Shown here: positions 1-64,000 of the stretch, one piece after another
Position numbering within the stretch: position 1 is the stretch's first letter
Layout of the letters: each line of letters starts with the position of its first letter
Assembly (NCBI GenBank): GCA_958296045.1
Contig: CATQHT010000002.1
Coordinates: forward strand, 372,001-436,000
Length of the DNA stretch: 64,000 nt
From: Rhodothermales bacterium
GTDB lineage: Bacteria > Bacteroidota > Rhodothermia > Rhodothermales > Bin80
Direction of reading: 5' to 3'
Program-made: the position numbers and the translations under genes
Notes under the pieces: model-generated
Databases searched by the model: none
The model's input: only the letters and a program-made list of their open reading frames with translations
Told to the model about the DNA's origin: nothing

Positions 1-343
1 CGCTAGACCTGAGGATCTGGAGCTTGATGTAGATGAGCGGTGAGTTGGGGGCCAGTCTGGCGCGGCACACCCAGGCTATTTCGCCGGAAGGTTGTCGGAG
101 AGGTGTCCTTCTCAACGGGATGCCCGATTCGAGCAGCCGGACAATCTGCGACCACATACTTGCCTCGGTAAGAGGTAAGCCGGATTCGGGGTTCAGGATG
201 TTCCAAGGGCGTACTTTGGTCGGCCGTTCGGGTGTGAAAGCCGTTCGTCGTTTGCGCTTCCGGATCAGCCCGATGAGCTGCTGGCGTATCCCGGCGCTGT
301 TTGCCTCTTGGCCCTCTCCGGGCTGGTCCCGAGAGGGCCTCAT
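1..343 (-). CDS. Unidentified protein, C-terminus cut by window edge
   Basis: A reading frame opens at an ATG at 343 and runs 114 codons to the left edge without a stop. It is missing from the ORF track because its stop lies outside the window; the listed ORF 3..359 is an out-of-frame shadow. The product has a basic stretch (RKRKRR), then PWNILNPESGLPL, LLESGIPL and PLIYIKLQIL, which read like natural protein with a beta-strand near the end. I do not recognise the family. No convincing ribosome-binding site precedes the ATG. The gene lies alone beside a dead IS1634 copy, so it may be an accessory gene. Confidence 0.5.
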   Translation of the reverse strand, partial: MRPSRDQPGEGQEANSAGIRQQLIGLIRKRKRRTAFTPERPTKVRPWNILNPESGLPLTEASMWSQIVRLLESGIPLRRTPLRQPSGEIAWVCRARLAPNSPLIYIKLQILRSS

Positions 344-1087
344 GTTCGATACCGATCATATGATGAATAACAGTTCATAGAACATGCCAAAGGGATCCAA
401 GATACGTAGAAAGCTACCATATGATTCCAAAAGGGTCAAGTCCAGCTCTGCCCTTGACCAGAAATAGGCGCAACAATTGGACTTACCACCGCAGGAATAG
501 CGTTGATGCTTGGTAACCGTCCCGTAGAATGCATTTGACCCGGGAGACGTGCCCCGCTGATGTTTGGGTGCGGTCCTCAATGGCAATGCGGAAACCTCGG
601 TTTCAGGCTGGTTGGGGTATCCTCACCTCGTTAGGGCAGCCATGGCTGGGAACCCGCGCCTATATTGGTATTCGCTGACATTCTTTGGGAGTCACGTTAT
701 GAGTGCGAGCGATCTTCTATGAAGGGTGTACCTGGTCAATGAGCGAGCGGCCATACGGCTGCAGTGCGGACAGGGACATGGCGTGTAACCGGCGCAAGTG
801 GCCTTGCCGCGCAGGTCTGCCAGCGTGTGCAACCGTAGGCCGCCCGTGAGGCATTGCGTAACGGATGGTCGGTAGCGGAGACTGGGCAATGGTCCTGCTC
901 CGCTATCCTCCAATGGAGGTGTCGGAGGATGAAGCGGTTGCCACTGGGGGTAGCTGCAGGTGGATCTCCCTGGACGGATTATGCGGTGCAGTAGCTCCAG
1001 GATACTGGACCGTTGGTCCAACCATTCATGGATTTATCATTCACTGCCGGGGGAGAGCATCCGACTGCCCACTAGCGCCGTCGCTCG
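344..1087. other. Intergenic stretch, no gene seen
   Basis: No frame in this stretch reads like protein. The ORFs listed here are low-complexity, Arg/Pro/Cys-rich products typical of non-coding GC-rich DNA. It may contain unrecognisable remains of the IS1634-type element whose N-terminal part starts at 1552. Confidence 0.5.
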
Positions 1088-1552
1088 TTAGATCTGGCCT
1101 TCGCGCATGTTCAGCATCCGCAGGGATTTGGCAAATCCTAACAGTTGCAAAACTTTCAGGGCCAAACGTTCGCCTCCGACGGTCCACGTGTCGGTATGAT
1201 GGACTTCATCAATGATGATGACATCCCGGTCGTCCACGCTGTAGCCCTTGTCCAGCAGTTTCTAAACGATGGCCTCGCTGACGGGGCGGAGAGTTCCACT
1301 CTCCACCGCTATGCGGCTTTGTCCTCGCAAGCCATCGTTAATATGGAGGACCAACTTGTGCCATTGCTTTCTGGGAATATTGATGGCTTGGCCCAGGTTA
1401 AGGACGGTCCGCTGTTTAGGAGCGCCATTGATCCGGTGGCATTCGACACGCGCGTAGCTGGTGGCCTTGGTGCGGGGATGTAAGGATTCATGTCTTGGCG
1501 CGGATGTACTTACGGGCGTGCGGGCGGGTGTTGGGTTCCTTCGCGTCAACAT
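1088..1552 (-). pseudogene. IS1634-family transposase, N-terminal remnant with in-frame stop
   Basis: The minus frame contains KQRTVLNLGQAINIPRKQW, the characteristic start of IS1634-type DDE transposases (inter-strand 'QRTLLNLG' motif). An in-frame TAG follows VSEAIV. The same frame then resumes with KLLDKGYSVDDRDVIIIDEV and GGERLALKVLQLLGFAKSL, which matches the next conserved block of the family, and stops at 1088. The catalytic core and C-terminus are absent. This is a dead fragment; related fragments lie at 11190-11577 (C-terminal part) and 52443-52774 (N-terminal part), but the sequences are not identical copies. Confidence 0.7.
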
Positions 1553-1729
1553 ATGGTTTGGTTTCGAAGCGGTTTGCGACTATTCCACTGCCTTGCAACT
1601 ATTGGTAAAATGAGCTTATACACTGATGTATATCACATGTACAGCGCTGATAATGGGACCACAATGCCACAAATCAGACGCCGAATTCGCTGCGCGCAAG
1701 TGACAAACTTGGGCCTAGTGTTCTCGGTT

Positions 1730-3082
1730 TCAGGCAGGGTCCCCCTTCGTGCGCTTGGACTTTATCAGGACCCAATAGAAGGCGAATGGCAATCCCGTGG
1801 CCACAAAGGCAAGGTCTATCAGGGAATTCTGTGGCTCAAACCAGAAACGTATCACGACAAGAGCAAGAATAACGACTAGATAGAGCGCAGGTAACACGGG
1901 GTAGCCGGGCATCCTGAAGGCGTCCTGCGCGCCCTCGTTTCGCGTCCGTAGTACAAAAAAGGAGACAGCGGTGACGGCGTAAAAGATCAGAACAGCGAAC
2001 ACCATCCCGGCAATGATGTTTTCAAATGAACCCCGCACCAGGAGAATTACCCCTCCCCACACGCAATGCGTCAGAATGGCGGCCGAAGGCGTCCGGTATC
2101 GTGGGTGTACCCGACGCAGAAAGCCGAAAAAGAGGCCGCGCCGCGCCATCATATAATAGATCCGTGAAGAAGCCAGCATCGTCCCGTTCACGCTACCCAT
2201 ACAGGAGATCACAACCACCACCGCAATGATGCTGGCGCCAATGGGTCCGACAAGGATGGTCATAGTCTCGGTAGCGACGCGCTCCGCGGCACGGAGGCCC
2301 TCAATGCCCAGCGTGCGGAAATAAACGGTGTTGGTAAGCAAGTAAACGACCGTCACAATCACCAAGCCCAGCGCTATACCTCGTGGCAATGCGCGGCGCG
2401 GATTTTTCATCTCTCCAGCCACATAACCGACGCGCTCCATGCCAATGGTCGTGAAGATGACCAGGTAAAGCGCAGCAATAAGGTTGGCGGCAGGGCCAGT
2501 GCTGGTTGCCACCGGCGCGGTGGTTTGGAGCTGGCCGCCAGATGCGCCCACCAGTGCCAGGCCCAAGATGATGATGAGCAGCAACCCGCCCACCTTGATC
2601 GCTGACGTGGCATTCTGGAAAATGCTGGCAGGCTTCGTGCCCGTGTAGTTGACAAACCCGATGATCGCAATTAGGCCGAGCGCCAATAGCGTCTGCTGAG
2701 CGGATGACAACGCCACGAAGTGCTCAATGTAGTCTACCGCAATAATGGACAGACCCGCGGCTGGACTGGTGCGGATAATAAAAAGCTGTGCCCACCCGAA
2801 CATGAATCCGGCAAAGGGCCCAAAAGCGCGAGTGATATACACGAATTCGCCGCCCGTCTCTGGAAGACGAGTGCCCAGTTCCGCATACAGCCAGCCACCG
2901 ACAAAAAGCAACATGGCCACGCCCGCCCATAGCCAGAACATGACCGGAAAAGAGTCGACCAACACCGCGATACGCTGAGGCGTCGCAAAGATGCCAGACC
3001 CAATGGTGATGCCCACCAGAATGCCCATGGCATCCACCCACGTGAGCACCTTCTTTAGAGAAGGCTGCGACGCTTCAGCCAT
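1730..3082 (-). CDS. APC-superfamily amino acid permease
   Basis: A 450-residue inner-membrane transporter with about 12 hydrophobic segments. The first helix carries the APC signature GITIGSGIFATP, where the backbone of the unwound TM1 binds the amino-acid carboxylate. The block ETGGEFVYITRAFGPFAGFMFGW (TM3 region) is typical of LAT/SteT-like exchangers and cationic or neutral amino acid permeases. Length and topology are normal. The substrate cannot be read from sequence. It lies 62 bp downstream of ggt on the same strand, so the two may form a unit: GGT releases glutamate and cysteinylglycine outside the membrane and the permease could import the products (inference). Confidence 0.9.
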   Translation of the reverse strand: MAEASQPSLKKVLTWVDAMGILVGITIGSGIFATPQRIAVLVDSFPVMFWLWAGVAMLLFVGGWLYAELGTRLPETGGEFVYITRAFGPFAGFMFGWAQLFIIRTSPAAGLSIIAVDYIEHFVALSSAQQTLLALGLIAIIGFVNYTGTKPASIFQNATSAIKVGGLLLIIILGLALVGASGGQLQTTAPVATSTGPAANLIAALYLVIFTTIGMERVGYVAGEMKNPRRALPRGIALGLVIVTVVYLLTNTVYFRTLGIEGLRAAERVATETMTILVGPIGASIIAVVVVISCMGSVNGTMLASSRIYYMMARRGLFFGFLRRVHPRYRTPSAAILTHCVWGGVILLVRGSFENIIAGMVFAVLIFYAVTAVSFFVLRTRNEGAQDAFRMPGYPVLPALYLVVILALVVIRFWFEPQNSLIDLAFVATGLPFAFYWVLIKSKRTKGDPA

Positions 3083-3144
3083 AGTTTCTGCTGTTTGGTG
3101 AAACGATGAATCGCTACGTTGCTCCTGCTGTGCCCCTGCACGCC

Positions 3145-4845
3145 CTAGAACCCGATGGCTCGGCCGTCATAGCTGCGCGAATCGGCGGCTCCGTACAACA
3201 AACCTCCTTCCACCGCAATACAGTGGGCACGCCCCTGCGAGCCGCGGAACCGAACCGAATGCCCTAATGCCTTATAAAGGCGCCGCGTATCCGGCGAAAT
3301 CCCCCAGGACTCAAAGCTGGTGACGTCAGGCAACCACTGGTGATGGATGCGCGAAGCCTCCACTGCCTGGGCAATGTTCATGTCGTGATCGACATAGTTG
3401 AGGATAACCTGTAGAACGGTGTTGATGATGGTGCGCCCGCCAGGCGACCCGACCACAAGGACGGGCTTGCCCTCACGCGCCACGATCACTGGCGTCATGC
3501 TCGACAACATGCGCTTCTCGGGCTCCACCAGGTTGGGAGGCGTGCCAATCATGCCGCGGCGATCCGTGCGACCCGGTACCGGGTTGAAGTCGCCCATCTC
3601 GTTGTTGAGCAGGAAGCCCGTGCCTGTGGCGACAATCTGTGATCCGTAACTGTGCTCTAACGTGTAAGTCAGTGACACCGCATTCCCAGCACTGTCCACG
3701 ACGGACAGATGGGTGGTTTCTTCACTTTCAGGTGTCACATACAGACTCGCGAATCGTGCCGAATCGCTGGCTGATGCACGCTCAAGGTCGATGCTCTGGC
3801 GCAACAGGTCCGCATACTCTTTGGAAGTAAGTCGAGCCACCGGCATTTCCGGGTTGAAGCGCGGGTCGCCCAGATGCTCGGCGCGGTCGGCAAAGGCGCG
3901 CCGCATGGATTCGGTCACCACATGTAGGTAGGCAGCAGAATTGTGACCCATACCTGTGAGGTCATAGCCCTCCAGGATGTTTAGCATCTCTACCAACGCG
4001 ACGCCACCGCTGCTGGGCGGACCCATGGCATACACGTCCCAGCTGCGGTATGTGCCGTGTACCGGGGCCTGCTCATTCGCCTGATATGCAGCGAGGTCCT
4101 CGAGAGTAATCATGCCGCCGTGCTGGGCAGAGAATGCGGCCAGAAGGCGCGCCGTCTCGCCCGCGTAAAACCCCTGGTGCCCATAATCCCGGATCCGCTT
4201 GAGCGAAGCGGCAAGCTCGGATTGGCACCAAAGTTCGCCAGGCTTATAGACCTCTTTGCCATCCTTCAGGAACGCGGCGCGCGTGGCACTGTAAATGGGA
4301 TCCTCTAACTGGCTCAAGTGCTGCAGGAATCCCTGCATTGCGCGCGTGGAAGGAATACCGTCTTCGGCAAGACGTACGGCCGGCTCCACCAGACTGTCCC
4401 ACGGCATGGAGCCCAGGCGCTCATGAGCGAGTACGAGGCCAGCCACGGTGCCAGGGACCCCGACCGACAGCATGCCCTCATGATTGCTGTTGTTGCGAAC
4501 TCGGCCCGCTTCGTCCAGAAACATCGTCGCCGTAGCGGCGAGCGGAGCCTTCTCGCGAAAGTTGAACGAGGTCACCGCGCCATCGGCACCATGATAGACC
4601 AGGAAGCCACCTCCTCCGATGTTGCCTGCCGAAGGCAGCGTGACGGCAAGAGCGAAGGCGGTGGCTACGGCTGCATCCACCGCGTTGCCACCCTGCTTGA
4701 GGACGCGCGTACCAGCCGCCGAAGCCAGATGATGACTTGAAACAACCATTCCGCGCTCCGCAGCGACCGGAATGCGCCCGCTTTGAGCCTGCGCGGCCGT
4801 CGTGAAGAAAACCGCAGCTACAACTGCAAGAAGAATGTGTCGCAT
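3145..4845 (-). CDS. ggt: Gamma-glutamyltransferase (glutathione hydrolase proenzyme)
   Basis: A 566-residue periplasmic Ntn hydrolase that cleaves the gamma-glutamyl bond of glutathione and related compounds or transfers the glutamyl group. A signal peptide spans about residues 1-20 (cleavage after AQA). The large-subunit motifs GGNAVDAAVATAFALAVT and NIGGGGFLVYH are present. Autocleavage should occur before the Thr of TTHLSVVD (about residue 377), which becomes the N-terminal nucleophile of the small subunit; the oxyanion/lid motifs MSSMTPVIV and GSPGGRTIIN follow. It is divergent from the multiheme cytochrome genes and upstream of the APC permease. All expected catalytic elements are visible, so the gene appears intact. 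Confidence 0.95.
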   Translation of the reverse strand: MRHILLAVVAAVFFTTAAQAQSGRIPVAAERGMVVSSHHLASAAGTRVLKQGGNAVDAAVATAFALAVTLPSAGNIGGGGFLVYHGADGAVTSFNFREKAPLAATATMFLDEAGRVRNNSNHEGMLSVGVPGTVAGLVLAHERLGSMPWDSLVEPAVRLAEDGIPSTRAMQGFLQHLSQLEDPIYSATRAAFLKDGKEVYKPGELWCQSELAASLKRIRDYGHQGFYAGETARLLAAFSAQHGGMITLEDLAAYQANEQAPVHGTYRSWDVYAMGPPSSGGVALVEMLNILEGYDLTGMGHNSAAYLHVVTESMRRAFADRAEHLGDPRFNPEMPVARLTSKEYADLLRQSIDLERASASDSARFASLYVTPESEETTHLSVVDSAGNAVSLTYTLEHSYGSQIVATGTGFLLNNEMGDFNPVPGRTDRRGMIGTPPNLVEPEKRMLSSMTPVIVAREGKPVLVVGSPGGRTIINTVLQVILNYVDHDMNIAQAVEASRIHHQWLPDVTSFESWGISPDTRRLYKALGHSVRFRGSQGRAHCIAVEGGLLYGAADSRSYDGRAIGF

Positions 4846-4930
4846 GACGCTTATGTTTGGGGTATTCGCTCAAAGGTAGGAAAAGCCGATGCTTGATGGC
4901 GTGGTCCATTCCGGTGATGCCAGCCGCCCG

Positions 4931-7039
4931 ATGCTGAACTGGCGGTCTCTGAGATTGGGAGCGCTTGTGGTCGCCTGCGGCCTTCTTGCTCGATGCCAGG
5001 GTCAGACAGAGGGACAGGCGGACCCAGAACCTGTTAGGTTTGCAAACCTGAATTCCAATTATGTAGGTGATGCGGCCTGCTTCGACTGCCATGCTGAGCA
5101 GTGGCGCGGCTTCCAGGAGCACGGCATGGCCCGTTCCTTCTATCCGATGCGGCCAGACAATGCGGTAGAAGACTTTGCCGCGGTTCCGCTGTTTCATCCA
5201 GGCAGCGGGTACCACTACCGAGTTCTCGCGCGTGGGGACAGCTTCTATCAGGTGGAATACCGCCTAGATGACTTGGGCAACAAGACGCATGAGCTGGTGC
5301 GCAGGATGGACTACGTTGTAGGCAGCGGTAATGCCGCCCGCACCTATCTGACCGAATCCAAGGGGCGCCTCTACGAGATGCCGCTGACCTGGTATACGCA
5401 AGCCGCAGCCTGGGACTTCAGTCCTGGATATGAGCGCTACAACAAGCGCTTCAGCCGCCTGGTGCCAGACCGTTGCATGGCCTGCCACAACAGCTATCCC
5501 GCTTCGGTGCCCTTCGTGGATGGCAAGTACGAGGAAGTCCCCGAGGGGATAGGTTGTGAGCGCTGTCACGGGCCTGGAGAGTTGCACGTTCAAGAGCGCC
5601 TTGAAAGTTCTGAGGTGCAAGGCGCCATCGATCACACGATTGTCAATCCAGCCCACCTTACCATCGACCGGCAGATGGATATCTGCCAGCAATGCCACCT
5701 CCATACGACGGTATCTCTGCTGCGCGATGGCCGCGAAGCGTTTGACTTTAGACCGTCTGAGCGGCTGGAGGACTTTGTAGCGCTGTATTCTGCGCCTCAG
5801 GACGATGTGCCAGGCACTATTGACGTGATTTCACACGCAGCGCGCCTCAAGCAGAGCGCCTGCTTTGTGGTGTCACCTATGACGTGCACTACCTGTCATG
5901 ATCCGCATGAGGGGTTTCGTACCAAGGGGCCAGCATATTTTGACGAGACCTGTATCAGCTGCCACAAGGACAGTCCGGCTCAGGGGCACGGTGGAGGCGA
6001 GAGCTGTTCTGGATGCCATATGCCTAAGGTACCAGCAGCTGGTGCTCCGCACGCGTCCTTTACCGATCACTGGATACGCGACCCGAACCGGCATCTGCCC
6101 AATCCTGTGCCCGCGCACGAGCTGGAGGCCGGCGCACTGGTGCCTTTCTTCGATAAGGACAGCAGCGGATCTACGGCTGGGGCGTATGCTGCACTGGCCG
6201 CCTTGGTTCACGCCACGCAGCAGGCAGACGGCATGCTCTTGGAGCGCGCCATCCAGATGGCCGAGCCGGTACACCTCCAGGACCCCACCGGAGAGCTCAG
6301 TTTTGTGCTTGGTGTTGCGCTTACCAATATGGGGCGTGGTAGCGAGGCGATCGAACCGCTGCGCCATGCTGTGGCGCAGGCGCCCGTGCCCGAGCGTTTG
6401 AACGGGCTTGCGCAGGCGCTGGAGCAGTCCTCTGAGTCGCTCGGAGAGATTGCTGCACTATATGATTCGGCGCTCGCTCGGCAGCCTGCGCTGGCGGACA
6501 TCCGCGTCAATTACGGCGTTTTCCTGCAGCGGCAGGGGCAGCTGCAAGAATCGCTGCAGCAATTCAGGCTTGCTGCTACGGAAGCGCCCCTTCTCGTGCT
6601 GGCCCACACACATCTGGGTACTGTCTACATGCAAGATGGCGCGTTTGACATGGCAGAGGCTTCGCTCAGGCGCGCCATCGCTCTCGAGCCGGATGATGCG
6701 GACGCGCTTGGCAACCTTGGACTGATGTATGCCACTATGGCGGGCCGCCGCCATGATGCACGGGGGCTCTTTGAGCGCGCAGCGGAAGCGGCCCCGCTCA
6801 ATGCGGTGGCACAAGGTAACCTCGGCACCTGGTATCTGAATAATGAATTCCTGGACGAAGCCATTGCGCATCTGTCCCGGGCCGTAGAGCTGGAGCCTGC
6901 CTACCTGGGAGGCAAAATCAACCTAGCGACCGCGCATGCGCGGTCGGGCAACTACCTTCGGGCGCGCCGTCTGGCCCGGGAAGTGCTTCAGGTGGATGCG
7001 AACAACCCAACAGCGCTGCGCATCCTAGCTGCCTTATGA
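4931..7039 (+). CDS. Heptaheme cytochrome c lipoprotein with C-terminal TPR repeats (copy 1)
   Basis: The track ORF begins at 4889, but the ATG at 4931 (MLNWRSLRLGALVVACG) gives a proper lipoprotein signal with the lipobox LLARC. Seven CxxCH heme c sites are visible: CFDCH, CMACH, CERCH, CQQCH, CTTCH, CISCH and CSGCH, at about track residues 64, 196, 223, 266, 333, 355 and 373. The second half (about 430-716) is helical TPR-like repeats (for example ALGNLGLMYATMAG, AVAQGNLGTWYLNNEF). The design resembles c554-like multiheme proteins fused to a protein-binding TPR scaffold. It is likely anchored in the membrane facing the periplasm or surface and moves electrons. The partner and substrate are unknown. 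A paralogue follows directly. Confidence 0.85.
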   Translation: MLNWRSLRLGALVVACGLLARCQGQTEGQADPEPVRFANLNSNYVGDAACFDCHAEQWRGFQEHGMARSFYPMRPDNAVEDFAAVPLFHPGSGYHYRVLARGDSFYQVEYRLDDLGNKTHELVRRMDYVVGSGNAARTYLTESKGRLYEMPLTWYTQAAAWDFSPGYERYNKRFSRLVPDRCMACHNSYPASVPFVDGKYEEVPEGIGCERCHGPGELHVQERLESSEVQGAIDHTIVNPAHLTIDRQMDICQQCHLHTTVSLLRDGREAFDFRPSERLEDFVALYSAPQDDVPGTIDVISHAARLKQSACFVVSPMTCTTCHDPHEGFRTKGPAYFDETCISCHKDSPAQGHGGGESCSGCHMPKVPAAGAPHASFTDHWIRDPNRHLPNPVPAHELEAGALVPFFDKDSSGSTAGAYAALAALVHATQQADGMLLERAIQMAEPVHLQDPTGELSFVLGVALTNMGRGSEAIEPLRHAVAQAPVPERLNGLAQALEQSSESLGEIAALYDSALARQPALADIRVNYGVFLQRQGQLQESLQQFRLAATEAPLLVLAHTHLGTVYMQDGAFDMAEASLRRAIALEPDDADALGNLGLMYATMAGRRHDARGLFERAAEAAPLNAVAQGNLGTWYLNNEFLDEAIAHLSRAVELEPAYLGGKINLATAHARSGNYLRARRLAREVLQVDANNPTALRILAAL

Positions 7040-7118
7040 GGTCCGGGTTGCACGAAGCCGCAAGCCCTCGCTTCCTTAGTGCCAAACCTGCGCCAATGCT
7101 GTGACTGTAGCCATATCT

Positions 7119-9029
7119 ATGACCAGATTCGCCGAGCTTATTGCTGCTGTTATCCTGACCGCGATGTTGCTGGGAGGATGCCAGGTGGCAGAGAGCGGTT
7201 CTCCCTACCGCAACTTGGATGCCGAGTATGTGGGGATGGAGGCATGTGCCTCGTGCCATGCGGACAAGGCTGCGACATATGAGCAGTCCCAGATGGGACG
7301 ATCCTGGGAGCCGGCGACGCGAGCCAACAGCGCAGCGGACTTTGACAATGCGTTACCCGTCTACGACCCGCACCTGGACCTGTACTACCAGGCGCTCGCA
7401 CGCGGAGACTCGCTCTTCATAATAGAGTATCGGTTGGCTGACGGTGACACCATTCACCGCCGCATCGAGCGTGTAGACTACATCGTTGGGTCTGGGCACC
7501 ACACCAATTCCCACATCATGGATGTAGGAGGTTACCTGTACCAGATGCCGCTCACGTGGTATGTGCAGGAGAGCCGATGGGACCTGGCGCCAGGGTTTAA
7601 AGGTCCAAGAAACAACATGCGGTTTGATCGGCCTATAAGGACTAAATGCATCACATGTCACAATGGGATGCCAGAAATCGTGAAAGGCTCCTATAACAAG
7701 TACGATGCGGTACCGCACGGCATCAACTGCGAGCGTTGTCACGGTCCAGGCTCCGTACATGTCGATGCGATGCGGAGCGGTCGTGTCGTTGATGTCTCCG
7801 AAGAGATCGACTATACCATCGTGAATCCGGCAAAGCTGCCGGTCGAGCTACAGTTCAGCATTTGCCAGGGGTGCCACGTGCAGGGCGCGGCTGTGCCCAA
7901 GAAAGGCATGACGTTTGCGGATTTTCGACCGGGCATGCCGCTGGCATCCGTCGAAAACGTGTTCTGGCCCCGCTTTGCGGACAGTTTGCACCAGTTTGTG
8001 ATGGCATCCCATGGGGACCGGCTAACGCAGAGTGTATGCTTTAGAGAGTCACCACCGGAGCAGCCCCTCACCTGCATCACCTGTCACGACCCGCATGTCC
8101 CTATTGAGACGTTTGATAAGGGACGCTATGATGTGGCGTGCCAAAGTTGCCATGCACCGGCAGAAGTGGCAGAGCGGCATCTTGAGCCTGTAGAGGACGG
8201 CTGCGTGAGCTGTCACATGCCGGTTTCCGGGGCCGCAGACATCCCCCATGTCACGATCACCGATCACTTCATTCGTCGTCCTGACTCGGTCATAACATCT
8301 GTCTTGGCCGATGGCAGTGAGCGGGCTCGTACCCGTTTCGTGCGAATGGCCAGCCTCATCGATCCTGATCCGTCGCCAAAGGAGATCGCTCAGGGGTATC
8401 TAACGTACTTCGAAGAGGTGACCAATCACCCGGGATTCTTGGATTCCGCCGCCGTATATCTACGTGCTGCCGAGGAAAGGACGTCGCTGGAGGCGGTGGC
8501 TGCGCCGCTGATCCGGATGCACTACCTTGCCCGGGACTATCAGGCGTTGCTTCTTACCGCCCGCAACATAGCAATGCCTAAGGACGCGTGGACGGCCTTC
8601 CGTATCGGTGATGCTTATCTGGAGATGGCCAGTGGGGCCGCTGGGCTGCCGTACCTGGAGCGGGCCCATGCGCTTGCGCCCGCGACTCTGCAATTCAGTC
8701 GGCGCCTTGCATCCGCATATGTAGTTGTTGGGCGTTTAGCAGAGGCGCTGGCGGTCCTAACTGCCGTGCTTGAAGCCAACGACAGGTATGCCGATGCGTA
8801 CAGTGACCGCGGGTATGTCCATTTGGCGCTGGAGGATTTCATTCAGGCGGAGGCGGACTTGCACGTGGCGTTGGCGCTCAATCCCGATCTTGAGGCGGCG
8901 TTGGCCAATCTGGCTTCCTTGTACTTCAATACGAATCGCCATGAGGAAGCGCGGCCCCTGGTGCAGCGCTTGATAGCGCTGAATCCCACCAACCTGCAGT
9001 ACCGCCGTCTGTTGGCCAATCTTCGGTAG
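7119..9029 (+). CDS. Heptaheme cytochrome c lipoprotein with C-terminal TPR repeats (copy 2)
   Basis: Paralogue of the preceding gene. ORF calling starts at GTG 7101, but ATG 7119 (MTRFAELIAAVILTAMLLGGC) gives a cleaner lipoprotein signal with lipobox LLGGC. Seven CxxCH motifs appear in the same order and nearly the same spacing: CASCH, CITCH, CERCH, CQGCH, CITCH, CQSCH and CVSCH. Shared blocks include YQMPLTWYVQ, ERCHGPGSVH and ITCHDPH. The C-terminal third has TPR-like repeats ending in NPDLEAALANLASLYFNTN. The two genes are separated by under 100 bp and are probably co-transcribed; tandem duplication followed by divergence is the simplest origin. Confidence 0.85.
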   Translation: MTRFAELIAAVILTAMLLGGCQVAESGSPYRNLDAEYVGMEACASCHADKAATYEQSQMGRSWEPATRANSAADFDNALPVYDPHLDLYYQALARGDSLFIIEYRLADGDTIHRRIERVDYIVGSGHHTNSHIMDVGGYLYQMPLTWYVQESRWDLAPGFKGPRNNMRFDRPIRTKCITCHNGMPEIVKGSYNKYDAVPHGINCERCHGPGSVHVDAMRSGRVVDVSEEIDYTIVNPAKLPVELQFSICQGCHVQGAAVPKKGMTFADFRPGMPLASVENVFWPRFADSLHQFVMASHGDRLTQSVCFRESPPEQPLTCITCHDPHVPIETFDKGRYDVACQSCHAPAEVAERHLEPVEDGCVSCHMPVSGAADIPHVTITDHFIRRPDSVITSVLADGSERARTRFVRMASLIDPDPSPKEIAQGYLTYFEEVTNHPGFLDSAAVYLRAAEERTSLEAVAAPLIRMHYLARDYQALLLTARNIAMPKDAWTAFRIGDAYLEMASGAAGLPYLERAHALAPATLQFSRRLASAYVVVGRLAEALAVLTAVLEANDRYADAYSDRGYVHLALEDFIQAEADLHVALALNPDLEAALANLASLYFNTNRHEEARPLVQRLIALNPTNLQYRRLLANLR

Positions 9030-9409
9030 CAGGGCTGCGGTTTGCAGCAGATCACTGGTGCAACGCGACGAGCACAGACGGCGCCAGTGGGTATGGCAGC
9101 GGCCTGTCTTGCGGCAGCGCTTTGATGGCGCGCCTCGCTTGGCGTGCGCCGTGGCGGTATCAGGCTACCCGCGAAGGATTCGAGCGATGAGGACGGGGGA
9201 GCAAAGGCTGTTCGGCACAAGATCCCGCTCGCTCCCTGGATGCCTTTGGCCCACATGGTGGTTTGAGCCTTTTCGGGGACTAGTACGCACTAGGTCGTGC
9301 CACACATTGCGCACGACAAAAGACCGTTGAGCACAGAATGCGTCCCAGGCCACGTAGTGGGCTGGGACATGTCGGTGGCCGCGATGCTCAGAACCGGCGC
9401 ATTGGCCGG
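9030..9409. other. Convergent intergenic gap, nothing recognised
   Basis: About 380 bp between the second cytochrome gene and the end of the convergent ypdA gene. Short ORFs on both strands are compositionally unlike protein. No tRNA and no strong T-tailed hairpin was seen. Confidence 0.4.
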
Positions 9410-10414
9410 TTACTCCAGCGTTTTCCAGTAGCGCTCTGCCAGTCGCAGCGGGGTCACCTTACCGGTTTCTATATGCTTAACAATCTGTGCGGCATGGAAG
9501 CGACCATTCTCAATGAACCACCGGCTGGTCTTGAGCCCACCGCATACGGTGCCCGCTAGGTACATGCCAGCGCGATTAGTCTCAAATGACGCTTCATCGT
9601 ATACGGGCGTGCGGTAGACATCATTGCGGGTGGCAATACCCAGCGCTTTAAGGAATGCGTAGTCGGGTCTATATCCCGTCATGGCGAGCACGAAGTCATT
9701 GTCCAGCGTTGCAGGTCCGTCGGGGCCGTGCAGCAGCAGCCGGCGCGGTTCGACGGCCGTGACTGCGGTGTTCAGCAGCAACCGTATGCTGCCCTCCTTG
9801 ATCCGGTTGTCGAGGTCCGGCTTAATCCAGTACTTGATGCGGTCGGAGAGCGCGGCTCCGCGGTGGATCAGCGTCACGTTCGCTCCGTGGCGGTAGCACT
9901 CGAGCGCTGCTTTGGCTGCCGAATTCTTGCCGCCTATCACGGCCATCCGCTGTCGCGTGTACGGATACGGCTCCCTGTAGTAGTGGGTCACCTTTGACAG
10001 GTCTTCACCTGGCACGTTCAGCAGGTTGGGAACGTCAAAAAACCCCGTTGCGACCACCACCTTGGCGCATGCTATGCTCCCCTTGGATGTTCGGACACAG
10101 AAGGCACCGTCGGTCCCTTCCACTTGGTGCACTCGCTCATAGGTTCGGATGCTCAGGTTTTCCTGCACTGCTACGCGGCGGTAATACTCTAGAGCTTCGC
10201 CGCGTGTCGGCTTGTACCGCAGCGTCGGGAACGGATAGCCGCCAATCTCCAGAAGCTCAGGCGTGGAAAAGAACTCCATATGGAGCGGATAGCCGACGAT
10301 GGAGTTCGCCAGCGCTCCTTTCTCGACAATTACCGCATCCATGCCGCTGCGCAGGGTCTCTATGCCACACGTCAGGCCGACCGGTCCTGCGCCAATGATC
10401 ACCACATCCGCCAT
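9410..10414 (-). CDS. ypdA: YpdA-type FAD/NAD(P)-dependent oxidoreductase
   Basis: A 334-residue flavoprotein. The N-terminus VVIIGAGPVGLTCGIE is a Rossmann FAD-binding motif (GxGxxG), and a second GxGxxA-like motif (VIGGKNSAAKAALEC) sits near residue 160 for NAD(P)H. A VLAMTGYRPD motif and a C-terminal AGTVCGG block complete the thioredoxin-reductase-like fold. There is no CxxC redox pair, as in the YpdA/Bdr family, which reduces bacillithiol disulfide in Firmicutes and is common in bacillithiol-making Bacteroidota. Length and motifs fit the family. Assigning bacillithiol as the substrate is by family only; bsh genes are not in this window. Confidence 0.8.
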   Translation of the reverse strand: MADVVIIGAGPVGLTCGIETLRSGMDAVIVEKGALANSIVGYPLHMEFFSTPELLEIGGYPFPTLRYKPTRGEALEYYRRVAVQENLSIRTYERVHQVEGTDGAFCVRTSKGSIACAKVVVATGFFDVPNLLNVPGEDLSKVTHYYREPYPYTRQRMAVIGGKNSAAKAALECYRHGANVTLIHRGAALSDRIKYWIKPDLDNRIKEGSIRLLLNTAVTAVEPRRLLLHGPDGPATLDNDFVLAMTGYRPDYAFLKALGIATRNDVYRTPVYDEASFETNRAGMYLAGTVCGGLKTSRWFIENGRFHAAQIVKHIETGKVTPLRLAERYWKTLE

Positions 10415-11189
10415 CTATCCATGAGGCAAAGTAAGTTCGCTAAAACATATTGCGGCTCCAATGGGTTTCGCGCGCAACGGTGGTTGCCGCGTCGTGAAAG
10501 GATGAGAGTGCTGCACCCGTCAGCTGCGCCTGTAGACGGTCCGAGACATATTCGGAAGGTAGTCTGCTCCCGCTCGTTTAGGCTGGTCGTCAACAGAGGC
10601 GCGGCGGTCAGTGCTTAGCGCTTTTTAGCGGAGGATATGGCCCTGCGGGAGGGCGGTGCGTTGTCAGGTATGGCCAGTCACGGGAGCCTGAATTTCCTCC
10701 AGGATGCGGCAACGCGATAGGGCTTAAGCCATTCAGCTAAGTTCCAGGGCACAGAGCGGGTCAGGAAGGGACATGCTGGCTTATTAGCGGACCTCGGCGT
10801 CCGGTTTGCGCGCTCGAGGGTTAGCATTAAGTCATCTTGATACACCGCGTGCAGCTTGACGGATGCGACAAGGCTATGCTCATGGATTCTGTGGGCAAAG
10901 TAAAGAAGCTGCTACCTCGTTTTCGTCCTGCGGCATAGGCAACAGCTTCTACTCTTACAAGAAGTTCGAGGCCTTGGACGCCTCTTAAACTTGAATGTGA
11001 TGCTCAAGCTTGGATTCCGCAATGCGGAAGCTTATAAGCGGGAGTCTAAGCCCACCTCCAGCGTGCGTGGCTACAGCACTCTTGTGTCTGCTACCAACAA
11101 CCTGCAACAGCGAGGGATGGCGCTGGTACGCACCCACGGTAAGGAGTACTTGGATCGGTCGGAATATGCAATCGACCCACGTACTAGCG
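10415..11189. other. Non-coding stretch, probably degraded mobile DNA
   Basis: No frame gives recognisable protein. The 3' part may be the ruined middle of the IS1634-type transposase whose C-terminal block is readable from about 11190, but no conserved motif can be read here. Confidence 0.4.
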
Positions 11190-11577
11190 ACTGACCGACA
11201 CAAAAGATACCTTAGCAGCCTCAAGACCGAATTCTACCTCAGACCGATCTACCATTTCAAAGACGATCGCATCGCCACACACCCACATCGCAGCCTACAC
11301 CTACTATGCCTTCCATCTGATTCTGATCCGACTGAAAGCCCAAGGCATCAACCACAGCTGGCCCCGGATTCGCGACTTGCTCAGTACATGGCTACGCGTG
11401 ACCACGACCCTGACAGATGACTAGGGGTACCAGATTGTTAACCTTCAGGACACACGCCCAGACAAGGATGTCCGTCGAATTGCCGAGCTCTGCGGCGCTC
11501 CCTATCGCCTGCACCGGCTGCGCTATCTCATGCCCAGGAAGGCCACCACACTCTCCGAGGATACGGAAGAGCCGTAG
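11190..11577 (+). pseudogene. IS1634-family transposase, C-terminal remnant
   Basis: The plus strand reads SSLKTEFYLRPIYHFKDDRI, the conserved start of the IS1634 C-terminal block. After a +1 frameshift it continues AAYTYYAFHLILIRLKAQG, then GINHSWPRIRDLLSTWLRV. An in-frame TAG follows TTTLTDD, and the frame then continues to DVRRIAELCGAPYRLHR and ends at TAG 11577. At least two disabling changes are therefore visible. No N-terminal or DDE core is readable upstream. The element is dead. Confidence 0.7.
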
Positions 11578-11770
11578 TGGCTCTTCCCTTAATTGAATGG
11601 GTACGATGTTGTAACCACCGGGAAACGATTTGGGGTGATGCGGATTCTTGGTCGTTTCTGGCTTGTTTCCAGGTCATCATCGCGAGGGTACCAATGTGAT
11701 CCAACTCCATTAACGCTATATCGCAATTGGAGAAAAATGCTGCTTATCTGTTGCTCATCCGCGTTCTTTG

Positions 11771-11806
11771 CCCACCTTATTCACTAGTTGGAATTCGTGG
11801 GCGGCC
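11771..11806 (-). mobile_element. Right-end remnant of the IS1380-family element, truncating hsdR
   Basis: The plus-strand core TATTCACTAGTTGGAATTCG followed by TGGGCGGCC is repeated at 15742-15777 (same orientation, one mismatch in this stretch) and, inverted, at the right end of the intact IS1380-type element near 55640-55670. Here only the last 30-36 bp of that end remain. On the minus strand hsdR sequence runs straight into it, so this is the scar of an IS insertion followed by deletion. Confidence 0.65.
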
Positions 11807-11915
11807 CTTGGATGGCGATGTCGAACCCATGGGCTACCCTTCACCCGAGGCCTTCAAGCCATTCGAGCGCGGCGCCTTCGACCTCCGACTCGGTGAACGA
11901 AGAGGTGGGTGTCAT
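11806..11915 (-). pseudogene. hsdR: hsdR stub: first 24 codons of a type I restriction subunit
   Basis: An ATG at 11915 overlaps the stop of the hsdS gene and encodes MTPTSSFTESEVEGAALEWL then EGLG, the typical N-terminus of type I HsdR proteins. The next codon, normally an aromatic residue, is TGA. After it the frame reads RVAHGFDIAIQG and then enters the IS1380 end. The roughly 1000-residue nuclease/translocase is missing. The restriction function of this locus is therefore lost. It is too short for the ORF track. Confidence 0.7.
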
Positions 11916-13486
11916 GTCGCGGATTCCAATGCTCGCTCGGCATCGGGTACGCGGATCTCGCCCGAAATCAGCTTGGGGAGGAGGGTGTCACGGAGGGCAG
12001 CCAACGTCTGGGATTCCGCAACGACCAACCGGATGCGCGCGTCAAGACTCACAGACATGGCATCAAACGCTTCGGCGATGCGGCGAGCGGGCTCGGTAAC
12101 CTTCAGGGCTTGCAACTGCTCCTTGTTGATCGCGCCGAACACGGTTCCCGTGTGTTCGTATTCCCTCAACTCTCTCTGCAAGGCCCAAGCCGAATGGTAA
12201 GTGAATGAGCTTGAGCCCGACTTGTGTCTCAGTGCCGCCACGCCTCGTCCGACACAACACCGGTTCCATATCACGTTGATGTCCCCTACGGGAGCCCAGA
12301 CGCTGAGTAGCGTATCCTCTGGATTCGCAACGCGAGTCGGCGCGGAACAGAATCTCTGTTTCTCAGGGTAGCGAAAGCCGAACTCCGACCGGCCTTGGAA
12401 GAAAGGCAAGCCATCTCCATGGTGGTTGTAGGTACTACCCGGGGGCGACTGCCCCATCGCTAGTTTCACGCAGTCTCTCCGCGGCTTTACCTCCCACCCC
12501 TCTGGAATCTCCCCTGTCTCGGAATCCACGAGCCGGTCGGGGAACAGGTCGGCGAGGTCTGGCGGCAAGCCCGTGTCCCGGCCCTCCATCTTGGCTCGGA
12601 CCGGATCGAAATCGACGAACCAGGACTTGAACAGCGCCCGCGCTATTGCCTCCAGCGTCTCATTCATCCGCTGGTTCAACTCGATCTTGTCGTCCAAAGT
12701 GCCCAAGACGTGGGCGACGGCGCGTTGCTCAGAGACGGTCGGCACGGCAACCTCAATCTCAAGCGCGGATATGGGCGCAACTCGGTGGTGGCTGTCCGAC
12801 GTGCCAGTAACCCGTTCCAAGAGTGGGGTCCGAAAACTGGGCGACAAGCACAGATAATGAAGGAAGCGGCGATCAATTGATACGGGACGCAGGACCAGAA
12901 ACTCGGTGGAGCAGATCGCAGGCAAATCGTCGTAGACATCGGGAGCCCACACGCGAGGGAATCTCGGGTTGAGCCGGGATACGAGGACCGCATCGGACGG
13001 GACGGTGAATTTGTTGCTCTGGATCACCGAACCGGACTCTAGAACTGGGGACTGCCCATCATCGAAGGCGGAAATTGAATGAAGAGCAAAAAGTCGGTCG
13101 GGAAAGGAGGACGGTGTGATTTGCTCCTTGTGAATGGAGACGAGGCTCCCCAACGGACTACTACGCCAATTCAAGTCGGGTTCCCTGCGGTCCTGCACCA
13201 ACACTACCGGTTGCCGTTCGATCTCCTCACGAAAGCCATCCGACACCTCATGCCAATCCAGCACATCTACCCGCATCGGCAAGTCCGAATCCTCAAACGC
13301 TTCCTTTAACGCTGCGATCAAGCGCGGATTCAGTCGTCCGTGGCCTACAACTGCGATGTCCAGATCGGAGTGATCCCGCGCTGTCCAAGTGGCCCGCGAG
13401 CCAAACGCACGGACCTCACATCCCGGCACATGCTGGGCGAGAATAGCCTTCACCGTGGCGAGCCAGTGGGGGCTCAGGTCAATCAT
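11912..13486 (-). CDS. hsdS: Fusion of MNT nucleotidyltransferase and type I specificity subunit HsdS
   Basis: The chosen start is ATG 13486 ([16 protein letters not shown]), overlapping the HEPN-like gene by 8 bp; the longer track ORF adds 48 unrelated residues. Residues 1-100 form a minimal nucleotidyltransferase domain with the motif FGSRATWTARDHSDLDIAVV (GSx9-10DxD). Without a stop the frame continues into HsdS: a first target-recognition domain, the conserved coiled-coil EQRAVAHVLGTLDDKIELNQ and FKSWFVDFDPVRAK, a second TRD starting at IPEGWEV, and a final helix LAALRDTLLPKLISGEIRV. HsdS sets the DNA sequence methylated by HsdM. In other loci the MNT and hsdS genes are normally separate, so the fusion is unusual. 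Confidence 0.85.
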   Translation of the reverse strand: MIDLSPHWLATVKAILAQHVPGCEVRAFGSRATWTARDHSDLDIAVVGHGRLNPRLIAALKEAFEDSDLPMRVDVLDWHEVSDGFREEIERQPVVLVQDRREPDLNWRSSPLGSLVSIHKEQITPSSFPDRLFALHSISAFDDGQSPVLESGSVIQSNKFTVPSDAVLVSRLNPRFPRVWAPDVYDDLPAICSTEFLVLRPVSIDRRFLHYLCLSPSFRTPLLERVTGTSDSHHRVAPISALEIEVAVPTVSEQRAVAHVLGTLDDKIELNQRMNETLEAIARALFKSWFVDFDPVRAKMEGRDTGLPPDLADLFPDRLVDSETGEIPEGWEVKPRRDCVKLAMGQSPPGSTYNHHGDGLPFFQGRSEFGFRYPEKQRFCSAPTRVANPEDTLLSVWAPVGDINVIWNRCCVGRGVAALRHKSGSSSFTYHSAWALQRELREYEHTGTVFGAINKEQLQALKVTEPARRIAEAFDAMSVSLDARIRLVVAESQTLAALRDTLLPKLISGEIRVPDAERALESAT

Positions 13487-13898
13487 TTCGGGTCTCCAAC
13501 GCACGGAGAAGCGCACGGGCGTCGTGCACGAAATCCACCGTGCCCCGGTACACCGCTTTGGCCTTGTCGAAGTCACAAATGTGGGAAGTCGCGTTCCGCC
13601 CCTCATGGTGCCCCATCCACCTCCCGACATCGTTGATCAGGCGCTTCTCGGCGGCGAGGCGGAAGAGCTGACGCCTTGTCACGCCATCCGCGATGCCTGG
13701 ACTAATGTTCGCGTTCAGCCAGCGGGCGATGAGTTTCCAGCAGAGTTCATAGGTGATCTCGAAGTGCTGGACGACCCCGGCACGGATCGCGACTCGCTCA
13801 ATGTCAGCCAACTGCCCCATTCGCTCATCGTTTCCGCTCACGGCGGAAACTGCGGCAAGGGCATTGAGCGATTTGCGGAGGCTGTCGTACTGGATCAT
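13479..13898 (-). CDS. HI0074-family HEPN-like nucleotidyltransferase partner
   Basis: A 139-residue all-helical protein of the 'nucleotidyltransferase substrate binding' family. The N-terminus ([14 protein letters not shown]) and the block [16 protein letters not shown] are family hallmarks. The motif RNATSH fits the HEPN R-x4-H signature, which is an RNase active site in toxin members. It overlaps hsdM by 4 bp (ATGA) and the MNT domain by 8 bp, so the genes are translationally coupled. HEPN/MNT pairs act as toxin-antitoxin modules in which MNT proteins adenylylate the toxin. Here the pair is embedded in a type I R-M operon and may stabilise it (inference). Confidence 0.8.
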
Positions 13899-15469
13899 CG
13901 CTGTCCCGTGACGTTCGTTCGAGTCCCCACCGGAAACCCTAGCACCTTCAGGTTCTCGGTGATCGCGGCATCGAGCCGAACCCCTTCGGACTGCTGTTCA
14001 CGAAGCTCCAAGACCAGCCGTTTCATTTTGTGCTCGAACGGCTCGCCGTCTTCCGCCTGCGGCCCCACCCCGACGTATCGGCCCGGCGTGAGCACGTGGC
14101 CGTGCTTGCGGACCTCGTCCATCGAGGCGCTCTTGCAGAAGCCGGGAACATCGGCGTAGCCGTTCCCCTCCTCAGTGGCTCGCCAAGAGTGGTAGGTGTC
14201 CGCGATCCGCGCGATATCTTGGTCGGTGAGTTCGCGGTGCGTCCGGTTCACCATGCGGCCGAGCTTCCTCGCGTCGATGAAAAGAACCTCTCCGCGTCGC
14301 TGACGCTCACGCCCTAGGAACCACAGACAAGCCGGAATCTGGGTCGAGTAGAAAAGCTGGCCCGGCAGCGCGACCATGCAGTCCACGAGTTCCGCCTCGA
14401 TCAAGTTTTTCCGAATCTCGCCCTCGCCAGACTGGCTCGACGACATCGCCCCGTTGGCCAGCACAAACCCCGCAACGCCCTTCGGCGCGAGGTGGTGAAC
14501 CATGTGTTGCACCCAGGCGAAGTTGGCGTTGCTCTTCGGCGGCGCGCCGAAACGCCAGCGCTTGTCCTCAGCCAGCTGCTCGCCGCCCCAGTCCGAAACG
14601 TTGAACGGGGGATTGGCTAGGATGAAGTCCGCTTTCAGGTCTGGATGGCGGTCGTTATGGAAGGCGTCCCCGTGGGCGATCTGGCCCCCGATCCCGCGGA
14701 TTGCTAAGTTCATCTTGGCGAGCCTCCATGTCGTGTAGTTCGACTCCTGCCCGTAGATCGAGATGGCGCCGCGCGCGTTGCTGCCGTTTGCGCTGCCGGT
14801 GGCGTGGGCACGAATGAACTCGACCAACTGCACGAACATGCCAGAAGAGCCGCAGCAGGGATCGTAGATCCGCCCCCGATAGGGTTCCAGCATTTCGACG
14901 AGCAGCCTGACGACGCTGTGCGGGGTGTAGAACTCGCCGCCCCTCTTTCCCTCGCCGCTCGCGAACTGCGAGAGGAAGTACTCGTACACGCGTCCGAGCA
15001 CATCCTTGGAGCGAGCTTCGGCGCCCCCGACGCGGATGTTTCCCACCATGTCGATCAATTGGCCCAAGCGCTGCTTGTCCAGCGCGGGCCGTGCGAAGTC
15101 CTTTGGCAGCACCTCCTTCAGTGCTGGGTTGTCCCGCTCGATGGCCGCCATGGCCCGGTTCACGGTCTGACCGATGGTCGGCTGCCGCGCTTCGGCCTCC
15201 AGGTGCGCCCAACGGGCCTCCGCTGGTACCCAGAAGATGTTTTCTGCGATGTACACGTCGCGGTCCTCCGCAGCCTCTTCACCCCAGTCGGCCAGCACCT
15301 CCGTGCGGCGTTCCTCGAACGCATCCGAGATGTACTTCAGGAAGACGAGCCCGAGCACGACGTGCTTGTACTCGGCAGTATCCAACGAGCCTCGGAGCGC
15401 GTCGGCCATCGCCCACAGCTCGGCCTCGTATCCGGTGGTGGCACTCCCATCGGTCTGCTTGGTGGTCAT
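13895..15469 (-). CDS. hsdM: Type I DNA methyltransferase subunit HsdM
   Basis: An N6-adenine methyltransferase. The N-terminal helical domain starts [20 protein letters not shown]; the SAM site ([12 protein letters not shown]) and the catalytic NPPF motif ([14 protein letters not shown]) are both intact. The ORF could begin at ATG 15541, which has a good AGGAG box, but the extra 24 residues are Ser/Pro/Arg-rich and unlike the family; M25 (15469, MTTKQTDG) fits known proteins. It leads an operon with the HEPN-like gene, MNT-HsdS and the ruined hsdR. With HsdS intact it may still methylate DNA as an orphan modification system. Confidence 0.92.
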
Positions 15470-15741
15470 GTCGGTCGTCGTCCTCACTCTAGGTCGCTGT
15501 GGAGGAGCTGGGGAACTCGATCGCGGGGAAAGATAGGACATATCACCTCTCCTACCATCGTGTCCTTACCGATGCAGGATGTAAAGCCCGGTCCTCTGGT
15601 CACCGCAGCAGGCCCGCTACGACCTCAAGCGAGATCGTCGCCAGACGGACGGCGAAGAGGGCTTCGACACGGGTGTAGTCCCGAGCTTCCGGGCGGTGCG
15701 CTGCGAAATTGCCCAATGTCCTTCGCGCGCATATCCCCACC

Positions 15742-16055
15742 TTATTCACTAGTTGGAAGTCGTGGGCGGCCGTTGGGGGAATGCCTGGAAGGCAGGAGTA
15801 TGACCTGTGGGCGCACCGTCTTGGTGGCCTCCTTGCCCTCTTACGTATTGTCGTCGTTCTCGTCTCCAGGTGATTGGTTGAACAGCGTTGCGAAGATGTC
15901 GGTGCGCGCCGCCGAGGACTGCTTACAGGAAACGTATTTGATCTCTGCCTAGTGTCCTTCCGCTTTGCCTCACATCCGGTAGAGTGCAGCTAGGCGCTCG
16001 GCATCGCAGTATTCCATTAACATGGACGTGAGCAGAAAGAAGTATTCCGGTTTGT
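15742..16055 (-). pseudogene. Internally deleted copy of the IS1380-family element
   Basis: The minus strand from about 16055 matches the 3' part of the intact IS1380-type transposase gene at 54740-55000: CGGAATACTTCTTTCTGCTC, ACTCTACCGGATGTGAGGCA and GCCACCAAGACGGTGCGCCC. It carries an in-frame stop (CGGATGTGA for CGGATGCGA) and several indels. It then jumps to the element's right end (GGTCATACTCCTGCCTTCCA ... CCGCCCACGACTTCCAACTA). It lies just upstream of hsdM, so the R-M island has IS1380 ends on both sides. Confidence 0.75.
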
Positions 16056-16083
16056 CCAGCGACAACTAGAATTGAGACCAGCT

Positions 16084-16164
16084 ACCTGCGGGAGCAGCCG
16101 TGTGCGTTAACGCGCACGCACGGATCTTTGCGGGGCCCAAGGGAAACCCTGGGGCTACCGCGAT
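16084..16164 (+). ncRNA. 5'-truncated group II intron: domains V and VI only
   Basis: This 81-nt stretch is nearly identical to the last 82 nt of the full intron at 21280-21985. It contains a domain V-like hairpin (AGCCGTGTGCG ... CGCACGCACGGATC) and a domain VI-like hairpin (CCAAGGGAAACCCTGGGGC), and ends CTACCGCGAT. Everything upstream of domain V is missing, and the fragment abuts the IS1380 remnant. It cannot splice. Such 3'-end fragments are expected from incomplete reverse transcription during retrohoming or from later deletion. Confidence 0.7.
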
Positions 16165-16408
16165 GATTCTTCATTTGCATCGTGTATTCGGCAGAACACT
16201 TCCCAACAACAAGGCGCTGCCCGGCTGCGTGAATGGAACGGTTAGCGGCACTGCCGACTACGGCTACCTCACAACCAGCGCCATGAATCATGGTCGTCGC
16301 GAGACTCTAAGGGCGTAGCGAGGAATATGGGGCCGCTTCGTCAGCGGTGGGCTCGGCGGGTTGGTGCATGTACGCCTGCCTCCAAATCAGGCGTACGGCG
16401 GTCAGCGC

Positions 16409-16882
16409 TTATGCGTCGCGCCTGCGGCTGAAAAAGGCTTGCAACAATTGAGCAGAGCGCACAGCCTCTAATCCCGATACGACCTCGACCCGATGATTCA
16501 GGCGGGCGTCCTGGACGATGTTGTACAACGTGGATGCGCTGCCAGACTTCTCGTCTAAGGCTCCAAAGACGAGGCGGTCCAAGCGGGCTAGAACAATGGC
16601 GCCCGCGCACATGGGACAGGGCTCCAGAGTCACATATAGACAGCAGCCCGTAAGAGACTTAACCTGAAGCGTTTCGCACGCGGCGGTGATCGCGATCATC
16701 TCCGCGTGGGCCGTGGGGTCCGACAGCATCTCCACCTGATTGTGCCCACGGCCGATAATCTGCCCCCCACGGGTGACCACAGCTCCCACCGGGACCTCCT
16801 GGCATCCCAGCGCGCGTTCGGCCTGACGCAACGCCGCGTCCATCCAGCGACGGTCCGGCGCCAGTAGGGACGAAAGTGTCAA
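16409..16882 (-). CDS. tadA: tRNA(adenine34) deaminase TadA
   Basis: A 157-residue cytidine-deaminase-fold enzyme that converts A34 of tRNA-Arg(ACG) to inosine. The zinc/active-site motifs are intact: HAEMIAI (His and proton-shuttle Glu) and PCPMCAGAI (two zinc Cys). The C-terminal sequence DARLNHRVEVVSGL is typical of TadA. Its ATG overlaps the end of the small membrane protein gene by 4 bp, so it is the last gene of a three-gene unit with that gene and the kelch lipoprotein. The length is normal. Confidence 0.93.
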   Translation of the reverse strand: MTLSSLLAPDRRWMDAALRQAERALGCQEVPVGAVVTRGGQIIGRGHNQVEMLSDPTAHAEMIAITAACETLQVKSLTGCCLYVTLEPCPMCAGAIVLARLDRLVFGALDEKSGSASTLYNIVQDARLNHRVEVVSGLEAVRSAQLLQAFFSRRRDA

Positions 16883-17070
16883 TACCGGTTGCGCCTCTGG
16901 AACATCGCCATCAGCCTAAGAATGATTGCCACCGCCAGCAATGCCACCAGCACAAAGACGGCGATCTTCAGCAGAAACCCGAACACCGGCAGGAGCATTG
17001 CCAGAACCCAGACAGCCATCACCAAGACGATCGCGACTACGAGGGCGCGAAGGATTGGTCCGAGGTTCAT
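16879..17070 (-). CDS. Small two-helix membrane protein
   Basis: Start chosen at ATG 17070 (MNLGPILRALVVAIVLV), giving 63 residues; the track ORF adds 12 residues overlapping the previous gene. It is almost entirely two hydrophobic helices (about residues 6-28 and 31-53) with a basic tail QRRNRY. No family recognised. It sits 8 bp after the kelch lipoprotein gene and overlaps tadA, so it is almost certainly translated with them. The function is unknown; it may be a small membrane anchor or phage-shock-like protein, without evidence. Confidence 0.7.
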   Translation of the reverse strand: MNLGPILRALVVAIVLVMAVWVLAMLLPVFGFLLKIAVFVLVALLAVAIILRLMAMFQRRNRY

Positions 17071-17077
17071 GGGGGTC

Positions 17078-18400
17078 TCAGTATGAAGGATTTTCTGGCA
17101 ACACAACGAAAAACTCAGAAGCCGCCCGCGCGGTTCCGTCGGGCCCGAATCCGCCCAAGATCAGCACCTGACTCGTTCCTACCGTTGTGGCGGTATGGCC
17201 AAACCTGGACAATATTGGAGCCCGGCGCGCAAGACGATAGGAAGCACCGGACCTCTGCGAATACAGCTCGGTGTCCATCACAATGTCAGCAGTGGAATGT
17301 TGGCGCCCTCCAGTGAGCACAAGGAGGTTGTTCAGCACAGGTGCGGCCGCATGATGCGTGCGGGGGATATGTAGGGGAGAGGCATCGCCGATACGCGCCC
17401 CCTGTGGGGTAAACTCGAAGCTGAAGCTGGTCTCCTGCTCAAAGTTCGACTCAAAACGGGCACCAAACACGTAGTAGGGTCCTATCTGGATGCGATTGAG
17501 CGTGTGGCCATAAATCGCATCGCCAAGGTAGGGCGCTGTGGCCAATGAGTTCTCGGCCCACAGTGTGTCGTTCCCGATGCGGAATGATCGGAGATCTGGA
17601 CGTATTCCCAGGAAGGGATCGTTGCCGTAACGGGTGTCGCCAAGCCCTCCGTGCAAATCCAGAAACTCGCCATCACCCGTTCGCCGAAAGACCGCAACAT
17701 GGTGGGTGCGGCGAATAGGCTGCCCAACGACCACCCAATCCTGAAATGTCTGTGTCGCGGGATCATACGCCTCTGGCGTCTCCACCAGATCCGCAACACT
17801 GACCACGCTCCCCGAACGGCTGCCCCCGACAACCAGGACACGCCCATCGGACATCAGCGTCGCCGTATGGCCGGTCCTTGCATGAGAAAGCTCGGCAGTT
17901 GAACCCGAAAAGATGCTCCCTAGATGTGGAATGAAAAACAACGTGGAGTGCGCGGGCCCGTCAACATGCGAGACCCCGCCAATCACCACGATATCATTGT
18001 TAAAAAGCCTGGTGGTTGTGTGGCCACCGCGGGGGGAAGGTAACGCGGGGCTGTTGGCCACATGCTGGACAGGCAGAAACAGCGCATAAGCCGTATCCGC
18101 GGTCGAGATACCCTCAATGTCGGAAGTATCAAATATCAGCTCATTCACACCGCGCCGCAGGTTGATAGACAGCGCCCAGACCCGCTCGTTGCTGAAATAC
18201 TGCATGGCGGTGCCATTGACAGCAACAGCATCAATCGAGCGGAATGAGGCCGCGCGTACCTTAAGCTCGACTAGCGACTCCAGTTGTACAAGAGAGAGAT
18301 CTGGAGCCACAATCACCACATTCGGCTGTCCCACCTCGACAAACGGGCGCTCGCAGGCAGCCAACACAATAAGCAAAGCTAGCGCCGGAATGCGCACCAT
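17078..18400 (-). CDS. Kelch-repeat lipoprotein
   Basis: The start at M8 of the track ORF (ATG 18400, MVRIPALALLIVLAACERP) gives a short lipoprotein signal with lipobox LAAC. The mature part begins with an Ig-like or IPT-like region (VVIVAPDLSLVQLESLVELK ... VNELIFDTSD). Kelch-type beta-propeller blades follow, recognised by repeated GGHTTTRLFNNDIVVIGG, RTGHTATLMSDGRVLVVGG and FGHTATTVGTSQVLILGG motifs (a double Gly after hydrophobic strands). Bacterial members of this type are usually outer-membrane or periplasmic and often bind carbohydrate or protein; no catalytic residues are evident. It is the first gene of the unit ending in tadA. Confidence 0.8.
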   Translation of the reverse strand: MVRIPALALLIVLAACERPFVEVGQPNVVIVAPDLSLVQLESLVELKVRAASFRSIDAVAVNGTAMQYFSNERVWALSINLRRGVNELIFDTSDIEGISTADTAYALFLPVQHVANSPALPSPRGGHTTTRLFNNDIVVIGGVSHVDGPAHSTLFFIPHLGSIFSGSTAELSHARTGHTATLMSDGRVLVVGGSRSGSVVSVADLVETPEAYDPATQTFQDWVVVGQPIRRTHHVAVFRRTGDGEFLDLHGGLGDTRYGNDPFLGIRPDLRSFRIGNDTLWAENSLATAPYLGDAIYGHTLNRIQIGPYYVFGARFESNFEQETSFSFEFTPQGARIGDASPLHIPRTHHAAAPVLNNLLVLTGGRQHSTADIVMDTELYSQRSGASYRLARRAPILSRFGHTATTVGTSQVLILGGFGPDGTARAASEFFVVLPENPSY

Positions 18401-19117
18401 CTGACCAGGCGAATGACACATTATCTGGTACCCCGGGTCAGAAGTGGATGTTCTACTTGCGACAGACTGATTGTCGAGTGCTGCATGACGATGGGCATCG
18501 GGCAGGATGGTTTCAGGGCAGGATCACATTCCGATAGAGTCCCTGGGCACGTTGTGGTTCGCTGCTCAATCCCTGCGCCTGTCGCGACACCGTTGCCTAG
18601 CGGAATAGGCTTGGTCCGCGTATTCGCTGCCGAGATGGCACTGCTGTCTCTGACGTCATGCGGTTTCTGCAGACAGCGCTCATCCACGCCGTTAACGATA
18701 TCATCGATTGAACGACCCCACATGTGCCTAGGCTTGACGTTTAACAGTTTTCGCCTGTTTACCTCACCAGCGCAATGTCGATCCCCGACCCGGCTTCCCG
18801 TCCGAGGACAATGCCTATTCGACGCACGCTTGGCCACGGCACTTGTAGGCCACGGCGCAAAGCAGGCGCAATGCGCGTATCCCCTGGGCACCGTCGCCAA
18901 CCATGCGCACAAGTCACTGTTACCTGCATGCTCCTACATTAGGTCGCACCGCTCCTGGCAGAACGCTACCATATGGCTGCGAAGCCGGCGCAAAAGGTAC
19001 CAGCATTTGTCAATGCTAAGCATGTCTGATCCGGCTTAACGCAGTTGAGTGAATGGTCTGCGACATTGCATTACCAAGCAGTTTACGATCGTTCAACACA
19101 TAAGTGACATGTTATCA
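18401..19117. other. Intergenic stretch of about 700 bp without a recognised gene
   Basis: Two long ORFs (18413..19039 plus and 18421..18912 minus) cover this gap, but both translate to Arg/Ser/Cys-rich sequence with no family motif and neither has a ribosome-binding site. It probably holds the promoter of the kelch operon and decayed DNA. Confidence 0.4.
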
Positions 19118-19870
19118 TCAATATGTTTTCTTGATCTCCCGATAATGCACGGACTCCAACACGAGTCCGTGCGCAGGCGCTGCCGGGCCTGCCTGTCGCC
19201 GGTCGCGTGAATCAAGAACACGCACCACATCCGTTGGCGCGCGACGCCCACGGCCCACCTCCAGAAGCGTTCCGACCATGGCCCGCACCATTCCGTGAAG
19301 AAACCTGTCAGCCTCCACCTCAAATCGCCACAAAGAAGGTCTGTCCTCACGCACCCACGTAGCACGCGTCACGTCACACACCTTGTTCTGCATTGCAGAA
19401 CGATGTAGGCAAAAAGCCCCAAAATGTTGCTTACGGACAAGGTATGCGGCCGCCGTGTTCATCACGCAGAAATCGATCGCAAATGGGAGCCTATAGCGGA
19501 ACCGTCGCGCCAATGCTACGGGCTGGCAGCTGACGTGGTAGTGATAACGCCGGCGGATCGCATCAAAACGAGCATGAAAGTCATCGTGCGCAGGGGCGAG
19601 TGCCAGTACCGCCACAGACGGCGGTGTAAGGGCGTTTACGGACTTCAGCACGCGGCGCACATCCAACAGGTCTGGCGCGGCAAAGTGGGCCACTTGGCCG
19701 CGCGCGTGCACGCCGCTGTCGGTGCGCCCAGCGCCAATCACCTGTACGGGCGCACGCAGTGCGACAGCCAATGCGCGCTCCAGCGTTTCCTGAACAGATG
19801 GCTGCCCCTGCTGGCGCTGCCATCCGCAAAACCCGCTGCCATCGTATTCGATCAGGATCCGATACTTCAC
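19118..19870 (-). CDS. truA: tRNA pseudouridine(38-40) synthase TruA
   Basis: A 250-residue enzyme that isomerises uridines 38-40 in the anticodon arm of many tRNAs. The N-terminus KYRILIEYDGSGFCGWQRQ is the TruA signature, and the catalytic aspartate lies in GAGRTDSGVHARGQ. The C-terminal motif FLHGMVRAMVGTLLEVGRG is also conserved. The length is normal and the frame intact. It is monocistronic as far as visible. The ATG lies 395 bp from the transposase start on the opposite strand. Confidence 0.95.
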   Translation of the reverse strand: MKYRILIEYDGSGFCGWQRQQGQPSVQETLERALAVALRAPVQVIGAGRTDSGVHARGQVAHFAAPDLLDVRRVLKSVNALTPPSVAVLALAPAHDDFHARFDAIRRRYHYHVSCQPVALARRFRYRLPFAIDFCVMNTAAAYLVRKQHFGAFCLHRSAMQNKVCDVTRATWVREDRPSLWRFEVEADRFLHGMVRAMVGTLLEVGRGRRAPTDVVRVLDSRDRRQAGPAAPAHGLVLESVHYREIKKTY

Positions 19871-20264
19871 GGTGGTGTTCTGGTGCCGTTCGGTTCATCG
19901 TACGAACAGGCCCGGTAAGCCCCCGAAAAGCACAGACCCAATATACTCCCACGAAGACGCAACAATCATGCCCTGGCAGCGCGTCTTAAATCAAATATTG
20001 GCCTGGGCGGTCATGCTTCCCGCCTGCTCTGCGGGTACGGACCTGCGAAGGGGCTTGATCCGTAATGCCCAGCTTACCTCTGGCGCAACATGCAGGCATC
20101 CGGCAGCGTGGTACGCGTCAGCGATTCTAATTTAGATGCATGTAGAGGCTACGGGGATACTTGGTTAGCAGACGATATGTGTATGATGGGTGTATGGAGT
20201 GACAATACCGGTCCTGCGATGCCCTGCTATAGGGTGCTCTCGTCTTTCACTCTGAGGTACACCC
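19871..20264. other. Gap between truA and the transposase pseudogene
   Basis: About 390 bp with no recognisable gene. It should contain the truA promoter (minus strand) and the left end of the transposon whose gene begins at 20265; I could not define an inverted terminal repeat. Confidence 0.35.
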
Positions 20265-22330
20265 ATGAAACCAAGCAAGCTGCTGCGCGATGTGCTGAAA
20301 CGCATCCGATCGGCCGCCGGTACATTTGAGGATAACCGTTAGGGGCCCAATCTGCGCTACACGCTGGCCGATGCCGTGTTGAGCGCATTTGCCTGCTTCT
20401 TTCTGCAATCGCCCTCTTTTCTTGCTTTTCAGCGGAGGATGCAGGACGACGTGGGCCGTTCCAACTGCCAGACGCTGTTTGGCATGCAAGGCATTCCCTC
20501 TGACGGGCAGATCCGCAACCTGCTGGACCGCCTGGTGCCAGATTCATTTCAGCTCCTGTTTCTGCACCTGCTGGATACGCTTCGTTCCAAGGGAGACTTT
20601 TCGCCATTTGTACGTCTGAGGGATCGCATCCTCGTGGCGCATGATGGCATCGAGTTTCATTCCTCTCGGACAATCCATTGTCAGCAATGCTCCTCGCGTC
20701 GCACAGGCAAAGACAAGCGTCCCTCGTTCTTCCATACCATGGTGGCGGCGGTTGTGGTGGCGCCAGGGCACAACCGTGTGGTACCTTTGATGCCAGAGTT
20801 TGTCTGCACACAGGATGATCCTGGCGACCAGCACTCGGTGCGGCGTCGCAAGCAGGGTTGCGAGATCAATGCCGCTAAGCGGTGGTTAACGAAGTGGGGA
20901 GCTCGCATGGCTCGCTATCGTCCGGTATATCTGGGAGATGCCCTATATGCTACACACCCCTTTTGCCAACAGGTGCTCCATGCGGGCGCCGATTTCCTGT
21001 TTGTGGTCAAACCCAAGTCGCCACGCTATTCAAGTTTTTACACGAGCGCTATATCCAGAGCACCGATTGGATCCGGGTGCAGAACAAGAAGACACGTCGC
21101 TACGAAGAGCACTGCTATCGCTGGATGACCGATCTGCCGATTCGGAACACGGACGATGCCGTACACGGCACATGGGTGGAAAAGACCGTGCGGGTACGCC
21201 AAAAGCAGGGCACCTACAAGCAGAGACCTTCTACACGACGCTTTTCACCAGCCTGACGGTAACGAAGCACAATGTGCAGGTGCGCCAGGCTAACTGGTGC
21301 CAGTACAGGGAGTGAAAGTCTCCCGATGTGAAGGATTAACCATCCACGCATCTCCTCGAGCCGTGCGTTGGTACCCGCGAGGGTGCCAGCGAAGCGTCGG
21401 TAGAGGTGCGGGTGGGCAGGGCTAATGAGCACCGAAAATGTTATAGTCCGGGATGCCGAGGCTTTCTGCTTGGTCGAAGGCAACACCTTCTTTGCCGTTA
21501 ATGGTGAGGCGGAGGAGGGTCCCGCGGTGTCCAAGAACCCAGGCACGCACGTACGTACTGCATCGGGACCTGGGAGGTCTCTCCATTACCCATCCCTTCG
21601 GGGAGGGTCGCCAAAGCGTAGGCTAAATGCTGATCGGAGGATGTACGGTGGAGAGAAGTCAGATGTGACCATAGTAGCTACGAAGCCAGCGAACAACGCG
21701 TGGATGACCACGGGGCGGAGCCGGTGGAGCCAAGGGTCGCACCCAAGGGGAAAGCGGGAAGCTGGATTCATGCCGGACTCTGGGCCGGATTTCGTGAATC
21801 TTGTCCAATGGCTGTGGACTCAGAGCCACAGTCGGGGCGCAGGTGTACCGCTTACGGCTGGAGGTGGGTATCCCCACTTCCTAACGTCATGCGCGACAGC
21901 GCGACCTGCGGGAGGAGCCGTGTGCGTCACCGCGCACGCACGGATCTGTGCGGGGCCCCAGGGGAAACCCTGGGGCTACCGCGATGAGGTTGCTCGTTGT
22001 GGGCGGGCGCGCTGGAAGATCGAGAACGAGTGCTTCAAGCGCATCGCACGACACGGACAGAACTTCAAACACAATTTCGGGCATGGCAAAAATGGGCTGG
22101 CAAACCTGTTAGCCACCCTCAACCTGTTGGCATTTGCCGTGCATACGACGCTCGACCAAGTAAAAGGGTTGTGGAAGCAATGCCGAGCATCCTACCAGGT
22201 GCGCCGCGATTTCTTTGAGGCGTTGCGGGCACGTACGATACGCTACCCAATTCCCAACTGGCGAAGGCTCTGGGAAAGCATGTTGTTCCGTCCTCCTCCC
22301 CTGCTGGCGCCTTCCGCTGTGAGAGCCTGA
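20265..22330 (+). pseudogene. DDE transposase gene with stop, two frameshifts and a group II intron
   Basis: Reading begins at ATG 20265 (MKPSKLLRDVLKRIRSAAG). A TAG follows FEDNR. The frame then continues through YTLADAVLSAFACFF, VAHDGIEFHSSRTI and VYLGDALYATHPFCQQVL to FVVKPKS, where it shifts to frame 2 (TLFKFLHERYIQSTDW). Near 21225 it shifts to frame 1 (ETFYTTLFTSLTVTKHNVQ) and meets the intron at 21280. After 21985 it resumes EVARCGRARWKIENECFKRI and FKHNFGHGKNGLANLLATLN, the conserved C-terminal block with the catalytic Glu region. The IS family is uncertain (IS4- or ISNCY-like). The three lesions make it inactive regardless of splicing. Confidence 0.75.
21280..21985 (+). ncRNA. Group II intron, 706 nt, with intron ORF deleted
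   Basis: The element starts GTGCG (GTGCGCCAGGCTAACTGG), the group II 5' consensus, and ends in a domain V-like hairpin (GAGCCGTGTGCG ... GCACGCACGGATC) and a domain VI-like hairpin (CCCCAGGGGAAACCCTGGGG) followed by CTACCGCGAT, a 3' AY end. Removing 21280-21985 joins ...AAT GTG CAG to GAG GTT GCT CGT, giving TKHNVQ-EVARCGRARWKIEN, a continuous transposase sequence. Between the 5' domains and domain V a remnant of the reverse-transcriptase/maturase N-terminus is readable (GAEPVEPRVAPKGKAG) but the rest of the protein is gone. It would need a maturase in trans to splice or move. Confidence 0.8.
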
Positions 22331-22631
22331 AAGATTGTATGTCGTAAACAGGATAACCGGGAATTCCAGAGGCCTGGAAGGCCGTCGTATGTCTGGGGTG
22401 GATTGGTGGCGCCTCAATTGTAGCTTCTCATTGCCCGTTTCCGTCCACCAACCGTCTACCTCACAGCCCGCGTGCGCGTAGCCTACCGCAAAACAAGACC
22501 CGTTCCCCCACTGAACGGTCCAAATTTAGAATCGCTGGGTACACGTACGAGAGCACAGTCGCCTTGCGGCGTATGGGTTATATTGCAGGTGATCGGTAGG
22601 TTCTCACCTTCATACGACAAGACATAAGACA
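22331..22631. other. Gap upstream of the outer-membrane protein gene
   Basis: About 300 bp between the transposase remnant and the outer-membrane protein gene. It should hold the right end of the dead transposon and the promoter of the next operon; TATATTG at about 22580 is a possible -7 element, but the matching -33 spacing is poor. No gene seen. Confidence 0.35.
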
Positions 22632-23558
22632 ATGACCTTGTATAAGTCAGCTTTGTTATCAGGCCTGCTGATTGTGGGCTGGGCTTTTTCGACTAGTGCT
22701 CTTGCTCAAAGTAGCTGGTACGTCGGTGGGGAATTAGGGACCGGCCTCGCTCCTGGTGTCACGATGGACGGCGTCAGCAACGACCGCTCAAGCCTTTGCG
22801 ATGAGTTCATTAACCCGCTTTATGCCAGTGTGCCCGGCTGTACAGACCCGACCCGGGGTTCAGGCGACGGGTGGAAAGCCGCGTTTTCTGGAGCTACCGG
22901 CGCCATAGGCAGCGTCTCTCTCGGATACTACGTTATGCCGTGGATGCGTCTGGAAATCCAGGCTACCTCTTGGTCGGCGTCGTATGACGACGCTGTGCCG
23001 GTGGGGTCGGCCACGGGCGTTAATCTGGAGAAGCTGAATGATGAGATATTCATCGCTCGGGAGCGCCTTGGCACCTTTAACGCAATCGGAGGATTCCTAA
23101 ATGTCTATGTGGACCGCCCGATAGGGAGTGCCGGATGGGCGTTTTACGGCGGTGCTGGCGCTGGCATCGCAGACATGCGTGCTACCTATTCCAGCCTCTG
23201 GGTCCGCAACAGGGATCCAGACAAGATCGCGACAGGATCCGACCAGCCCAACGCCGAAGAGATCCGCAACAACTTGGCGGGTACGCTGAGCGATGGCAGT
23301 GCCACGCTGACGTCAACGGCGCCGGCCATCCAGTTTATGGTTGGTCTGGACCGGCACTGGACACGGCACTTGAGGAGTGGCTTAGTCATTCGCTACGTGA
23401 AGTACTTCGAGCTCGATAGCGACGAGTTGCAGTGGGACCCGCTGCGGACCCATGTGCCCAACCTTCGCCGCGATGGCAGCGAGGAGGTGCACGGCTTCAT
23501 GAAGACCAGCGATTTCGCTGCCTTCTCTGTCGGCCTCGTATTCATGCGGCGGCTATAG
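22632..23558 (+). CDS. Outer-membrane beta-barrel protein
   Basis: A 308-residue exported protein. The signal peptide covers residues 1-25 (MTLYKSALLSGLLIVGWAFS ... ALAQ). The mature protein has alternating amphipathic strands rich in Gly and aromatics (WYVGGELGTGLAPG, GSVSLGYYVMPWMRLEIQA, WAFYGGAGAGIADM) and ends in an aromatic/basic strand (AFSVGLVFMRRL), as in OmpW- or opacity-type barrels. No specific family can be named. It lies 4 bp upstream of aroK, so the two are probably co-transcribed although functionally unrelated. The frame is intact. Confidence 0.75.
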   Translation: MTLYKSALLSGLLIVGWAFSTSALAQSSWYVGGELGTGLAPGVTMDGVSNDRSSLCDEFINPLYASVPGCTDPTRGSGDGWKAAFSGATGAIGSVSLGYYVMPWMRLEIQATSWSASYDDAVPVGSATGVNLEKLNDEIFIARERLGTFNAIGGFLNVYVDRPIGSAGWAFYGGAGAGIADMRATYSSLWVRNRDPDKIATGSDQPNAEEIRNNLAGTLSDGSATLTSTAPAIQFMVGLDRHWTRHLRSGLVIRYVKYFELDSDELQWDPLRTHVPNLRRDGSEEVHGFMKTSDFAAFSVGLVFMRRL

Positions 23559-23562
23559 CACT

Positions 23563-24138
23563 GTGCCAGACGCGCTCTGCAGCCGAAGCCGGCGCATAAT
23601 CCTGGCTGGCTTTATGGGCAGCGGCAAGAGTACGCTCGGGCCACCCTTGGCCCAGGCGCTGAACCTTGGGTATGCGGATCTGGATGAGGAGGTGGCAGCT
23701 CGCGCGCGGCGCAGCGTGGCGGACATCTTTGCAGCGGAAGGCGAAACGGCGTTTCGCAGGCTTGAGAGCGCGGTTCTGCGCGCTACCGAACCCGGATGCG
23801 TCTATTCGCTAGGTGGCGGAGCATTGACCTTTAGCAGCAACTTAGCTTGGATCCTGCGGCATGGCCTGCTGATATATCTGAAGGTGACGCCGGAGGAGTT
23901 GCACCGCCGGCTGATCGCCGATCCTGCAGAGCGTCCTCTCCTGTGCGATCGGCGGGGCCAGCGTTTGGCTGCCGCTCCCCTCATGGCCAGGGTACGGAAT
24001 CTTCTGGAGGCGCGAAGAACTATGTATGAGCAGGCGCACATCATTCTTTGCGCGATGGGTGATGTTGCAGAAGTCGTTCAGCGCGCCGCAGACGCCATCA
24101 GTGCCTATGAAGCAGCGAGCCGAAAGGTGCGACGGTGA
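23563..24138 (+). CDS. aroK: Shikimate kinase
   Basis: A 191-residue P-loop kinase that phosphorylates shikimate at the 3-hydroxyl in chorismate synthesis. Walker A is GFMGSGKSTLG. The shikimate-binding DLD motif (YADLDEEV), the substrate Arg in ETAFRRLES and the GGGA loop (SLGGGALT) are present, and the lid contains RPLLCDRRG. Translation starts at GTG 23563. Chorismate made by this pathway would feed the chorismate mutase gene near 50 kb. The 3' end overlaps the convergent rnhB gene by 34 bp. Confidence 0.93.
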   Translation: MPDALCSRSRRIILAGFMGSGKSTLGPPLAQALNLGYADLDEEVAARARRSVADIFAAEGETAFRRLESAVLRATEPGCVYSLGGGALTFSSNLAWILRHGLLIYLKVTPEELHRRLIADPAERPLLCDRRGQRLAAAPLMARVRNLLEARRTMYEQAHIILCAMGDVAEVVQRAADAISAYEAASRKVRR

Positions 24139-24707
24139 TGCAATGTCGGGCCATGCGCGGCCAGGGCGGTATAGTGGGCACGCGTTGGATACCCCACATT
24201 GGAATGCCAGCCATACGCGGGATGCTCCAAATGTAGCGCGCGCATTATTCTGTCGCGCGTGACCTTAGCAATGATTGACGCGGCAGCTATGACCTGGCTG
24301 CGGGCATCACCGCGCGTAACGGTCTTCAGTGGCCACGGACTGGGTGAAAAAGCGCGATTACCGTCAACCAGCACAAAGTCGGGAGGCACCGTCAGTGCGC
24401 AGGCAGCTCCATGCATGGCTTCCAGGGTTGCTTGCAGGATGTTCGTTGCATCGATATGTCGGGGATCGCGCTGGCATATCGCCGTGGCTGTGGCATGATG
24501 GCGAATAATGGAGTAAAGCGTTTCGCGACGGGCAGGGCGTAGCTTCTTGCTGTCATCAATGCCAGGAAGCACCAACGAGGGTGGAAAGATGACGGCAGCG
24601 GCTACCACGGGCCCTGCCAGCGCACCTCGTCCCGCTTCATCAATGCCAGCTACATGGACAAAGCCTCGTTGCCAGAGCGCAGCTTCAATGTCGGTCGGAC
24701 AAGCCAT
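24105..24707 (-). CDS. rnhB: Ribonuclease HII
   Basis: A 200-residue enzyme that nicks 5' of ribonucleotides misincorporated in DNA and degrades RNA in hybrids. The signature HVAGIDEAGRGALAGPVVAAA carries the first catalytic Asp-Glu pair, and the third Asp lies in FVLVDGNRAF. A fourth acidic position and the motif AAASIIAKVTRDRIM with HPAYGWHSNVGYPT match the family. The length is normal. It is convergent with aroK and overlaps its last 34 bp. Confidence 0.95.
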   Translation of the reverse strand: MACPTDIEAALWQRGFVHVAGIDEAGRGALAGPVVAAAVIFPPSLVLPGIDDSKKLRPARRETLYSIIRHHATATAICQRDPRHIDATNILQATLEAMHGAACALTVPPDFVLVDGNRAFSPSPWPLKTVTRGDARSQVIAAASIIAKVTRDRIMRALHLEHPAYGWHSNVGYPTRAHYTALAAHGPTLHHRRTFRLAAS

Positions 24708-24865
24708 GGGCCTTGCGGCGTTTGCTGGGGCTCATATGCTGGATTAGCGCTGTACAATGTAGCTCCAGCAGTAATAGGGCGTCGATAGTTCGCATTGCTC
24801 CTGGAGGCGGAACTGTTACTCGGAAAACGGGGCCGGGCGATAATGACTTCCCCGACGCGCGCGAC

Positions 24866-24925
24866 CACCGAATCCGGGGTTAATCGACCACCGGTTCCAG
24901 CGCAAATCGATCAGTGGCGGCGTGC
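24866..24925. repeat. Remnant of an IS21-type terminal repeat
   Basis: The sequence CGACCACCGAATCCGGGGTT followed by AATCGACCACCGG resembles the terminal repeats of the intact IS21 element at 55769-55835 (CGACCACCGATTCCACGGTT then AATCGACCACC). No istA follows; IS66 genes start about 110 bp downstream. It is therefore the scar of an IS21 copy, the istB part of which survives at 25506-25885. Confidence 0.55.
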
Positions 24926-25034
24926 TGTCGGACGTAGGTCGGGTCGGTTCCGTCCGAAAGTCTGCATCTTGAACGGCTAGAATTATTGCCCGACCTTGTA
25001 GGAGGTTCGATTGACCAATCCGTGTGGTCTTAGC

Positions 25035-25358
25035 ATGGCAACGAGAGTCAGGGGCACACCAGCGGTGATGTTTCCGGTGATCGCGCGTCATTTGCGTGGT
25101 ACGCAGCGTGCGGAGGCATTTTGCCAGGAGCATGGCATAACGCGTAGTTGGCTGATGTACTGGTACCGCAAGTATGGGGCATGATCGTCTGCGGTGGTGG
25201 GCGATGCGTTTGTGGAGGTTCCTTCCCCTGTTCAGCGGGACGGGGGAGCACTAATGGCATTACAGTTTCCAGGCGGCGCCTGTTTGCGTGTATTTTCGCT
25301 GGTGCAGTCGGCGTTCTTAGCAGCGCTGATTCATGGTGAGGGTGGCAGCTCATGTTAG
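25035..25358 (+). pseudogene. IS66 accessory gene tnpA with in-frame TGA
   Basis: ATG 25035 opens a frame with a helix-turn-helix-like block (QRAEAFCQEHGITRSWLMYW). A TGA at 25182 interrupts it. The same frame continues SSAVVGDAFVEVPSPVQ and ALMALQFPGGACLRVFSLVQ and ends at TAG 25356-25358, which fits the second half of IS66 OrfA proteins. The tnpB ATG (25352) overlaps the end, as in intact IS66 elements. The upstream half alone would be a 49-residue peptide; the gene is broken. Confidence 0.65.
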
Positions 25359-25505
25359 CGCTGGGTCTTTGTCATCGCGTTTTCGTGTATCGCGAGCCGG
25401 CAGATCTGCGGAAGGGGTTTGACGACTTGTGCGGATTGATTCGTTCGGGGATGAAGCGGGATCCGTTGTCGGATGATGTCTATGTGTTCATCAATCGTCG
25501 TTGGA
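25352..25505 (+). pseudogene. IS66 accessory gene tnpB, 3' end replaced
   Basis: The frame from ATG 25352 reads CHRVFVYREPADLRKGFDDL and GLIRSGMKRDPLSDDVYVFI then NRRW, the IS66 Orf2 (TnpB) signature. It stops matching at about 25505, where IS21 istB sequence begins out of frame. The usual length is about 115 residues; only about 50 remain. Confidence 0.7.
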
Positions 25506-25885
25506 TATGCGCTATTTCCGGTTGCAACGAATGCTCGAAGACGTTGCGCTGGCGCGAGCAGAGGGCCGGCTCCTGAAGCTGCTGCGTACGTTGTCGCGGC
25601 TTAGCGTGCTGGTTGTTGATGATTGGGGGGCTGAAAAGACTCACCAACGTGCAGCAAGATGATCTGCTGGAAATCTTGGATGACCGACACCAGGTCAGCT
25701 CCACCATTGCTACCAGCCAGCTCCCGGTGGAACGCTGGCATCAGGCCATGGAAAATCCTACGCTCGCAGATGCTATCCTGGATCGCCTCGTCCACAACGC
25801 GCACCGCATCCAGCTGACCGGCGACTCGATGCGTAAGCAAATGGCTAACGTGCACATGCCGGAAAACCCGGAAGACTCATCTTGA
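25506..25885 (+). pseudogene. istB: IS21 istB (ATPase) C-terminal half, frameshifted
   Basis: From about 25506 the plus strand encodes [20 protein letters not shown] and then [10 protein letters not shown] (Walker B). A run of six Gs at this point breaks the frame. It resumes [20 protein letters not shown] and [20 protein letters not shown] and ends at 25885. Compared with the intact IstB at 55898-56677, the N-terminal half and Walker A are missing. It is joined directly to IS66 tnpB, so one element interrupted the other and both decayed. Confidence 0.75.
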
Positions 25886-26214
25886 TTCTAACCACAAACT
25901 CCCAGCAACCACAGGGCATGGCAGCTTACGTCACCATCGTAAGGCGGCTGGACAACCTCCAGCGCGGGTGTCCAGCTTGGATCGGATTGGGTGCACGAAT
26001 TCGTCGGATTATGCAGCCCGCAAATTAGTGGCGCCAAACCACCTCCACGCGGCACCGATCAGCTGAAATGCGCTCAAATAGCCGGACTTACAGATGGATA
26101 CTCCAGAAGAGCACATCTTCACGAAGTGACGAGGACTCGGGACTTTGCACATGTGACCTAGAACTCAAACCAAGCCGCTGTTTGTCCCGGCCCATTTAAC
26201 ATCGATCCGAACAA
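25886..26214. other. Decayed DNA between IS fragments
   Basis: About 330 bp between the istB fragment and the tnpC fragment. No readable protein block was found; it is probably eroded IS66 or IS21 sequence. Confidence 0.35.
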
Positions 26215-26597
26215 CGAAGAGCAGAGGATAATCATAGCCGATCGGCCGCGGCGACCGGTCGACAAGAATGTGGATCACCTGCCTCTGCATCGCCAGGAGC
26301 AGCGCTCTAAGCAGGCTGGCGTCGACTCTATGAAGTCCACTCGCGGTGCGTGGATCTGCAAAGTAGTATTCTGCGCTCGCGAAATATCTGATGCTCTTAA
26401 GAAGAAGGCGCTATCGACCGGGTATCTGCAGGCGAATCAGACGACAATTCAGGTGCAGCATGCGAAAAAAGGCGACGCATCGTGGCTGCTACTGGATCTG
26501 CCCGGCTCCGAAATGCGATCTGGCGACTGGAGTATCGCACAGACAGTTCCCAGAGCACCTCCAAGCTGTCTTGAAGCACTATGCTGATACAATGTAA
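26215..26597 (+). pseudogene. IS66 transposase (tnpC) internal fragment
   Basis: The plus strand reads IIIADRPRRPVDKN, then VDHLPLHRQEQRSKQAGV and LKKKALSTGYLQANQTTIQV, the IS66 TnpC core around the first catalytic region (normally QADETT; here N replaces D, and Q replaces E). Frameshifts follow, and the end reads EHLQAVLKHYADTM in another frame. At least two frameshifts and a changed catalytic aspartate show it is dead. It belongs to a different IS66 lineage from the fragment at 58711-59575. Confidence 0.65.
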
Positions 26598-26895
26598 GCG
26601 GACGGGTACGTGACGTACGTCACTCTTGATGCCTCCCCACGCAACCTGCCTCGGGCGTCCCTGCTCTCCTGCCACCTTGCAACCGGCCGCCCAAGCCAGT
26701 CACAGACAGACAGCTGTATTGCAGCCCGCTAATCACTAGGCCGCTCGGACCTGTCAGGCATTACGCCTACCTGTCTGTTCTCGACCAACACTGCCTCCCA
26801 AGAAGCACGCACAGCCTCTTTTGCACTACTTTGTCGAAATGGATACCCATTCTTGTACCCGAGTCGAAACGGGCGGTCCTGCAGCTGCTCGATCG

Positions 26896-27348
26896 TCACT
26901 GCTTCGTGACCGTGATTGTTACGGCCGTCTCCCCTCCAGGGATAGTGCTGCAATCGTTATCATACGATTGCCAAGTGCTCGACACAGAGAGCCTATTCTC
27001 CGCTGTGGTGTAAGAACCCTCTACGGACTCAGATACATCACAATTGTCTTCCTCTATGCGAAAAGCCATCCCTACGTCTGGGTTTCGGCCTTCTTCTACG
27101 GTGCCGGTAAAGGACACGGAAAAGTCCTCCCCGTCTTCGTCGACCACGGATAATGTCCCCGTCAAGGCTGCCCCCGTCTGCTGAATCGTCATGTTCGCTG
27201 GCAATCTTCCCGTCACAGTGCTAAACGTAAACTGAAACTCGCCCGAATAGGATCCGGTCAGGTCATCGTAATCCGGTGAAGACGACGAATCGCAGCTCAC
27301 CGAGATCGTTGCAATCAGGATCCAGAATGGTAGTGACCTTATGTTCAT
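26896..27348 (-). CDS. Small lipoprotein of unknown function
   Basis: A 150-residue protein with a lipoprotein signal (MNIRSLPFWILIATISVSC, Cys at residue 19) followed by an acidic Ser-rich linker. The mature part is predicted all-beta, with the repeated pattern GSYSGEFQFTF, MTIQQTGAALTGTLSVV, DFSVSFTGTVEEG and ETAVTITVTK, resembling lipocalin-like or calycin-like small lipoproteins of Bacteroidota. No family can be assigned with certainty. It stands alone in degraded DNA, yet its frame is intact, so it is probably still under selection. Confidence 0.7.
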   Translation of the reverse strand: MNIRSLPFWILIATISVSCDSSSSPDYDDLTGSYSGEFQFTFSTVTGRLPANMTIQQTGAALTGTLSVVDEDGEDFSVSFTGTVEEGRNPDVGMAFRIEEDNCDVSESVEGSYTTAENRLSVSSTWQSYDNDCSTIPGGETAVTITVTKQ

Positions 27349-28640
27349 GGTGCTCCTCCTCTTGAGTCATCCTGCTGTGCGTTGAGACCGACAAGCTATC
27401 GGAGCTTCCCATCCACTTCCGCAAAGCCAGCGTCGAATTCTCCATGGAGTTCCTAGGCGTGAGGCTAAAGTACTTCCGGTACGCCGGGCACCGATACGGC
27501 CAAGGCGTGCCGCTCACTGCCCGAGTGGTTCCGTCCGCACTTCCAAACTGCAGGCAAGACCGGCTGCCGTCTGCGCTAAACCTGGGAAACCTGCCCCACG
27601 TCTTGGAGGCCCGCGTGTAGCCCCTTCAAACCCGATGAATCACACTCCGCCGCGCCCTACGAGCGAAGCTGGCCTCATAGCCCGTCCCTTTGACCAATGC
27701 CGTCAGTCACTAGAACAGGTCACGGTCACTCGGATGCGTCTCTCCCTGCGTGTACCGGGTTCGGCGATACCCCACCACCTAGTTGTGCAGGCACATTAGC
27801 TGCCGCCAGTAATGGCCAAGCTCGGCTCGCTTGGCCTTGCTACGCCCAGTGACACGACGGTCTACGTTTTCACCTTGTAAGGCATCCAACCCTCACAGCG
27901 CACCTGAGTTCCATGGTCCTGTCATCGTTCGTATTTAAGTCCCCATACTTGCCCTAAGGCCACCCCAAGTGTAGCTCAGTGGCAACTTCGTCATCGCACG
28001 ATAGGGTAGAGGGGGCAGATTACCACCCACAGCGTTGATCGAACCGGAAATAGCCACACACGGCAATCCGTCCCGATTCGCTTGGCAGTCTGATTACTTA
28101 ACGCCTCAGTGGTGGCACCCCAGCCTCCGCACTGCCGGAATGGCCGACGAATGGGCAGCTGGATCCGGCGTTAATGTCAGAGCAGAAGCGTTACGCGCTG
28201 GCGGTCAGAATAGCTGCAACGCACGACAAATGGCGCTCAGAAAACTAATATGACACTCAGTAGCCCGGCACAATCGAGCCCCGTTGCGTCCACCTTAGGC
28301 GCATGGCAGAGTGGCACACCGCCTGAGCGCGCAGCACCTTCGAGCGGAGACTTTCAACATGCGCGGAGAATACCGCGGGCTTTGCTCTTTACAATGACGC
28401 AATGCATTCGCGCTGGGCGGGAAGCCACAAGCGTAGGCCACATCAGGACCGCGCCGAGTCCACGGTAGGGATAAAGCAGCGCTCACAACTTAGCCACAGC
28501 ACAGAACCTCGTCTGTGCGTGCCAGTGCAACCTCGCATTTCCCTGCCAACTTGTATCTTGAGGAGTAATCCGAAGGCGATGATCGCTCACCGCTGCTCCC
28601 AGGGGCGCACGGCCGCGTGGCCTTCGGGTACAGGCTCATC
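27349..28640. other. Long gap of about 1.3 kb without a recognised gene
   Basis: No ORF reads as a known protein. An 80-codon open frame on the plus strand (about 27375-27620, with the block KASVEFSMEFLGVRLKYFRY) has no start or family match and may be a remnant. The last part should contain the rho promoter; TATCTTG at 28554-28560 is a candidate -7 element. Confidence 0.4.
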
Positions 28641-28702
28641 GCCCCGAAGTAAGGATCCGGCATCAGATTGTGCGAAAACGACAAGCAGCGCGTGGTGACA
28701 GA

Positions 28703-29815
28703 ATGGCGGACAACGCGTTTCGCGGCCTCCTGGAGTTTATAGGGGACAAGAAGTTCGGATTCATCCGGGAAATCCGATCAGACGTGCCTAAAGGAGACGG
28801 TGATCCCTTTTGCCCGCCGCCCCTGATCCGCAGACTGAACCTCAGGGACGGTTGTGTCCTGGAAGGGACGCTGCGCCCTGGACGCAAAGGCGACATGCAG
28901 GTGCATCGGGTGCACAAAATTATGGGCGTCTCCCGCGCAGCATGGGCGCAGACCCGTCCGTTTGAGTCTGGACAGATCGTCTACCCAGATTCCAAACTGA
29001 ACCTAGTCAAAGGTCCCTCCGACATCACCATGCGGGTGGTGGACATGGCATGCCCAATAGGCAAGGGGCAGCGAGCACTGATCGTTGCACCCCCGCGTAC
29101 AGGCAAGACGGTAATCCTGAAGGAGATCGCCGCCTCCTTGACCCAGAACCACCCCGAGGTATCGCAAGTGGCCCTGTTGGTGGATGAGCGCCCTGAAGAG
29201 GTCACAGACTTCAAGCGATCCACCAACGCGATGATCTTTGCCTCGTCAAGCGATCGGGAAGAGATCAACCACGTGCGCGTATCGGTACTGGCACTGGAGC
29301 ACTCCAAACGCCTTGTCGAGATGAAACGCGACGTGGTGCTGCTTCTGGATTCGCTCACGCGCCTAGGACGTACCTTCAATCTGTGGGGCGAAGGATCCGG
29401 GCGCACCATGTCTGGGGGGCTGGATGCTGGCGCCATGAGAATTCCGCGCCGCCTCTTCGGTGCCGCGCGCAACATCGAGGACGGAGGTTCCCTCACGATC
29501 ATTGCCACCGCGCTCATTGAGACCGGCAGCCGCATGGATGAGGTCATCTTTGAAGAATTCAAGGGCACCGGTAACGCAGAAATTGTGCTGGATCGCGAAA
29601 TGGCCAATAAACGGGTCTGGCCAGCCGTCAACCTGCGCAAGACCGGTACGCGCAATGAAGAACTGCTCATGGGCGACATGACGCCCAAGTACCACCGGCT
29701 GTTTCGAGCGCTAAACAGCCGCCGCCCCATCGAAGCTATGCAGGCGATCACACGCCATATGCAAGTCTTCGATACCAATGACCAGATGGTCACCTGGCTG
29801 CTGAGGCACCTCTAA
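28703..29815 (+). CDS. rho: Transcription termination factor Rho
   Basis: A hexameric RNA-dependent ATPase that ends transcription. Start chosen at ATG 28703 (MADNAFRGLLEFIGDKKFGF), giving 370 residues; the track start is GTG 28670. The cold-shock/OB RNA-binding domain covers about residues 1-120 (KFGFIREI, ARP-like RPGRKGDMQVHRVHK). The motor domain has Walker A (APPRTGKTVILKEIA), Walker B (RDVVLLLDSLTRLGR), the Q-loop LDAGAMRIPRRLFGAARNIE and the R-loop GTGNAEIVLDR. It lacks the long N-terminal insertion seen in many Bacteroidota Rho proteins. It lies just upstream of glyS. Confidence 0.95.
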   Translation: MADNAFRGLLEFIGDKKFGFIREIRSDVPKGDGDPFCPPPLIRRLNLRDGCVLEGTLRPGRKGDMQVHRVHKIMGVSRAAWAQTRPFESGQIVYPDSKLNLVKGPSDITMRVVDMACPIGKGQRALIVAPPRTGKTVILKEIAASLTQNHPEVSQVALLVDERPEEVTDFKRSTNAMIFASSSDREEINHVRVSVLALEHSKRLVEMKRDVVLLLDSLTRLGRTFNLWGEGSGRTMSGGLDAGAMRIPRRLFGAARNIEDGGSLTIIATALIETGSRMDEVIFEEFKGTGNAEIVLDREMANKRVWPAVNLRKTGTRNEELLMGDMTPKYHRLFRALNSRRPIEAMQAITRHMQVFDTNDQMVTWLLRHL

Positions 29816-29895
29816 GCGCCAGCCTTGTGTGCGCTGACCTAGTTCCGTCGGGCAGCAGCATGCCTCCATCGTTTACATCAGCTACCAGCTTCCTT

Positions 29896-31329
29896 ATGCG
29901 CAGCCCACTGGACACGATCGTTTCGCTTTGCAAACGGCGCGGGTTCATCTTCCCTTCGTCAGAAATTTACGGCGGCCTAGGTGCTACCTACGACTACGGC
30001 CCACTAGGGGTGGAGCTTAAGCGTAACGTGAGCGAAGCGTGGTGGCGAGCTATGGTGTACGAACACGAGAATATCGCCGGGATCGATGCGGCCATACTGA
30101 TGCACCCGAAGGTGTGGAAAGCCTCAGGCCACGTGGACGCGTTTCACGATCCCCTGATCGACGACAAAGCATCCGGCCGGCGCTACAAAGCGGACCAACT
30201 CATAGAGAATCACATCGAAAAGCTGCGTAAGCGTGGTCGCCAAGAGCGTGCCGACCACGTCCACGCCCAGCTGATCGCGGCACTTCACGCGGATGATATG
30301 CCCCAAGCGCTGCATGCCATAATCCTGGACGAACAGATTCGGGCTCCCGATTCAGGCGCCTGTGACTGGACCGAGGTGCGGCAGTTCAACATGATGTTCG
30401 AGACGCATGCCGGCGCGGTCAGCTCCAGCGATACACGCATCTACCTGCGCCCAGAAACCGCCCAAGGCATCTTTGTCAATGCCTTTAACGTGCGCGACAC
30501 CGCCCGCCTGAAGATGCCCTTCGGCATCGCCCAGATCGGCAAAGCCTTCCGCAATGAGATAGTGGCTCGCCAGTTCATCTTCCGAATGCGCGAATTTGAA
30601 CAGATGGAGATGCAGTTCTTCGTCGAACCCGGCACCCAGATGACATGGTTTGAGACGTGGAAACAGAAGCGCTGGCAGTGGCATCGTGCGCTGGGCGTAC
30701 CACCCTCCAAACTGCGCTGGCATGTCCACGAAAAGCCAGCCCACTATGCTGATGCCGCGGTCGACATCCAGTATCATTTTCCGATAGGCTGGCAGGAGAT
30801 CGAGGGTATCCATTCCCGAACTGACTATGACCTGTCCCGGCACCAGCAACTTGCTGGCAAGAAGATGCAGGTGTTTGACTCCAAGAGCCGTCAAAGGTAC
30901 GTCCCCTACGTCGTGGAAACCTCCGCCGGGCTCGACCGCACCATCCTGATGCTGCTTTGCGAAGCATACCGCGAGGAGAAGGCCAGCGGATCGCCTCGGA
31001 CAGTGATGGGCTTCGCGCCGGCTATCGCGCCATGGAAGGCGGCGGTGTTTCCGCTTATCAGAAGGGGTGACATGCCGCAGGTGGCGCGTGCCGTAGCACA
31101 ATCGATGCGCCGCGCCCACCATGTGTTTTACGATGAGCGCGGCTCCATAGGTCGGCGTTATCGCCGAATGGATGAAGCCGGGACGCCGCTATGTTTCACG
31201 GTCGACCGACAGACCCTGGAAGATGATACCATCACGGTGCGGGACCGGGACACCTCGACTCAGAAGCGAATCCACAAGGATCAGGCCGCCCGCTACGTCC
31301 ACGACCTTATTGCTGCGGCGCCCGAGTAA
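29896..31329 (+). CDS. glyS: Glycyl-tRNA synthetase, single-chain (alpha2) type
   Basis: A class II synthetase of the eukaryote/archaea-like homodimeric type, not the alpha2beta2 bacterial type. The conserved start is VSLCKRRGFIFPSSEIYGGL; GATYDYGPLGVELKRN (motif 1 region), RPETAQGIFVNAFNV and FGIAQIGKAFRNEIVARQFI (motif 2) and a C-terminal anticodon-binding domain (IAPWKAAVFPLIRRGD) are all present. ATGs at 29860 and 29896 are possible; 29896 (MRSPLDTIVSLCKRRG) fits family N-termini best, and the track uses GTG 29827. A partial zinc-ribbon-like insertion is not seen. It probably shares a transcript with rho (about 80 bp apart). Confidence 0.93.
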   Translation: MRSPLDTIVSLCKRRGFIFPSSEIYGGLGATYDYGPLGVELKRNVSEAWWRAMVYEHENIAGIDAAILMHPKVWKASGHVDAFHDPLIDDKASGRRYKADQLIENHIEKLRKRGRQERADHVHAQLIAALHADDMPQALHAIILDEQIRAPDSGACDWTEVRQFNMMFETHAGAVSSSDTRIYLRPETAQGIFVNAFNVRDTARLKMPFGIAQIGKAFRNEIVARQFIFRMREFEQMEMQFFVEPGTQMTWFETWKQKRWQWHRALGVPPSKLRWHVHEKPAHYADAAVDIQYHFPIGWQEIEGIHSRTDYDLSRHQQLAGKKMQVFDSKSRQRYVPYVVETSAGLDRTILMLLCEAYREEKASGSPRTVMGFAPAIAPWKAAVFPLIRRGDMPQVARAVAQSMRRAHHVFYDERGSIGRRYRRMDEAGTPLCFTVDRQTLEDDTITVRDRDTSTQKRIHKDQAARYVHDLIAAAPE

Positions 31330-32540
31330 GTCCCTCAAGGTCGGCCACGGTTTTCTCGACTGCTTCCCATACGCGCAGCGCATTGCCGCCCAGGATGCCT
31401 CGCGGCTGTTCATTCGAATAGCCCCAGCGTAGCAGCTCGGCCACGAGATTCGGGAACATAGATGCATCCTGCAGGCCATCCTGCAGGGACGTGACCCCGT
31501 CAACGTCGGAATCCAGCCCCAAGTGGTCGGCGCCAGCCAACGCTACTGCATGATCTATGTGGTATACCACCTCTTCCAGCGTTCCTATGGGATGCGCTTT
31601 GCGTGCTTGCTCAAAGGTGCGGACGCCTTCTTTGGAATAGCACTCGAAGCCCTGGACGTCTAACGCGGCCTCCACCGAGTCCCTGAATTCCTGCTGACGG
31701 GCAGGGTACCCGCTGTGCAAAAAGGTGGACCCGAAGCTGATCATCAGCACACCGCCATTTGCCGCGAGCTTCTGGATTAGCGCGTCGCTCATGTTACGCT
31801 TCCAGCCCCGGGCATAAAGTGGCGGGCAGACGAATGCGATGCGGTTACCGGAGCCTGGGAACGTTCAAGCACCTGCTAAGCGGTCTCGTCGGTCAGATGG
31901 GATATATCGCTCATGATGCCCAGCCGATTCATCTCGTCCACGACTGTCTTCCCGAACGGGCTCAATCTCTACCAAGTGCGCGTATTGTCGTAGGATGAAT
32001 CGCACAGCTGATTGTCTCTGGCATGCGCCAGCGTGAGATATCGGACGCCGCGGTCGTAGAAATGGCTCAGGTTGGCCAGGGACTCAATCGGAGCACCATT
32101 CTCTATCCCCCTCGGCAACGATACCAACCCGCGTTCCTTGTGGAACCGGACCTCGACGGCAGAGGTGGCCAACGTGAACCGGTCGAGTGCGGCATCGGCT
32201 ATGCTGACCACCATGCCATTAAGCGAGTCGGCAAGAGATGCTGCAGAACCCGGAACAACCTGCCGTGCGCTGGGAACATAAATGAACATGAACGGCGCGT
32301 TGAACTCGCCGGCTATCGCGCGTGGATAGTCAAAGTCGCCTCCGTATGTGGCGCGGCTGATGTCTTCGGGGTAGAGCGCAAGCGATACGGCACATTGATG
32401 TGGTCATCCACGATGATCATCTCCGCCGTGAGTGCATGTGCACTTCCTAAGTGATGGTGATCTGCAGCATCCTACCGGGCACACGCCAGTGGCCAGAGAA
32501 CAAGTATGGACACCAGGAAAAGCGAACGACTGCGCGTCTT
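31307..32540 (-). pseudogene. Membrane dipeptidase (M19) pseudogene
   Basis: Pieces of one renal-dipeptidase-like protein lie in order on the minus strand: a lipoprotein-like leader (LVLWPLACAR followed by TAG), MIIVDDHINVPYRL, a frameshift, GGDFDYPRAIAGEFNAPFMF and YDRGVRYLTLAHARDN, a second frameshift, SPFGKTVVDEMNRLGIMSDI, SHLTDETA followed by TAG, then ASHSSARHF, and finally the 161-residue ORF GGVLMISFGSTFLHSG ... DHLGLDSDVDGV. The zinc ligands would lie in DDH and in the SHSSAR region. Two stops and at least two frameshifts make the gene nonfunctional; the 3' ORF overlaps the end of glyS by 23 bp on the other strand. Confidence 0.8.
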
Positions 32541-32563
32541 AGGAGACGGTCGATAGAGCAACG

Positions 32564-34249
32564 TTATCGAGCGTACGAAGTGGCGCGCACCTCGCGGATC
32601 ACGGTCACCTTGATCTGGCCCGGATAGCGCATTTCATCTTCGATGAGCTGGGAGATGTCGGACGCAAGGGAGCCAGCCTTCGAGTCACCGATCTTGTCAT
32701 GGTCGACAATGACGCGCACCTCTTTGCCAGCCTGGAACGCAAACACGCGCTCTACGCCTTCAAACGACGAGGCCAGCGTTTCAAGCTGCTCAAGGCGCCT
32801 GATATATTCCTCAATTGTGGACCGCCGGGCACCGGGCCGTGCGGCGCTGATGGCATCGGCCGCTTGGATGATGGGTGAAATCAGGGCGGTCATCTCAATC
32901 TCATCATGGTGGGCGCCTACTGCGTTGCAAACCGCGGGATGCTCCCGATATCGCTTGCAGAGATCCATACCGACTAGCGCGTGTGACCGCTCTGACTGGT
33001 CAGTGATCACCTTACCTATGTCGTGCAGCAGTCCAGCACGGCGTGCCAGGTGGTGGTCCATACCCAGCTCCACGGCGATGAGCGAAGCGATCCGGGCGGT
33101 TTCCAGCGAATGAGCATACAGGTTCTGGCCGTAACTGGTCCTGAAACGCATGTGCCCGACCAGCCGCTTTATCGCGGGATGCAGGTTTCGGATCTTGAGT
33201 TGGATCACAGCCCGCTCACCCTGATCGACCATATCCTCTTCGAGAGACTCGGTGGCCGCCCTCACTTTCCGCTCAATGTTGGATGGGTTGATCCGACCAT
33301 CTTTGACCAGCGTCTGCATTGCACGACGGGCGATCTCGCGCCGCAGTGGATCAAAGCACGATAGCACTACGGTGTTGGGCGTGTCATCGACAATCACCTC
33401 CACACCGGTTGTGGTCTCAAAGGCCCGTATGTTGCGCCCTTCACGCCCGATGATGCGGCCCTTGACCTTGTCAGACTCGAGGTGTACGATGCTGGCAGTG
33501 TTCTCGACCGACAACGACCCCGCGGTGCGCTGAATAACCGTCAGCACCACTTTGCGTGCACTGTGCCGCGCCATCCGCTTGGCGTCTTCTATCGCTCGGT
33601 GCACCAGCACCGCACCTTCCTCTTGGGCGCGTTCGACCATAAGCTTCTTCAGCTCCTCGCGCGCCTCCTCGGCGCTCATGCCGCCGATCTCGACCAGGCG
33701 CTGGGTCTGTTCTCCAATCGCCCGGTCCAGATCCACCTTTAGGGCCTCAATGGCCTCCACTTTCTTACCAATGGCCTGCTCCCGTTCGTCCAGCGCAGTC
33801 TGCTTTGCCTCGGAGCTGGCCATGACTTTGGCCGCCCTGACAGATAGAGACTTAGCGTCGCTGTTGAGCTTCTTGGCTTGGCGATGCAACAGCTTCAGCG
33901 CTGCATTAGCCTTTTGTAGCAGCGCGTCGCGCTTGTTCAGTCCCTGCGTCCTGCTGTTGGCCTTGTGCTCACGCCGCTGAAGCCTCTGCCGCATACGCCG
34001 CAGCTGGTGCCGGGACTTATCACGCTCGGCTTCAAGAGCGTCTCGCTCTTCCGCTAAGGCCGCGCTGGCTTCTTGGACAAATTCGTCGCGGTACCGGCGC
34101 GCTGACTCCTGGGCCCCAGATACCAGACGCTCTGCCTCTCGCTCGGCAGCTTCTATTCGCTTCCGGTTGCTCCGCCTAAGGAGCCAATGCTGCGCAGCAG
34201 CGCCAAGCCCAAGCCCCAACAGCAGGACGGCAATCAGTGTACCGTCCAC
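32564..34249 (-). CDS. rny: Ribonuclease Y
   Basis: A 561-residue membrane-anchored endoribonuclease that initiates mRNA decay. A transmembrane helix occupies residues 4-20, followed by a long charged coiled coil (about 25-205). A KH domain follows (KGRIIGREGRNIRAFETTTG) and then an HD domain with the metal-binding pair HDIGK and HSLETARIA, where divalent metal and catalysis are located. The C-terminus VTVIREVRATSYAR is typical. Length and all domains are normal. It sits downstream of zapA and a structured RNA, an order conserved in Bacteroidota. Confidence 0.95.
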   Translation of the reverse strand: MDGTLIAVLLLGLGLGAAAQHWLLRRSNRKRIEAAEREAERLVSGAQESARRYRDEFVQEASAALAEERDALEAERDKSRHQLRRMRQRLQRREHKANSRTQGLNKRDALLQKANAALKLLHRQAKKLNSDAKSLSVRAAKVMASSEAKQTALDEREQAIGKKVEAIEALKVDLDRAIGEQTQRLVEIGGMSAEEAREELKKLMVERAQEEGAVLVHRAIEDAKRMARHSARKVVLTVIQRTAGSLSVENTASIVHLESDKVKGRIIGREGRNIRAFETTTGVEVIVDDTPNTVVLSCFDPLRREIARRAMQTLVKDGRINPSNIERKVRAATESLEEDMVDQGERAVIQLKIRNLHPAIKRLVGHMRFRTSYGQNLYAHSLETARIASLIAVELGMDHHLARRAGLLHDIGKVITDQSERSHALVGMDLCKRYREHPAVCNAVGAHHDEIEMTALISPIIQAADAISAARPGARRSTIEEYIRRLEQLETLASSFEGVERVFAFQAGKEVRVIVDHDKIGDSKAGSLASDISQLIEDEMRYPGQIKVTVIREVRATSYAR

Positions 34250-34398
34250 TATTATCCTCGATGATGATCCTCACACGAACACCCATAGGGTGGTGAGACA
34301 CGACATGCCTCGCATCCGCAGTGGCGGGAATAAAGAACCCATCGATACATGATGGGCACTGACCCGAACCTATCCGTCTTCCTCGGCCCCGCAATGGG

Positions 34399-34551
34399 GG
34401 AACCCCTCCGATGTCGGAAGAGCCTGAGGTCTGATGTCCAGGCTCGGAGATCAGCTCCCTTTAGGTGCAGTGTCGGTTCAAAACAGCCAGCACCACTGCG
34501 GATGCCAGACAGTCGCATGGAAAGGTACCCCGAAGGGGCGGAGGGGGTTCC
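34399..34551 (-). ncRNA. ssrS: Structured RNA between zapA and rny, probable 6S RNA
   Basis: On the minus strand a 12-bp closing stem joins GGAACCCCCTCCG (34551-34539) to CGGAGGGGTTCC (34410-34399), with one bulged C. Inside it are hairpins CCCCTTCGGGG, GCAGTG...CACTGC and GAGCCTG...CAGGCTC. The 153-nt length and the position directly after zapA fit 6S RNA, which is commonly linked to zapA in many bacteria and to rny in Bacteroidota. The multi-hairpin interior is not the simple central bubble of textbook 6S, so it could also be a different leader or processed RNA. No protein frame fits the stretch. Confidence 0.5.
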
Positions 34552-34554
34552 GCC

Positions 34555-34842
34555 TTAGGCCTTTAAGGCGGACTTGAGCTCGCCCTCCATATGCTGCATC
34601 TGACGGTACATGGTCTGCAACACCGAGTTGGAGGTGTCTCGCATCGTGTGCACCTCCTCGGCCAGAGTCAGTGCCGCAATGACGGCAGCCACCAAGTCAG
34701 ACTGGTGGGGATGGTCCTTCTTGAAGAACTGCATGTACGAGTCAACCGTCCGGGCCACCTCATACATCGCGTCTTCATCCTGTTCGTGCACGCGGAGCGG
34801 ATACTCCTTACCAAGGATGCGGACCTGAATGGACTTTTGCAT
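34555..34842 (-). CDS. zapA: Cell division protein ZapA
   Basis: A 95-residue FtsZ-ring stabiliser. The N-terminus SIQVRILGKEYPLRVHEQDE is the ZapA signature, followed by an alanine-rich helix (DLVAAVIAALTLAEEVHTM) and a C-terminal coiled coil that tetramerises and bundles FtsZ. It starts 2 bp after the upstream coiled-coil gene ends, suggesting coupled translation. The structured RNA begins about 3 nt after its stop. Confidence 0.88.
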   Translation of the reverse strand: MQKSIQVRILGKEYPLRVHEQDEDAMYEVARTVDSYMQFFKKDHPHQSDLVAAVIAALTLAEEVHTMRDTSNSVLQTMYRQMQHMEGELKSALKA

Positions 34843-34843
34843 C

Positions 34844-35158
34844 CTAACTGCTGGTTTCTGCCAAGTAGGTGTCGATAGCCTTTATGAAGCTCTTCACCTG
34901 ATGGTGGAGCTCTTCCGGCTCTTCGTCGAACGTGACCGTGATAAGGCCGGGATCGACGACTCTCCCGGCTTCCAGCTCTTTGAGCTGTGCCGACAACGCA
35001 GCATTCTCTTCCTTGAGGCGCCTGAGCTCTCTTGCCGCCTGCCTGACCAGCCGGCCCAAGTTGCGTAAAGCCTCCGCACTCCGAGCCGATGAGAACGGGG
35101 GAGGATCCTGTGTACCCTCTGGCGCCGTCGGAGCCGTCTTCTGCCCGTCTTGACTCAT
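34844..35158 (-). CDS. Coiled-coil protein upstream of zapA
   Basis: A 104-residue acidic protein. Residues about 25-70 form a coiled coil (LVRQAARELRRLKEENAALS, QLKELEAG), and the C-terminus is a mixed helix (PEELHHQVKSFIKAIDTYL). Small coiled-coil genes of this kind often sit between pheT and zapA in Bacteroidota, and a division role alongside ZapA (ZapB-like) is possible from context only. No catalytic motif. It is 67 bp downstream of pheT's stop on the same strand and 1-2 bp from zapA, so the genes are probably one transcript. Confidence 0.75.
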   Translation of the reverse strand: MSQDGQKTAPTAPEGTQDPPPFSSARSAEALRNLGRLVRQAARELRRLKEENAALSAQLKELEAGRVVDPGLITVTFDEEPEELHHQVKSFIKAIDTYLAETSS

Positions 35159-35225
35159 GCTCTGACGATGTGTTATAACCTAATGTAGCGCATTTTTGCG
35201 ACTAATGCCGACTGCCAGCGGCTCG

Positions 35226-37688
35226 CTAAGGGCCCCGCAGCTCCGCGCCGTGCCGCTGCGAAAGCACACGCAGGATCTTGCCGATTGCCTCTTCCACCTC
35301 GCGATCGCGCAGCGTGCGCGCAGCGGCGAAACGTAACGTGAATCCGATGCAGTGGTGGGTTCGCTCAGCCTGGTGGTGGGGGAACAGGTCAAACACCGTC
35401 GTCATTTTCAAAAGCGGCTTCCCAGCCTCCTGGATGGTGGCACCGAGCGCAGCAGCAGGCACTCTACGATCCACCACTAAGGAGAGGTCTCGCGTCACGG
35501 CTGGAAACCGGCTCACCGGAGCATATCGACGCGCGGCGTGGTCCTTGACCTGCAGCACGAGCCGCGTCCAGTTGAACTCGGCGAAATATACGGGCTCCCG
35601 TATGTCACGTGCCGTGCTGACCGTATTATTCAGTCGCCCCATGCGGCCGATCTCGACGCCATCGGAGCGAATCACCGCATGATAATGCGTCAGAACCGTC
35701 GCCGCATGCGACGTCTCCATAGTGATCGCGAGCACTCGCAGCGCTTCGAGCAGCGTTTCCACATCGCCTTTGAGGTCATAGAAGTCGGCCACGCGGGCTT
35801 TTTCTCCCCATTCTGGAGGGGCCACCAGGCCGCTTATGACCATCGCCAGAGCATCGTATTCGGAATACCCGGGGATGCAGGTGACATGATCGGCGACACG
35901 ATGAAAAACGTGACCGAACTCAAAAAACCGCAGCACCTGCTGACCGTGCTTCTGGTTGTGGCTCATCACCTGCAGCGCTCCCGGCAGCAGGCTGGGTCTT
36001 AGCGTGGTCATCGTCCGAGATACCGCGTTGAGCGTCTCTACTACAGGTCCTCGCGCCGCGAGAACCGCGTGGCAAAAAGTCTCCGCTTCTGCCTTCGGTA
36101 ACAGGCTGTTGGTATAGATCTCCCGGTATCCGCGCCCTCCCATCATGCCATAAACCTCAGCACGCAGCTGGTCTTCCGGGCGCGGCTGCGGCACGGAGCC
36201 CAGAATCTGCGTGCCCTGTGGCAGCGGGATGTTGTCCAGTCCGTGGATGCGCGCAACCTCTTCTATGAGGTCTATCTCCTGCGACACGTCTGGACGCCAG
36301 GGCGGTACTTGACATCGCCACCCACGCTCTGTGCGCGTGGGCTCCAGATGGAAGCCCAACGCTTCTAGGATCCGTGCCGCCTCCGTGTCCGGGATCGACA
36401 TGCCTAGGATCTTCTGGATACGCCGGCTCCGCAGCCTTACCATGGGCGTGATTTGCGGATTCGGGTGTGCATCGACCATTCCGTCTGCCACAGTTCCCCC
36501 GGCTAACTCCGCGATCAAGGCAGCGGCGCGTGCCGCCGCCCACGGTTGGTCTGCCGCATCCACCCCCCGCTCAAAACGGTAGGAGGCATCTGTGCTAAGG
36601 CCCAGCGCGCGCGCAGAACTGCGCGTGCAGGACGGATCAAAGTATGCACTCTCCACCAGCACACACGTAGTGTCTGACGTGACCTCAGTATTCTTGCCAC
36701 CCATGATGCCACCCAGCGCGACGGGGCGCTCAGCGTCGCAAATCAGGACGGTACCAGCCTTGAGGTGGCGCTCCTTGCCGTCAAGAGTGGTGAACCGTTC
36801 CCCCTCTACAGACTCGCGCACGACGATGGTGTGTGTAGCGATCCGATCGTAATCGAAGGCATGGAGCGGCTGGCCGCATTCGAACATCACCAAGTTGGTG
36901 ACATCGACCACATTGTTTATGGGCCGCAGTCCAATAGAGAAGAGGCGCCGCCGCAACCACAATGGTGAGGGCGCCACTGTGACGCCATACACGGTCATTA
37001 CCACATAACGCCGGCACTTATCGGGGCACTCGATCCTGACCGAAACGTCCTTCGCTGCGCGGCCTCCAGGCGCCGGGACTGCCACCTGGGGTCGCCGAAG
37101 CGGCAGGTCGCAGCAGGCGCTGATGTCGCGGGCTGCGCCCATATGGCAGGCCGCGTCTGGACGGTTGGGAGTAAGTGCGACGTCAAAAACCGTGTCACTG
37201 GCGGTTACTCCAGCGCGCTCCAGGTAGGCGGCAAAAGGCTCGCCCGGTGCCGCATGATCGTCCAACACCAGGATGCCGCTGTGATCGCCCGAAAGCCCGA
37301 GCTCGTCCTCCGCGCAGATCATGCCCATCGACACCACACCACGAATCTTGGACTTCCTGATCTTCAGCGGCCTTGCTTTTCCAGGCAGCCGCAGCGCAGC
37401 GCCCACCGTGGCTACCGCCACATGTTGGTCTGCGGCCACGTTGGGTGCGCCGCAGACGATCCCAAGCGGTGCTTGCTGTCCTACTTCCACCTTGCAGACG
37501 GTCAGGCGGTCCGCATTGGGGTGCGGGCGGACATCCAGCACCTGGCCGCACACGATGCCGCGCACCGTGATGTCGCAGCGTATTTCGTCGTCCACCTCCA
37601 GCCCGCACATGGTAAGTCTGTGGCTGAGCTGGTCCGGCGTCAGCGAATGCGGGACGTACTGCGCAAGCCAGTGGCCCGAAATCTTCAT
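35226..37688 (-). CDS. pheT: Phenylalanyl-tRNA synthetase beta subunit
   Basis: An 820-residue beta subunit of the (alpha-beta)2 enzyme. The OB-fold tRNA-binding domain lies at about 40-150 (VCGQVLDVRPHPNADRLTVC and VCGAPNVAAD). The B3/B4 editing domain, which hydrolyses Tyr-tRNA, includes RPINNVVDVTNLVMFECGQP and AFDYDRI. The B5 domain follows, then the catalytic-like B6/B7 core, and the C-terminal FDX-ACB anticodon-binding domain (SRFPAVTRDLSLVVDRRVP). The length is normal. It follows pheS by 21 bp. Confidence 0.95.
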   Translation of the reverse strand: MKISGHWLAQYVPHSLTPDQLSHRLTMCGLEVDDEIRCDITVRGIVCGQVLDVRPHPNADRLTVCKVEVGQQAPLGIVCGAPNVAADQHVAVATVGAALRLPGKARPLKIRKSKIRGVVSMGMICAEDELGLSGDHSGILVLDDHAAPGEPFAAYLERAGVTASDTVFDVALTPNRPDAACHMGAARDISACCDLPLRRPQVAVPAPGGRAAKDVSVRIECPDKCRRYVVMTVYGVTVAPSPLWLRRRLFSIGLRPINNVVDVTNLVMFECGQPLHAFDYDRIATHTIVVRESVEGERFTTLDGKERHLKAGTVLICDAERPVALGGIMGGKNTEVTSDTTCVLVESAYFDPSCTRSSARALGLSTDASYRFERGVDAADQPWAAARAAALIAELAGGTVADGMVDAHPNPQITPMVRLRSRRIQKILGMSIPDTEAARILEALGFHLEPTRTERGWRCQVPPWRPDVSQEIDLIEEVARIHGLDNIPLPQGTQILGSVPQPRPEDQLRAEVYGMMGGRGYREIYTNSLLPKAEAETFCHAVLAARGPVVETLNAVSRTMTTLRPSLLPGALQVMSHNQKHGQQVLRFFEFGHVFHRVADHVTCIPGYSEYDALAMVISGLVAPPEWGEKARVADFYDLKGDVETLLEALRVLAITMETSHAATVLTHYHAVIRSDGVEIGRMGRLNNTVSTARDIREPVYFAEFNWTRLVLQVKDHAARRYAPVSRFPAVTRDLSLVVDRRVPAAALGATIQEAGKPLLKMTTVFDLFPHHQAERTHHCIGFTLRFAAARTLRDREVEEAIGKILRVLSQRHGAELRGP

Positions 37689-37709
37689 GCGTCTGCGGTA
37701 TGACTCCCG

Positions 37710-38747
37710 TCAGAACTGGGACAGAAACCTGACATCGTTCTCGTACAGTATGCGGATATCATCGATGCCATAGAGCAGCATGGCAGGACGCTCAATGCCC
37801 ATCCCGAACGCGTAGCCGGTATATCGCTCCGAGTCTATGCTCACGGCTTCCAGCACGTTGGGGTGCACCATGCCCGATCCGAGAATCTCCATCCACCGGC
37901 CGCCTGAAGGCAGATCCCACCACACATCCAGCTCTGCGCTCGGTTCCGTGAACGGAAAATAGCTGGGGCGAAAACGCAGCCGTACGCCGGAACCGAAAAA
38001 GGCGCGCGCGAATGTATACAGTATATGCTTCAAGTCCGCCATGGTGATGCCTTCATCCACCACCAGTCCCTCTACCTGATGGAACAGACAGTAGGATTTG
38101 TATGTGATCGATTCATTGCGGTACACACGCCCCGGCGCGATCAACCTGAAAGGCACTTGTCCGGCCAGCATCGAGCGAATCTGCACTGGGGACGTATGCG
38201 TGCGCAGCATGATGCCGCCTTCGCCGCTCTCGGAAGCCTCCAGAAACAGCGTATCCTGCATGTCACGCGCCGGGTGGTCCTCCCCGAAGTTGAGCGCCGT
38301 GAAGTTGTGCCAGTCGTCTTCGATTTCAGGTCCTTCCGCGATACTGAAACCGATGCCCTCAAAAATGCTGGTGATGGTGCGCAGCGCTTGCGTGAGCGGA
38401 TGGACGGACCCCAACTCACGCTGCCGGCGGCCAGGCAGTGTGAGGTCTATCGGTGCTTCGCCAGACGCTGCTGTGCGCTGCTGCTGCGCCACTTTGCGGG
38501 CTGCTTCTAGGCGCTCCTTTGCCTTCTGGCGTAGCCCGTTGAGCGCGATGCCGGCGGTGCGCCGCTCACCTGGAGGCAGGGCAGGGATCTGTTTGAAGAG
38601 GTGCGTCACCAGGCCGCGCCGCTGCCCCAGATATCGGACCCGAAACGCCTCCGCCTCGCTTGCGGTCTGCAGCCGGGCACTCTCTACGCCTTGGGCCAAG
38701 GCCTTGACCCTTTCTAAGAGGGACGCAAGCGTGACCTCTTCGCCCAT
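37710..38747 (-). CDS. pheS: Phenylalanyl-tRNA synthetase alpha subunit
   Basis: A class II catalytic subunit. An N-terminal tRNA-binding coiled coil (about 1-100) is followed by the core with motif 1 region [20 protein letters not shown], motif 2 region [20 protein letters not shown] and motif 3 [18 protein letters not shown]. The Phe-binding block [19 protein letters not shown] is intact. Start chosen at ATG 38747 ([11 protein letters not shown]); the track ORF adds 15 residues without family support. It lies between rplT and pheT in the usual infC-rpmI-rplT-pheST order. Confidence 0.94.
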
Positions 38748-38872
38748 CACATCAGCGCCCGAAAATCCTTCGGTCCCTCGCATCGCTGTCACCTTGGCAC
38801 CTGCAGCCTAGCATAGGATCGCTGCACGTCAGGCAGACGCGGTCGCGGCCATCCGGTGCTCAGGCTGCGACG

Positions 38873-39229
38873 TCAGGATTGCGCAGCGCGCGCTTCCTGC
38901 ACCACGCGGGTGAAGGCCACCGGATCGTGAAACGCCAGATGTGCCATCACCTTTCGATCCAGCTCTATCCCAGACTTGTGCATGGCGCCAATCAGTCTGG
39001 AGTAGGTGGTTCCGTTAAGGCGCGCTGCCGCATTGATGCGCACAATCCAGAGTCGGCGAAAATGCTGCTTCCGCTTGCGCCGGTCGCGATAGGCATACTG
39101 CAGCCCCTTTTCGACGGCGTGCTTAGCAACCGTGTAAACTTTGCTGCGGCCGCCCCAATAGCCTTTGGCCATGTTGAGGACGCGCTTGCGCCGACGCCTA
39201 GAAGCGACCGAGTTACGTGCACGTGGCAT
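38873..39229 (-). CDS. rplT: 50S ribosomal protein L20
   Basis: 118 residues. It starts [20 protein letters not shown] and contains [19 protein letters not shown] and the conserved [20 protein letters not shown]. It binds 23S rRNA early in large-subunit assembly and in many bacteria represses its own operon. The gene follows rpmI by 15 bp. Confidence 0.97.
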
Positions 39230-39244
39230 GCATTCGCTGCTTTG

Positions 39245-39439
39245 TCAGTTGCCAAGGAGCCGATCCATGCGCGGCTGATCCCGCGCATCCACCAGCGTCT
39301 TCTTGCCCAGGTTGCGCTTGCGCTTGCTGCTTTTCTTGGTCAGGATATGACTCTTGAAAGCCTTCGAGCGCTTAAGCCGCCCAGCTGCGGTGCGGCGAAA
39401 CCGCTTCCTGGCGCCGCTGTTCGTCTTCATCTTAGGCAT
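39245..39439 (-). CDS. rpmI: 50S ribosomal protein L35
   Basis: 64 residues. The family pattern [20 protein letters not shown] and [20 protein letters not shown] is complete. It lies between infC and rplT, the standard order. Confidence 0.97.
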
Positions 39440-39556
39440 AACGCTGCGATGATTCAGTTCAGCCTAGTGGAACCCGCGCAACAGAGTACGGTTCCCGCAA
39501 GCACCTTCGGCAGCGTGGCCGAGGTGAATCCACAGGAATTTGACAACAGGTCGAGC

Positions 39557-40075
39557 CTATTTTGTTTTGCGTGGCGCTAGGATTATCGTCATGCGCCGGT
39601 CTTCCATTCGGATCGCTGTATCGACCTTAGCCACATCCTCCAGCTCCTTGATCAAGCGGGCCAACACGAGGCGTCCGTGGTCCTTGAATATGATGTCGCG
39701 CCCACGAAACTGTACATAGACCCGCACCTTGTTGCCCGCACTCAAAAATCCGCGGGCGTGCTTGGCCTTGAATTCAAAGTCGTGCGTGTCGGTGCGCGGA
39801 CGAAAGCGCACGGCCTTCATCTGCGTGCTATGCTGCCGTTTGCGTGACTCTTTTTCCTTCTTTTTCTGCTCATACCGGTACTTCCCAAAGTCCATGACTT
39901 TGCATACCGGCGGGTCCGCCATGGGCGCGATTTCCACAAGGTCGAGATTTTGCTGGCGTGCTATTTTCAGCGCGTCATTGATGTGGTATATGCCGTGCTT
40001 GCCCTGGGGGTCGACGACGCGGACCCGTTGAGCCCGGATGTCCCGGTTTACGAGTGTTCTGCTTCTTTTTGCGAT
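39557..40075 (-). CDS. infC: Translation initiation factor IF-3 with non-canonical ATC start
   Basis: The track shows only 126 residues starting inside the gene. The same frame extends upstream through DIRAQRVRVVDPQG, KHGIYHINDALKIARQQNLD and LVEIAPMADPPVCKVMDFGK, the IF3 N-domain. An upstream TAA leaves only CCT GTT GTA CCA ACA CCC ATA CTG ACT ATC as start options; none is ATG, GTG or TTG. ATC at 40075 (giving xAKRSRTLVNRDIRA, 172 residues) matches family length. Rare starts such as AUU in E. coli infC let IF3 discriminate against its own mRNA and autoregulate. The C-domain (RFRPRTDTHDFEFKAKHARG) is intact. Confidence 0.85.
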   Translation of the reverse strand: MAKRSRTLVNRDIRAQRVRVVDPQGKHGIYHINDALKIARQQNLDLVEIAPMADPPVCKVMDFGKYRYEQKKKEKESRKRQHSTQMKAVRFRPRTDTHDFEFKAKHARGFLSAGNKVRVYVQFRGRDIIFKDHGRLVLARLIKELEDVAKVDTAIRMEDRRMTIILAPRKTK

Positions 40076-40186
40076 AGTCAGTATGGGTGTTGGTACAACA
40101 GGTTACGGCCTGTGCCATGGCACCGCATCCGGGAAGGCGGCAGGGCTACCCCGTGCGGCCGCTGGATCAGCGGAAGCCACGACCAG

Positions 40187-40263
40187 TGGTGGGTCCTAAT
40201 GGATTCGAACCATCGACCTCTACGATGTCAACGTAGCGCTCTAACCAACTGAGCTAAGGACCC
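40187..40263 (-). tRNA. tRNA-Val (GAC)
   Basis: The minus strand folds as a 77-nt cloverleaf. The acceptor stem is GGGTCCT/AGGACCC; the D-arm is AGCTCAGTTGGTTAGAGC; the anticodon arm is CTACG-TTGACAT-CGTAG with anticodon GAC (valine); and the T-arm is GATGGTTCGAATCCATT. The 3' CCA is encoded (ACCACCA end). It lies between infC and a small membrane-protein gene, upstream of infC on the same strand. Confidence 0.95.
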
Positions 40264-40303
40264 TCGCGCACAAGATACAATCTTGAGGTTCGCAAGGGGC
40301 AGT

Positions 40304-40924
40304 TCAGAGACTGAAGGCCGCATGAATCATCGGAACCGTACTTTGCGGAGGAGCCGTCAGCGCCACGGTGACCCGCTGGCGCTGGGCGCTGCGCCGGGCG
40401 CTCAATGCGGCAATGATCCTGTTGACCACCAGGGCTGCCAGCATTGCCGTCCTTCGTTGCGTCCACGTGTCTGCCTGACGCCGGAGATCGCGAAACGTAA
40501 GCATATTTGCTTCGGACTGCCAGTGCCACTGGTAGGCGGGATCATTAACATAGCCGACCTGGTCCCACCGTCTTCGCCGCAGCTGATCCGCGCGATATGC
40601 ATCGGAGGAGAGATAGGTGCCGAGAGTCACAAAAAACCGCCGATCTTTGCCGTCAAGCAGCGCGTCTGCATAGGTGGTGGCCCACGTTCGGTAGCTTTGG
40701 ACCGTCTGTTGCCGCTGCCATTGGCTGGTGACCAGCCCAAGCCAGAGGCTGGCTTCGGCCAGCACAAAGTAGCTGGCGGCACCTCTCCAGCTGCCTTCCT
40801 GCACCTGGCTGTGTCCGAGCCCGGGCAAGAGCAGGCTGAGCGCCGCTGCGCGGCCAGGGGAGGTCTGGCCAGCGGCCGGAAGGGCCACGGTCAGAAGGGC
40901 GAGGAGAATTCCGAATTGCTTCAC
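40304..40924 (-). CDS. Exported small membrane protein, DUF5683-like
   Basis: The track ORF starts at 41260 with low-complexity sequence. The GTG at 40924 (VKQFGILLALLTVALPAAGQ) gives a 206-residue product with a signal peptide (cleavage after AAGQ). Residues 30-60 contain AALSLLLPGLGHSQVQEGSW and RGAASYFVLAEASLWLGL, the pattern of DUF5683/P13-like small membrane proteins of Bacteroidota (Pro-Gly-Leu-Gly-[HQ] after a hydrophobic stretch). A second helix near the C-terminus (LAALVVNRIIAALSA) is followed by a beta-like tail. The function is unknown; the family assignment is tentative. Confidence 0.7.
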   Translation of the reverse strand: MKQFGILLALLTVALPAAGQTSPGRAAALSLLLPGLGHSQVQEGSWRGAASYFVLAEASLWLGLVTSQWQRQQTVQSYRTWATTYADALLDGKDRRFFVTLGTYLSSDAYRADQLRRRRWDQVGYVNDPAYQWHWQSEANMLTFRDLRRQADTWTQRRTAMLAALVVNRIIAALSARRSAQRQRVTVALTAPPQSTVPMIHAAFSL

Positions 40925-41112
40925 GGCGCTTTGTACGCACAAGCCGGTTAAAGGATGAACGGTTGCGCGGTGTGCCGGGTGCATGGGAGAAGTGGGTTGG
41001 TTGCCGGGATGTTGCTTCGGCGTGCCGCATGGAACCGTGCTCTCTGGCATCGTGACAGGTTCGGGGGTATGAAAGAGGTGGCCCGCGTCACATTCCTCGG
41101 CAGCCTTACGCC

Positions 41113-41775
41113 ATGATCTGCGAGCACCGATGGGACCTGTCGCCTCAGGAAGCGATTGCGCTGCAGCGGGAGCTGGCGCCTCGGGTTCGCGAAGAGCCAT
41201 GGGTCCACAACGCGCCGCGCGTCGCGGCCACGGACGTATGTATCCGCGGCGGCAGGGCATATGCCGCCGTAGTTGTGGTAGCGATACCCGAGTGCGTCAT
41301 TGAGGATCGGAGTGTTTGGTGCATGCCAGTCCCGTATCCGTATGTGCCAGGTCTCTTAGCATTTCGGGAAATTCCGTGTATCCTGCGCGCCCTCGAAGTG
41401 CTAAGCACGCCTTATGATGTGCTGATGGCCGATGGCCACGGCCGTGTGCATCCGCGTCGTTTCGGTCTGGCGTGCCACCTGGGCGTGCTGTTGGACAAAC
41501 CGTGTGTGGGAGTGGCTAAGCGGCCGTATGTGGGCATCCACAAAGCGTTGAACCTACAGAAGGGCGCTACTGAGCCGCTTTTGGAATGGCGCACCGGCGA
41601 GGTGCTGGGAATGGCGGTACGGACGCGAGCCGAGGTCACACCCGTGTATGTGAGCGTGGGGCACCGGATGTCACTCAAGGATGCCGTGGCACTGACGATG
41701 CGGTGCACCACTCGTTTCCGTATTCCCGAGCCGATTCGCCAGGCGCATCTGCTGAGCCGACGTGGACTGTCCTAG
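41113..41775 (+). CDS. nfi: Endonuclease V (deoxyinosine repair)
   Basis: A 220-residue enzyme that cuts the second phosphodiester bond 3' of deoxyinosine. Family motifs are intact: the first catalytic Asp in VAATDVCIRGG, the wedge PYVPGLLAFRE, DGHGRVHPRRFGLACHLGVL with the second Asp and the conserved His, and GVAKRPYVG. The C-terminus SVGHRMSLKDAVALT is typical. ATG 41113 gives the normal length. Its end overlaps the convergent TonB-receptor gene by 4 bp. Confidence 0.94.
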   Translation: MICEHRWDLSPQEAIALQRELAPRVREEPWVHNAPRVAATDVCIRGGRAYAAVVVVAIPECVIEDRSVWCMPVPYPYVPGLLAFREIPCILRALEVLSTPYDVLMADGHGRVHPRRFGLACHLGVLLDKPCVGVAKRPYVGIHKALNLQKGATEPLLEWRTGEVLGMAVRTRAEVTPVYVSVGHRMSLKDAVALTMRCTTRFRIPEPIRQAHLLSRRGLS

Positions 41776-44183
41776 AGTGTCGCCCGGATGCGCACATTAA
41801 CCGTGCGCGGCGTCAGACGGGTAGGGATTCGCTGCCAGATTCCAGAGCCGTCGGGTACCCAGGAGAAGGCCACCGTGTTGGTGACGTCAAAGATGTTGAG
41901 GACTTCGGCTGTGAGCTCGATGGCCGCAATCGGAAGCGAGAGCTCTTTCGTGGCCCCAAAATCCATGCGCCGATACGATGGGTAGCGTTCCGAAAGCCGT
42001 CGACCTGGCATCTGGGTGACTACGGATCCCACGCGCGTCCCGGGGATCGGAGGCGTGTAGGGAAGCCCGCTGCCGTAGATAGCGCGCAGGTGCAGCTTCC
42101 ACGACTTATCGGTTGGAATATAGTCCTGAATGTACACCGAGATCGTGTGTCGCTGGTCCGTCGGACGCGGATTCCATCCCGTCCGCTGGGGTGTCTGATA
42201 ACGGGCCAGAAATTGCTCATGCGTCACAAGAAGCCCGTAGTTGACCCAGCTTTCCAGCCCGGGCACAAATTCACCACGGGCCTGCAGGTCGAGCCCCCAG
42301 GCGTAGGCCTGTGCGTCATTCTGACCGGAATAGTTGATTCTGACATTCTCCAGCGAATAGGAGATGACGCGACTCAGCGATTTCCAGTACGCTTCTGCAC
42401 GGACGTAGAGCCGCCGAAGGGGCAGAAACAGCTCACCGCCAGCGACCGCCTGCAGCGACCGCTGGGACCGGATATCTCTGTTGAGCGTGCTTTCAAGAAT
42501 GGCTCCAGCCTCGGGCGTGCCGCGCAACTCCCTATACGTTGGGGCTTGGTGGTACAGGCCAATGGATCCGGCGAGGTTGAGGTGTTCGGAGGCTTGCAGC
42601 CGCATAAAGAAGCGTGGAGAGACGGTCCATTCGCGGTTGAAGGAAAAATAGTCGGCACGCATGCCAGCGGTCACTATGAACCCGGGCGCAACCTGTACCG
42701 CGTCCTGCGCATATAGGCCGGTCTGCATCTCGCTCAGCCGTGCTGTTGCGCGCACGCTGTCGACCACGATGCGCACGGGATCCCCGTCGGTATCGACACC
42801 CGAGACGGTGGAGGCCTCATCGATCTGATCCTCAAACAGGAGGCGGCGCACCTGCCATCCTGCTTCTGCGAGGTGGCGGCCCCGCAAGTATTCATAGCGC
42901 CCCTTAAGGGTGGTCGTCGTTACTCGGACACGGTTGTCGGCGACATCTTCCTGCTGCGCGTTGCCGCGTGGCACTTGATCGTAGTCGCCGTCCGGATCAG
43001 TTACCACATCATAGATGATGCTGTTGCCCAAAAGCAGCAGCAGCTCAGTCTCATCGGTCCGAAACACGGACACATCATGCTCTACCGTTACGCTTGGTGT
43101 AATGCTCGAAAGGAGCCGAATGCCGCCAAACTGGGTGACGTACCCATCGTTTTCTGAGCTCCGGTCGTCATACTGGATCCAAACCGACTTAAGGTTTCCC
43201 GTTGCTCTGTTGCCACGCACGGTACCATAATACGTGCGGCGGCTGCGCGGGTCCAGCGCGAAGGCGTGGCGCGCCCAGATGCCCAAACCCTCAAGCGTGT
43301 GCGCACTGGAAATCGACCACCTGAACAGGCCCTGCACATCGGTGTAGTCCGGCTCGTAATTGCCTTTGAGCTCCTGTGTCGCGAAGAATCGTTTGGCTTG
43401 CGCTTTGCGAAAGCTGGCAATCCATGCCAAAGCGCCATGTGTGGCGCTGGCGGTGGCACTGGCATCCAGCAACGATACGCTGGTCGAGGCCCGAAACGTG
43501 TCCGAAGCCGCATAACGGATGTCGAGCGATGAAGAGATCTTACCGCCATAGCGGGCAGGGAATCCTCCGGTGTACAGCGTGATCCGCCGGGCAAGGTCGG
43601 GATTGAGCAGGCCCAGTCCTTCCTGCTCCCCTTGGCGGGGACGGAACGGCATATAGACTTCGAAGCCGTTGACGAAAATCAGGTTCTCGTTGAATCCGCC
43701 TCCGCGTACGGAGTACTGGTTGGAAAGCTCGTTGGTCGCTGCCACGCCCGGCAGCGAAGCCAGCGCCTGAAATCCCTTAAACGGTGTCGGAATGGCACGG
43801 ACATGTTTCGGCTTGATCCTCTGGATGCCCGCGCCTTCGGCTGATTGATCCACCACGGTAACCTCTTCCAGCTCCACGGCGACAGGCTTTAGCCTCACTG
43901 TCAGCTCTGTAGGAGGGTTCTGCACGACGGTCACGCTGTCCGTCACGGGGGCATAGCCTACCGACGAGAAGCGCAGCGCAAAGCGTCCCGCGGGCAGCCG
44001 CAAAAGGTAGCGGCCATCGGCCTGCGTCGCGGTGCCGAAGTTGGTGCCGTCGACCAGCACGGTGACGCCCGGCAGAGGGGTGAGGGTTGTGGCGTCAAAC
44101 GCGAACCCGGTAACCGTGCCCCACACCTGCGCTTCAGACGGGAGTGCGGCGGACAGCGCCGCCAACAAAAGCAGAAACCGCAT
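41772..44183 (-). CDS. TonB-dependent outer-membrane receptor with carboxypeptidase-like regulatory domain
   Basis: 803 residues. A signal peptide covers 1-19. A CarboxypepD_reg-like Ig domain follows (about 20-105: VTGFAFDATTLTPLPGVTVL, FSSVGYAPVTDSV), the hallmark of Bacteroidota TonB receptors. Then a plug domain (IPTPFKGFQALASLPGVAAT, NQYSVRGGGFNENLIFVNGF) and a 22-strand-type barrel (about 220-803) ending in an aromatic-rich strand. No SusD-like partner lies nearby, so the ligand may be a metal complex or small molecule rather than a polysaccharide (inference). Confidence 0.9.
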   Translation of the reverse strand: MRFLLLLAALSAALPSEAQVWGTVTGFAFDATTLTPLPGVTVLVDGTNFGTATQADGRYLLRLPAGRFALRFSSVGYAPVTDSVTVVQNPPTELTVRLKPVAVELEEVTVVDQSAEGAGIQRIKPKHVRAIPTPFKGFQALASLPGVAATNELSNQYSVRGGGFNENLIFVNGFEVYMPFRPRQGEQEGLGLLNPDLARRITLYTGGFPARYGGKISSSLDIRYAASDTFRASTSVSLLDASATASATHGALAWIASFRKAQAKRFFATQELKGNYEPDYTDVQGLFRWSISSAHTLEGLGIWARHAFALDPRSRRTYYGTVRGNRATGNLKSVWIQYDDRSSENDGYVTQFGGIRLLSSITPSVTVEHDVSVFRTDETELLLLLGNSIIYDVVTDPDGDYDQVPRGNAQQEDVADNRVRVTTTTLKGRYEYLRGRHLAEAGWQVRRLLFEDQIDEASTVSGVDTDGDPVRIVVDSVRATARLSEMQTGLYAQDAVQVAPGFIVTAGMRADYFSFNREWTVSPRFFMRLQASEHLNLAGSIGLYHQAPTYRELRGTPEAGAILESTLNRDIRSQRSLQAVAGGELFLPLRRLYVRAEAYWKSLSRVISYSLENVRINYSGQNDAQAYAWGLDLQARGEFVPGLESWVNYGLLVTHEQFLARYQTPQRTGWNPRPTDQRHTISVYIQDYIPTDKSWKLHLRAIYGSGLPYTPPIPGTRVGSVVTQMPGRRLSERYPSYRRMDFGATKELSLPIAAIELTAEVLNIFDVTNTVAFSWVPDGSGIWQRIPTRLTPRTVNVRIRATL

Positions 44184-44236
44184 GCTGCCGTAGCTAAGAA
44201 TTAGGAGAGCGTAGCGGTGGGCGGCAGTAGGCGCGG

Positions 44237-45208
44237 TTATTGGGACCAGCAGGTGGGAGTACGATCCCAGCGGTGGGCTTGTAACGACTGCAGCAGGGAC
44301 GGGTTCAGCGGACCCGCGTCGCTTGTGGCCATGTTGGATTCAACATGCCGGGCTTTGCGCATGCCGGGGATGATGGTGCTCACGGCCGGCTCGCTCAGTA
44401 TGAAACGGAGTGCCATGGCGGCCATGGTAGATCCGGCTGGCACCAGTGGGCGAAGCCCTTCCGCGCGCGCCACGCTGCTCTTGAGATTCTCTTCCACAAA
44501 GTACGAGTTGCGCCAGTCGTCCTCCGGCCAGGTGCTGTCGAGTGTGAGGTTGCCTGTCAGCGTGCCCTCATCAAACGGCACGCGCGCAATGATTCCCACG
44601 TTGTGTTCCCGACAAGCGGGAAACAGTAAGTCCTGCGGATTCTGATCGAAGACGTTGTAAATCACCTGCACGCAGTCCACCAGCCCGCTTCGCACCGCTT
44701 CCACGCCGTTCCATGGCTCCCACCGGTTCACGCTGATCCCGATCGCTCTGATGCGTCCTTGATTCTTCTGCTCGATCAGCTCTTCGATCCACCGGTCGTC
44801 CTGGAGCCAAGTGTCTTCCCAGGTATGGAGCTGCATCACGTCAATACATTCCAGGCCGGTGTTTGCAAGGCTGCGCGTTACATATTCGCGCACATGATCT
44901 GGCGGAAAGCAGTCGTCGAGCGTGAAGGTGCGCTGACTGGGCCATTGCCGGTTCCTGGGGGGCACCTTGGAGGCGGTGTACAGCCGTTTGTCGGGATTCG
45001 CTTTAACTAGGCGGCCCAGAAGCTGCTCGCTATGACCGTTGCCATACGCCCAGGCGGTATCGAAAAAGTTGCATCCCAGATCCACGGCCATCTGAAGTGA
45101 GCGCAGGGATTGGTCGTCATCGGAGCCTGACCACCCGGCCATGCCCCACATGCCGTAGCCGATTTCGCTTACGGGCCAGCCGGTACGTCCGAAGTTGCGG
45201 TACTGCAT
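44237..45208 (-). CDS. Aldo/keto reductase
   Basis: Start chosen at M10 of the track ORF (ATG 45208, MQYRNFGRTGWPVSEIGYG), giving 323 residues. It is a TIM-barrel NAD(P)H-dependent oxidoreductase with the catalytic tetrad in FDTAWAYGNG (Asp, Tyr), LYTASKV (Lys) and VMQLHTWED (His). It resembles the YghZ/Tas-type AKR group that reduces aldehydes. The NADP-binding end lies in STIIPGMRKARHVESN. It stands alone; the substrate cannot be predicted. Confidence 0.9.
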   Translation of the reverse strand: MQYRNFGRTGWPVSEIGYGMWGMAGWSGSDDDQSLRSLQMAVDLGCNFFDTAWAYGNGHSEQLLGRLVKANPDKRLYTASKVPPRNRQWPSQRTFTLDDCFPPDHVREYVTRSLANTGLECIDVMQLHTWEDTWLQDDRWIEELIEQKNQGRIRAIGISVNRWEPWNGVEAVRSGLVDCVQVIYNVFDQNPQDLLFPACREHNVGIIARVPFDEGTLTGNLTLDSTWPEDDWRNSYFVEENLKSSVARAEGLRPLVPAGSTMAAMALRFILSEPAVSTIIPGMRKARHVESNMATSDAGPLNPSLLQSLQAHRWDRTPTCWSQ

Positions 45209-45345
45209 AGGGTACAGGTTGTTGATTTGATACAATAGTGTGCTGATTCCGGTACACCAACGCGGCTGGATACGCCTTCAGGCGGCATTCTGGTTCACGG
45301 GCCCCGTTTTTGCATAAACAGGGCACAGAGGCGGAGGTTGTTCCG

Positions 45346-45373
45346 TTGCAAGTCCAGTCACCTTGCTATCTTG
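45346..45373 (+). promoter_or_regulatory. Candidate Bacteroidota-type promoter
   Basis: TTGCA at 45346 and TATCTTG at 45367 fit the -33/-7 pattern (TTG ... TAnnTTG) used by the primary sigma factor of Bacteroidota and Rhodothermota. If used, transcription would begin close to 45380, so the ATG at 45379 would be leaderless or excluded and ATG 45397 would be the natural start of the repeat lipoprotein. Prediction from sequence only. Confidence 0.35.
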
Positions 45374-45396
45374 CCCCTATGTCTTCCCGCAGAGTT

Positions 45397-46815
45397 ATGA
45401 CTCCTACCAAGCGTGCAACGTCCCGCACGGCGGTCTTTTCGCTCGCCACTGCGGCACTTCTCATTCTGATCGGCGGTTGCTACACGCAGTTGGGCTACCG
45501 CTATGTCGACCGCGAGCCTGACTACGAGGAGGTGACCGTTTACGAGACGGAGGTAGGCGACAGCGTCGTTGTGGACAAGTATTACCATGATGAGGTCTAC
45601 ACGCATGTCGAGCCGTACCGGTATCGCCGGTATTTTTCGCGCTTTTACGGCTACCCCGGGCATCTATATGACCCGTGGTACGACGACTACGGTTTTGGGA
45701 CGAACATCTACCTGAGCATTAGCTTCGGCAGTCCTTGGTACCAGCCGTTTTATTACCCTTTCTTATATGATCCGTTTGGGTTCCCGGGGCATTATGGCTA
45801 TGGCTATGGAAATGGCTACGGCTACGGGCACGGCTACGGCTACGGGCACGGCTATGGCTACGGCGGCTGGGGCTATCCGAATTATGCCAACTATGGTTGG
45901 GGCGACGACAGCAATTACGGGCCACGCGGGCCCAGTGTTGGTCGCGGCGGGTTGCCCACAGGCGGCCGTACCGGCTACAATGGCCGCTATGGGTGGGGCG
46001 GAACGAATACGGGAGGTGGCCTGGCAGGGCGCGGTGCCCGCCGCTCTGGCGTAACATCGTATACCTCCGATTCCGGTGACGATGGTGACAGCGGGCGTAT
46101 TGGCCGCGGCGGTGTCAGGTCCAGCAGCGGGGCCCGAACGACCGCAAGGCGCGTTCCCGGTTCTGGTCGTACCGGCAGCTCGACGTCTTCGTCTGGCAGG
46201 GTAGCACCGCGCAGGACTACCACTTCCGGGGGAGGCACTCGTACCACTGTAGGTCGAGGTGGTGTGACCTCACGCAGCACGCCGTCGCGCACGGTAGGGC
46301 GCACTCGAAGCTCGGGGACTACGACCCGCAGCACCGGTCGCGTGTCCAGCACACGCACGCGGAGCTCTTCTAGAAGCGGTTCAGCCAGTCGCGGACGCAC
46401 CACCACCCGTCGGAGCGGCACCGTTTCAAGGACAAAGTCCCGTTCATCGGGCAGCACTTCGCGTGCTCCGGCCCGTTCATCGGGTAGCACTTCGCGTGCT
46501 CCGGCCCGTTCGTCTGGCAGCACTTCGCGTGCTCCGGCCCGTTCATCGGGTAGCACTTCGCGTGCTCCGGCCCGTTCATCGGGTAGCACTTCGCGTGCTC
46601 CGGCCCGTTCATCGGGTAGCACTTCGCGTGCTCCGGCCCGTTCATCGGGTAGCACTTCGCGTGCTCCGGCCCGTTCATCGGGTAGCACTTCGCGTGCTCC
46701 GGCCCGTTCATCGGGTAGCACTTCGCGTGCTCCGGCCCGTTCGTCTGGCAGCACTTCGCGTGCTCCGGCCCGTTCGTCAGGTGGGAGTAGCCGTTCCCCC
46801 AAACGGGGCAACTAG
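45397..46815 (+). CDS. Glycine/tyrosine-rich lipoprotein with Ser-Arg-Pro-Ala tandem repeats
   Basis: The start is taken as ATG 45397 (MTPTKRATSRTAVFSL); the track ORF starts at 45310, and ATG 45379 is also possible. The signal ends in lipobox LIGGC (Cys near track residue 57). The mature part is tyrosine-rich (DREPDYEEVTVYETEVGD, YGYGNGYGYGHGYGYG). A Gly/Arg/Ser region follows, and ten near-perfect copies of SSGSTSRAPAR lead to a basic end (SRSPKRGN). No known fold; the C-terminal region is intrinsically disordered and very basic and could bind anionic surface polymers or nucleic acid (inference). An outer-membrane barrel gene follows on the same strand. Confidence 0.75.
   Translation: MTPTKRATSRTAVFSLATAALLILIGGCYTQLGYRYVDREPDYEEVTVYETEVGDSVVVDKYYHDEVYTHVEPYRYRRYFSRFYGYPGHLYDPWYDDYGFGTNIYLSISFGSPWYQPFYYPFLYDPFGFPGHYGYGYGNGYGYGHGYGYGHGYGYGGWGYPNYANYGWGDDSNYGPRGPSVGRGGLPTGGRTGYNGRYGWGGTNTGGGLAGRGARRSGVTSYTSDSGDDGDSGRIGRGGVRSSSGARTTARRVPGSGRTGSSTSSSGRVAPRRTTTSGGGTRTTVGRGGVTSRSTPSRTVGRTRSSGTTTRSTGRVSSTRTRSSSRSGSASRGRTTTRRSGTVSRTKSRSSGSTSRAPARSSGSTSRAPARSSGSTSRAPARSSGSTSRAPARSSGSTSRAPARSSGSTSRAPARSSGSTSRAPARSSGSTSRAPARSSGSTSRAPARSSGSTSRAPARSSGGSSRSPKRGN
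46444..46773 (+). repeat. 33-nt tandem repeat, ten units, inside the lipoprotein gene
   Basis: The unit TCATCGGGTAGCACTTCGCG-TGCTCCGGCCCGT repeats ten times, with starts at 46444, 46477, 46510, 46543, 46576, 46609, 46642, 46675, 46708 and 46741. Units 3 and 10 have TCGTCTGGC instead of TCATCGGGT, and unit 1 has TCATCGGGC. The length is a multiple of three, so changes in copy number keep the frame. Because the unit contains no stop in several frames, spurious ORFs appear on both strands. Confidence 0.95.
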
Positions 46816-46878
46816 GGCAGATTGAGCGGTAGCTAATCTGCTGAAATGAGGTCCGAAATCCACATTTGCAGGATAGGT

Positions 46879-48480
46879 ATGTACAAGAAGATCCAACATC
46901 TTACCACGGCGGCCGCTCTGGGATTGCTTGTTTGGTGCGGAACCGGTCAGGTACAGGCGCAAACCGCAGAAGACGGACTTCGCCTCGGCCAGCGGACATC
47001 TGCATCTGGTGCACGCATGGTCGGTCTCGGGACGGCGGGTTATGGTGGGTTCGGTGATGTGGCCTCCATATATGGTAACCCGGCAGGGCTTGGCTTGGTG
47101 ACCCGGTCCTCCATTTCAGGGACGCTGACCACCTGGCGGACAGAGGATGCCGCATCCTCCAGAACGCGCGGATTCAGCACTAGTGCTCTGGATCAAACAG
47201 CCTCCAGCATCGGTCTTAGCAATGTAGGATGGCTATACAGAGCACCGACCGCGCGAGGGGCACTCGTGATCGGGCTGGCCTATAACCAGGTCGCGAGTTT
47301 CGATCGTAGCATGCGCTTTAATGGAGAGAATTCCCAAAGCACGATCTCCACATCATTCCTGCCGTTTCCAGGCGAGTATCGACTGTCCGAAGAGGGTGGC
47401 CTCGCAGAGCTAGGTGACTACGTCTTTCCTGCATTCAATGGTGGTCTGATAGAGTTTTTTCCAGAATTCAGAGCTGACGATCCAGAAACCTATCCTTTTC
47501 TGGAGGCGGTCATTCCGGGAACCACCATTCGCCAGGGCGGCACCGTCAATGAGTCTGGAGGTCTGGGCGAGGCCAGCTTGGGCGGCAGCCTCGAAGTGGC
47601 CGAAGGCATGCTAGTGGGTGTTTCACTAAACCTGGCCTTCGGGCGCTATGATCTGCGCAGCACATTTGAAGAGGAGGACATCCATGATGAGAACGGACCT
47701 AATGACTACAGCGTATTGCAGGATGACGGCAGCTTGCTGGAGGGGTTTGACTATCTGAGGTTCAGGCAGCGCGTTTCATCCGATCTCCTGGGCGTTAATC
47801 TGCGCATCGGTTTTTCCACCAAAGTGACTTCCTCCTTGCGCTTGGGCGTGTCGCTGGAGACACCTACACAAATCAATATCGACGAGTCGTACGGCACCTC
47901 GTACGAAACGCACTTTGATGACGGTGGCATACTCTCTTATGGCGACCAGTCCGACGACATTGGCAATGGCACGTATTCCTACACGCTGCATACTCCATCG
48001 CGGATAGGTGCTGGAGCATCGTTCGAGCTGCAGCGGATCACAGTGCTGTTAGATGTGGAGGTTGTGGACTGGAGTGGCATGCAGTTCAGCTCAGATGATG
48101 AAGGAACCTTTGACGACCTCAACGACCAGATCAGTCAGGACTATGGCACTGTCGTCAACATGAGTGGCGGCATGGAAGTGGGATTCGGACCGTGGCAGAT
48201 TCGGGGAGGGGTGTCGATGCGTCCAGATCCGTTTCTGAACGAGCTGAGCACCAGCAGCGGTGGTAGCCTCAACCGTGATCAGCTGCAGTTTTCGGCTGGG
48301 TTCGGGTTTACCTTTTCAGAAAACATGCAGCTCAATGCCGCCTGGTCGATGGGACAGTTTGACGGTTCTTACCTGCCCTATCCTGCAGATACCTACGGCC
48401 CACGCCAGGAGCACATAGTGCATATTGACGAGGCGGTTACGCGGCAGCAGGTGATTGCAGGCATGATCTACCGCTTCTAG
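46879..48480 (+). CDS. Outer-membrane barrel protein, PorV/FadL-like
   Basis: Start at ATG 46879 (MYKKIQHLTTAAALGLLVWC), giving 533 residues with a signal peptide ending QVQAQ. The block ASGARMVGLGTAGYGGFGDV followed by ASIYGNPAGLGL is the conserved N-terminal motif of PorV/UPF0164 and FadL-related barrels (the NPAG motif), in which an N-terminal plug precedes a 14-strand-type barrel. The end AGMIYRF is a typical barrel terminus. Proteins of this type import hydrophobic compounds (FadL) or assist type IX secretion (PorV); a choice is not possible from sequence. No other T9SS gene is in the window. Confidence 0.8.
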   Translation: MYKKIQHLTTAAALGLLVWCGTGQVQAQTAEDGLRLGQRTSASGARMVGLGTAGYGGFGDVASIYGNPAGLGLVTRSSISGTLTTWRTEDAASSRTRGFSTSALDQTASSIGLSNVGWLYRAPTARGALVIGLAYNQVASFDRSMRFNGENSQSTISTSFLPFPGEYRLSEEGGLAELGDYVFPAFNGGLIEFFPEFRADDPETYPFLEAVIPGTTIRQGGTVNESGGLGEASLGGSLEVAEGMLVGVSLNLAFGRYDLRSTFEEEDIHDENGPNDYSVLQDDGSLLEGFDYLRFRQRVSSDLLGVNLRIGFSTKVTSSLRLGVSLETPTQINIDESYGTSYETHFDDGGILSYGDQSDDIGNGTYSYTLHTPSRIGAGASFELQRITVLLDVEVVDWSGMQFSSDDEGTFDDLNDQISQDYGTVVNMSGGMEVGFGPWQIRGGVSMRPDPFLNELSTSSGGSLNRDQLQFSAGFGFTFSENMQLNAAWSMGQFDGSYLPYPADTYGPRQEHIVHIDEAVTRQQVIAGMIYRF

Positions 48481-48566
48481 GCGCAGGTAGCCAGCCTCTT
48501 GCCCAGATAGGTTTGGGAGTGGGAGCGAGCTCTCAGTAGTGCTGGCTATCTTGGCGCGGCGGGCAC

Positions 48567-49604
48567 TTATGGCACACTGGATGTGTTTGCCCGTCGTCGT
48601 CGCAAGTAGGACCTTAGCCGCGCCGCATCGCGGTTGTGACCGCTTAGCGTGGCATTAAACGCGTGCCCGCCCTCGGGACTGGCCACAAAAAACATGTAGT
48701 CGTGGTGCTCTGGGTCAGCTGCGGCCTCGAGGGATTGGCGCCCTGGGTTCGTGATCGGACCCGGCGGCAGCCCCCGAAACAGATACGTGTTGAAGGGATG
48801 CTTCAATCGGTAGTCCGAATAGAAGAGGCGCCGCTTTGCGCCCTCAACTTTCATCAGCCCGTACTGGACCGTGGGGTCCGCCTGCAGGGGCCAGCCTCGC
48901 TCCAGCCGATTCAGGTACACCCCTGCCACGGCCGCTTTCTCGCGATCTACGCTGGTTTCCCATTCGACAATGCTGGCCAGGGTGATCACATCCTCCTGGT
49001 CCAAGTGCAACCCGCGCTTGGTAGCCAGTGTGTCCAAGTGGTCCTCAAGGAACCTGTCCATATAGCGCTTGATGTACGTTACCACACGGACTGCACTCTC
49101 GTTACAATAGAAGTGGTAGGTATCTGGGAGCATGTGTCCGAACAGGTGCCTGGGCTTGGTGCCCAGATCGGCTGCAAGCGTCGAGTCATTCAGTGCCGCA
49201 AGAAAGTCCGAGTCGTCAAAAACCATGTTGCGCGATGCCACCCGAGCCACCGCGTTGGGATGCGACCCCGACGGGATCCTCACTGGCACGACCGTCTGCT
49301 CTCCAGCACGCAGACGCCGCAGGAGCTGATACGGCGTAGCCGCGTGGCTGAACTCGTAGCATCCAGGCTTGATCTGGGTACCCCAGCCCGTAGCCCGGGC
49401 CAGCGGAAGAAAAGCCCATCGCCAAATCAGCATCTCCTGCGCCATAAGCGAGTCGGTCACGGCATCCACTGACGGGCTGGGAGGAATGCGCACCCACCGT
49501 GGGCTGGGCGGCTTCGGCGGCTTCTGAACAAAGACCACCAGGTAGGCAAGTGAGGCCGCAACAACAACCAAGCCAGCGACAACCGTACTCAGCTTTCGTA
49601 CCAT
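48567..49604 (-). CDS. mltG: Endolytic murein transglycosylase MltG
   Basis: 345 residues. A single transmembrane helix (about residues 8-27) anchors it in the inner membrane. A LysM-like region follows, then the YceG catalytic domain with LASIVEWETSVDREKAAVAG, where the catalytic Glu lies in the ASIVExET motif, and VYLNRLERGWPLQADPTVQY. The C-terminal NTYLFRGLPPGPITNPGRQS and FVASPEGGHAFNATLSGHNR are conserved. It cuts nascent glycan strands and helps set their length. It lies just downstream of the chorismate mutase gene (3-bp gap). Confidence 0.93.
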   Translation of the reverse strand: MVRKLSTVVAGLVVVAASLAYLVVFVQKPPKPPSPRWVRIPPSPSVDAVTDSLMAQEMLIWRWAFLPLARATGWGTQIKPGCYEFSHAATPYQLLRRLRAGEQTVVPVRIPSGSHPNAVARVASRNMVFDDSDFLAALNDSTLAADLGTKPRHLFGHMLPDTYHFYCNESAVRVVTYIKRYMDRFLEDHLDTLATKRGLHLDQEDVITLASIVEWETSVDREKAAVAGVYLNRLERGWPLQADPTVQYGLMKVEGAKRRLFYSDYRLKHPFNTYLFRGLPPGPITNPGRQSLEAAADPEHHDYMFFVASPEGGHAFNATLSGHNRDAARLRSYLRRRRANTSSVP

Positions 49605-49607
49605 AAA

Positions 49608-50036
49608 TTAGAAGTCAGGCATATCCTGATACTTTTTACGCTCTAGCGCGCGCGTTTCGTCAATGATGCGCTCGAAGAGGCGTCGCACAGCGCTGTTGTC
49701 GAGCGGTCCACTATTGGCATTGGTAACGTTATGGATAACCTCTTGTTCGCGCATGGGCAGGTATACGGGCATCCCGAGCTGCTTCTTGATTAGGCCGATT
49801 ACATTTGCGCATTTGGCACGCTCGCTCAGCAGCAGGAGTACCTTCCGGTCAATAGCATCGATGCGGGCGCGCAGCGGAAGCAGGTCCTCTTGCGTGGGTG
49901 CGGTCGGAACAGAGGACGCTAGGTCCGCCTGAGGATTCTGCAACGGTTGGTTCAATTCGAAATGGCAGTGACAGGCTGGGTCAGGCCCAGGGTCCCGGTC
50001 GTGGTACGGTCCAGCGCAAAGTACGGAATCAGGCAT
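49608..50036 (-). CDS. Chorismate mutase, AroQ type
   Basis: Start chosen at ATG 50036 (MPDSVLCAG); 142 residues. The C-terminal 90 residues form the helical AroQ fold: LRARIDAIDRKVLLLLSERA with the active-site Arg and Asp, AKCANVIGLIKKQLGMPVYL with the active-site Lys, and REQEVI ... FERIIDETRALERKK. It converts chorismate to prephenate for Phe/Tyr synthesis. The N-terminal about 50 residues are unrelated and may be a linker or a remnant start region. It is immediately upstream of mltG, although the functions differ. Confidence 0.88.
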   Translation of the reverse strand: MPDSVLCAGPYHDRDPGPDPACHCHFELNQPLQNPQADLASSVPTAPTQEDLLPLRARIDAIDRKVLLLLSERAKCANVIGLIKKQLGMPVYLPMREQEVIHNVTNANSGPLDNSAVRRLFERIIDETRALERKKYQDMPDF

Positions 50037-50078
50037 CACCTCAGGCCCTTTCGAGAACAATTCGCAGGCAGCCACGTA

Positions 50079-50110
50079 TTGACTGCCATCGACTGGTGAT
50101 GTACATTTTG
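50079..50110 (+). promoter_or_regulatory. Candidate Bacteroidota-type promoter
   Basis: TTGAC at 50079 and TACATTTTG at 50102 resemble the -33 (TTG) and -7 (TAnnTTTG) elements, with a normal gap and a likely start near 50117, about 20 nt before the ATG at 50136. It would drive the following exported protein and probably the LytR_C, rsfS and lipoprotein genes. Prediction only. Confidence 0.4.
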
Positions 50111-50135
50111 TCTGGTGAACCTAGACCCGATACCC

Positions 50136-50696
50136 ATGCGAAAGACGCTAGCAGTTGTGATTCTTGTCGCGGCCGCGGCCATTCCTATGTCGGCTGACGC
50201 GCAGTTCAGGGACGCGGTCGCGCACAATCGGCCTTCGGCCCGCCTGTACCAGGCGACCGGTGCGCTGGGATCGGTGATGAACAAGATCTTCAGCCCGTCC
50301 GTTTTCAAGATGAGTCATTCGGTGGAGATGTCGGCTGGCTCATTTGGCGGGCAGGGCTATTCCATGGGGATGTACACCAACACGATGGCATGGCAGTTCA
50401 GCGAAAAGCTGGCGATGCGTGCGGATGTCGCGGTGGCCTACTCGCCGCAGAACCAGAATCTGGCGCGCCTGGGAGCGCAAAACTCAGGGCCTCGTGTCTT
50501 TCTGCGCAATGCGGAAATTGCCTGGCGCCCTTCTGAAAACTTCCAGCTGAATATCCAGGTCCGGCAGGATCCTTACGGTTATCGTCACCCGTTTGTAAGT
50601 CCGTATGGTGGGTATTACGGGTACGGATTCTCCCCGTACTTATCGTATCGCTCTGGCTACAGGGGCGGCCCATTTTGGCGCAGCCGCCGGCAGTAG
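50136..50696 (+). CDS. Exported protein with Tyr/Gly-rich C-terminus
   Basis: Start at ATG 50136 (MRKTLAVVILVAAAAIPMSA), 186 residues. The signal peptide ends SADAQ. The mature part contains the beta-like block FKMSHSVEMSAGSFGGQGYS and the C-terminus YGYRHPFVSPYGGYYGYGFS ... GGPFWRSRRQ, rich in Tyr, Gly and Arg. It reads like a small outer-membrane or surface protein; no family is recognised. It heads a probable operon with the LytR_C gene (15 bp gap), rsfS and a lipoprotein. Confidence 0.7.
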   Translation: MRKTLAVVILVAAAAIPMSADAQFRDAVAHNRPSARLYQATGALGSVMNKIFSPSVFKMSHSVEMSAGSFGGQGYSMGMYTNTMAWQFSEKLAMRADVAVAYSPQNQNLARLGAQNSGPRVFLRNAEIAWRPSENFQLNIQVRQDPYGYRHPFVSPYGGYYGYGFSPYLSYRSGYRGGPFWRSRRQ

Positions 50697-50711
50697 GCCC
50701 GATACAGCACC

Positions 50712-51200
50712 ATGACCCGACGACGAGCCCACATCATAGGATTGAATGTGATTCTGACTGCCATGGGCTTTGTTGTGCTGGCGTTGGGTTGGCAGATGGT
50801 CCAGCGCCTCCGCATTACGCCCGTGGTAGCACAGCAGGCAGTGATGCGGGCGGACATTTATCCGTCCGCTACGGACATCTATCAAGTGGAGGTTCGTAAC
50901 GGTGCTGGCATCAATGGCGCGGCGCAGACGCTGCGAAGCTACCTGAGGTCCAAAGGATATGATGTGGTGGAGGTAGGCAACCATCGCTCATTCGATGTTG
51001 AAAGGACTGAGGTGATCGACAGGGTTGGTAGCCTTGATATAGCGATTGAGGTCGCAGCCTCGCTGGGGCTAAGCAGTGATCGAGTTAGGCAGGAGGAGGT
51101 TGGCGGGTATTTCATCGATGCGTCGGTAATCATTGGCAGAGATTATTACCTGTTGCCTCCGTTTGCGGACGCGGCAGTTCCCGGTGACGTGCAGCTCTAG
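50712..51200 (+). CDS. Membrane protein with LytR C-terminal domain
   Basis: 162 residues. An N-terminal transmembrane helix (about 8-28) anchors a periplasmic domain of the LytR_C type (VEVRNGAGINGAAQTLRSYL, RSKGYDVVEVGNHRSFDVER, ETEV-like TEVIDR). In other bacteria this domain accompanies LytR-CpsA-Psr wall-polymer ligases but also occurs alone. A small peptidoglycan- or polymer-linked role is likely. It precedes rsfS. Confidence 0.8.
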   Translation: MTRRRAHIIGLNVILTAMGFVVLALGWQMVQRLRITPVVAQQAVMRADIYPSATDIYQVEVRNGAGINGAAQTLRSYLRSKGYDVVEVGNHRSFDVERTEVIDRVGSLDIAIEVAASLGLSSDRVRQEEVGGYFIDASVIIGRDYYLLPPFADAAVPGDVQL

Positions 51201-51212
51201 CAGCTCTAGTTA

Positions 51213-51620
51213 TTGAAAGCCTCCACCGCATCTGAGCGCCGTGCGCTGGGCGCGTCGTCGAAAGCGTTGGCTCGGCATGCCGTAGCAGCGGTCCTCGACA
51301 AGAAGGCCGAGGACGTGGTCGTGATGGATATGCGCGAAGTAAGCGGCTTGGCGGATTACTTCGTGTTGTGCTCTGGGGTCAGCGACAGTCAGATCCGGGC
51401 GATCCAAGAGGCCGTAGAAGCAAGGATCCGCGGAGCAGAAGATGAGCGTCCCTGGCATCGGGAGGGCGAGGATTTTAGGCAGTGGGTGCTTCTGGACTAT
51501 GTTGACTTGGTGGTCCACATTTTCAGCAGAGAGCGGCGGGCGTTCTACAACCTCGAGCGGTTGTGGAATGACGCGCCTCAGGAAACGGTGACCGGCGATG
51601 CGTGCACAATGCTTACATAG
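51213..51620 (+). CDS. rsfS: Ribosome silencing factor RsfS
   Basis: 135 residues, starting at TTG 51213. The family core is present: ALARHAVAAVLDKKAEDVVV, SGLADYFVLCSGVSDSQIRA and EGEDFRQWVLLDYVDLVVHI then FSRERRAFYNLERLW. RsfS binds L14 and blocks subunit joining in stationary phase. The C-terminal about 15 residues are an unconserved tail. The next gene overlaps its end by 23 bp. Confidence 0.93.
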   Translation: MKASTASERRALGASSKALARHAVAAVLDKKAEDVVVMDMREVSGLADYFVLCSGVSDSQIRAIQEAVEARIRGAEDERPWHREGEDFRQWVLLDYVDLVVHIFSRERRAFYNLERLWNDAPQETVTGDACTMLT

Positions 51621-52125
51621 GGATCGCGTGTTGCGTTGGCCGCTTTTGGCACTGCTCCTGGTTGCAGGGTGTACCGGAGCCCGTGAGGCACCTGTTCCTG
51701 ATGCTCAGTTTGGTCACCGGTATGAGGATCCCGCGCCTGACGGGCGGCTGACTGCAACGGTGGTACCTGCCAAGGAAGGCGAAGAGTACCGGTACTTCCC
51801 TGCCTCTGTGGAATCCGTTACGGTGCGGCCCGCCCCATTTGATGAAAACATGCCTGCCGACAGCCAGGAGGTGGCGGTGGAGGTGCTGATCAAGGGTGCG
51901 CTGCCTGATGCTTGCATGCAGCTGCACGCCTTTAGCCAGGAGCGCACGGGCAACATCATCAGTGCCACTTTCCAGATGCGTCGAGCACAGTCGGCCGTCT
52001 GCGCCACAGTGCTCCGACCGTATCGATTCTACGTCCTGCTGGAGGGTATGTACGAGCCAGGGCATTACACGCTCAGGCTAAACGGTCGCGCCTTCCCGTT
52101 TCAGGTGAGGCCTGCGCGCTCCTAG
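51598..52125 (+). CDS. Small lipoprotein downstream of rsfS
   Basis: 175 residues from the ATG near 51599; a GTG at 51628 is also possible. The lipobox is LLLVAGC (Cys about residue 25). The mature domain has regular beta strands (ESVTVRPAPFDENMPADSQE, VAVEVLIKGALPDACMQLHA, YEPGHYTLRLNGRAFPFQV), an Ig-like or YtfJ-like pattern with two conserved Cys. No function can be given. It overlaps the end of rsfS and is probably co-transcribed. Confidence 0.7.
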   Translation: MRAQCLHRDRVLRWPLLALLLVAGCTGAREAPVPDAQFGHRYEDPAPDGRLTATVVPAKEGEEYRYFPASVESVTVRPAPFDENMPADSQEVAVEVLIKGALPDACMQLHAFSQERTGNIISATFQMRRAQSAVCATVLRPYRFYVLLEGMYEPGHYTLRLNGRAFPFQVRPARS

Positions 52126-52442
52126 CTAGCATAGGCGTCGCCTTGATGGCAGGGTGTGGCAGCGGCTTGACAATGTGGCGGCTGGGCATACGAGGCGATG
52201 GAACAGCGCTGTGACGTGTAGCCACGAGATGGGTATGAGGAGGGGCTTACTTGCCTGACCCACCTTTGTCGCTCTGGCTGACGGCGGGGCCTCGTTCGTC
52301 CTGATTTTCCTCCTAGCGGGCCGATATCAGCGCCGTTTTGCGTCGATATTGCCGCCGATCGCGTTGTAGTGAAATACATAGGCCCCCCGGGCACCCGCCG
52401 CAAATAGCGCCGTAACACCACCCCGGACCAGACGCGCAGCAC
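52126..52442. other. Gap before the IS region
   Basis: About 320 bp after the lipoprotein gene with no readable gene on either strand. Confidence 0.4.
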
Positions 52443-52774
52443 CATGCTTCGTACGAGCCTCTAATTACCGCCGCAAAAACGGCCAGGTGCGAACCTCATT
52501 CGCGCTCCTTCAATCCGTACGCGTCGAAGGACAATCCACCCACCGTACCCTACTCAACCTCGGACGGGATTTCAGTATCCCTAAGCAAGACTGGCCCGAA
52601 CTCGCCAAGCAGGTCACCGCCCGACTAAAAGGACTAGCTCGCATCCCCGTACAGGAAGAGTGCAAATTCCGATGGAAGTGCGCCACCAATTCCAGAGCAT
52701 GCGCGCCACGTACATGCACATGTGTGCATGGTGGTTGTTGGAGCTGGTTTGATCGGGGGTATAACGTCGTGTAG
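52443..52774 (+). pseudogene. IS1634-family transposase, N-terminal remnant
   Basis: The plus frame reads SNYRRKNGQVRTSFALLQSV then STHRTLLNLGRDFSIPKQDW and PELAKQVTARLKGLARIPV, the IS1634 N-terminal block. After about 50 residues it degenerates into Cys/Arg-rich sequence and no DDE core follows. It is a separate fragment of the same family as 1088-1552. Confidence 0.65.
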
Positions 52775-52834
52775 AAGGTCCCCTTGTCATCGTTATTCTG
52801 GGTCTTTGTTTAATCAGACAAGAGGCCCAGAGCC

Positions 52835-53005
52835 ATGGCAACCCATCGTATTCCCATGAAGAGAGTTAGGTGCATTTTGGTGCTTTACTTTGAGCGATCC
52901 TACTCTGAGCGTCGAATCGCTCAGCATGTAGGAGTTGGTCGTCGTACGGTATCTCGCACGCTTTCGCGGTTGAACCCGCATAATTCACGTCTGAGATTTG
53001 CATAA
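52835..53005 (+). pseudogene. Short IstA-like N-terminal fragment (IS21 type)
   Basis: A 56-codon frame beginning ATG 52835 encodes MATHRIPMKRVRCILVLYFE and RIAQHVGVGRRTVSRTLSRL, the helix-turn-helix start of IS21 IstA transposases (compare SVRGIGRALGISHSTVLGYL in the intact istA at 56677-58239). It stops at TAA 53005. Only the DNA-binding start remains. It is too short for the ORF track. Confidence 0.55.
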
Positions 53006-53782
53006 AACAGCAGCAAAGCATTGCATGGATACTTTGTTACAATACATATAACCCTGAGTGCATCAAATTTCAACTAGAAGGGCGTTTATACGGTCCATTT
53101 CAACGAATAAAGAGGCTTTTGCCTATTGATTTACAGCGGATGGCCCCAAAACAAGAGTTTGGCGTGCTTCTGCTCGCCCGCTTAATTGCATTTAGGCCAT
53201 TGTATAAACATAGTTTATACGTGTTTTGGGGCAGTTGGCGGGATAGTACGGATTCACCCGCTGGGTGAACGATCCGTGGCCCATTTTGGGCCCTTTTGCC
53301 CGTCCTAGCAGGTATCCACTTTCCGGGCAGAGCCGGAGATTTCTGCGCCTGGGCGAGCTTGAGAGGGGCACCAAGAGGCAGGCGGATCGGTCTGCTAGAC
53401 GGCGGACATTGTCATGGCCGATTCGGCATTGCGAGTGCGGCCTGCATCGGTCGCATGCACGGCACTGGGTGCAGGATGGTTATGGGCTGTTTGCGGCGAG
53501 CCGGGAGCACCGTGCCAGGGTTATGGGCCCTGGCGGCAATGGCCGAAGGGCTGTGGGCCGTGGCACGCGAAGCGGCATTACGCACGATTTGACTCTCATA
53601 CTTCACTTTGACAAGACTTGTAATCACCTTTGGACTGCCTCATTGTTGCAGCGTGTAGGACGGTACAGCAGCCATGAGGCAGGGGGTCCCCTTACCCGCT
53701 GGGCGGGCTTGCGCACACCAGCACGAGCGCGTCACGGTGCCAGAAGGACCGCTACACGTACCATTCATGATCCAGTGAGCCC
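53006..53782. other. AT-richer gap with palindromes before the IS1380 element
   Basis: The first 200 bp (53010-53220) are AT-rich compared with the surroundings, and two palindromic stretches are visible (GGATTCACCCGCTGGGTGAACGATCC near 53248 and GGCCCATTTTGGGCC near 53278). The rest should include the left end of the IS1380 element, but I could not match an inverted copy of its right end. No gene seen. Confidence 0.4.
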
Positions 53783-55423
53783 ATGTCCGCATCCAACACG
53801 TTGAAAACGTTCGCGTCGCACAACCGCTCGGTTAAGGTGAGTTTTGATAAGCCCGATCAGGTGACGTCCGATGCGGACGCCTTTGTTGGTCGTCGCCTGC
53901 TGGACTTGACGGGCTTGATGTCGATGCTGATGGAGGGCTTGAAGGACTCCCGCGACGAGCGCCGTGTCCGGCACTCGCTGCCTGAGCCGCTGCTGCAGGT
54001 GCTGCTGTCGTTCATGCAGGGATGGGATCGTCTGCGCTCAGCGGAAGACTTAAAGAACGACCCCGCCTTCCGCGTGGCCTGCCGTGACCAGCGAGGTGCA
54101 AAGGTGCTAGAGGCCGAACACCGCTTAGCTTCGCAGCCGACGCTGTCACGCACTATTGACCAGCTCAGCGAAGAGCCCAAGCTCCAGCATCTGGCCGACA
54201 CGGTCACCCGGCTGGGAATGGAGACGATATACACCCGCAACGGAGGCAAGCGCGTGCCGGAGCTGGTCATCGACGTGGATAGCTATCCCGTAGAAGTGTA
54301 CGGGAAGCAGGAAGGCAGCGAATATAATGCGCACTATAGGCACAGGATATATTTGCCTATGGTGGCCACATGCGGGCCCACGGGGGATGTGCTGGGAGCG
54401 GAACTGCGTCCTGGCGCTATGAATGACGCAAGAGATAGCCATAAATTCATCCACCGGATTGCGAAAGCAGCGCAAAAGCACATCGCCGAACGGATTATCG
54501 TGCGTGCCGACGCGGGCTTCAACAGCCCCATCACGTACGAGAGCCTCGAAAACGATGGCATCGACTACGTCATGCACCTGAAAAGGAACAAGAAACTGAA
54601 AACGTTGATGGAGGAGACCGTGGCCCAGCACGGCGGATCACCTACGCACTGCATAGAGCTGACCTATAAAGCGGAGTCTTGGAACCAGGCCCGGCGCGTG
54701 GTGATGGTGCCCAAAACGTACTCCAAGGCCGAGCCGGAATACTACTTTCTGCTCACGTCCTTGTCAAAGGAAGAATGCGATGCCCAGAGCATGGCTGACT
54801 TCTACCGGATGCGAGGCAAAGCGGAAGCACACCACGCAGAGATCAAATATGCTTCCTGTCAGCTGTCCTCGGCGGCGCGCCCCAACATGTTCGAGAAAGT
54901 GGTCAAGCAATCACTCGGAGACGAGAGCGACAGCAAGACCCAAGACGAGAGCGACAACAAGATCCAAGACGAGAAGGCTACCAAGACGGTGCGCCCTCAG
55001 AATGCGGTACGCTTGCTACTGAATGTGATGGCCTATCAGCTGATCCACATCGGGCGCCGCCAAATGATCGCCCCCGACTACTTGGCTCCCAGAAACTGGC
55101 CCTTGGGACTACCGACCGCCACAGAACCCCCACCAACAGACGTTGGTCCGCTGCCAGAGCCAAGTAGCAACGGCACCGCCGAAGCAAACACCGAGAAGTA
55201 CGACAAGCAGATGAAGCCTGAGCCCGTACACGCGCCGCTCATGCATGTGCGCAGATTCAGGGAGAACGTGCTCAAGGTAGGGGGACGCCTGACCAGACAT
55301 GCACGGCGGCTGCACTTCTATCTCGCCGAGTCCGCAAAGAAGCTGTGGGAGACCTTCTGGGAAAACACATGGAAGCTGCGCTGGCAGACCCTGTGCTGGC
55401 CGAGTCTGCCTAAACGGTGCTAA
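53783..55423 (+). CDS. IS1380-family transposase
   Basis: 546 residues. It is a DDE transposase of the IS1380 type, with the block ELVIDVDSYPVEVYGKQEGS (first Asp), IIVRADAGFNSPITYESLEN (second Asp with the RADAGF motif) and a third acidic site in DFYRMRGKAEAHHAEIKYAS. A Lys/Asp/Glu-rich insertion (DESDSKTQDESDNKIQDEKA) precedes the last conserved helix (NAVRLLLNVMAYQLIHIGRR). The gene appears full-length. A deleted copy is at 15742-16055 and a 36-bp end remnant at 11771-11806, so this element has been active in the genome. Confidence 0.85.
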   Translation: MSASNTLKTFASHNRSVKVSFDKPDQVTSDADAFVGRRLLDLTGLMSMLMEGLKDSRDERRVRHSLPEPLLQVLLSFMQGWDRLRSAEDLKNDPAFRVACRDQRGAKVLEAEHRLASQPTLSRTIDQLSEEPKLQHLADTVTRLGMETIYTRNGGKRVPELVIDVDSYPVEVYGKQEGSEYNAHYRHRIYLPMVATCGPTGDVLGAELRPGAMNDARDSHKFIHRIAKAAQKHIAERIIVRADAGFNSPITYESLENDGIDYVMHLKRNKKLKTLMEETVAQHGGSPTHCIELTYKAESWNQARRVVMVPKTYSKAEPEYYFLLTSLSKEECDAQSMADFYRMRGKAEAHHAEIKYASCQLSSAARPNMFEKVVKQSLGDESDSKTQDESDNKIQDEKATKTVRPQNAVRLLLNVMAYQLIHIGRRQMIAPDYLAPRNWPLGLPTATEPPPTDVGPLPEPSSNGTAEANTEKYDKQMKPEPVHAPLMHVRRFRENVLKVGGRLTRHARRLHFYLAESAKKLWETFWENTWKLRWQTLCWPSLPKRC

Positions 55424-55670
55424 GAGGCCACCACCCGGCTTCCTGACCACGTTAACGCACCTCCCCAAGGGCGACCAACCAGAGCCCAGCGCCAAGCTAC
55501 GCCCGCACGACATTAATTCGCCCCGCTGAGCGGCAAAAGGACACCCTGAGCGCGCCGCAATCCCGCGAAATCGCTCTCTCGCTCCACGACTAGGCCCCAT
55601 CAACAGGTCATACCCCTGCCTCCCAGGCATTACCCCTCCACGGCCGCCCACGAATTCCAACTAGTGAATA
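55424..55670 (+). mobile_element. Right end of the IS1380-family element
   Basis: About 245 bp after the transposase stop. The last 80 bp (ACAGGTCATACCCCTGCCTC ... CCGCCCACGAATTCCAACTA then GTGAATA) recur at 15742-15830 (inverted orientation, same relative order) and the final 36 bp at 11771-11806, which defines the element's right end at about 55670. Confidence 0.65.
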
Positions 55671-55897
55671 GTATGGGTTGAAGCGTATCCGTCCGAAAAT
55701 CCGTTTATTTCAGCTGATTAGTGCCGCGCGGAGGCGAGTTTGTGTCGATGTTTGTCGGCAGGCTGCATATTCCACGGAAAAAAACCACTCGTTCCACGGT
55801 ATGGCGACCACCGATTCCACGGTTAATCGACCACCTGATTCGGCGTGCTGAGTCCGCGCTGGATAGCGCTGCATCGTGACTGTTCTGGGTACCATTT

Positions 55898-56677
55898 TCA
55901 CGGCTGTCTGGCGTCAGTTACGCTTGTCTTCTCTGGAAGGTTCTGCCATTTTGGCAGACGCTGTCTCATGGACTCTCCCTTCAGCGCGATGTGGTGTGCA
56001 TTGTGAATGAGGCGATCCAGGATAGCATCAGCGAGTGTTGGGTCTTCCATGCCTTCGTGCCACACACTCACAGGCATCTGGCTGGTAACGACGATGGATC
56101 CCTTCTGATACCGATCATCGATGAGCTCAAGCAGATCCCGCTGGTGCAGCGCACTGATTCGTGACAACCCCCAGTCATCGAGAACCAGTAGGTGGAAGCG
56201 CGTCAACTGCTTCAGCAGTTTCAGGAAGCGTCCGTCCCCGTGCGCGAGTTGCAGATCTTCCAGAAGACGATGCAGTCGGTGGTAGCGTACGGTGAACCCC
56301 TCCATGCAGGCTTTATGCGCCAGCGCGCACGCCACGAAGCTCTTACCGACACCGGTGGGTCCGGTAATGATCACATTGTGATGTTTGCCCACCCAGTCGC
56401 AGGTGGAAAGCGAGGCCATCAGGCGCCGATCCAGATTGCGACCGCGACGATAGTCCAGATCGGCCATGGAGGCCTCTTGGCGTAACCGGGCGCGGCGTAG
56501 GCGCGACCGCAGGCGATTGTTGTATCGCACGATCTCCTCGTGGTCAACCAATAGGCCCAGGCGGTCCATGAACGGGAGCTGTTCCATTTCCGGTTGGGTA
56601 AGCTGATCACGCAGCGCGCGCGCCATGCCATGCAGACGCATCTGCTCGAGCTTGTCAAGGGTAGGGTGTAGGAGCAT
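55898..56677 (-). CDS. istB: IS21 helper ATPase IstB
   Basis: 259 residues. An AAA+ ATPase related to DnaC. Walker A is GPTGVGKSFVACALAHKAC, Walker B is FHLLVLDDWGLSRISALHQ, and sensor I is GSIVVTSQMPVSVWHEGM. The C-terminal block [20 protein letters not shown] is conserved. IstB stimulates insertion by IstA. The frame is intact; the degraded copy at 25506-25885 aligns with its C-terminal half. Confidence 0.92.
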   Translation of the reverse strand: MLLHPTLDKLEQMRLHGMARALRDQLTQPEMEQLPFMDRLGLLVDHEEIVRYNNRLRSRLRRARLRQEASMADLDYRRGRNLDRRLMASLSTCDWVGKHHNVIITGPTGVGKSFVACALAHKACMEGFTVRYHRLHRLLEDLQLAHGDGRFLKLLKQLTRFHLLVLDDWGLSRISALHQRDLLELIDDRYQKGSIVVTSQMPVSVWHEGMEDPTLADAILDRLIHNAHHIALKGESMRQRLPKWQNLPEKTSVTDARQP

Positions 56678-58239
56678 CAGGCCTTCGAGGTTTGGTGAGG
56701 AGAATCCGATTTGGTGTCGTAATAGCTTGGGCCCCGGATGTTGTCATGGTCTATGGGAGGCGGAGACTCCGAGTCCAGCGGATGCTTGTCGAGTCCATTC
56801 TTCAGGATGGACGCGATGCTCCTGTACGAGCGGGTGCCGATAGCGATTGCCCGCGTACACGCGTTTTCCATGCGGCTCTTACCGTAGATGCGAGCCAAGC
56901 GGAGCAGGCCCATGAGCGTGCGGTAACGAATCAGCGGGTGCCGCTCAGCATTGATGATCTGCCGCACGATATTGTGTGTGTCCGGCCCGATGCGTTCGGC
57001 CTCGGTTACGAAGCGGCTCATATCGTTCATTTGGCGTTGGGCGTCCGGCATGTGTTCATCCTTGGTGGTGACCCCTTTCTGGTGGCTACGCGGGTGCGTC
57101 GCCACCCGTTTGTCGTCAAAAAATACCTCAAGGGTGGTATCTGTAAGGCGAACCTGTACCGAACACCCTACATATCGATAAGGAACGCTATAACGGTGCC
57201 AGCACACCTCGATGTGCGCATCTCTGTGCACCTTGGCTTTGCGCCACTCCGCGTGCTCGTACGGCTCCGCCGGCAAGGGCTTCATCGCTGATCGCTCCCA
57301 CGTGTCAAACCAGCTCTTACGACTGCCTTCCAGCTTCTGAAAAGGCCGCTCGTTAAGCTCCTTCAGATGAACACGAATGTGCCGGTTCACGTGCGCTAGA
57401 CCGATGAAACGCTTATCGCTTAACGGAGCCAGAATGCGCCTCTCTGCATGCAACACGGCTTGCTCGACCTTGGCCTTGTCCCTGGGCTTCCCGGGACGCG
57501 TAGGCACAACCACGGTCTTGTAGTGCATCGCAAGGTCCTGATACGACGGATTGATCTCCGGATCGTATCGGTGGGCCTTGCGCACGCCACTCTTCAAATT
57601 GTCACAGACCACATAGGAAGGCACCGCCCCGAAATACTCGAACATGCGACGATGCGAGCCCAGCCAGTCCCCAAGACGCTGCGTCCACGTCGCCTCAACG
57701 TAGAGATAATTGGAGAATCCCAGCACACCAACAAAGATCTCCACCCGACGCCGCTTACGCGTAAGCTGGTCTATCGCCTCCAGGCGCATGCCTGCATAGT
57801 CCACGAAGGCCGAATGACCCGCAGGATGATCCATCGGAACCGTCACCTGGCCGAATTCCTTCTTCCAGGCAGAGTAAAGAGCGCAGAACTTGCTGTAGCC
57901 GTAACCATCGCTGTGGTCCCGCCTGTACCGCTCCCACATCAGGCGCCGCGTGAACCCCTTGACCTGCATCTTACGCTCCACCTCGGACCAGTCCGGCAAC
58001 GGACGCGTCTCCTTGGCAACCTCCGGCGGACCATAAAGCAATGCCTTCAACTTGGCCTCCGGCATACCCTCGGGCAAAGGCCAATGCACACCCGCTGCCT
58101 TAGCACGACGCAAGTAACCAAGTACCGTGCTGTGCGATATTCCCAGCGCACGACCGATACCACGTACGCTCAAATCAGACTCCGCAGACAACCGCAGAAC
58201 GTCCCACAAAACACGCATAACAACCCTCTTGCTTGGCAT
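56677..58239 (-). CDS. istA: IS21 transposase IstA
   Basis: The track ORF runs from 58485 through the terminal repeats; the start at ATG 58239 (MPSKRVVMRVLWDVLRLSAE) gives 520 residues and a normal IstA. A helix-turn-helix (SVRGIGRALGISHSTVLGYL) is followed by the rve/DDE core with GHSAFVDYAGMRLEAIDQLT (first Asp), VVCDNLKSGVRKAHRYDPEI (second Asp) and a third acidic residue in KPRDKAKVEQAVLHAERRIL. The C-terminal Mu-type beta-barrel region is intact. It overlaps istB by 1 bp. Confidence 0.92.
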   Translation of the reverse strand: MPSKRVVMRVLWDVLRLSAESDLSVRGIGRALGISHSTVLGYLRRAKAAGVHWPLPEGMPEAKLKALLYGPPEVAKETRPLPDWSEVERKMQVKGFTRRLMWERYRRDHSDGYGYSKFCALYSAWKKEFGQVTVPMDHPAGHSAFVDYAGMRLEAIDQLTRKRRRVEIFVGVLGFSNYLYVEATWTQRLGDWLGSHRRMFEYFGAVPSYVVCDNLKSGVRKAHRYDPEINPSYQDLAMHYKTVVVPTRPGKPRDKAKVEQAVLHAERRILAPLSDKRFIGLAHVNRHIRVHLKELNERPFQKLEGSRKSWFDTWERSAMKPLPAEPYEHAEWRKAKVHRDAHIEVCWHRYSVPYRYVGCSVQVRLTDTTLEVFFDDKRVATHPRSHQKGVTTKDEHMPDAQRQMNDMSRFVTEAERIGPDTHNIVRQIINAERHPLIRYRTLMGLLRLARIYGKSRMENACTRAIAIGTRSYRSIASILKNGLDKHPLDSESPPPIDHDNIRGPSYYDTKSDSPHQTSKA

Positions 58240-58414
58240 AAGTACCCCTCTTTTGGTAAGTAAAGAGGGTACGATACCACCTGCGCTTGACCTGCCGCCA
58301 TCACCCGCGACAGGCAACAATAACCCGTTTCTAACTCCGCCAGACTGCCAATTTGGCAGGCCCGTTAACCGACCTCCTACACCCCGCCGCCACCGGTCGG
58401 CGCGCGCCAGCTCA

Positions 58415-58500
58415 GGTGGTCGATTTGCCGTGGAACCACTGGTCGATTTGCCGTGGAATCGGTGGTCGATTTCCCGTGGAACCACTGGTCGATTTGAAGC
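58415..58500. repeat. Multiple terminal repeats of the IS21 element (istA side)
   Basis: Four to five related copies of (T/C)GGTCGATTTGCCGTGGA lie between 58415 and 58500, with the variants ACCACTGGTCGATTTG and GTGGTCGATTTCCCGTGG. They are the IstA binding sites at the transposon end. The istA ORF of the track reads through them, which explains its false upstream extension. Confidence 0.75.
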
Positions 58501-58710
58501 GGAATACGCAGGCAGGCTGAGCGCTACAGGGTCGTAGGGACGCTGGGCGCAGCCGGTTGGCAGCTTACCTTGCTGGCGTGACTGTGTTACGGCAGCTGCC
58601 CAAGCGACCTGATGGGTGCTCCAGGGGAGCTAGTGGTGGGTGCACGCAGGGCGCTCGCGTGACGGTGCACTGCTGTGCAGGTCTTGCGTTCAAAAGCGGC
58701 ACAGAGGGGC
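58501..58710. other. Short spacer between IS21 end and IS66 remnant
   Basis: No gene. It probably contains the IS66 right end downstream of tnpC; no clear inverted repeat could be defined. Confidence 0.35.
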
Positions 58711-59575
58711 TTATGCGCTGGCGCGCACGGGTGGGAGCGGCATCTGTGAGGTGGGGGCGCTTTCACGTTTGGTCCACCGATGTGGCAGCAATTCGCCGAT
58801 GGCGGTGGTGTGCGTCGGCATGCGCTTTAGCACATCTTCTAGCCAGGCTTGTGGATCAATGCCATGCAGTTCGCAGGTGCCCAGCAGCGAGTAGATGATA
58901 GCAGCGCGTTGGGCTGCTTTGTGTGACCCGGCATGCAGGTAGTTCTTGCGCCCCAGCGCTAAGGGTCGGATGCTGTTCTCGACGAGATTGTTATCAATTT
59001 CGATCCGGCCGAAGCTTACGTACCGGAACAGCTTGTCCCACCGGTTCAGGGTATAGTTGACGGCTTTGCCCCAAGCGCTTGCTGGCGTGCCAGGGTGCTG
59101 TTGAAGCCATGCCTTGAGTCCTTCCAGGATGGGGACCGCCTCTTTTTGACGCGCTTGGTAGCGCTCGGTCAGCGTGCAGTTCGCCTCGCGCAGCCTGCGC
59201 TCTATCTTGTACAGCTGCTGGATCGTCGTCAGGGCATGCTCGGCCCGTTCCGGATCGCTCTGTTGTGCTTGGACGAACTTACGTCGGGCATGGGCCCAAC
59301 ACCCGTGCAAGATGATATCTGGATTGTGACCAAGTACATTGTAGGCGGCGTAGCCATCGCTCTGAACATGCCCTTTGAAGTCCCGGAAAGTGTGGAGCAG
59401 CCCTTTCTGGTCGCGGCCTTTACGATACTCCATCCACACGAATCGGCGCTCCGGTGACCGGTACACCCAGTAATACCCACGGTGGTGCTTGCCGATCTTG
59501 CTGCGATCCTGCACCGGCATGGTCGTCTCGTCCACGCAGAGGTATCCGCTCTTGAGGGACTCTTTTATGAGCCTT
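58711..59575 (-). pseudogene. IS66 transposase TnpC, C-terminal two-thirds, inserted in a host gene
   Basis: The frame from about 59575 encodes LIKESLKSGYLCVDETTMPV, the DDE first Asp (GYLCVDETT), then RGYYWVYRSPERRFVWMEYR, CWAHARRKFVQAQQSDPERA, a TnpC helical region and the end NTRYSLNRW-like WDKLFRYVSFGRIEIDNNLV with IRPLALGRKNYLHAGSHKAA. TnpA, TnpB and the TnpC N-terminus are absent on the upstream side, and the sequence joins directly to a different gene at about 59578. A defective element, so transposition in trans only. Confidence 0.75.
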
Positions 59576-59577
59576 GG

Positions 59578-59779
59578 ATTGCACTTCGAGGAGCGCCGCG
59601 GTGGGGAGTGAGTGCCCTACAAGCATTGAATTGTCCAAGACAAGCGCCGCGTCAGTGACCGGTGGCGCCGGACTGTTGTCGCCCGCAAACCAGAGCCGCA
59701 GGCCACTGAGCGCAACCAGAGCTGCCAGAAATGACAGGCCAAACCACATGGTGTACTGCAAACGACTAGTCATCCGCAT
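59578..59779 (-). pseudogene. Membrane-anchored protein truncated by IS66
   Basis: An ATG at 59779 overlaps the end of the propeller gene (ATGA-like coupling) and encodes MRMTSRLQYTMWFGLSFLAA, a transmembrane anchor (LSFLAALVALSGLRLWFAGD) and an extracellular start (APPVTDAALVLDNSMLVGHS, LPTAALLEVQ). The sequence then runs into IS66 tnpC. The start resembles membrane-anchored TlpA-type redoxins that in Bacteroidota accompany six-bladed propellers, but the catalytic part is missing, so the identity stays open. The gene has been destroyed by the insertion. Confidence 0.6.
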
Positions 59780-60845
59780 CCTGAGGTAAAATAAAGCGGT
59801 ACCGGAGGATCAAGGGGTTGCCTACATCACCATCAGCCAATGGCTCATGGTCTCCTTGGCTATAGATGTAACCATAGCCTGCGGCTAGAGGCTGGTCAGG
59901 AGTGATCGTACTGCGAGGGGGAAAGCGACCGACGTTACTGGCAACGCTGATTCCATAGTGGTACCCAGCGCCTTCTACCCCCTCCAGCTGCCACTGATCG
60001 GCTAGATTTCTATACAGTACCATACGAGTCTGACTGGTGAGCGCAATGACTGCGTCTGTCGTGAGGTACTTGTCCTTTTCCGCTCTCATCTCCTCTCTAG
60101 ACATATTTCGCTGTATATCCTGGGGCCGCGGCGAATAAAACTCTGGACGCTGTTGTGTTGACTGCGCATCGACTCGCACAGGTATCGCGTCCATGCTCTC
60201 CAGGTACGTGAAGTACGGTCCATCACCAAAACAGTCAATGCTACGGTCCCACTTCCCGCTAAAGGGGAAGTTAAGCCTGGGGAATTTAGGCCATTCCACA
60301 GGGATGTCCCGCAGGCTCTGGAGTTCAAGCGAATACACCGCTACGCTATTATGACTCGATGACGTGATATAAGGGTCAGGCCAGACAAGAAAGAAGAGGG
60401 AATCGCCGCTCGCACAAAATCCCTTAGTGCGGTGGAGCATTCGCCGGGTGGCGCTAATACAGCGGCCATCTGCGGTGAGAACCACCACCCTGTCCCCAAG
60501 GTCCTTCGTGACTACGTGACCCCTACCCGCGAAACGCGCACTATAAGGAGTAAGGTCCTCGTCATCAGGCAAACACTTCTGCGGCGCGTAGGTCCTGATA
60601 TGCTCCCCTGACGACGCAAACAGGTTAACGCCACCCCCTATGAAATCAGTCACCAAGAAGTCTCCCTCCTGATTGACATCCAAGAACATGATCGCACCTA
60701 TGATGATGGATGAATCCAAACGGACGGTGTCCGCAGGAGCAAACAGCTCATCAAATGGCACTACCGGTGCGTCTAGGATCTGACTCTCCTGGGGAGCAGC
60801 AGTACATCCAACCGAAAGCACAGCCACCAACAGCCACAGCCTCAT
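59766..60845 (-). CDS. Six-bladed beta-propeller lipoprotein
   Basis: Start at M12 of the track ORF (ATG 60845, MRLWLLVAVLSVGCTAAPQE), 359 residues, with lipobox LSVGC. The mature protein shows six-bladed-propeller repeats with blade motifs such as IIGAIMFLDVNQEGDFLVTD, GGGVNLFASSGEHIRTYAPQ and KDLGDRVVVLTADGRCISAT. In Bacteroidota, lipoproteins of the BF3164/NHL-like group sit beside small Cys-rich secreted peptides and TlpA-like proteins, as here: the peptide gene ends at 60866, 21 bp upstream, and the truncated membrane protein follows. The role is probably binding or handling of the peptide (inference). Confidence 0.75.
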   Translation of the reverse strand: MRLWLLVAVLSVGCTAAPQESQILDAPVVPFDELFAPADTVRLDSSIIIGAIMFLDVNQEGDFLVTDFIGGGVNLFASSGEHIRTYAPQKCLPDDEDLTPYSARFAGRGHVVTKDLGDRVVVLTADGRCISATRRMLHRTKGFCASGDSLFFLVWPDPYITSSSHNSVAVYSLELQSLRDIPVEWPKFPRLNFPFSGKWDRSIDCFGDGPYFTYLESMDAIPVRVDAQSTQQRPEFYSPRPQDIQRNMSREEMRAEKDKYLTTDAVIALTSQTRMVLYRNLADQWQLEGVEGAGYHYGISVASNVGRFPPRSTITPDQPLAAGYGYIYSQGDHEPLADGDVGNPLILRYRFILPQDADD

Positions 60846-60865
60846 AACCACGACATGCTGGTCAG

Positions 60866-61171
60866 TCATGGGCCGCAATACAGGCAGGACACGTATTCGT
60901 TCGCTCCAGGGTCACAGCACTTCTCGCCAGCCAGCACATGGAATGTAGTGCATGGGCCAAGACAACCCACGACATAGCAGTCTTCACCACACGCATCAAA
61001 AGGCAACCTATGCCAAAGTAATTGCGGCACCGTACTGGCCTGAATGTTCTCAGGATGTGGCACGATAAATGCGGACACAAGGACAACACAGACTAGGCCC
61101 CCGAGCGCGCACAGGATGCGGGCTTACGCAGCAGAGATAGCCCGGCGCGGAAGGTTAACAAAGGTTTTCAT
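60866..61171 (-). pseudogene. Cys-rich secreted peptide gene with nonsense codon in leader
   Basis: In one frame: MKTFVNLPRRAISAA, TAA, then ARILCALGGLVCVVLVSAFI, VPHPENIQASTVPQLLWHRL and a mature part with eight Cys (CGEDCYVVGCLGPC ... KCCDPGANEYVSCLYCGP). Without the TAA this is a perfect signal peptide plus Cys-rich peptide of the NVEALA-like kind (PENIQA at the boundary where NVEALA is found), which in Bacteroidota sits beside six-bladed-propeller genes. The TAA at 61126 interrupts the leader; no ATG/GTG/TTG lies between it and the hydrophobic core, so expression needs readthrough or an unusual start. The propeller gene follows immediately. Confidence 0.6.
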
Positions 61172-61410
61172 GGCATCAAGTCCCGGCGGGACTGATTGGT
61201 CATAGGTTGCCGCGGCTGGCGCGTCCGGCAACGCGACGCTGTGCGGCAACAGGCACTTCGACGAAGCCCCCCACCGCCGAACATGCACTACACGGTACAA
61301 CATGAAGATATGCATTCTGCGAACAAGAATCCTGTGCCTCGGTGCCTCGCCAGCGATTCTAAATTTGGAGCTTTCGGTGGAGACCCGAGAGGTCCAAAGC
61401 GGTGGGCGCG

Positions 61411-61662
61411 CTAGTTTTCCAGAAAGAGGTCCTGCTCACGCTCGGCGCTTGCGCCCGTCACGTTGTCCGTGACCGCCACATGCAGCGTATAAAGACCCGG
61501 CTCCTGGCGTGAAGCATCCAGGATCTGGTAGAGATTCTCACGAGTCTCGGTGCCGGATCCGTCGTAAGACACCGACACGCCCTAGCGCCGACCGCCAAGC
61601 AAGCGACCCAACGTGCGGGAAAGGCCACGGCGCATGTCTTTGGGAGTAAGCGTGTGTTCAGC
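61411..61662 (-). pseudogene. C-terminal remnant of a GWxTD-type or similar surface protein
   Basis: The minus frame reads TLTPKDMRRGLSRTLGRLLG, GGRR, TAG, then GVSVSYDGSGTETRENLYQI, LDASRQEPGLYTLHVAVTDN and VTGASAEREQDLFLEN and stops at 61411. The last block (PGLYTLHVAVTDNVTG) is the final beta domain found in GWxTD-containing exported proteins of Rhodothermota. Upstream the frame merges into non-coding DNA and IS21 sequence, so only the end of the gene survives, with an internal TAG. Confidence 0.5.
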
Positions 61663-61743
61663 GACAATTAGAATTGCGGGGGAAGGAATCGGTGAGATGC
61701 GTATCTACGGGCAGGATTGTTCACCTGTCAACACGCATTCATT

Positions 61744-62450
61744 ATGGTTACCGATCAGCAAGTCAAGCTCCTGTTCAAGCTCGTTAACGGGAAAAAGAGG
61801 GCACGATCAACGGCTGCGGCGAAGGCTGGTATGTCTGAGAACACCGCACGCAAGTACCTGCGTGCGGGCAAACTGCCGAGTGAGATGAAGACCGAGCGAA
61901 CGTATCGCACGCGTCCAGACGCGTTTGCGGATGTATGGGGCGAAGTACTGCCCTATTTGGAGGAGAACCCCGGGCTGGAGGTCAAGGCTGTGTTCGAGGA
62001 CTTACAGCGCCGCCACCCTGGCCGGTTCCATTCGGGTCAGCTGCGCACATTACAGCGGCGTGTGAAGCGGTGGCGAGCCGAAGCGGGTCCTGGGAAGGAG
62101 GTCTTCTTTGACCAGGCATACGAACCTGGTGAGCGGGCGCAGTCGGACTTCACCTGCATGAACAAGCTGGGCGTGACCATCCAAGGCCAGCCGTTTAAGC
62201 ATATGCTGTTCCACTTCGTTTTGGCCTACTCCAACTGGGAGGCGGGTACGATCGGCAAGTCTGAGAGCTTTGAGGCGCTAAGTGAGGGCTGCAGAACGCG
62301 CTCACGCAGTTGGGTGGTGTGCCCCAGCTGCACCAGACCGACTCGATGAGCTGTGCGGTACGCAATCTGAAGCGTACCGAGAAGGAGGGAGCCCCCTTTA
62401 CCGATCGATATGGTGCTCTGATGCGGCACTACGGGATGGATGGCAACTTG
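61744..62450 (+). pseudogene. Second-type IS21 transposase IstA, N-terminal half, frameshifted
   Basis: ATG 61744 starts MVTDQQVKLLFKLVNGKKRA, the typical IstA of the larger IS21 subgroup, followed by the HTH (AAAKAGMSENTARKYLRAGK) and the rve domain (PGERAQSDFTCMNKLGVTIQ with the first Asp, FKHMLFHFVLAYSNWEAGTI). At about 62290 one base is missing: SFEALSEG jumps frame and continues LQNALTQLGGVPQLHQTDSM (second Asp region) and RYGALMRHYGMDG in the next frame. It then ends, replaced by IS110 sequence. It is not related closely to the istA at 56677. Confidence 0.7.
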
Positions 62451-62453
62451 TTC

Positions 62454-63440
62454 ATGAGCGAGCAGCTCAGGACACGCGAGCTGTCGATAGTGAGTCGCAT
62501 TGTTGCGGTAGATGCTAAGGAAAAGCTCTTGGCCCTGGAGGAATCCACATTAGCTGCGTGGCTGGCAGGCATGCTGCGTGGTTACGTGGATAAGCTGGTG
62601 GTCTGTGATCCACGCCAGAATGCGCTGATTAGCAGGAGTGCGAGCAAGGACGACTTAACGGATGCGTTCCGCTTGGCCCGTCTGCTGCGGATGGGTGAGC
62701 TGCGACCGGTCTATCACTCGGATCATCAACACCGCGCCACCTTCAAGGCTATCGCGCAGCAATATCTCAAGCTGCGCGATAGCCAACACAGTCTGAAGAC
62801 CATCATAAAGGCGAAGTATCGGAGAGCGGGTGTCTTGCGCGTAGACGGGACAACGGTTTTCAGCGCGGCACACCGCAAGAGTTTTTTGGAGCAGCTGCCG
62901 AACGCTCCCACTCGTGAGATGGTATCGGATGATTATGATGTGCTGGATTCAACAATCGCGGCGCAGCAGAAGGCGCAAGACCGGATGATCCGAGAGGGCA
63001 GACGGTACCCAGAGATTCAGCAGTTCATGAAGATGCCCGGAGTGGGACCGATCAGTGCTCATATCTATGATGCGTTCATTCAGACGCCGCACCGTTTTGC
63101 GACCAAGCAGCGGCTTTGGCGCTACTGCAGGCTGGGCATTCGCACACGCAGTTCTGCTGGAAAGCCGCTGGCGTATAAACGTCTGGATCGCTCGGGCAAT
63201 GGCGAGCTCAAGGCCCTTAGCTATCGCGCCTGGATGAACGGCATACGCGGCGGTAAGGACTCGAATGAGGTGAAGCGCTTTTTTGAGGCCTCGCTGGATC
63301 GCACGAACAACCGCACACATGCGCGCCTGAATACGCAGCGCAAGATTCTGGCCGTGCTGTGGACCATCTGGAGAAAACAGACAGCCTACGACCCCAACCT
63401 CTTCTTTCCATTGACCCCAACCGCACAAGCGGTCTGCTGA
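62454..63440 (+). CDS. IS110-family transposase, N-terminus fused to IstA remnant
   Basis: The track ORF (62310-63440) starts in IstA. From about 62454 (MSEQLRTRELSIVSRIVAVD) it becomes a DEDD/IS110 transposase: LVVCDPRQNALISRSASKDD, DDLTDAFRLARLLRMGELRP, FMKMPGVGPISAHIYDAFIQ and the transposase_20 block FATKQRLWRYCRLGIRTRSS. The first RuvC-like Asp near the normal N-terminus is not seen, so either the gene is 5'-truncated by insertion into IstA or the start differs. The rest is intact (about 320 residues). IS110 elements have no inverted ends, so the borders cannot be drawn from sequence. Confidence 0.65.
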   Translation: MSEQLRTRELSIVSRIVAVDAKEKLLALEESTLAAWLAGMLRGYVDKLVVCDPRQNALISRSASKDDLTDAFRLARLLRMGELRPVYHSDHQHRATFKAIAQQYLKLRDSQHSLKTIIKAKYRRAGVLRVDGTTVFSAAHRKSFLEQLPNAPTREMVSDDYDVLDSTIAAQQKAQDRMIREGRRYPEIQQFMKMPGVGPISAHIYDAFIQTPHRFATKQRLWRYCRLGIRTRSSAGKPLAYKRLDRSGNGELKALSYRAWMNGIRGGKDSNEVKRFFEASLDRTNNRTHARLNTQRKILAVLWTIWRKQTAYDPNLFFPLTPTAQAVC

Positions 63441-63748
63441 GCCATTAGCAGCAGCGAAGGCCTTGTGCATGGCAGCCGCGACAGGCGGATACGGGTAGCC
63501 GGGAAATGCTCCACAGCGAGTATAAATGCCGTACGGTAAGTTCGAAACATAGCGTAGCACCCCGGCCTCCATGCCCCATATGACTATAGATCCCATTAGT
63601 GGGAATCTCATAAACGAGCCTGGCAATCGAAAAGCCCTGCCAACCGTCATGCACATCCGTTACCCCGCTGGCTACCAGCCCATGCACTGACCCCTCGCCT
63701 ACGCACGGCTCTACTGCAGATGCGGTCCTGACCGGGAGTCACGCGCGA

Positions 63749-63775
63749 CCTGAAAAATCTCGCCCATTTTTCAGG
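63749..63775. repeat. Perfect 10-bp inverted repeat
   Basis: CCTGAAAAAT-CTCGCCC-ATTTTTCAGG forms a 10-bp stem with a 7-nt loop. It has no T tract; it may be a binding site or the end of a small element. Confidence 0.4.
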
Positions 63776-63911
63776 ATGGGGGACCTATGGGCTTGACTTT
63801 CTTTTTGAAACGAGCCTCGCTGCTCCAGTGGACGTGGCTGCCCCGTTATGTTAGGGATTGTCTTCGCCCAACACCACGACCTCGCTCAACGCCACATTGC
63901 TCGGATCACAC

Positions 63912-63941
63912 AAAGCCCCTCGCGCACGTTCGCGGGCTTTT
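63912..63941. terminator. Possible bidirectional terminator
   Basis: AAAGCCC ... GGGCTTT stem with an inner CGCG pair and a TTTT run on each side (A-run on the left arm). The stem has a small bulge. It would serve the IS110 transposase or a gene beyond the window. Confidence 0.35.
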
Positions 63942-64000
63942 GCTGGACGACTCCATCCCATCGTAGCTAAGCTTGAACACATGCGCCTGTTTGGCATGGC

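Follow-up and report, generated by a model that had tools for sequence, protein, structure and literature searches.

What kind of system does a broken three-gene module in a Rhodothermales genome represent, and what might its surviving part still do? The window, the whole stretch of 64,000 nucleotides that we analysed, corresponds to G000:C2:372001-436000 in a genome of 4.78 Mb in four contigs. On its minus strand, from 61171 down to 59572, three consecutive frames encode a small Cys-rich peptide, a lipoprotein and the 5' part of a third gene. A first-pass annotation had described these as a damaged module with the gene order of the NVEALA-like peptide systems of Bacteroidota, which would extend the range of those systems to a Rhodothermota-like genome. 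The three-gene module and its extent were borne out by our analysis. The possibility that no relative would carry a homologue of the peptide with the same neighbours is contradicted, as such homologues were found, some of them intact.

The damage was also as described. The peptide frame (60866-61171, minus strand) reads MKTFVNLPRRAISAA up to an in-frame TAA in the leader (61124-61126, minus strand) and ARILCALGGLVCVVLVSAFIVPHPENIQA-S onwards after it. The lipoprotein gene is open (59766-60878, minus strand), giving 370 aa from a TTG or 359 aa from the likely ATG at 60845. The third gene starts at 59779, overlapping the end of the lipoprotein gene by 14 nt, and is cut at 59572, so that the first ~70 codons are present (59572-59779, minus strand), encoding a hydrophobic segment at the N-terminus, and the remainder is lost. 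Here it runs into an IS66-family remnant (58513-59572, minus strand; transposase 58711-59535), which abuts and truncates it. Two copies of this 1060 bp of IS66 DNA elsewhere, both 99% identical to it, run on past both its ends and are identical to each other there, and the cut therefore cannot be put down to a clean insertion with an intact IS terminus. We also observed that another copy of the third gene, at L010:9655, is truncated at the same nucleotide as the window copy at 59572 (after ...CAATCCAAGG), with different sequences abutting the two. Further mobile elements flank the locus at 53783-58485 and 62310-63440, namely a DDE transposase (PF13701), an IS21 pair (IstA-like and IstB) and an IS110-family transposase.

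The history of the damage can be read from a second locus in the same genome. A segment of 2086 bp (59569-61654) is 98.6% identical, without gaps, to C2:810291-812376, which carries the same TAA in its peptide leader and an intact third gene of 193 aa. The segment also contains the 3' end of a gene for a TPR protein (61411-61654), which lies upstream and is unrelated to the module. Only this 3' end is present in the window and the gene is complete at the C2:810 kb locus, which shows the direction of copying. What the window holds is a segmental duplicate, now decayed, of a multicopy module specific to this lineage. Since the window and the C2:810.8 kb paralogue have the TAA in common, an error of sequencing or assembly is unlikely and we rejected this explanation; most simply, the stop would be older than the duplication. 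Recoding of the stop as a common rule was rejected as well, because both the stop codon (TAA, TAG) and its position vary between copies, which ordinary decay fits better.

The genome holds six loci with peptide and propeller, and in addition a propeller and third gene behind an IS at C3:1793 kb. A complete triad of this subfamily is found at none of these six loci. Four of them have no usable peptide leader (the window, C2:810.8 kb, C1:118 kb and C2:226 kb); at C2:812.9 kb the third mature Cys is gone and the third gene truncated, and the peptide at C3:1876 kb has lost its last Cys. The propellers are open at all six. Our search for intact homologues in related genomes was successful, with intact, open triads in the relative G001, on contig C94, where the genes span 5895-7826, and on contig C49. 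About 3 kb upstream of an intact family triad in that genome, at L033:205-2497, we observed a second, divergent triad of Cys-rich peptide, propeller and third protein.

Among 114 Rhodothermales genomes the peptide family occurs in 10, all within one GTDB family of 16 genomes, and the third-protein family likewise in 10, all in the same GTDB family. The propeller family, searched at the present cut-off within this one GTDB family, is present in 15 of its 16 genomes, a genome carrying as many as 14 copies, and propeller matches far outnumber peptide matches. By coordinate comparison, a propeller match in the same orientation follows immediately, no more than about 325 nt away, at every one of 26 distinct peptide loci. 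The third genes come after the propellers.

Many module fragments and stops were seen in the relatives. Start and leader were not intact at 8 of the 15 peptide loci inspected, and the propellers of these 8 were open. Broken peptides (8/14) against broken propellers (0/14) gives p 0.002, in a sample where loci outside the window's own genome were often chosen by a strong propeller match and copies are non-independent; some other relatives do carry broken propellers. The contrast stands in the window's own genome, where no propeller-based choice applied. Divergent loci of the same plan were also observed there, at L031:7087-9034 (G000:C3:2697 kb), L084:487-3015 (C1:73 kb), L077 and L076, where other Cys-rich peptides lie beside DUF5128-like propellers and, in most cases, beside proteins with one Cys or a CxxC that are small or membrane-anchored. 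Upstream of another propeller gene, at the reverse-complement start of L082 on the minus strand, a long open frame consists of near-identical repeats (EQVRAFQAAGLGDMSAHELLVLAQNDVDP).

The peptide leader has a basic start and a hydrophobic core with an invariant Cys (G-x-x-C-A), followed by about ten more residues and then [VIF]-x-A. The last of these, PENIQA/S in the window copy, is a plausible candidate site for signal peptidase. The leader Cys sits inside the hydrophobic segment (about 61088-61090 in the window), is invariant in 9/9 aligned peptides and does not lie in a standard lipobox. After PENIQA the mature peptide of ~56 aa does contain eight Cys, as first annotated, spaced C-x3-C-x4-C-x3-C-x10-CC-x9-C-x2-C in the window copy. 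Across nine aligned members the framework is C-x-C-x-C-x-C-xn-CC-xn-C-xx-C with seven of the eight Cys invariant; eight members keep all eight and the remaining one is minus one. The eight-Cys framework occurs once in the window, in none of 20 shuffles, and elsewhere upstream of propellers. Together with the six copies in the same genome and the copies in relatives, this indicates that the peptide is more than a chance frame. When its profile was searched against the PDB, the sole match was an insignificant one, to a defensin-like protein.

Comparison of the paralogues in this genome revealed a sharply uneven divergence. At the DNA level the leaders are mostly 85-98% and the propellers 75-98% identical, and the figure drops to 61-66% across the N-terminal two thirds of the mature peptide (60920-61034 in the window, minus strand, compared with other peptide types); the C2:226 kb copy has lower-identity stretches in its propeller too. 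The variable segment, by 27 sites to 0, and the propeller, by 28 to 9 or 11, divide the four informative copies in one and the same way. The variable segment has thus changed as one piece, by divergence or by replacement, and has remained linked to its propeller. Between distinct loci the dN/dS of the mature peptide is 0.31-0.66. Synonymous and nonsynonymous sites are raised alike (w about 0.6), which fits cassette exchange rather than classic positive selection. Across distinct loci, dN/dS spans 0.36-0.60 in the propeller and 0.15-0.37 in the third protein; with close, little-changed pairs set aside, the propeller range is 0.36-0.55. These values are well below 1 and point to purifying selection on both.

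The assignment of the second gene to six-bladed propellers that are predicted lipoproteins held up. A profile of 11 members matched NHL domains of the TRIM71 type (E 1e-9), and hhalign against DUF5128 proteins of the same genome gave 97% probability (E 1e-10). A fold search matched the Brat NHL domain and two Bacteroides propeller structures, all six-bladed, using a model that is confident mainly in its first half. No Pfam or NCBIfam model matched the window propeller or its close paralogues, and none passed the PF17170 cut-off, a remote paralogue reaching 13.8 bits only. The protein has an LSVGC lipobox, and four further Cys are invariant. The invariant lipobox Cys after a hydrophobic N-terminus is suggestive of lipid attachment.

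The third protein carries a transmembrane helix at its N-terminus and has one invariant Cys, within LGGxGCSxNQ, as well as a conserved TPQV. A low-confidence model (pLDDT 55) places a b-a-b-a-b-b arrangement after the transmembrane helix, with the Cys at the start of the first domain helix and TPQV before a strand. ResA was among the fold matches of this model, at insignificant scores. Redoxin similarity was not found in Pfam, PDB profile or hhalign searches. There was no match by hhalign to genuine redoxins of the same genome, and none in the PDB after the profile was widened to 13 members. A CxxC active site is not present, and one invariant Cys (GCSxNQ) is found instead. From the predicted structure a redoxin-like fold is tentative, and a redox role for the protein would be a guess.

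Taken together, we observe a conserved gene unit with an exported-type leader, a fixed Cys framework, a variable segment and a propeller that is kept as the peptide decays. The reading we prefer, with a probability of about 0.4, is that the module produces a secreted disulfide-rich peptide bound by the propeller lipoprotein, with a single-Cys thiol-disulfide helper, and that the variable segment sets specificity. Sec would export the peptide, cleavage would follow the terminal [VIF]-x-A of the leader, and disulfides would fold the peptide in the envelope, where the third protein may act on it as the thiol-disulfide helper. The propeller may then bind the peptide by way of the conserved Cys framework, whether as a partner, a carrier or a protective protein. 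Specificity would lie in the variable segment, the N-terminal two thirds of the mature sequence, most likely for interaction with competing bacteria or a host. Retention of the propeller fits an immunity or receptor role without proving it. The peptide of the window copy is probably dead; it is probably not made, the third protein is lost, and the propeller alone may still be able to function, for instance as an orphan protein with a binding or immunity role. A broader version would see here a new class of variable secreted disulfide-rich peptides, with a cassette-exchanged specificity region, the propeller as cognate receptor or immunity protein and an expansion to as many as a dozen loci per genome within one Rhodothermales family, and NVEALA as an independent counterpart in Bacteroides. 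We regard this extension as speculative and on balance improbable. The intact triads on C94 and C49 and the sharply bounded variable segment make the function testable.

The state of most copies invites a simpler explanation, namely that this is a decaying multicopy family without a present role, sustained by duplication and IS-driven rearrangement. The lack of any complete triad of this subfamily in the window's genome, the many fragments and stops in the relatives and the IS-rich surroundings all agree with it. However, dN/dS stays well below 1 between diverged copies, the Cys framework is kept over large divergence, G001 has open, intact triads and the propeller is retained in nearly all genomes of the GTDB family, and we consider decay without a role unlikely, if an explanation to be taken seriously. 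Alternatively, the propeller may act by itself, as a ligand-binding or sensor lipoprotein for instance, and the peptide may be an accessory prone to loss. That propellers are far commoner than peptides and stay open where peptides are broken would be expected in this case; against it, each peptide is tied to a propeller and peptide types follow propeller lineages, which leaves a solitary propeller rather doubtful. A phage or defence origin was rejected, there being no PADLOC match and no significant PHROGs match.

The assembly of methylamine dehydrogenase (MauA, MauB, MauD) involves a Cys-rich small protein, a propeller and a disulfide helper. By analogy, the module could encode a similar enzyme from the same three kinds of part, with a Cys-rich small subunit, a propeller heavy subunit and a MauD-like disulfide helper. 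This is hardly credible, as the alignment of nine members contains no conserved Trp or Trp pair in the mature peptide (the residues of the quinone cofactor), the propeller has six blades rather than seven and is a lipoprotein, the peptide is hypervariable, and there was no Pfam match. The remaining alternative is that a true NVEALA system (PF14055) has spread to Rhodothermales. In a Bacteroides-type genome (G329), NVEALA peptides lie directly upstream of a lipoprotein of the same class, on the same strand, at all six loci; one of these six lipoproteins was checked with Pfam and is a TolB_like 6-blade propeller. Both kinds of leader are long, and the segment that ends them contains E and has Ala at the cut. 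A cluster of NVEALA genes in G329 (L100:13201-16224) also contains a Trx-like lipoprotein, and the cluster's lipoprotein carries DSTGCTSCKLQLLRW, locally like GVGCSDNQVKLLRYW, with an hhalign probability of only 1.8%. That cluster has in addition a dedicated signal peptidase I (PF10502), which suggests special processing of the peptide leader. The gene order proposed at first therefore does parallel that of NVEALA loci, but the peptide is not NVEALA by either profile or motif. Neither the window peptide nor its paralogues matched PF14055, no genome among the 114 Rhodothermales exceeded its cut-off, and profile-profile comparison gave a probability of 1.1%. The motif N-[VI]-E-A-L-A was not found at the leader end, where PENIQA, RNFEA, SENVHA and similar sequences stand; the Cys pattern is another one, and the invariant leader Cys is absent from NVEALA. 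We therefore rejected membership of the NVEALA family and hold its spread to Rhodothermales to be very improbable. The proposed extension of range did not survive; what is found here instead is an analogous architecture with another peptide family. Peptide-propeller loci recur in Bacteroides, and among the papers searched none mentioned NVEALA by name and none dealt with the function of such loci.

Returning to the preferred reading of a secreted peptide with its propeller partner, the parts of the module can be set beside known systems. The general plan is like that of methylamine dehydrogenase, from which the module differs in its peptide, which is variable and has no Trp cofactor residues, and in its six-bladed lipoprotein. 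The propeller is homologous to DUF5128/NHL propellers (PF17170) by profile comparison and matches six-bladed folds; it falls below the cut-off of that family and forms a subfamily of its own with four invariant Cys. With the CxxC proteins ResA and TlpA, the third protein would share an N-terminal transmembrane helix, the predicted b-a-b-a-b-b order, a Cys where the first helix begins and a Thr-Pro ahead of a later strand; unlike them it has a single Cys and no profile similarity, and its model is of low confidence. The closest parallel in organisation is with the NVEALA loci of Bacteroides, in which PF14055 peptides go with TolB_like (PF15869) and similar lipoproteins. In both, the gene for a small, exported peptide with Cys residues comes immediately before that for a six-bladed propeller lipoprotein, a genome holds several paralogous loci, and a conserved leader is joined to a variable mature part; one NVEALA locus additionally encodes a Trx-like protein and signal peptidase I. 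In contrast, the module peptide is unrelated in sequence, with a fixed eight-Cys framework that includes a CC pair and no NVEALA motif, and the module has a dedicated membrane-anchored third protein with one Cys. Judged from these comparisons, the likeness is one of architecture and not of peptide homology. That the same plan occurs with an unrelated peptide in a distant lineage suggests that the core of such systems is the propeller and the gene order, rather than the NVEALA motif.
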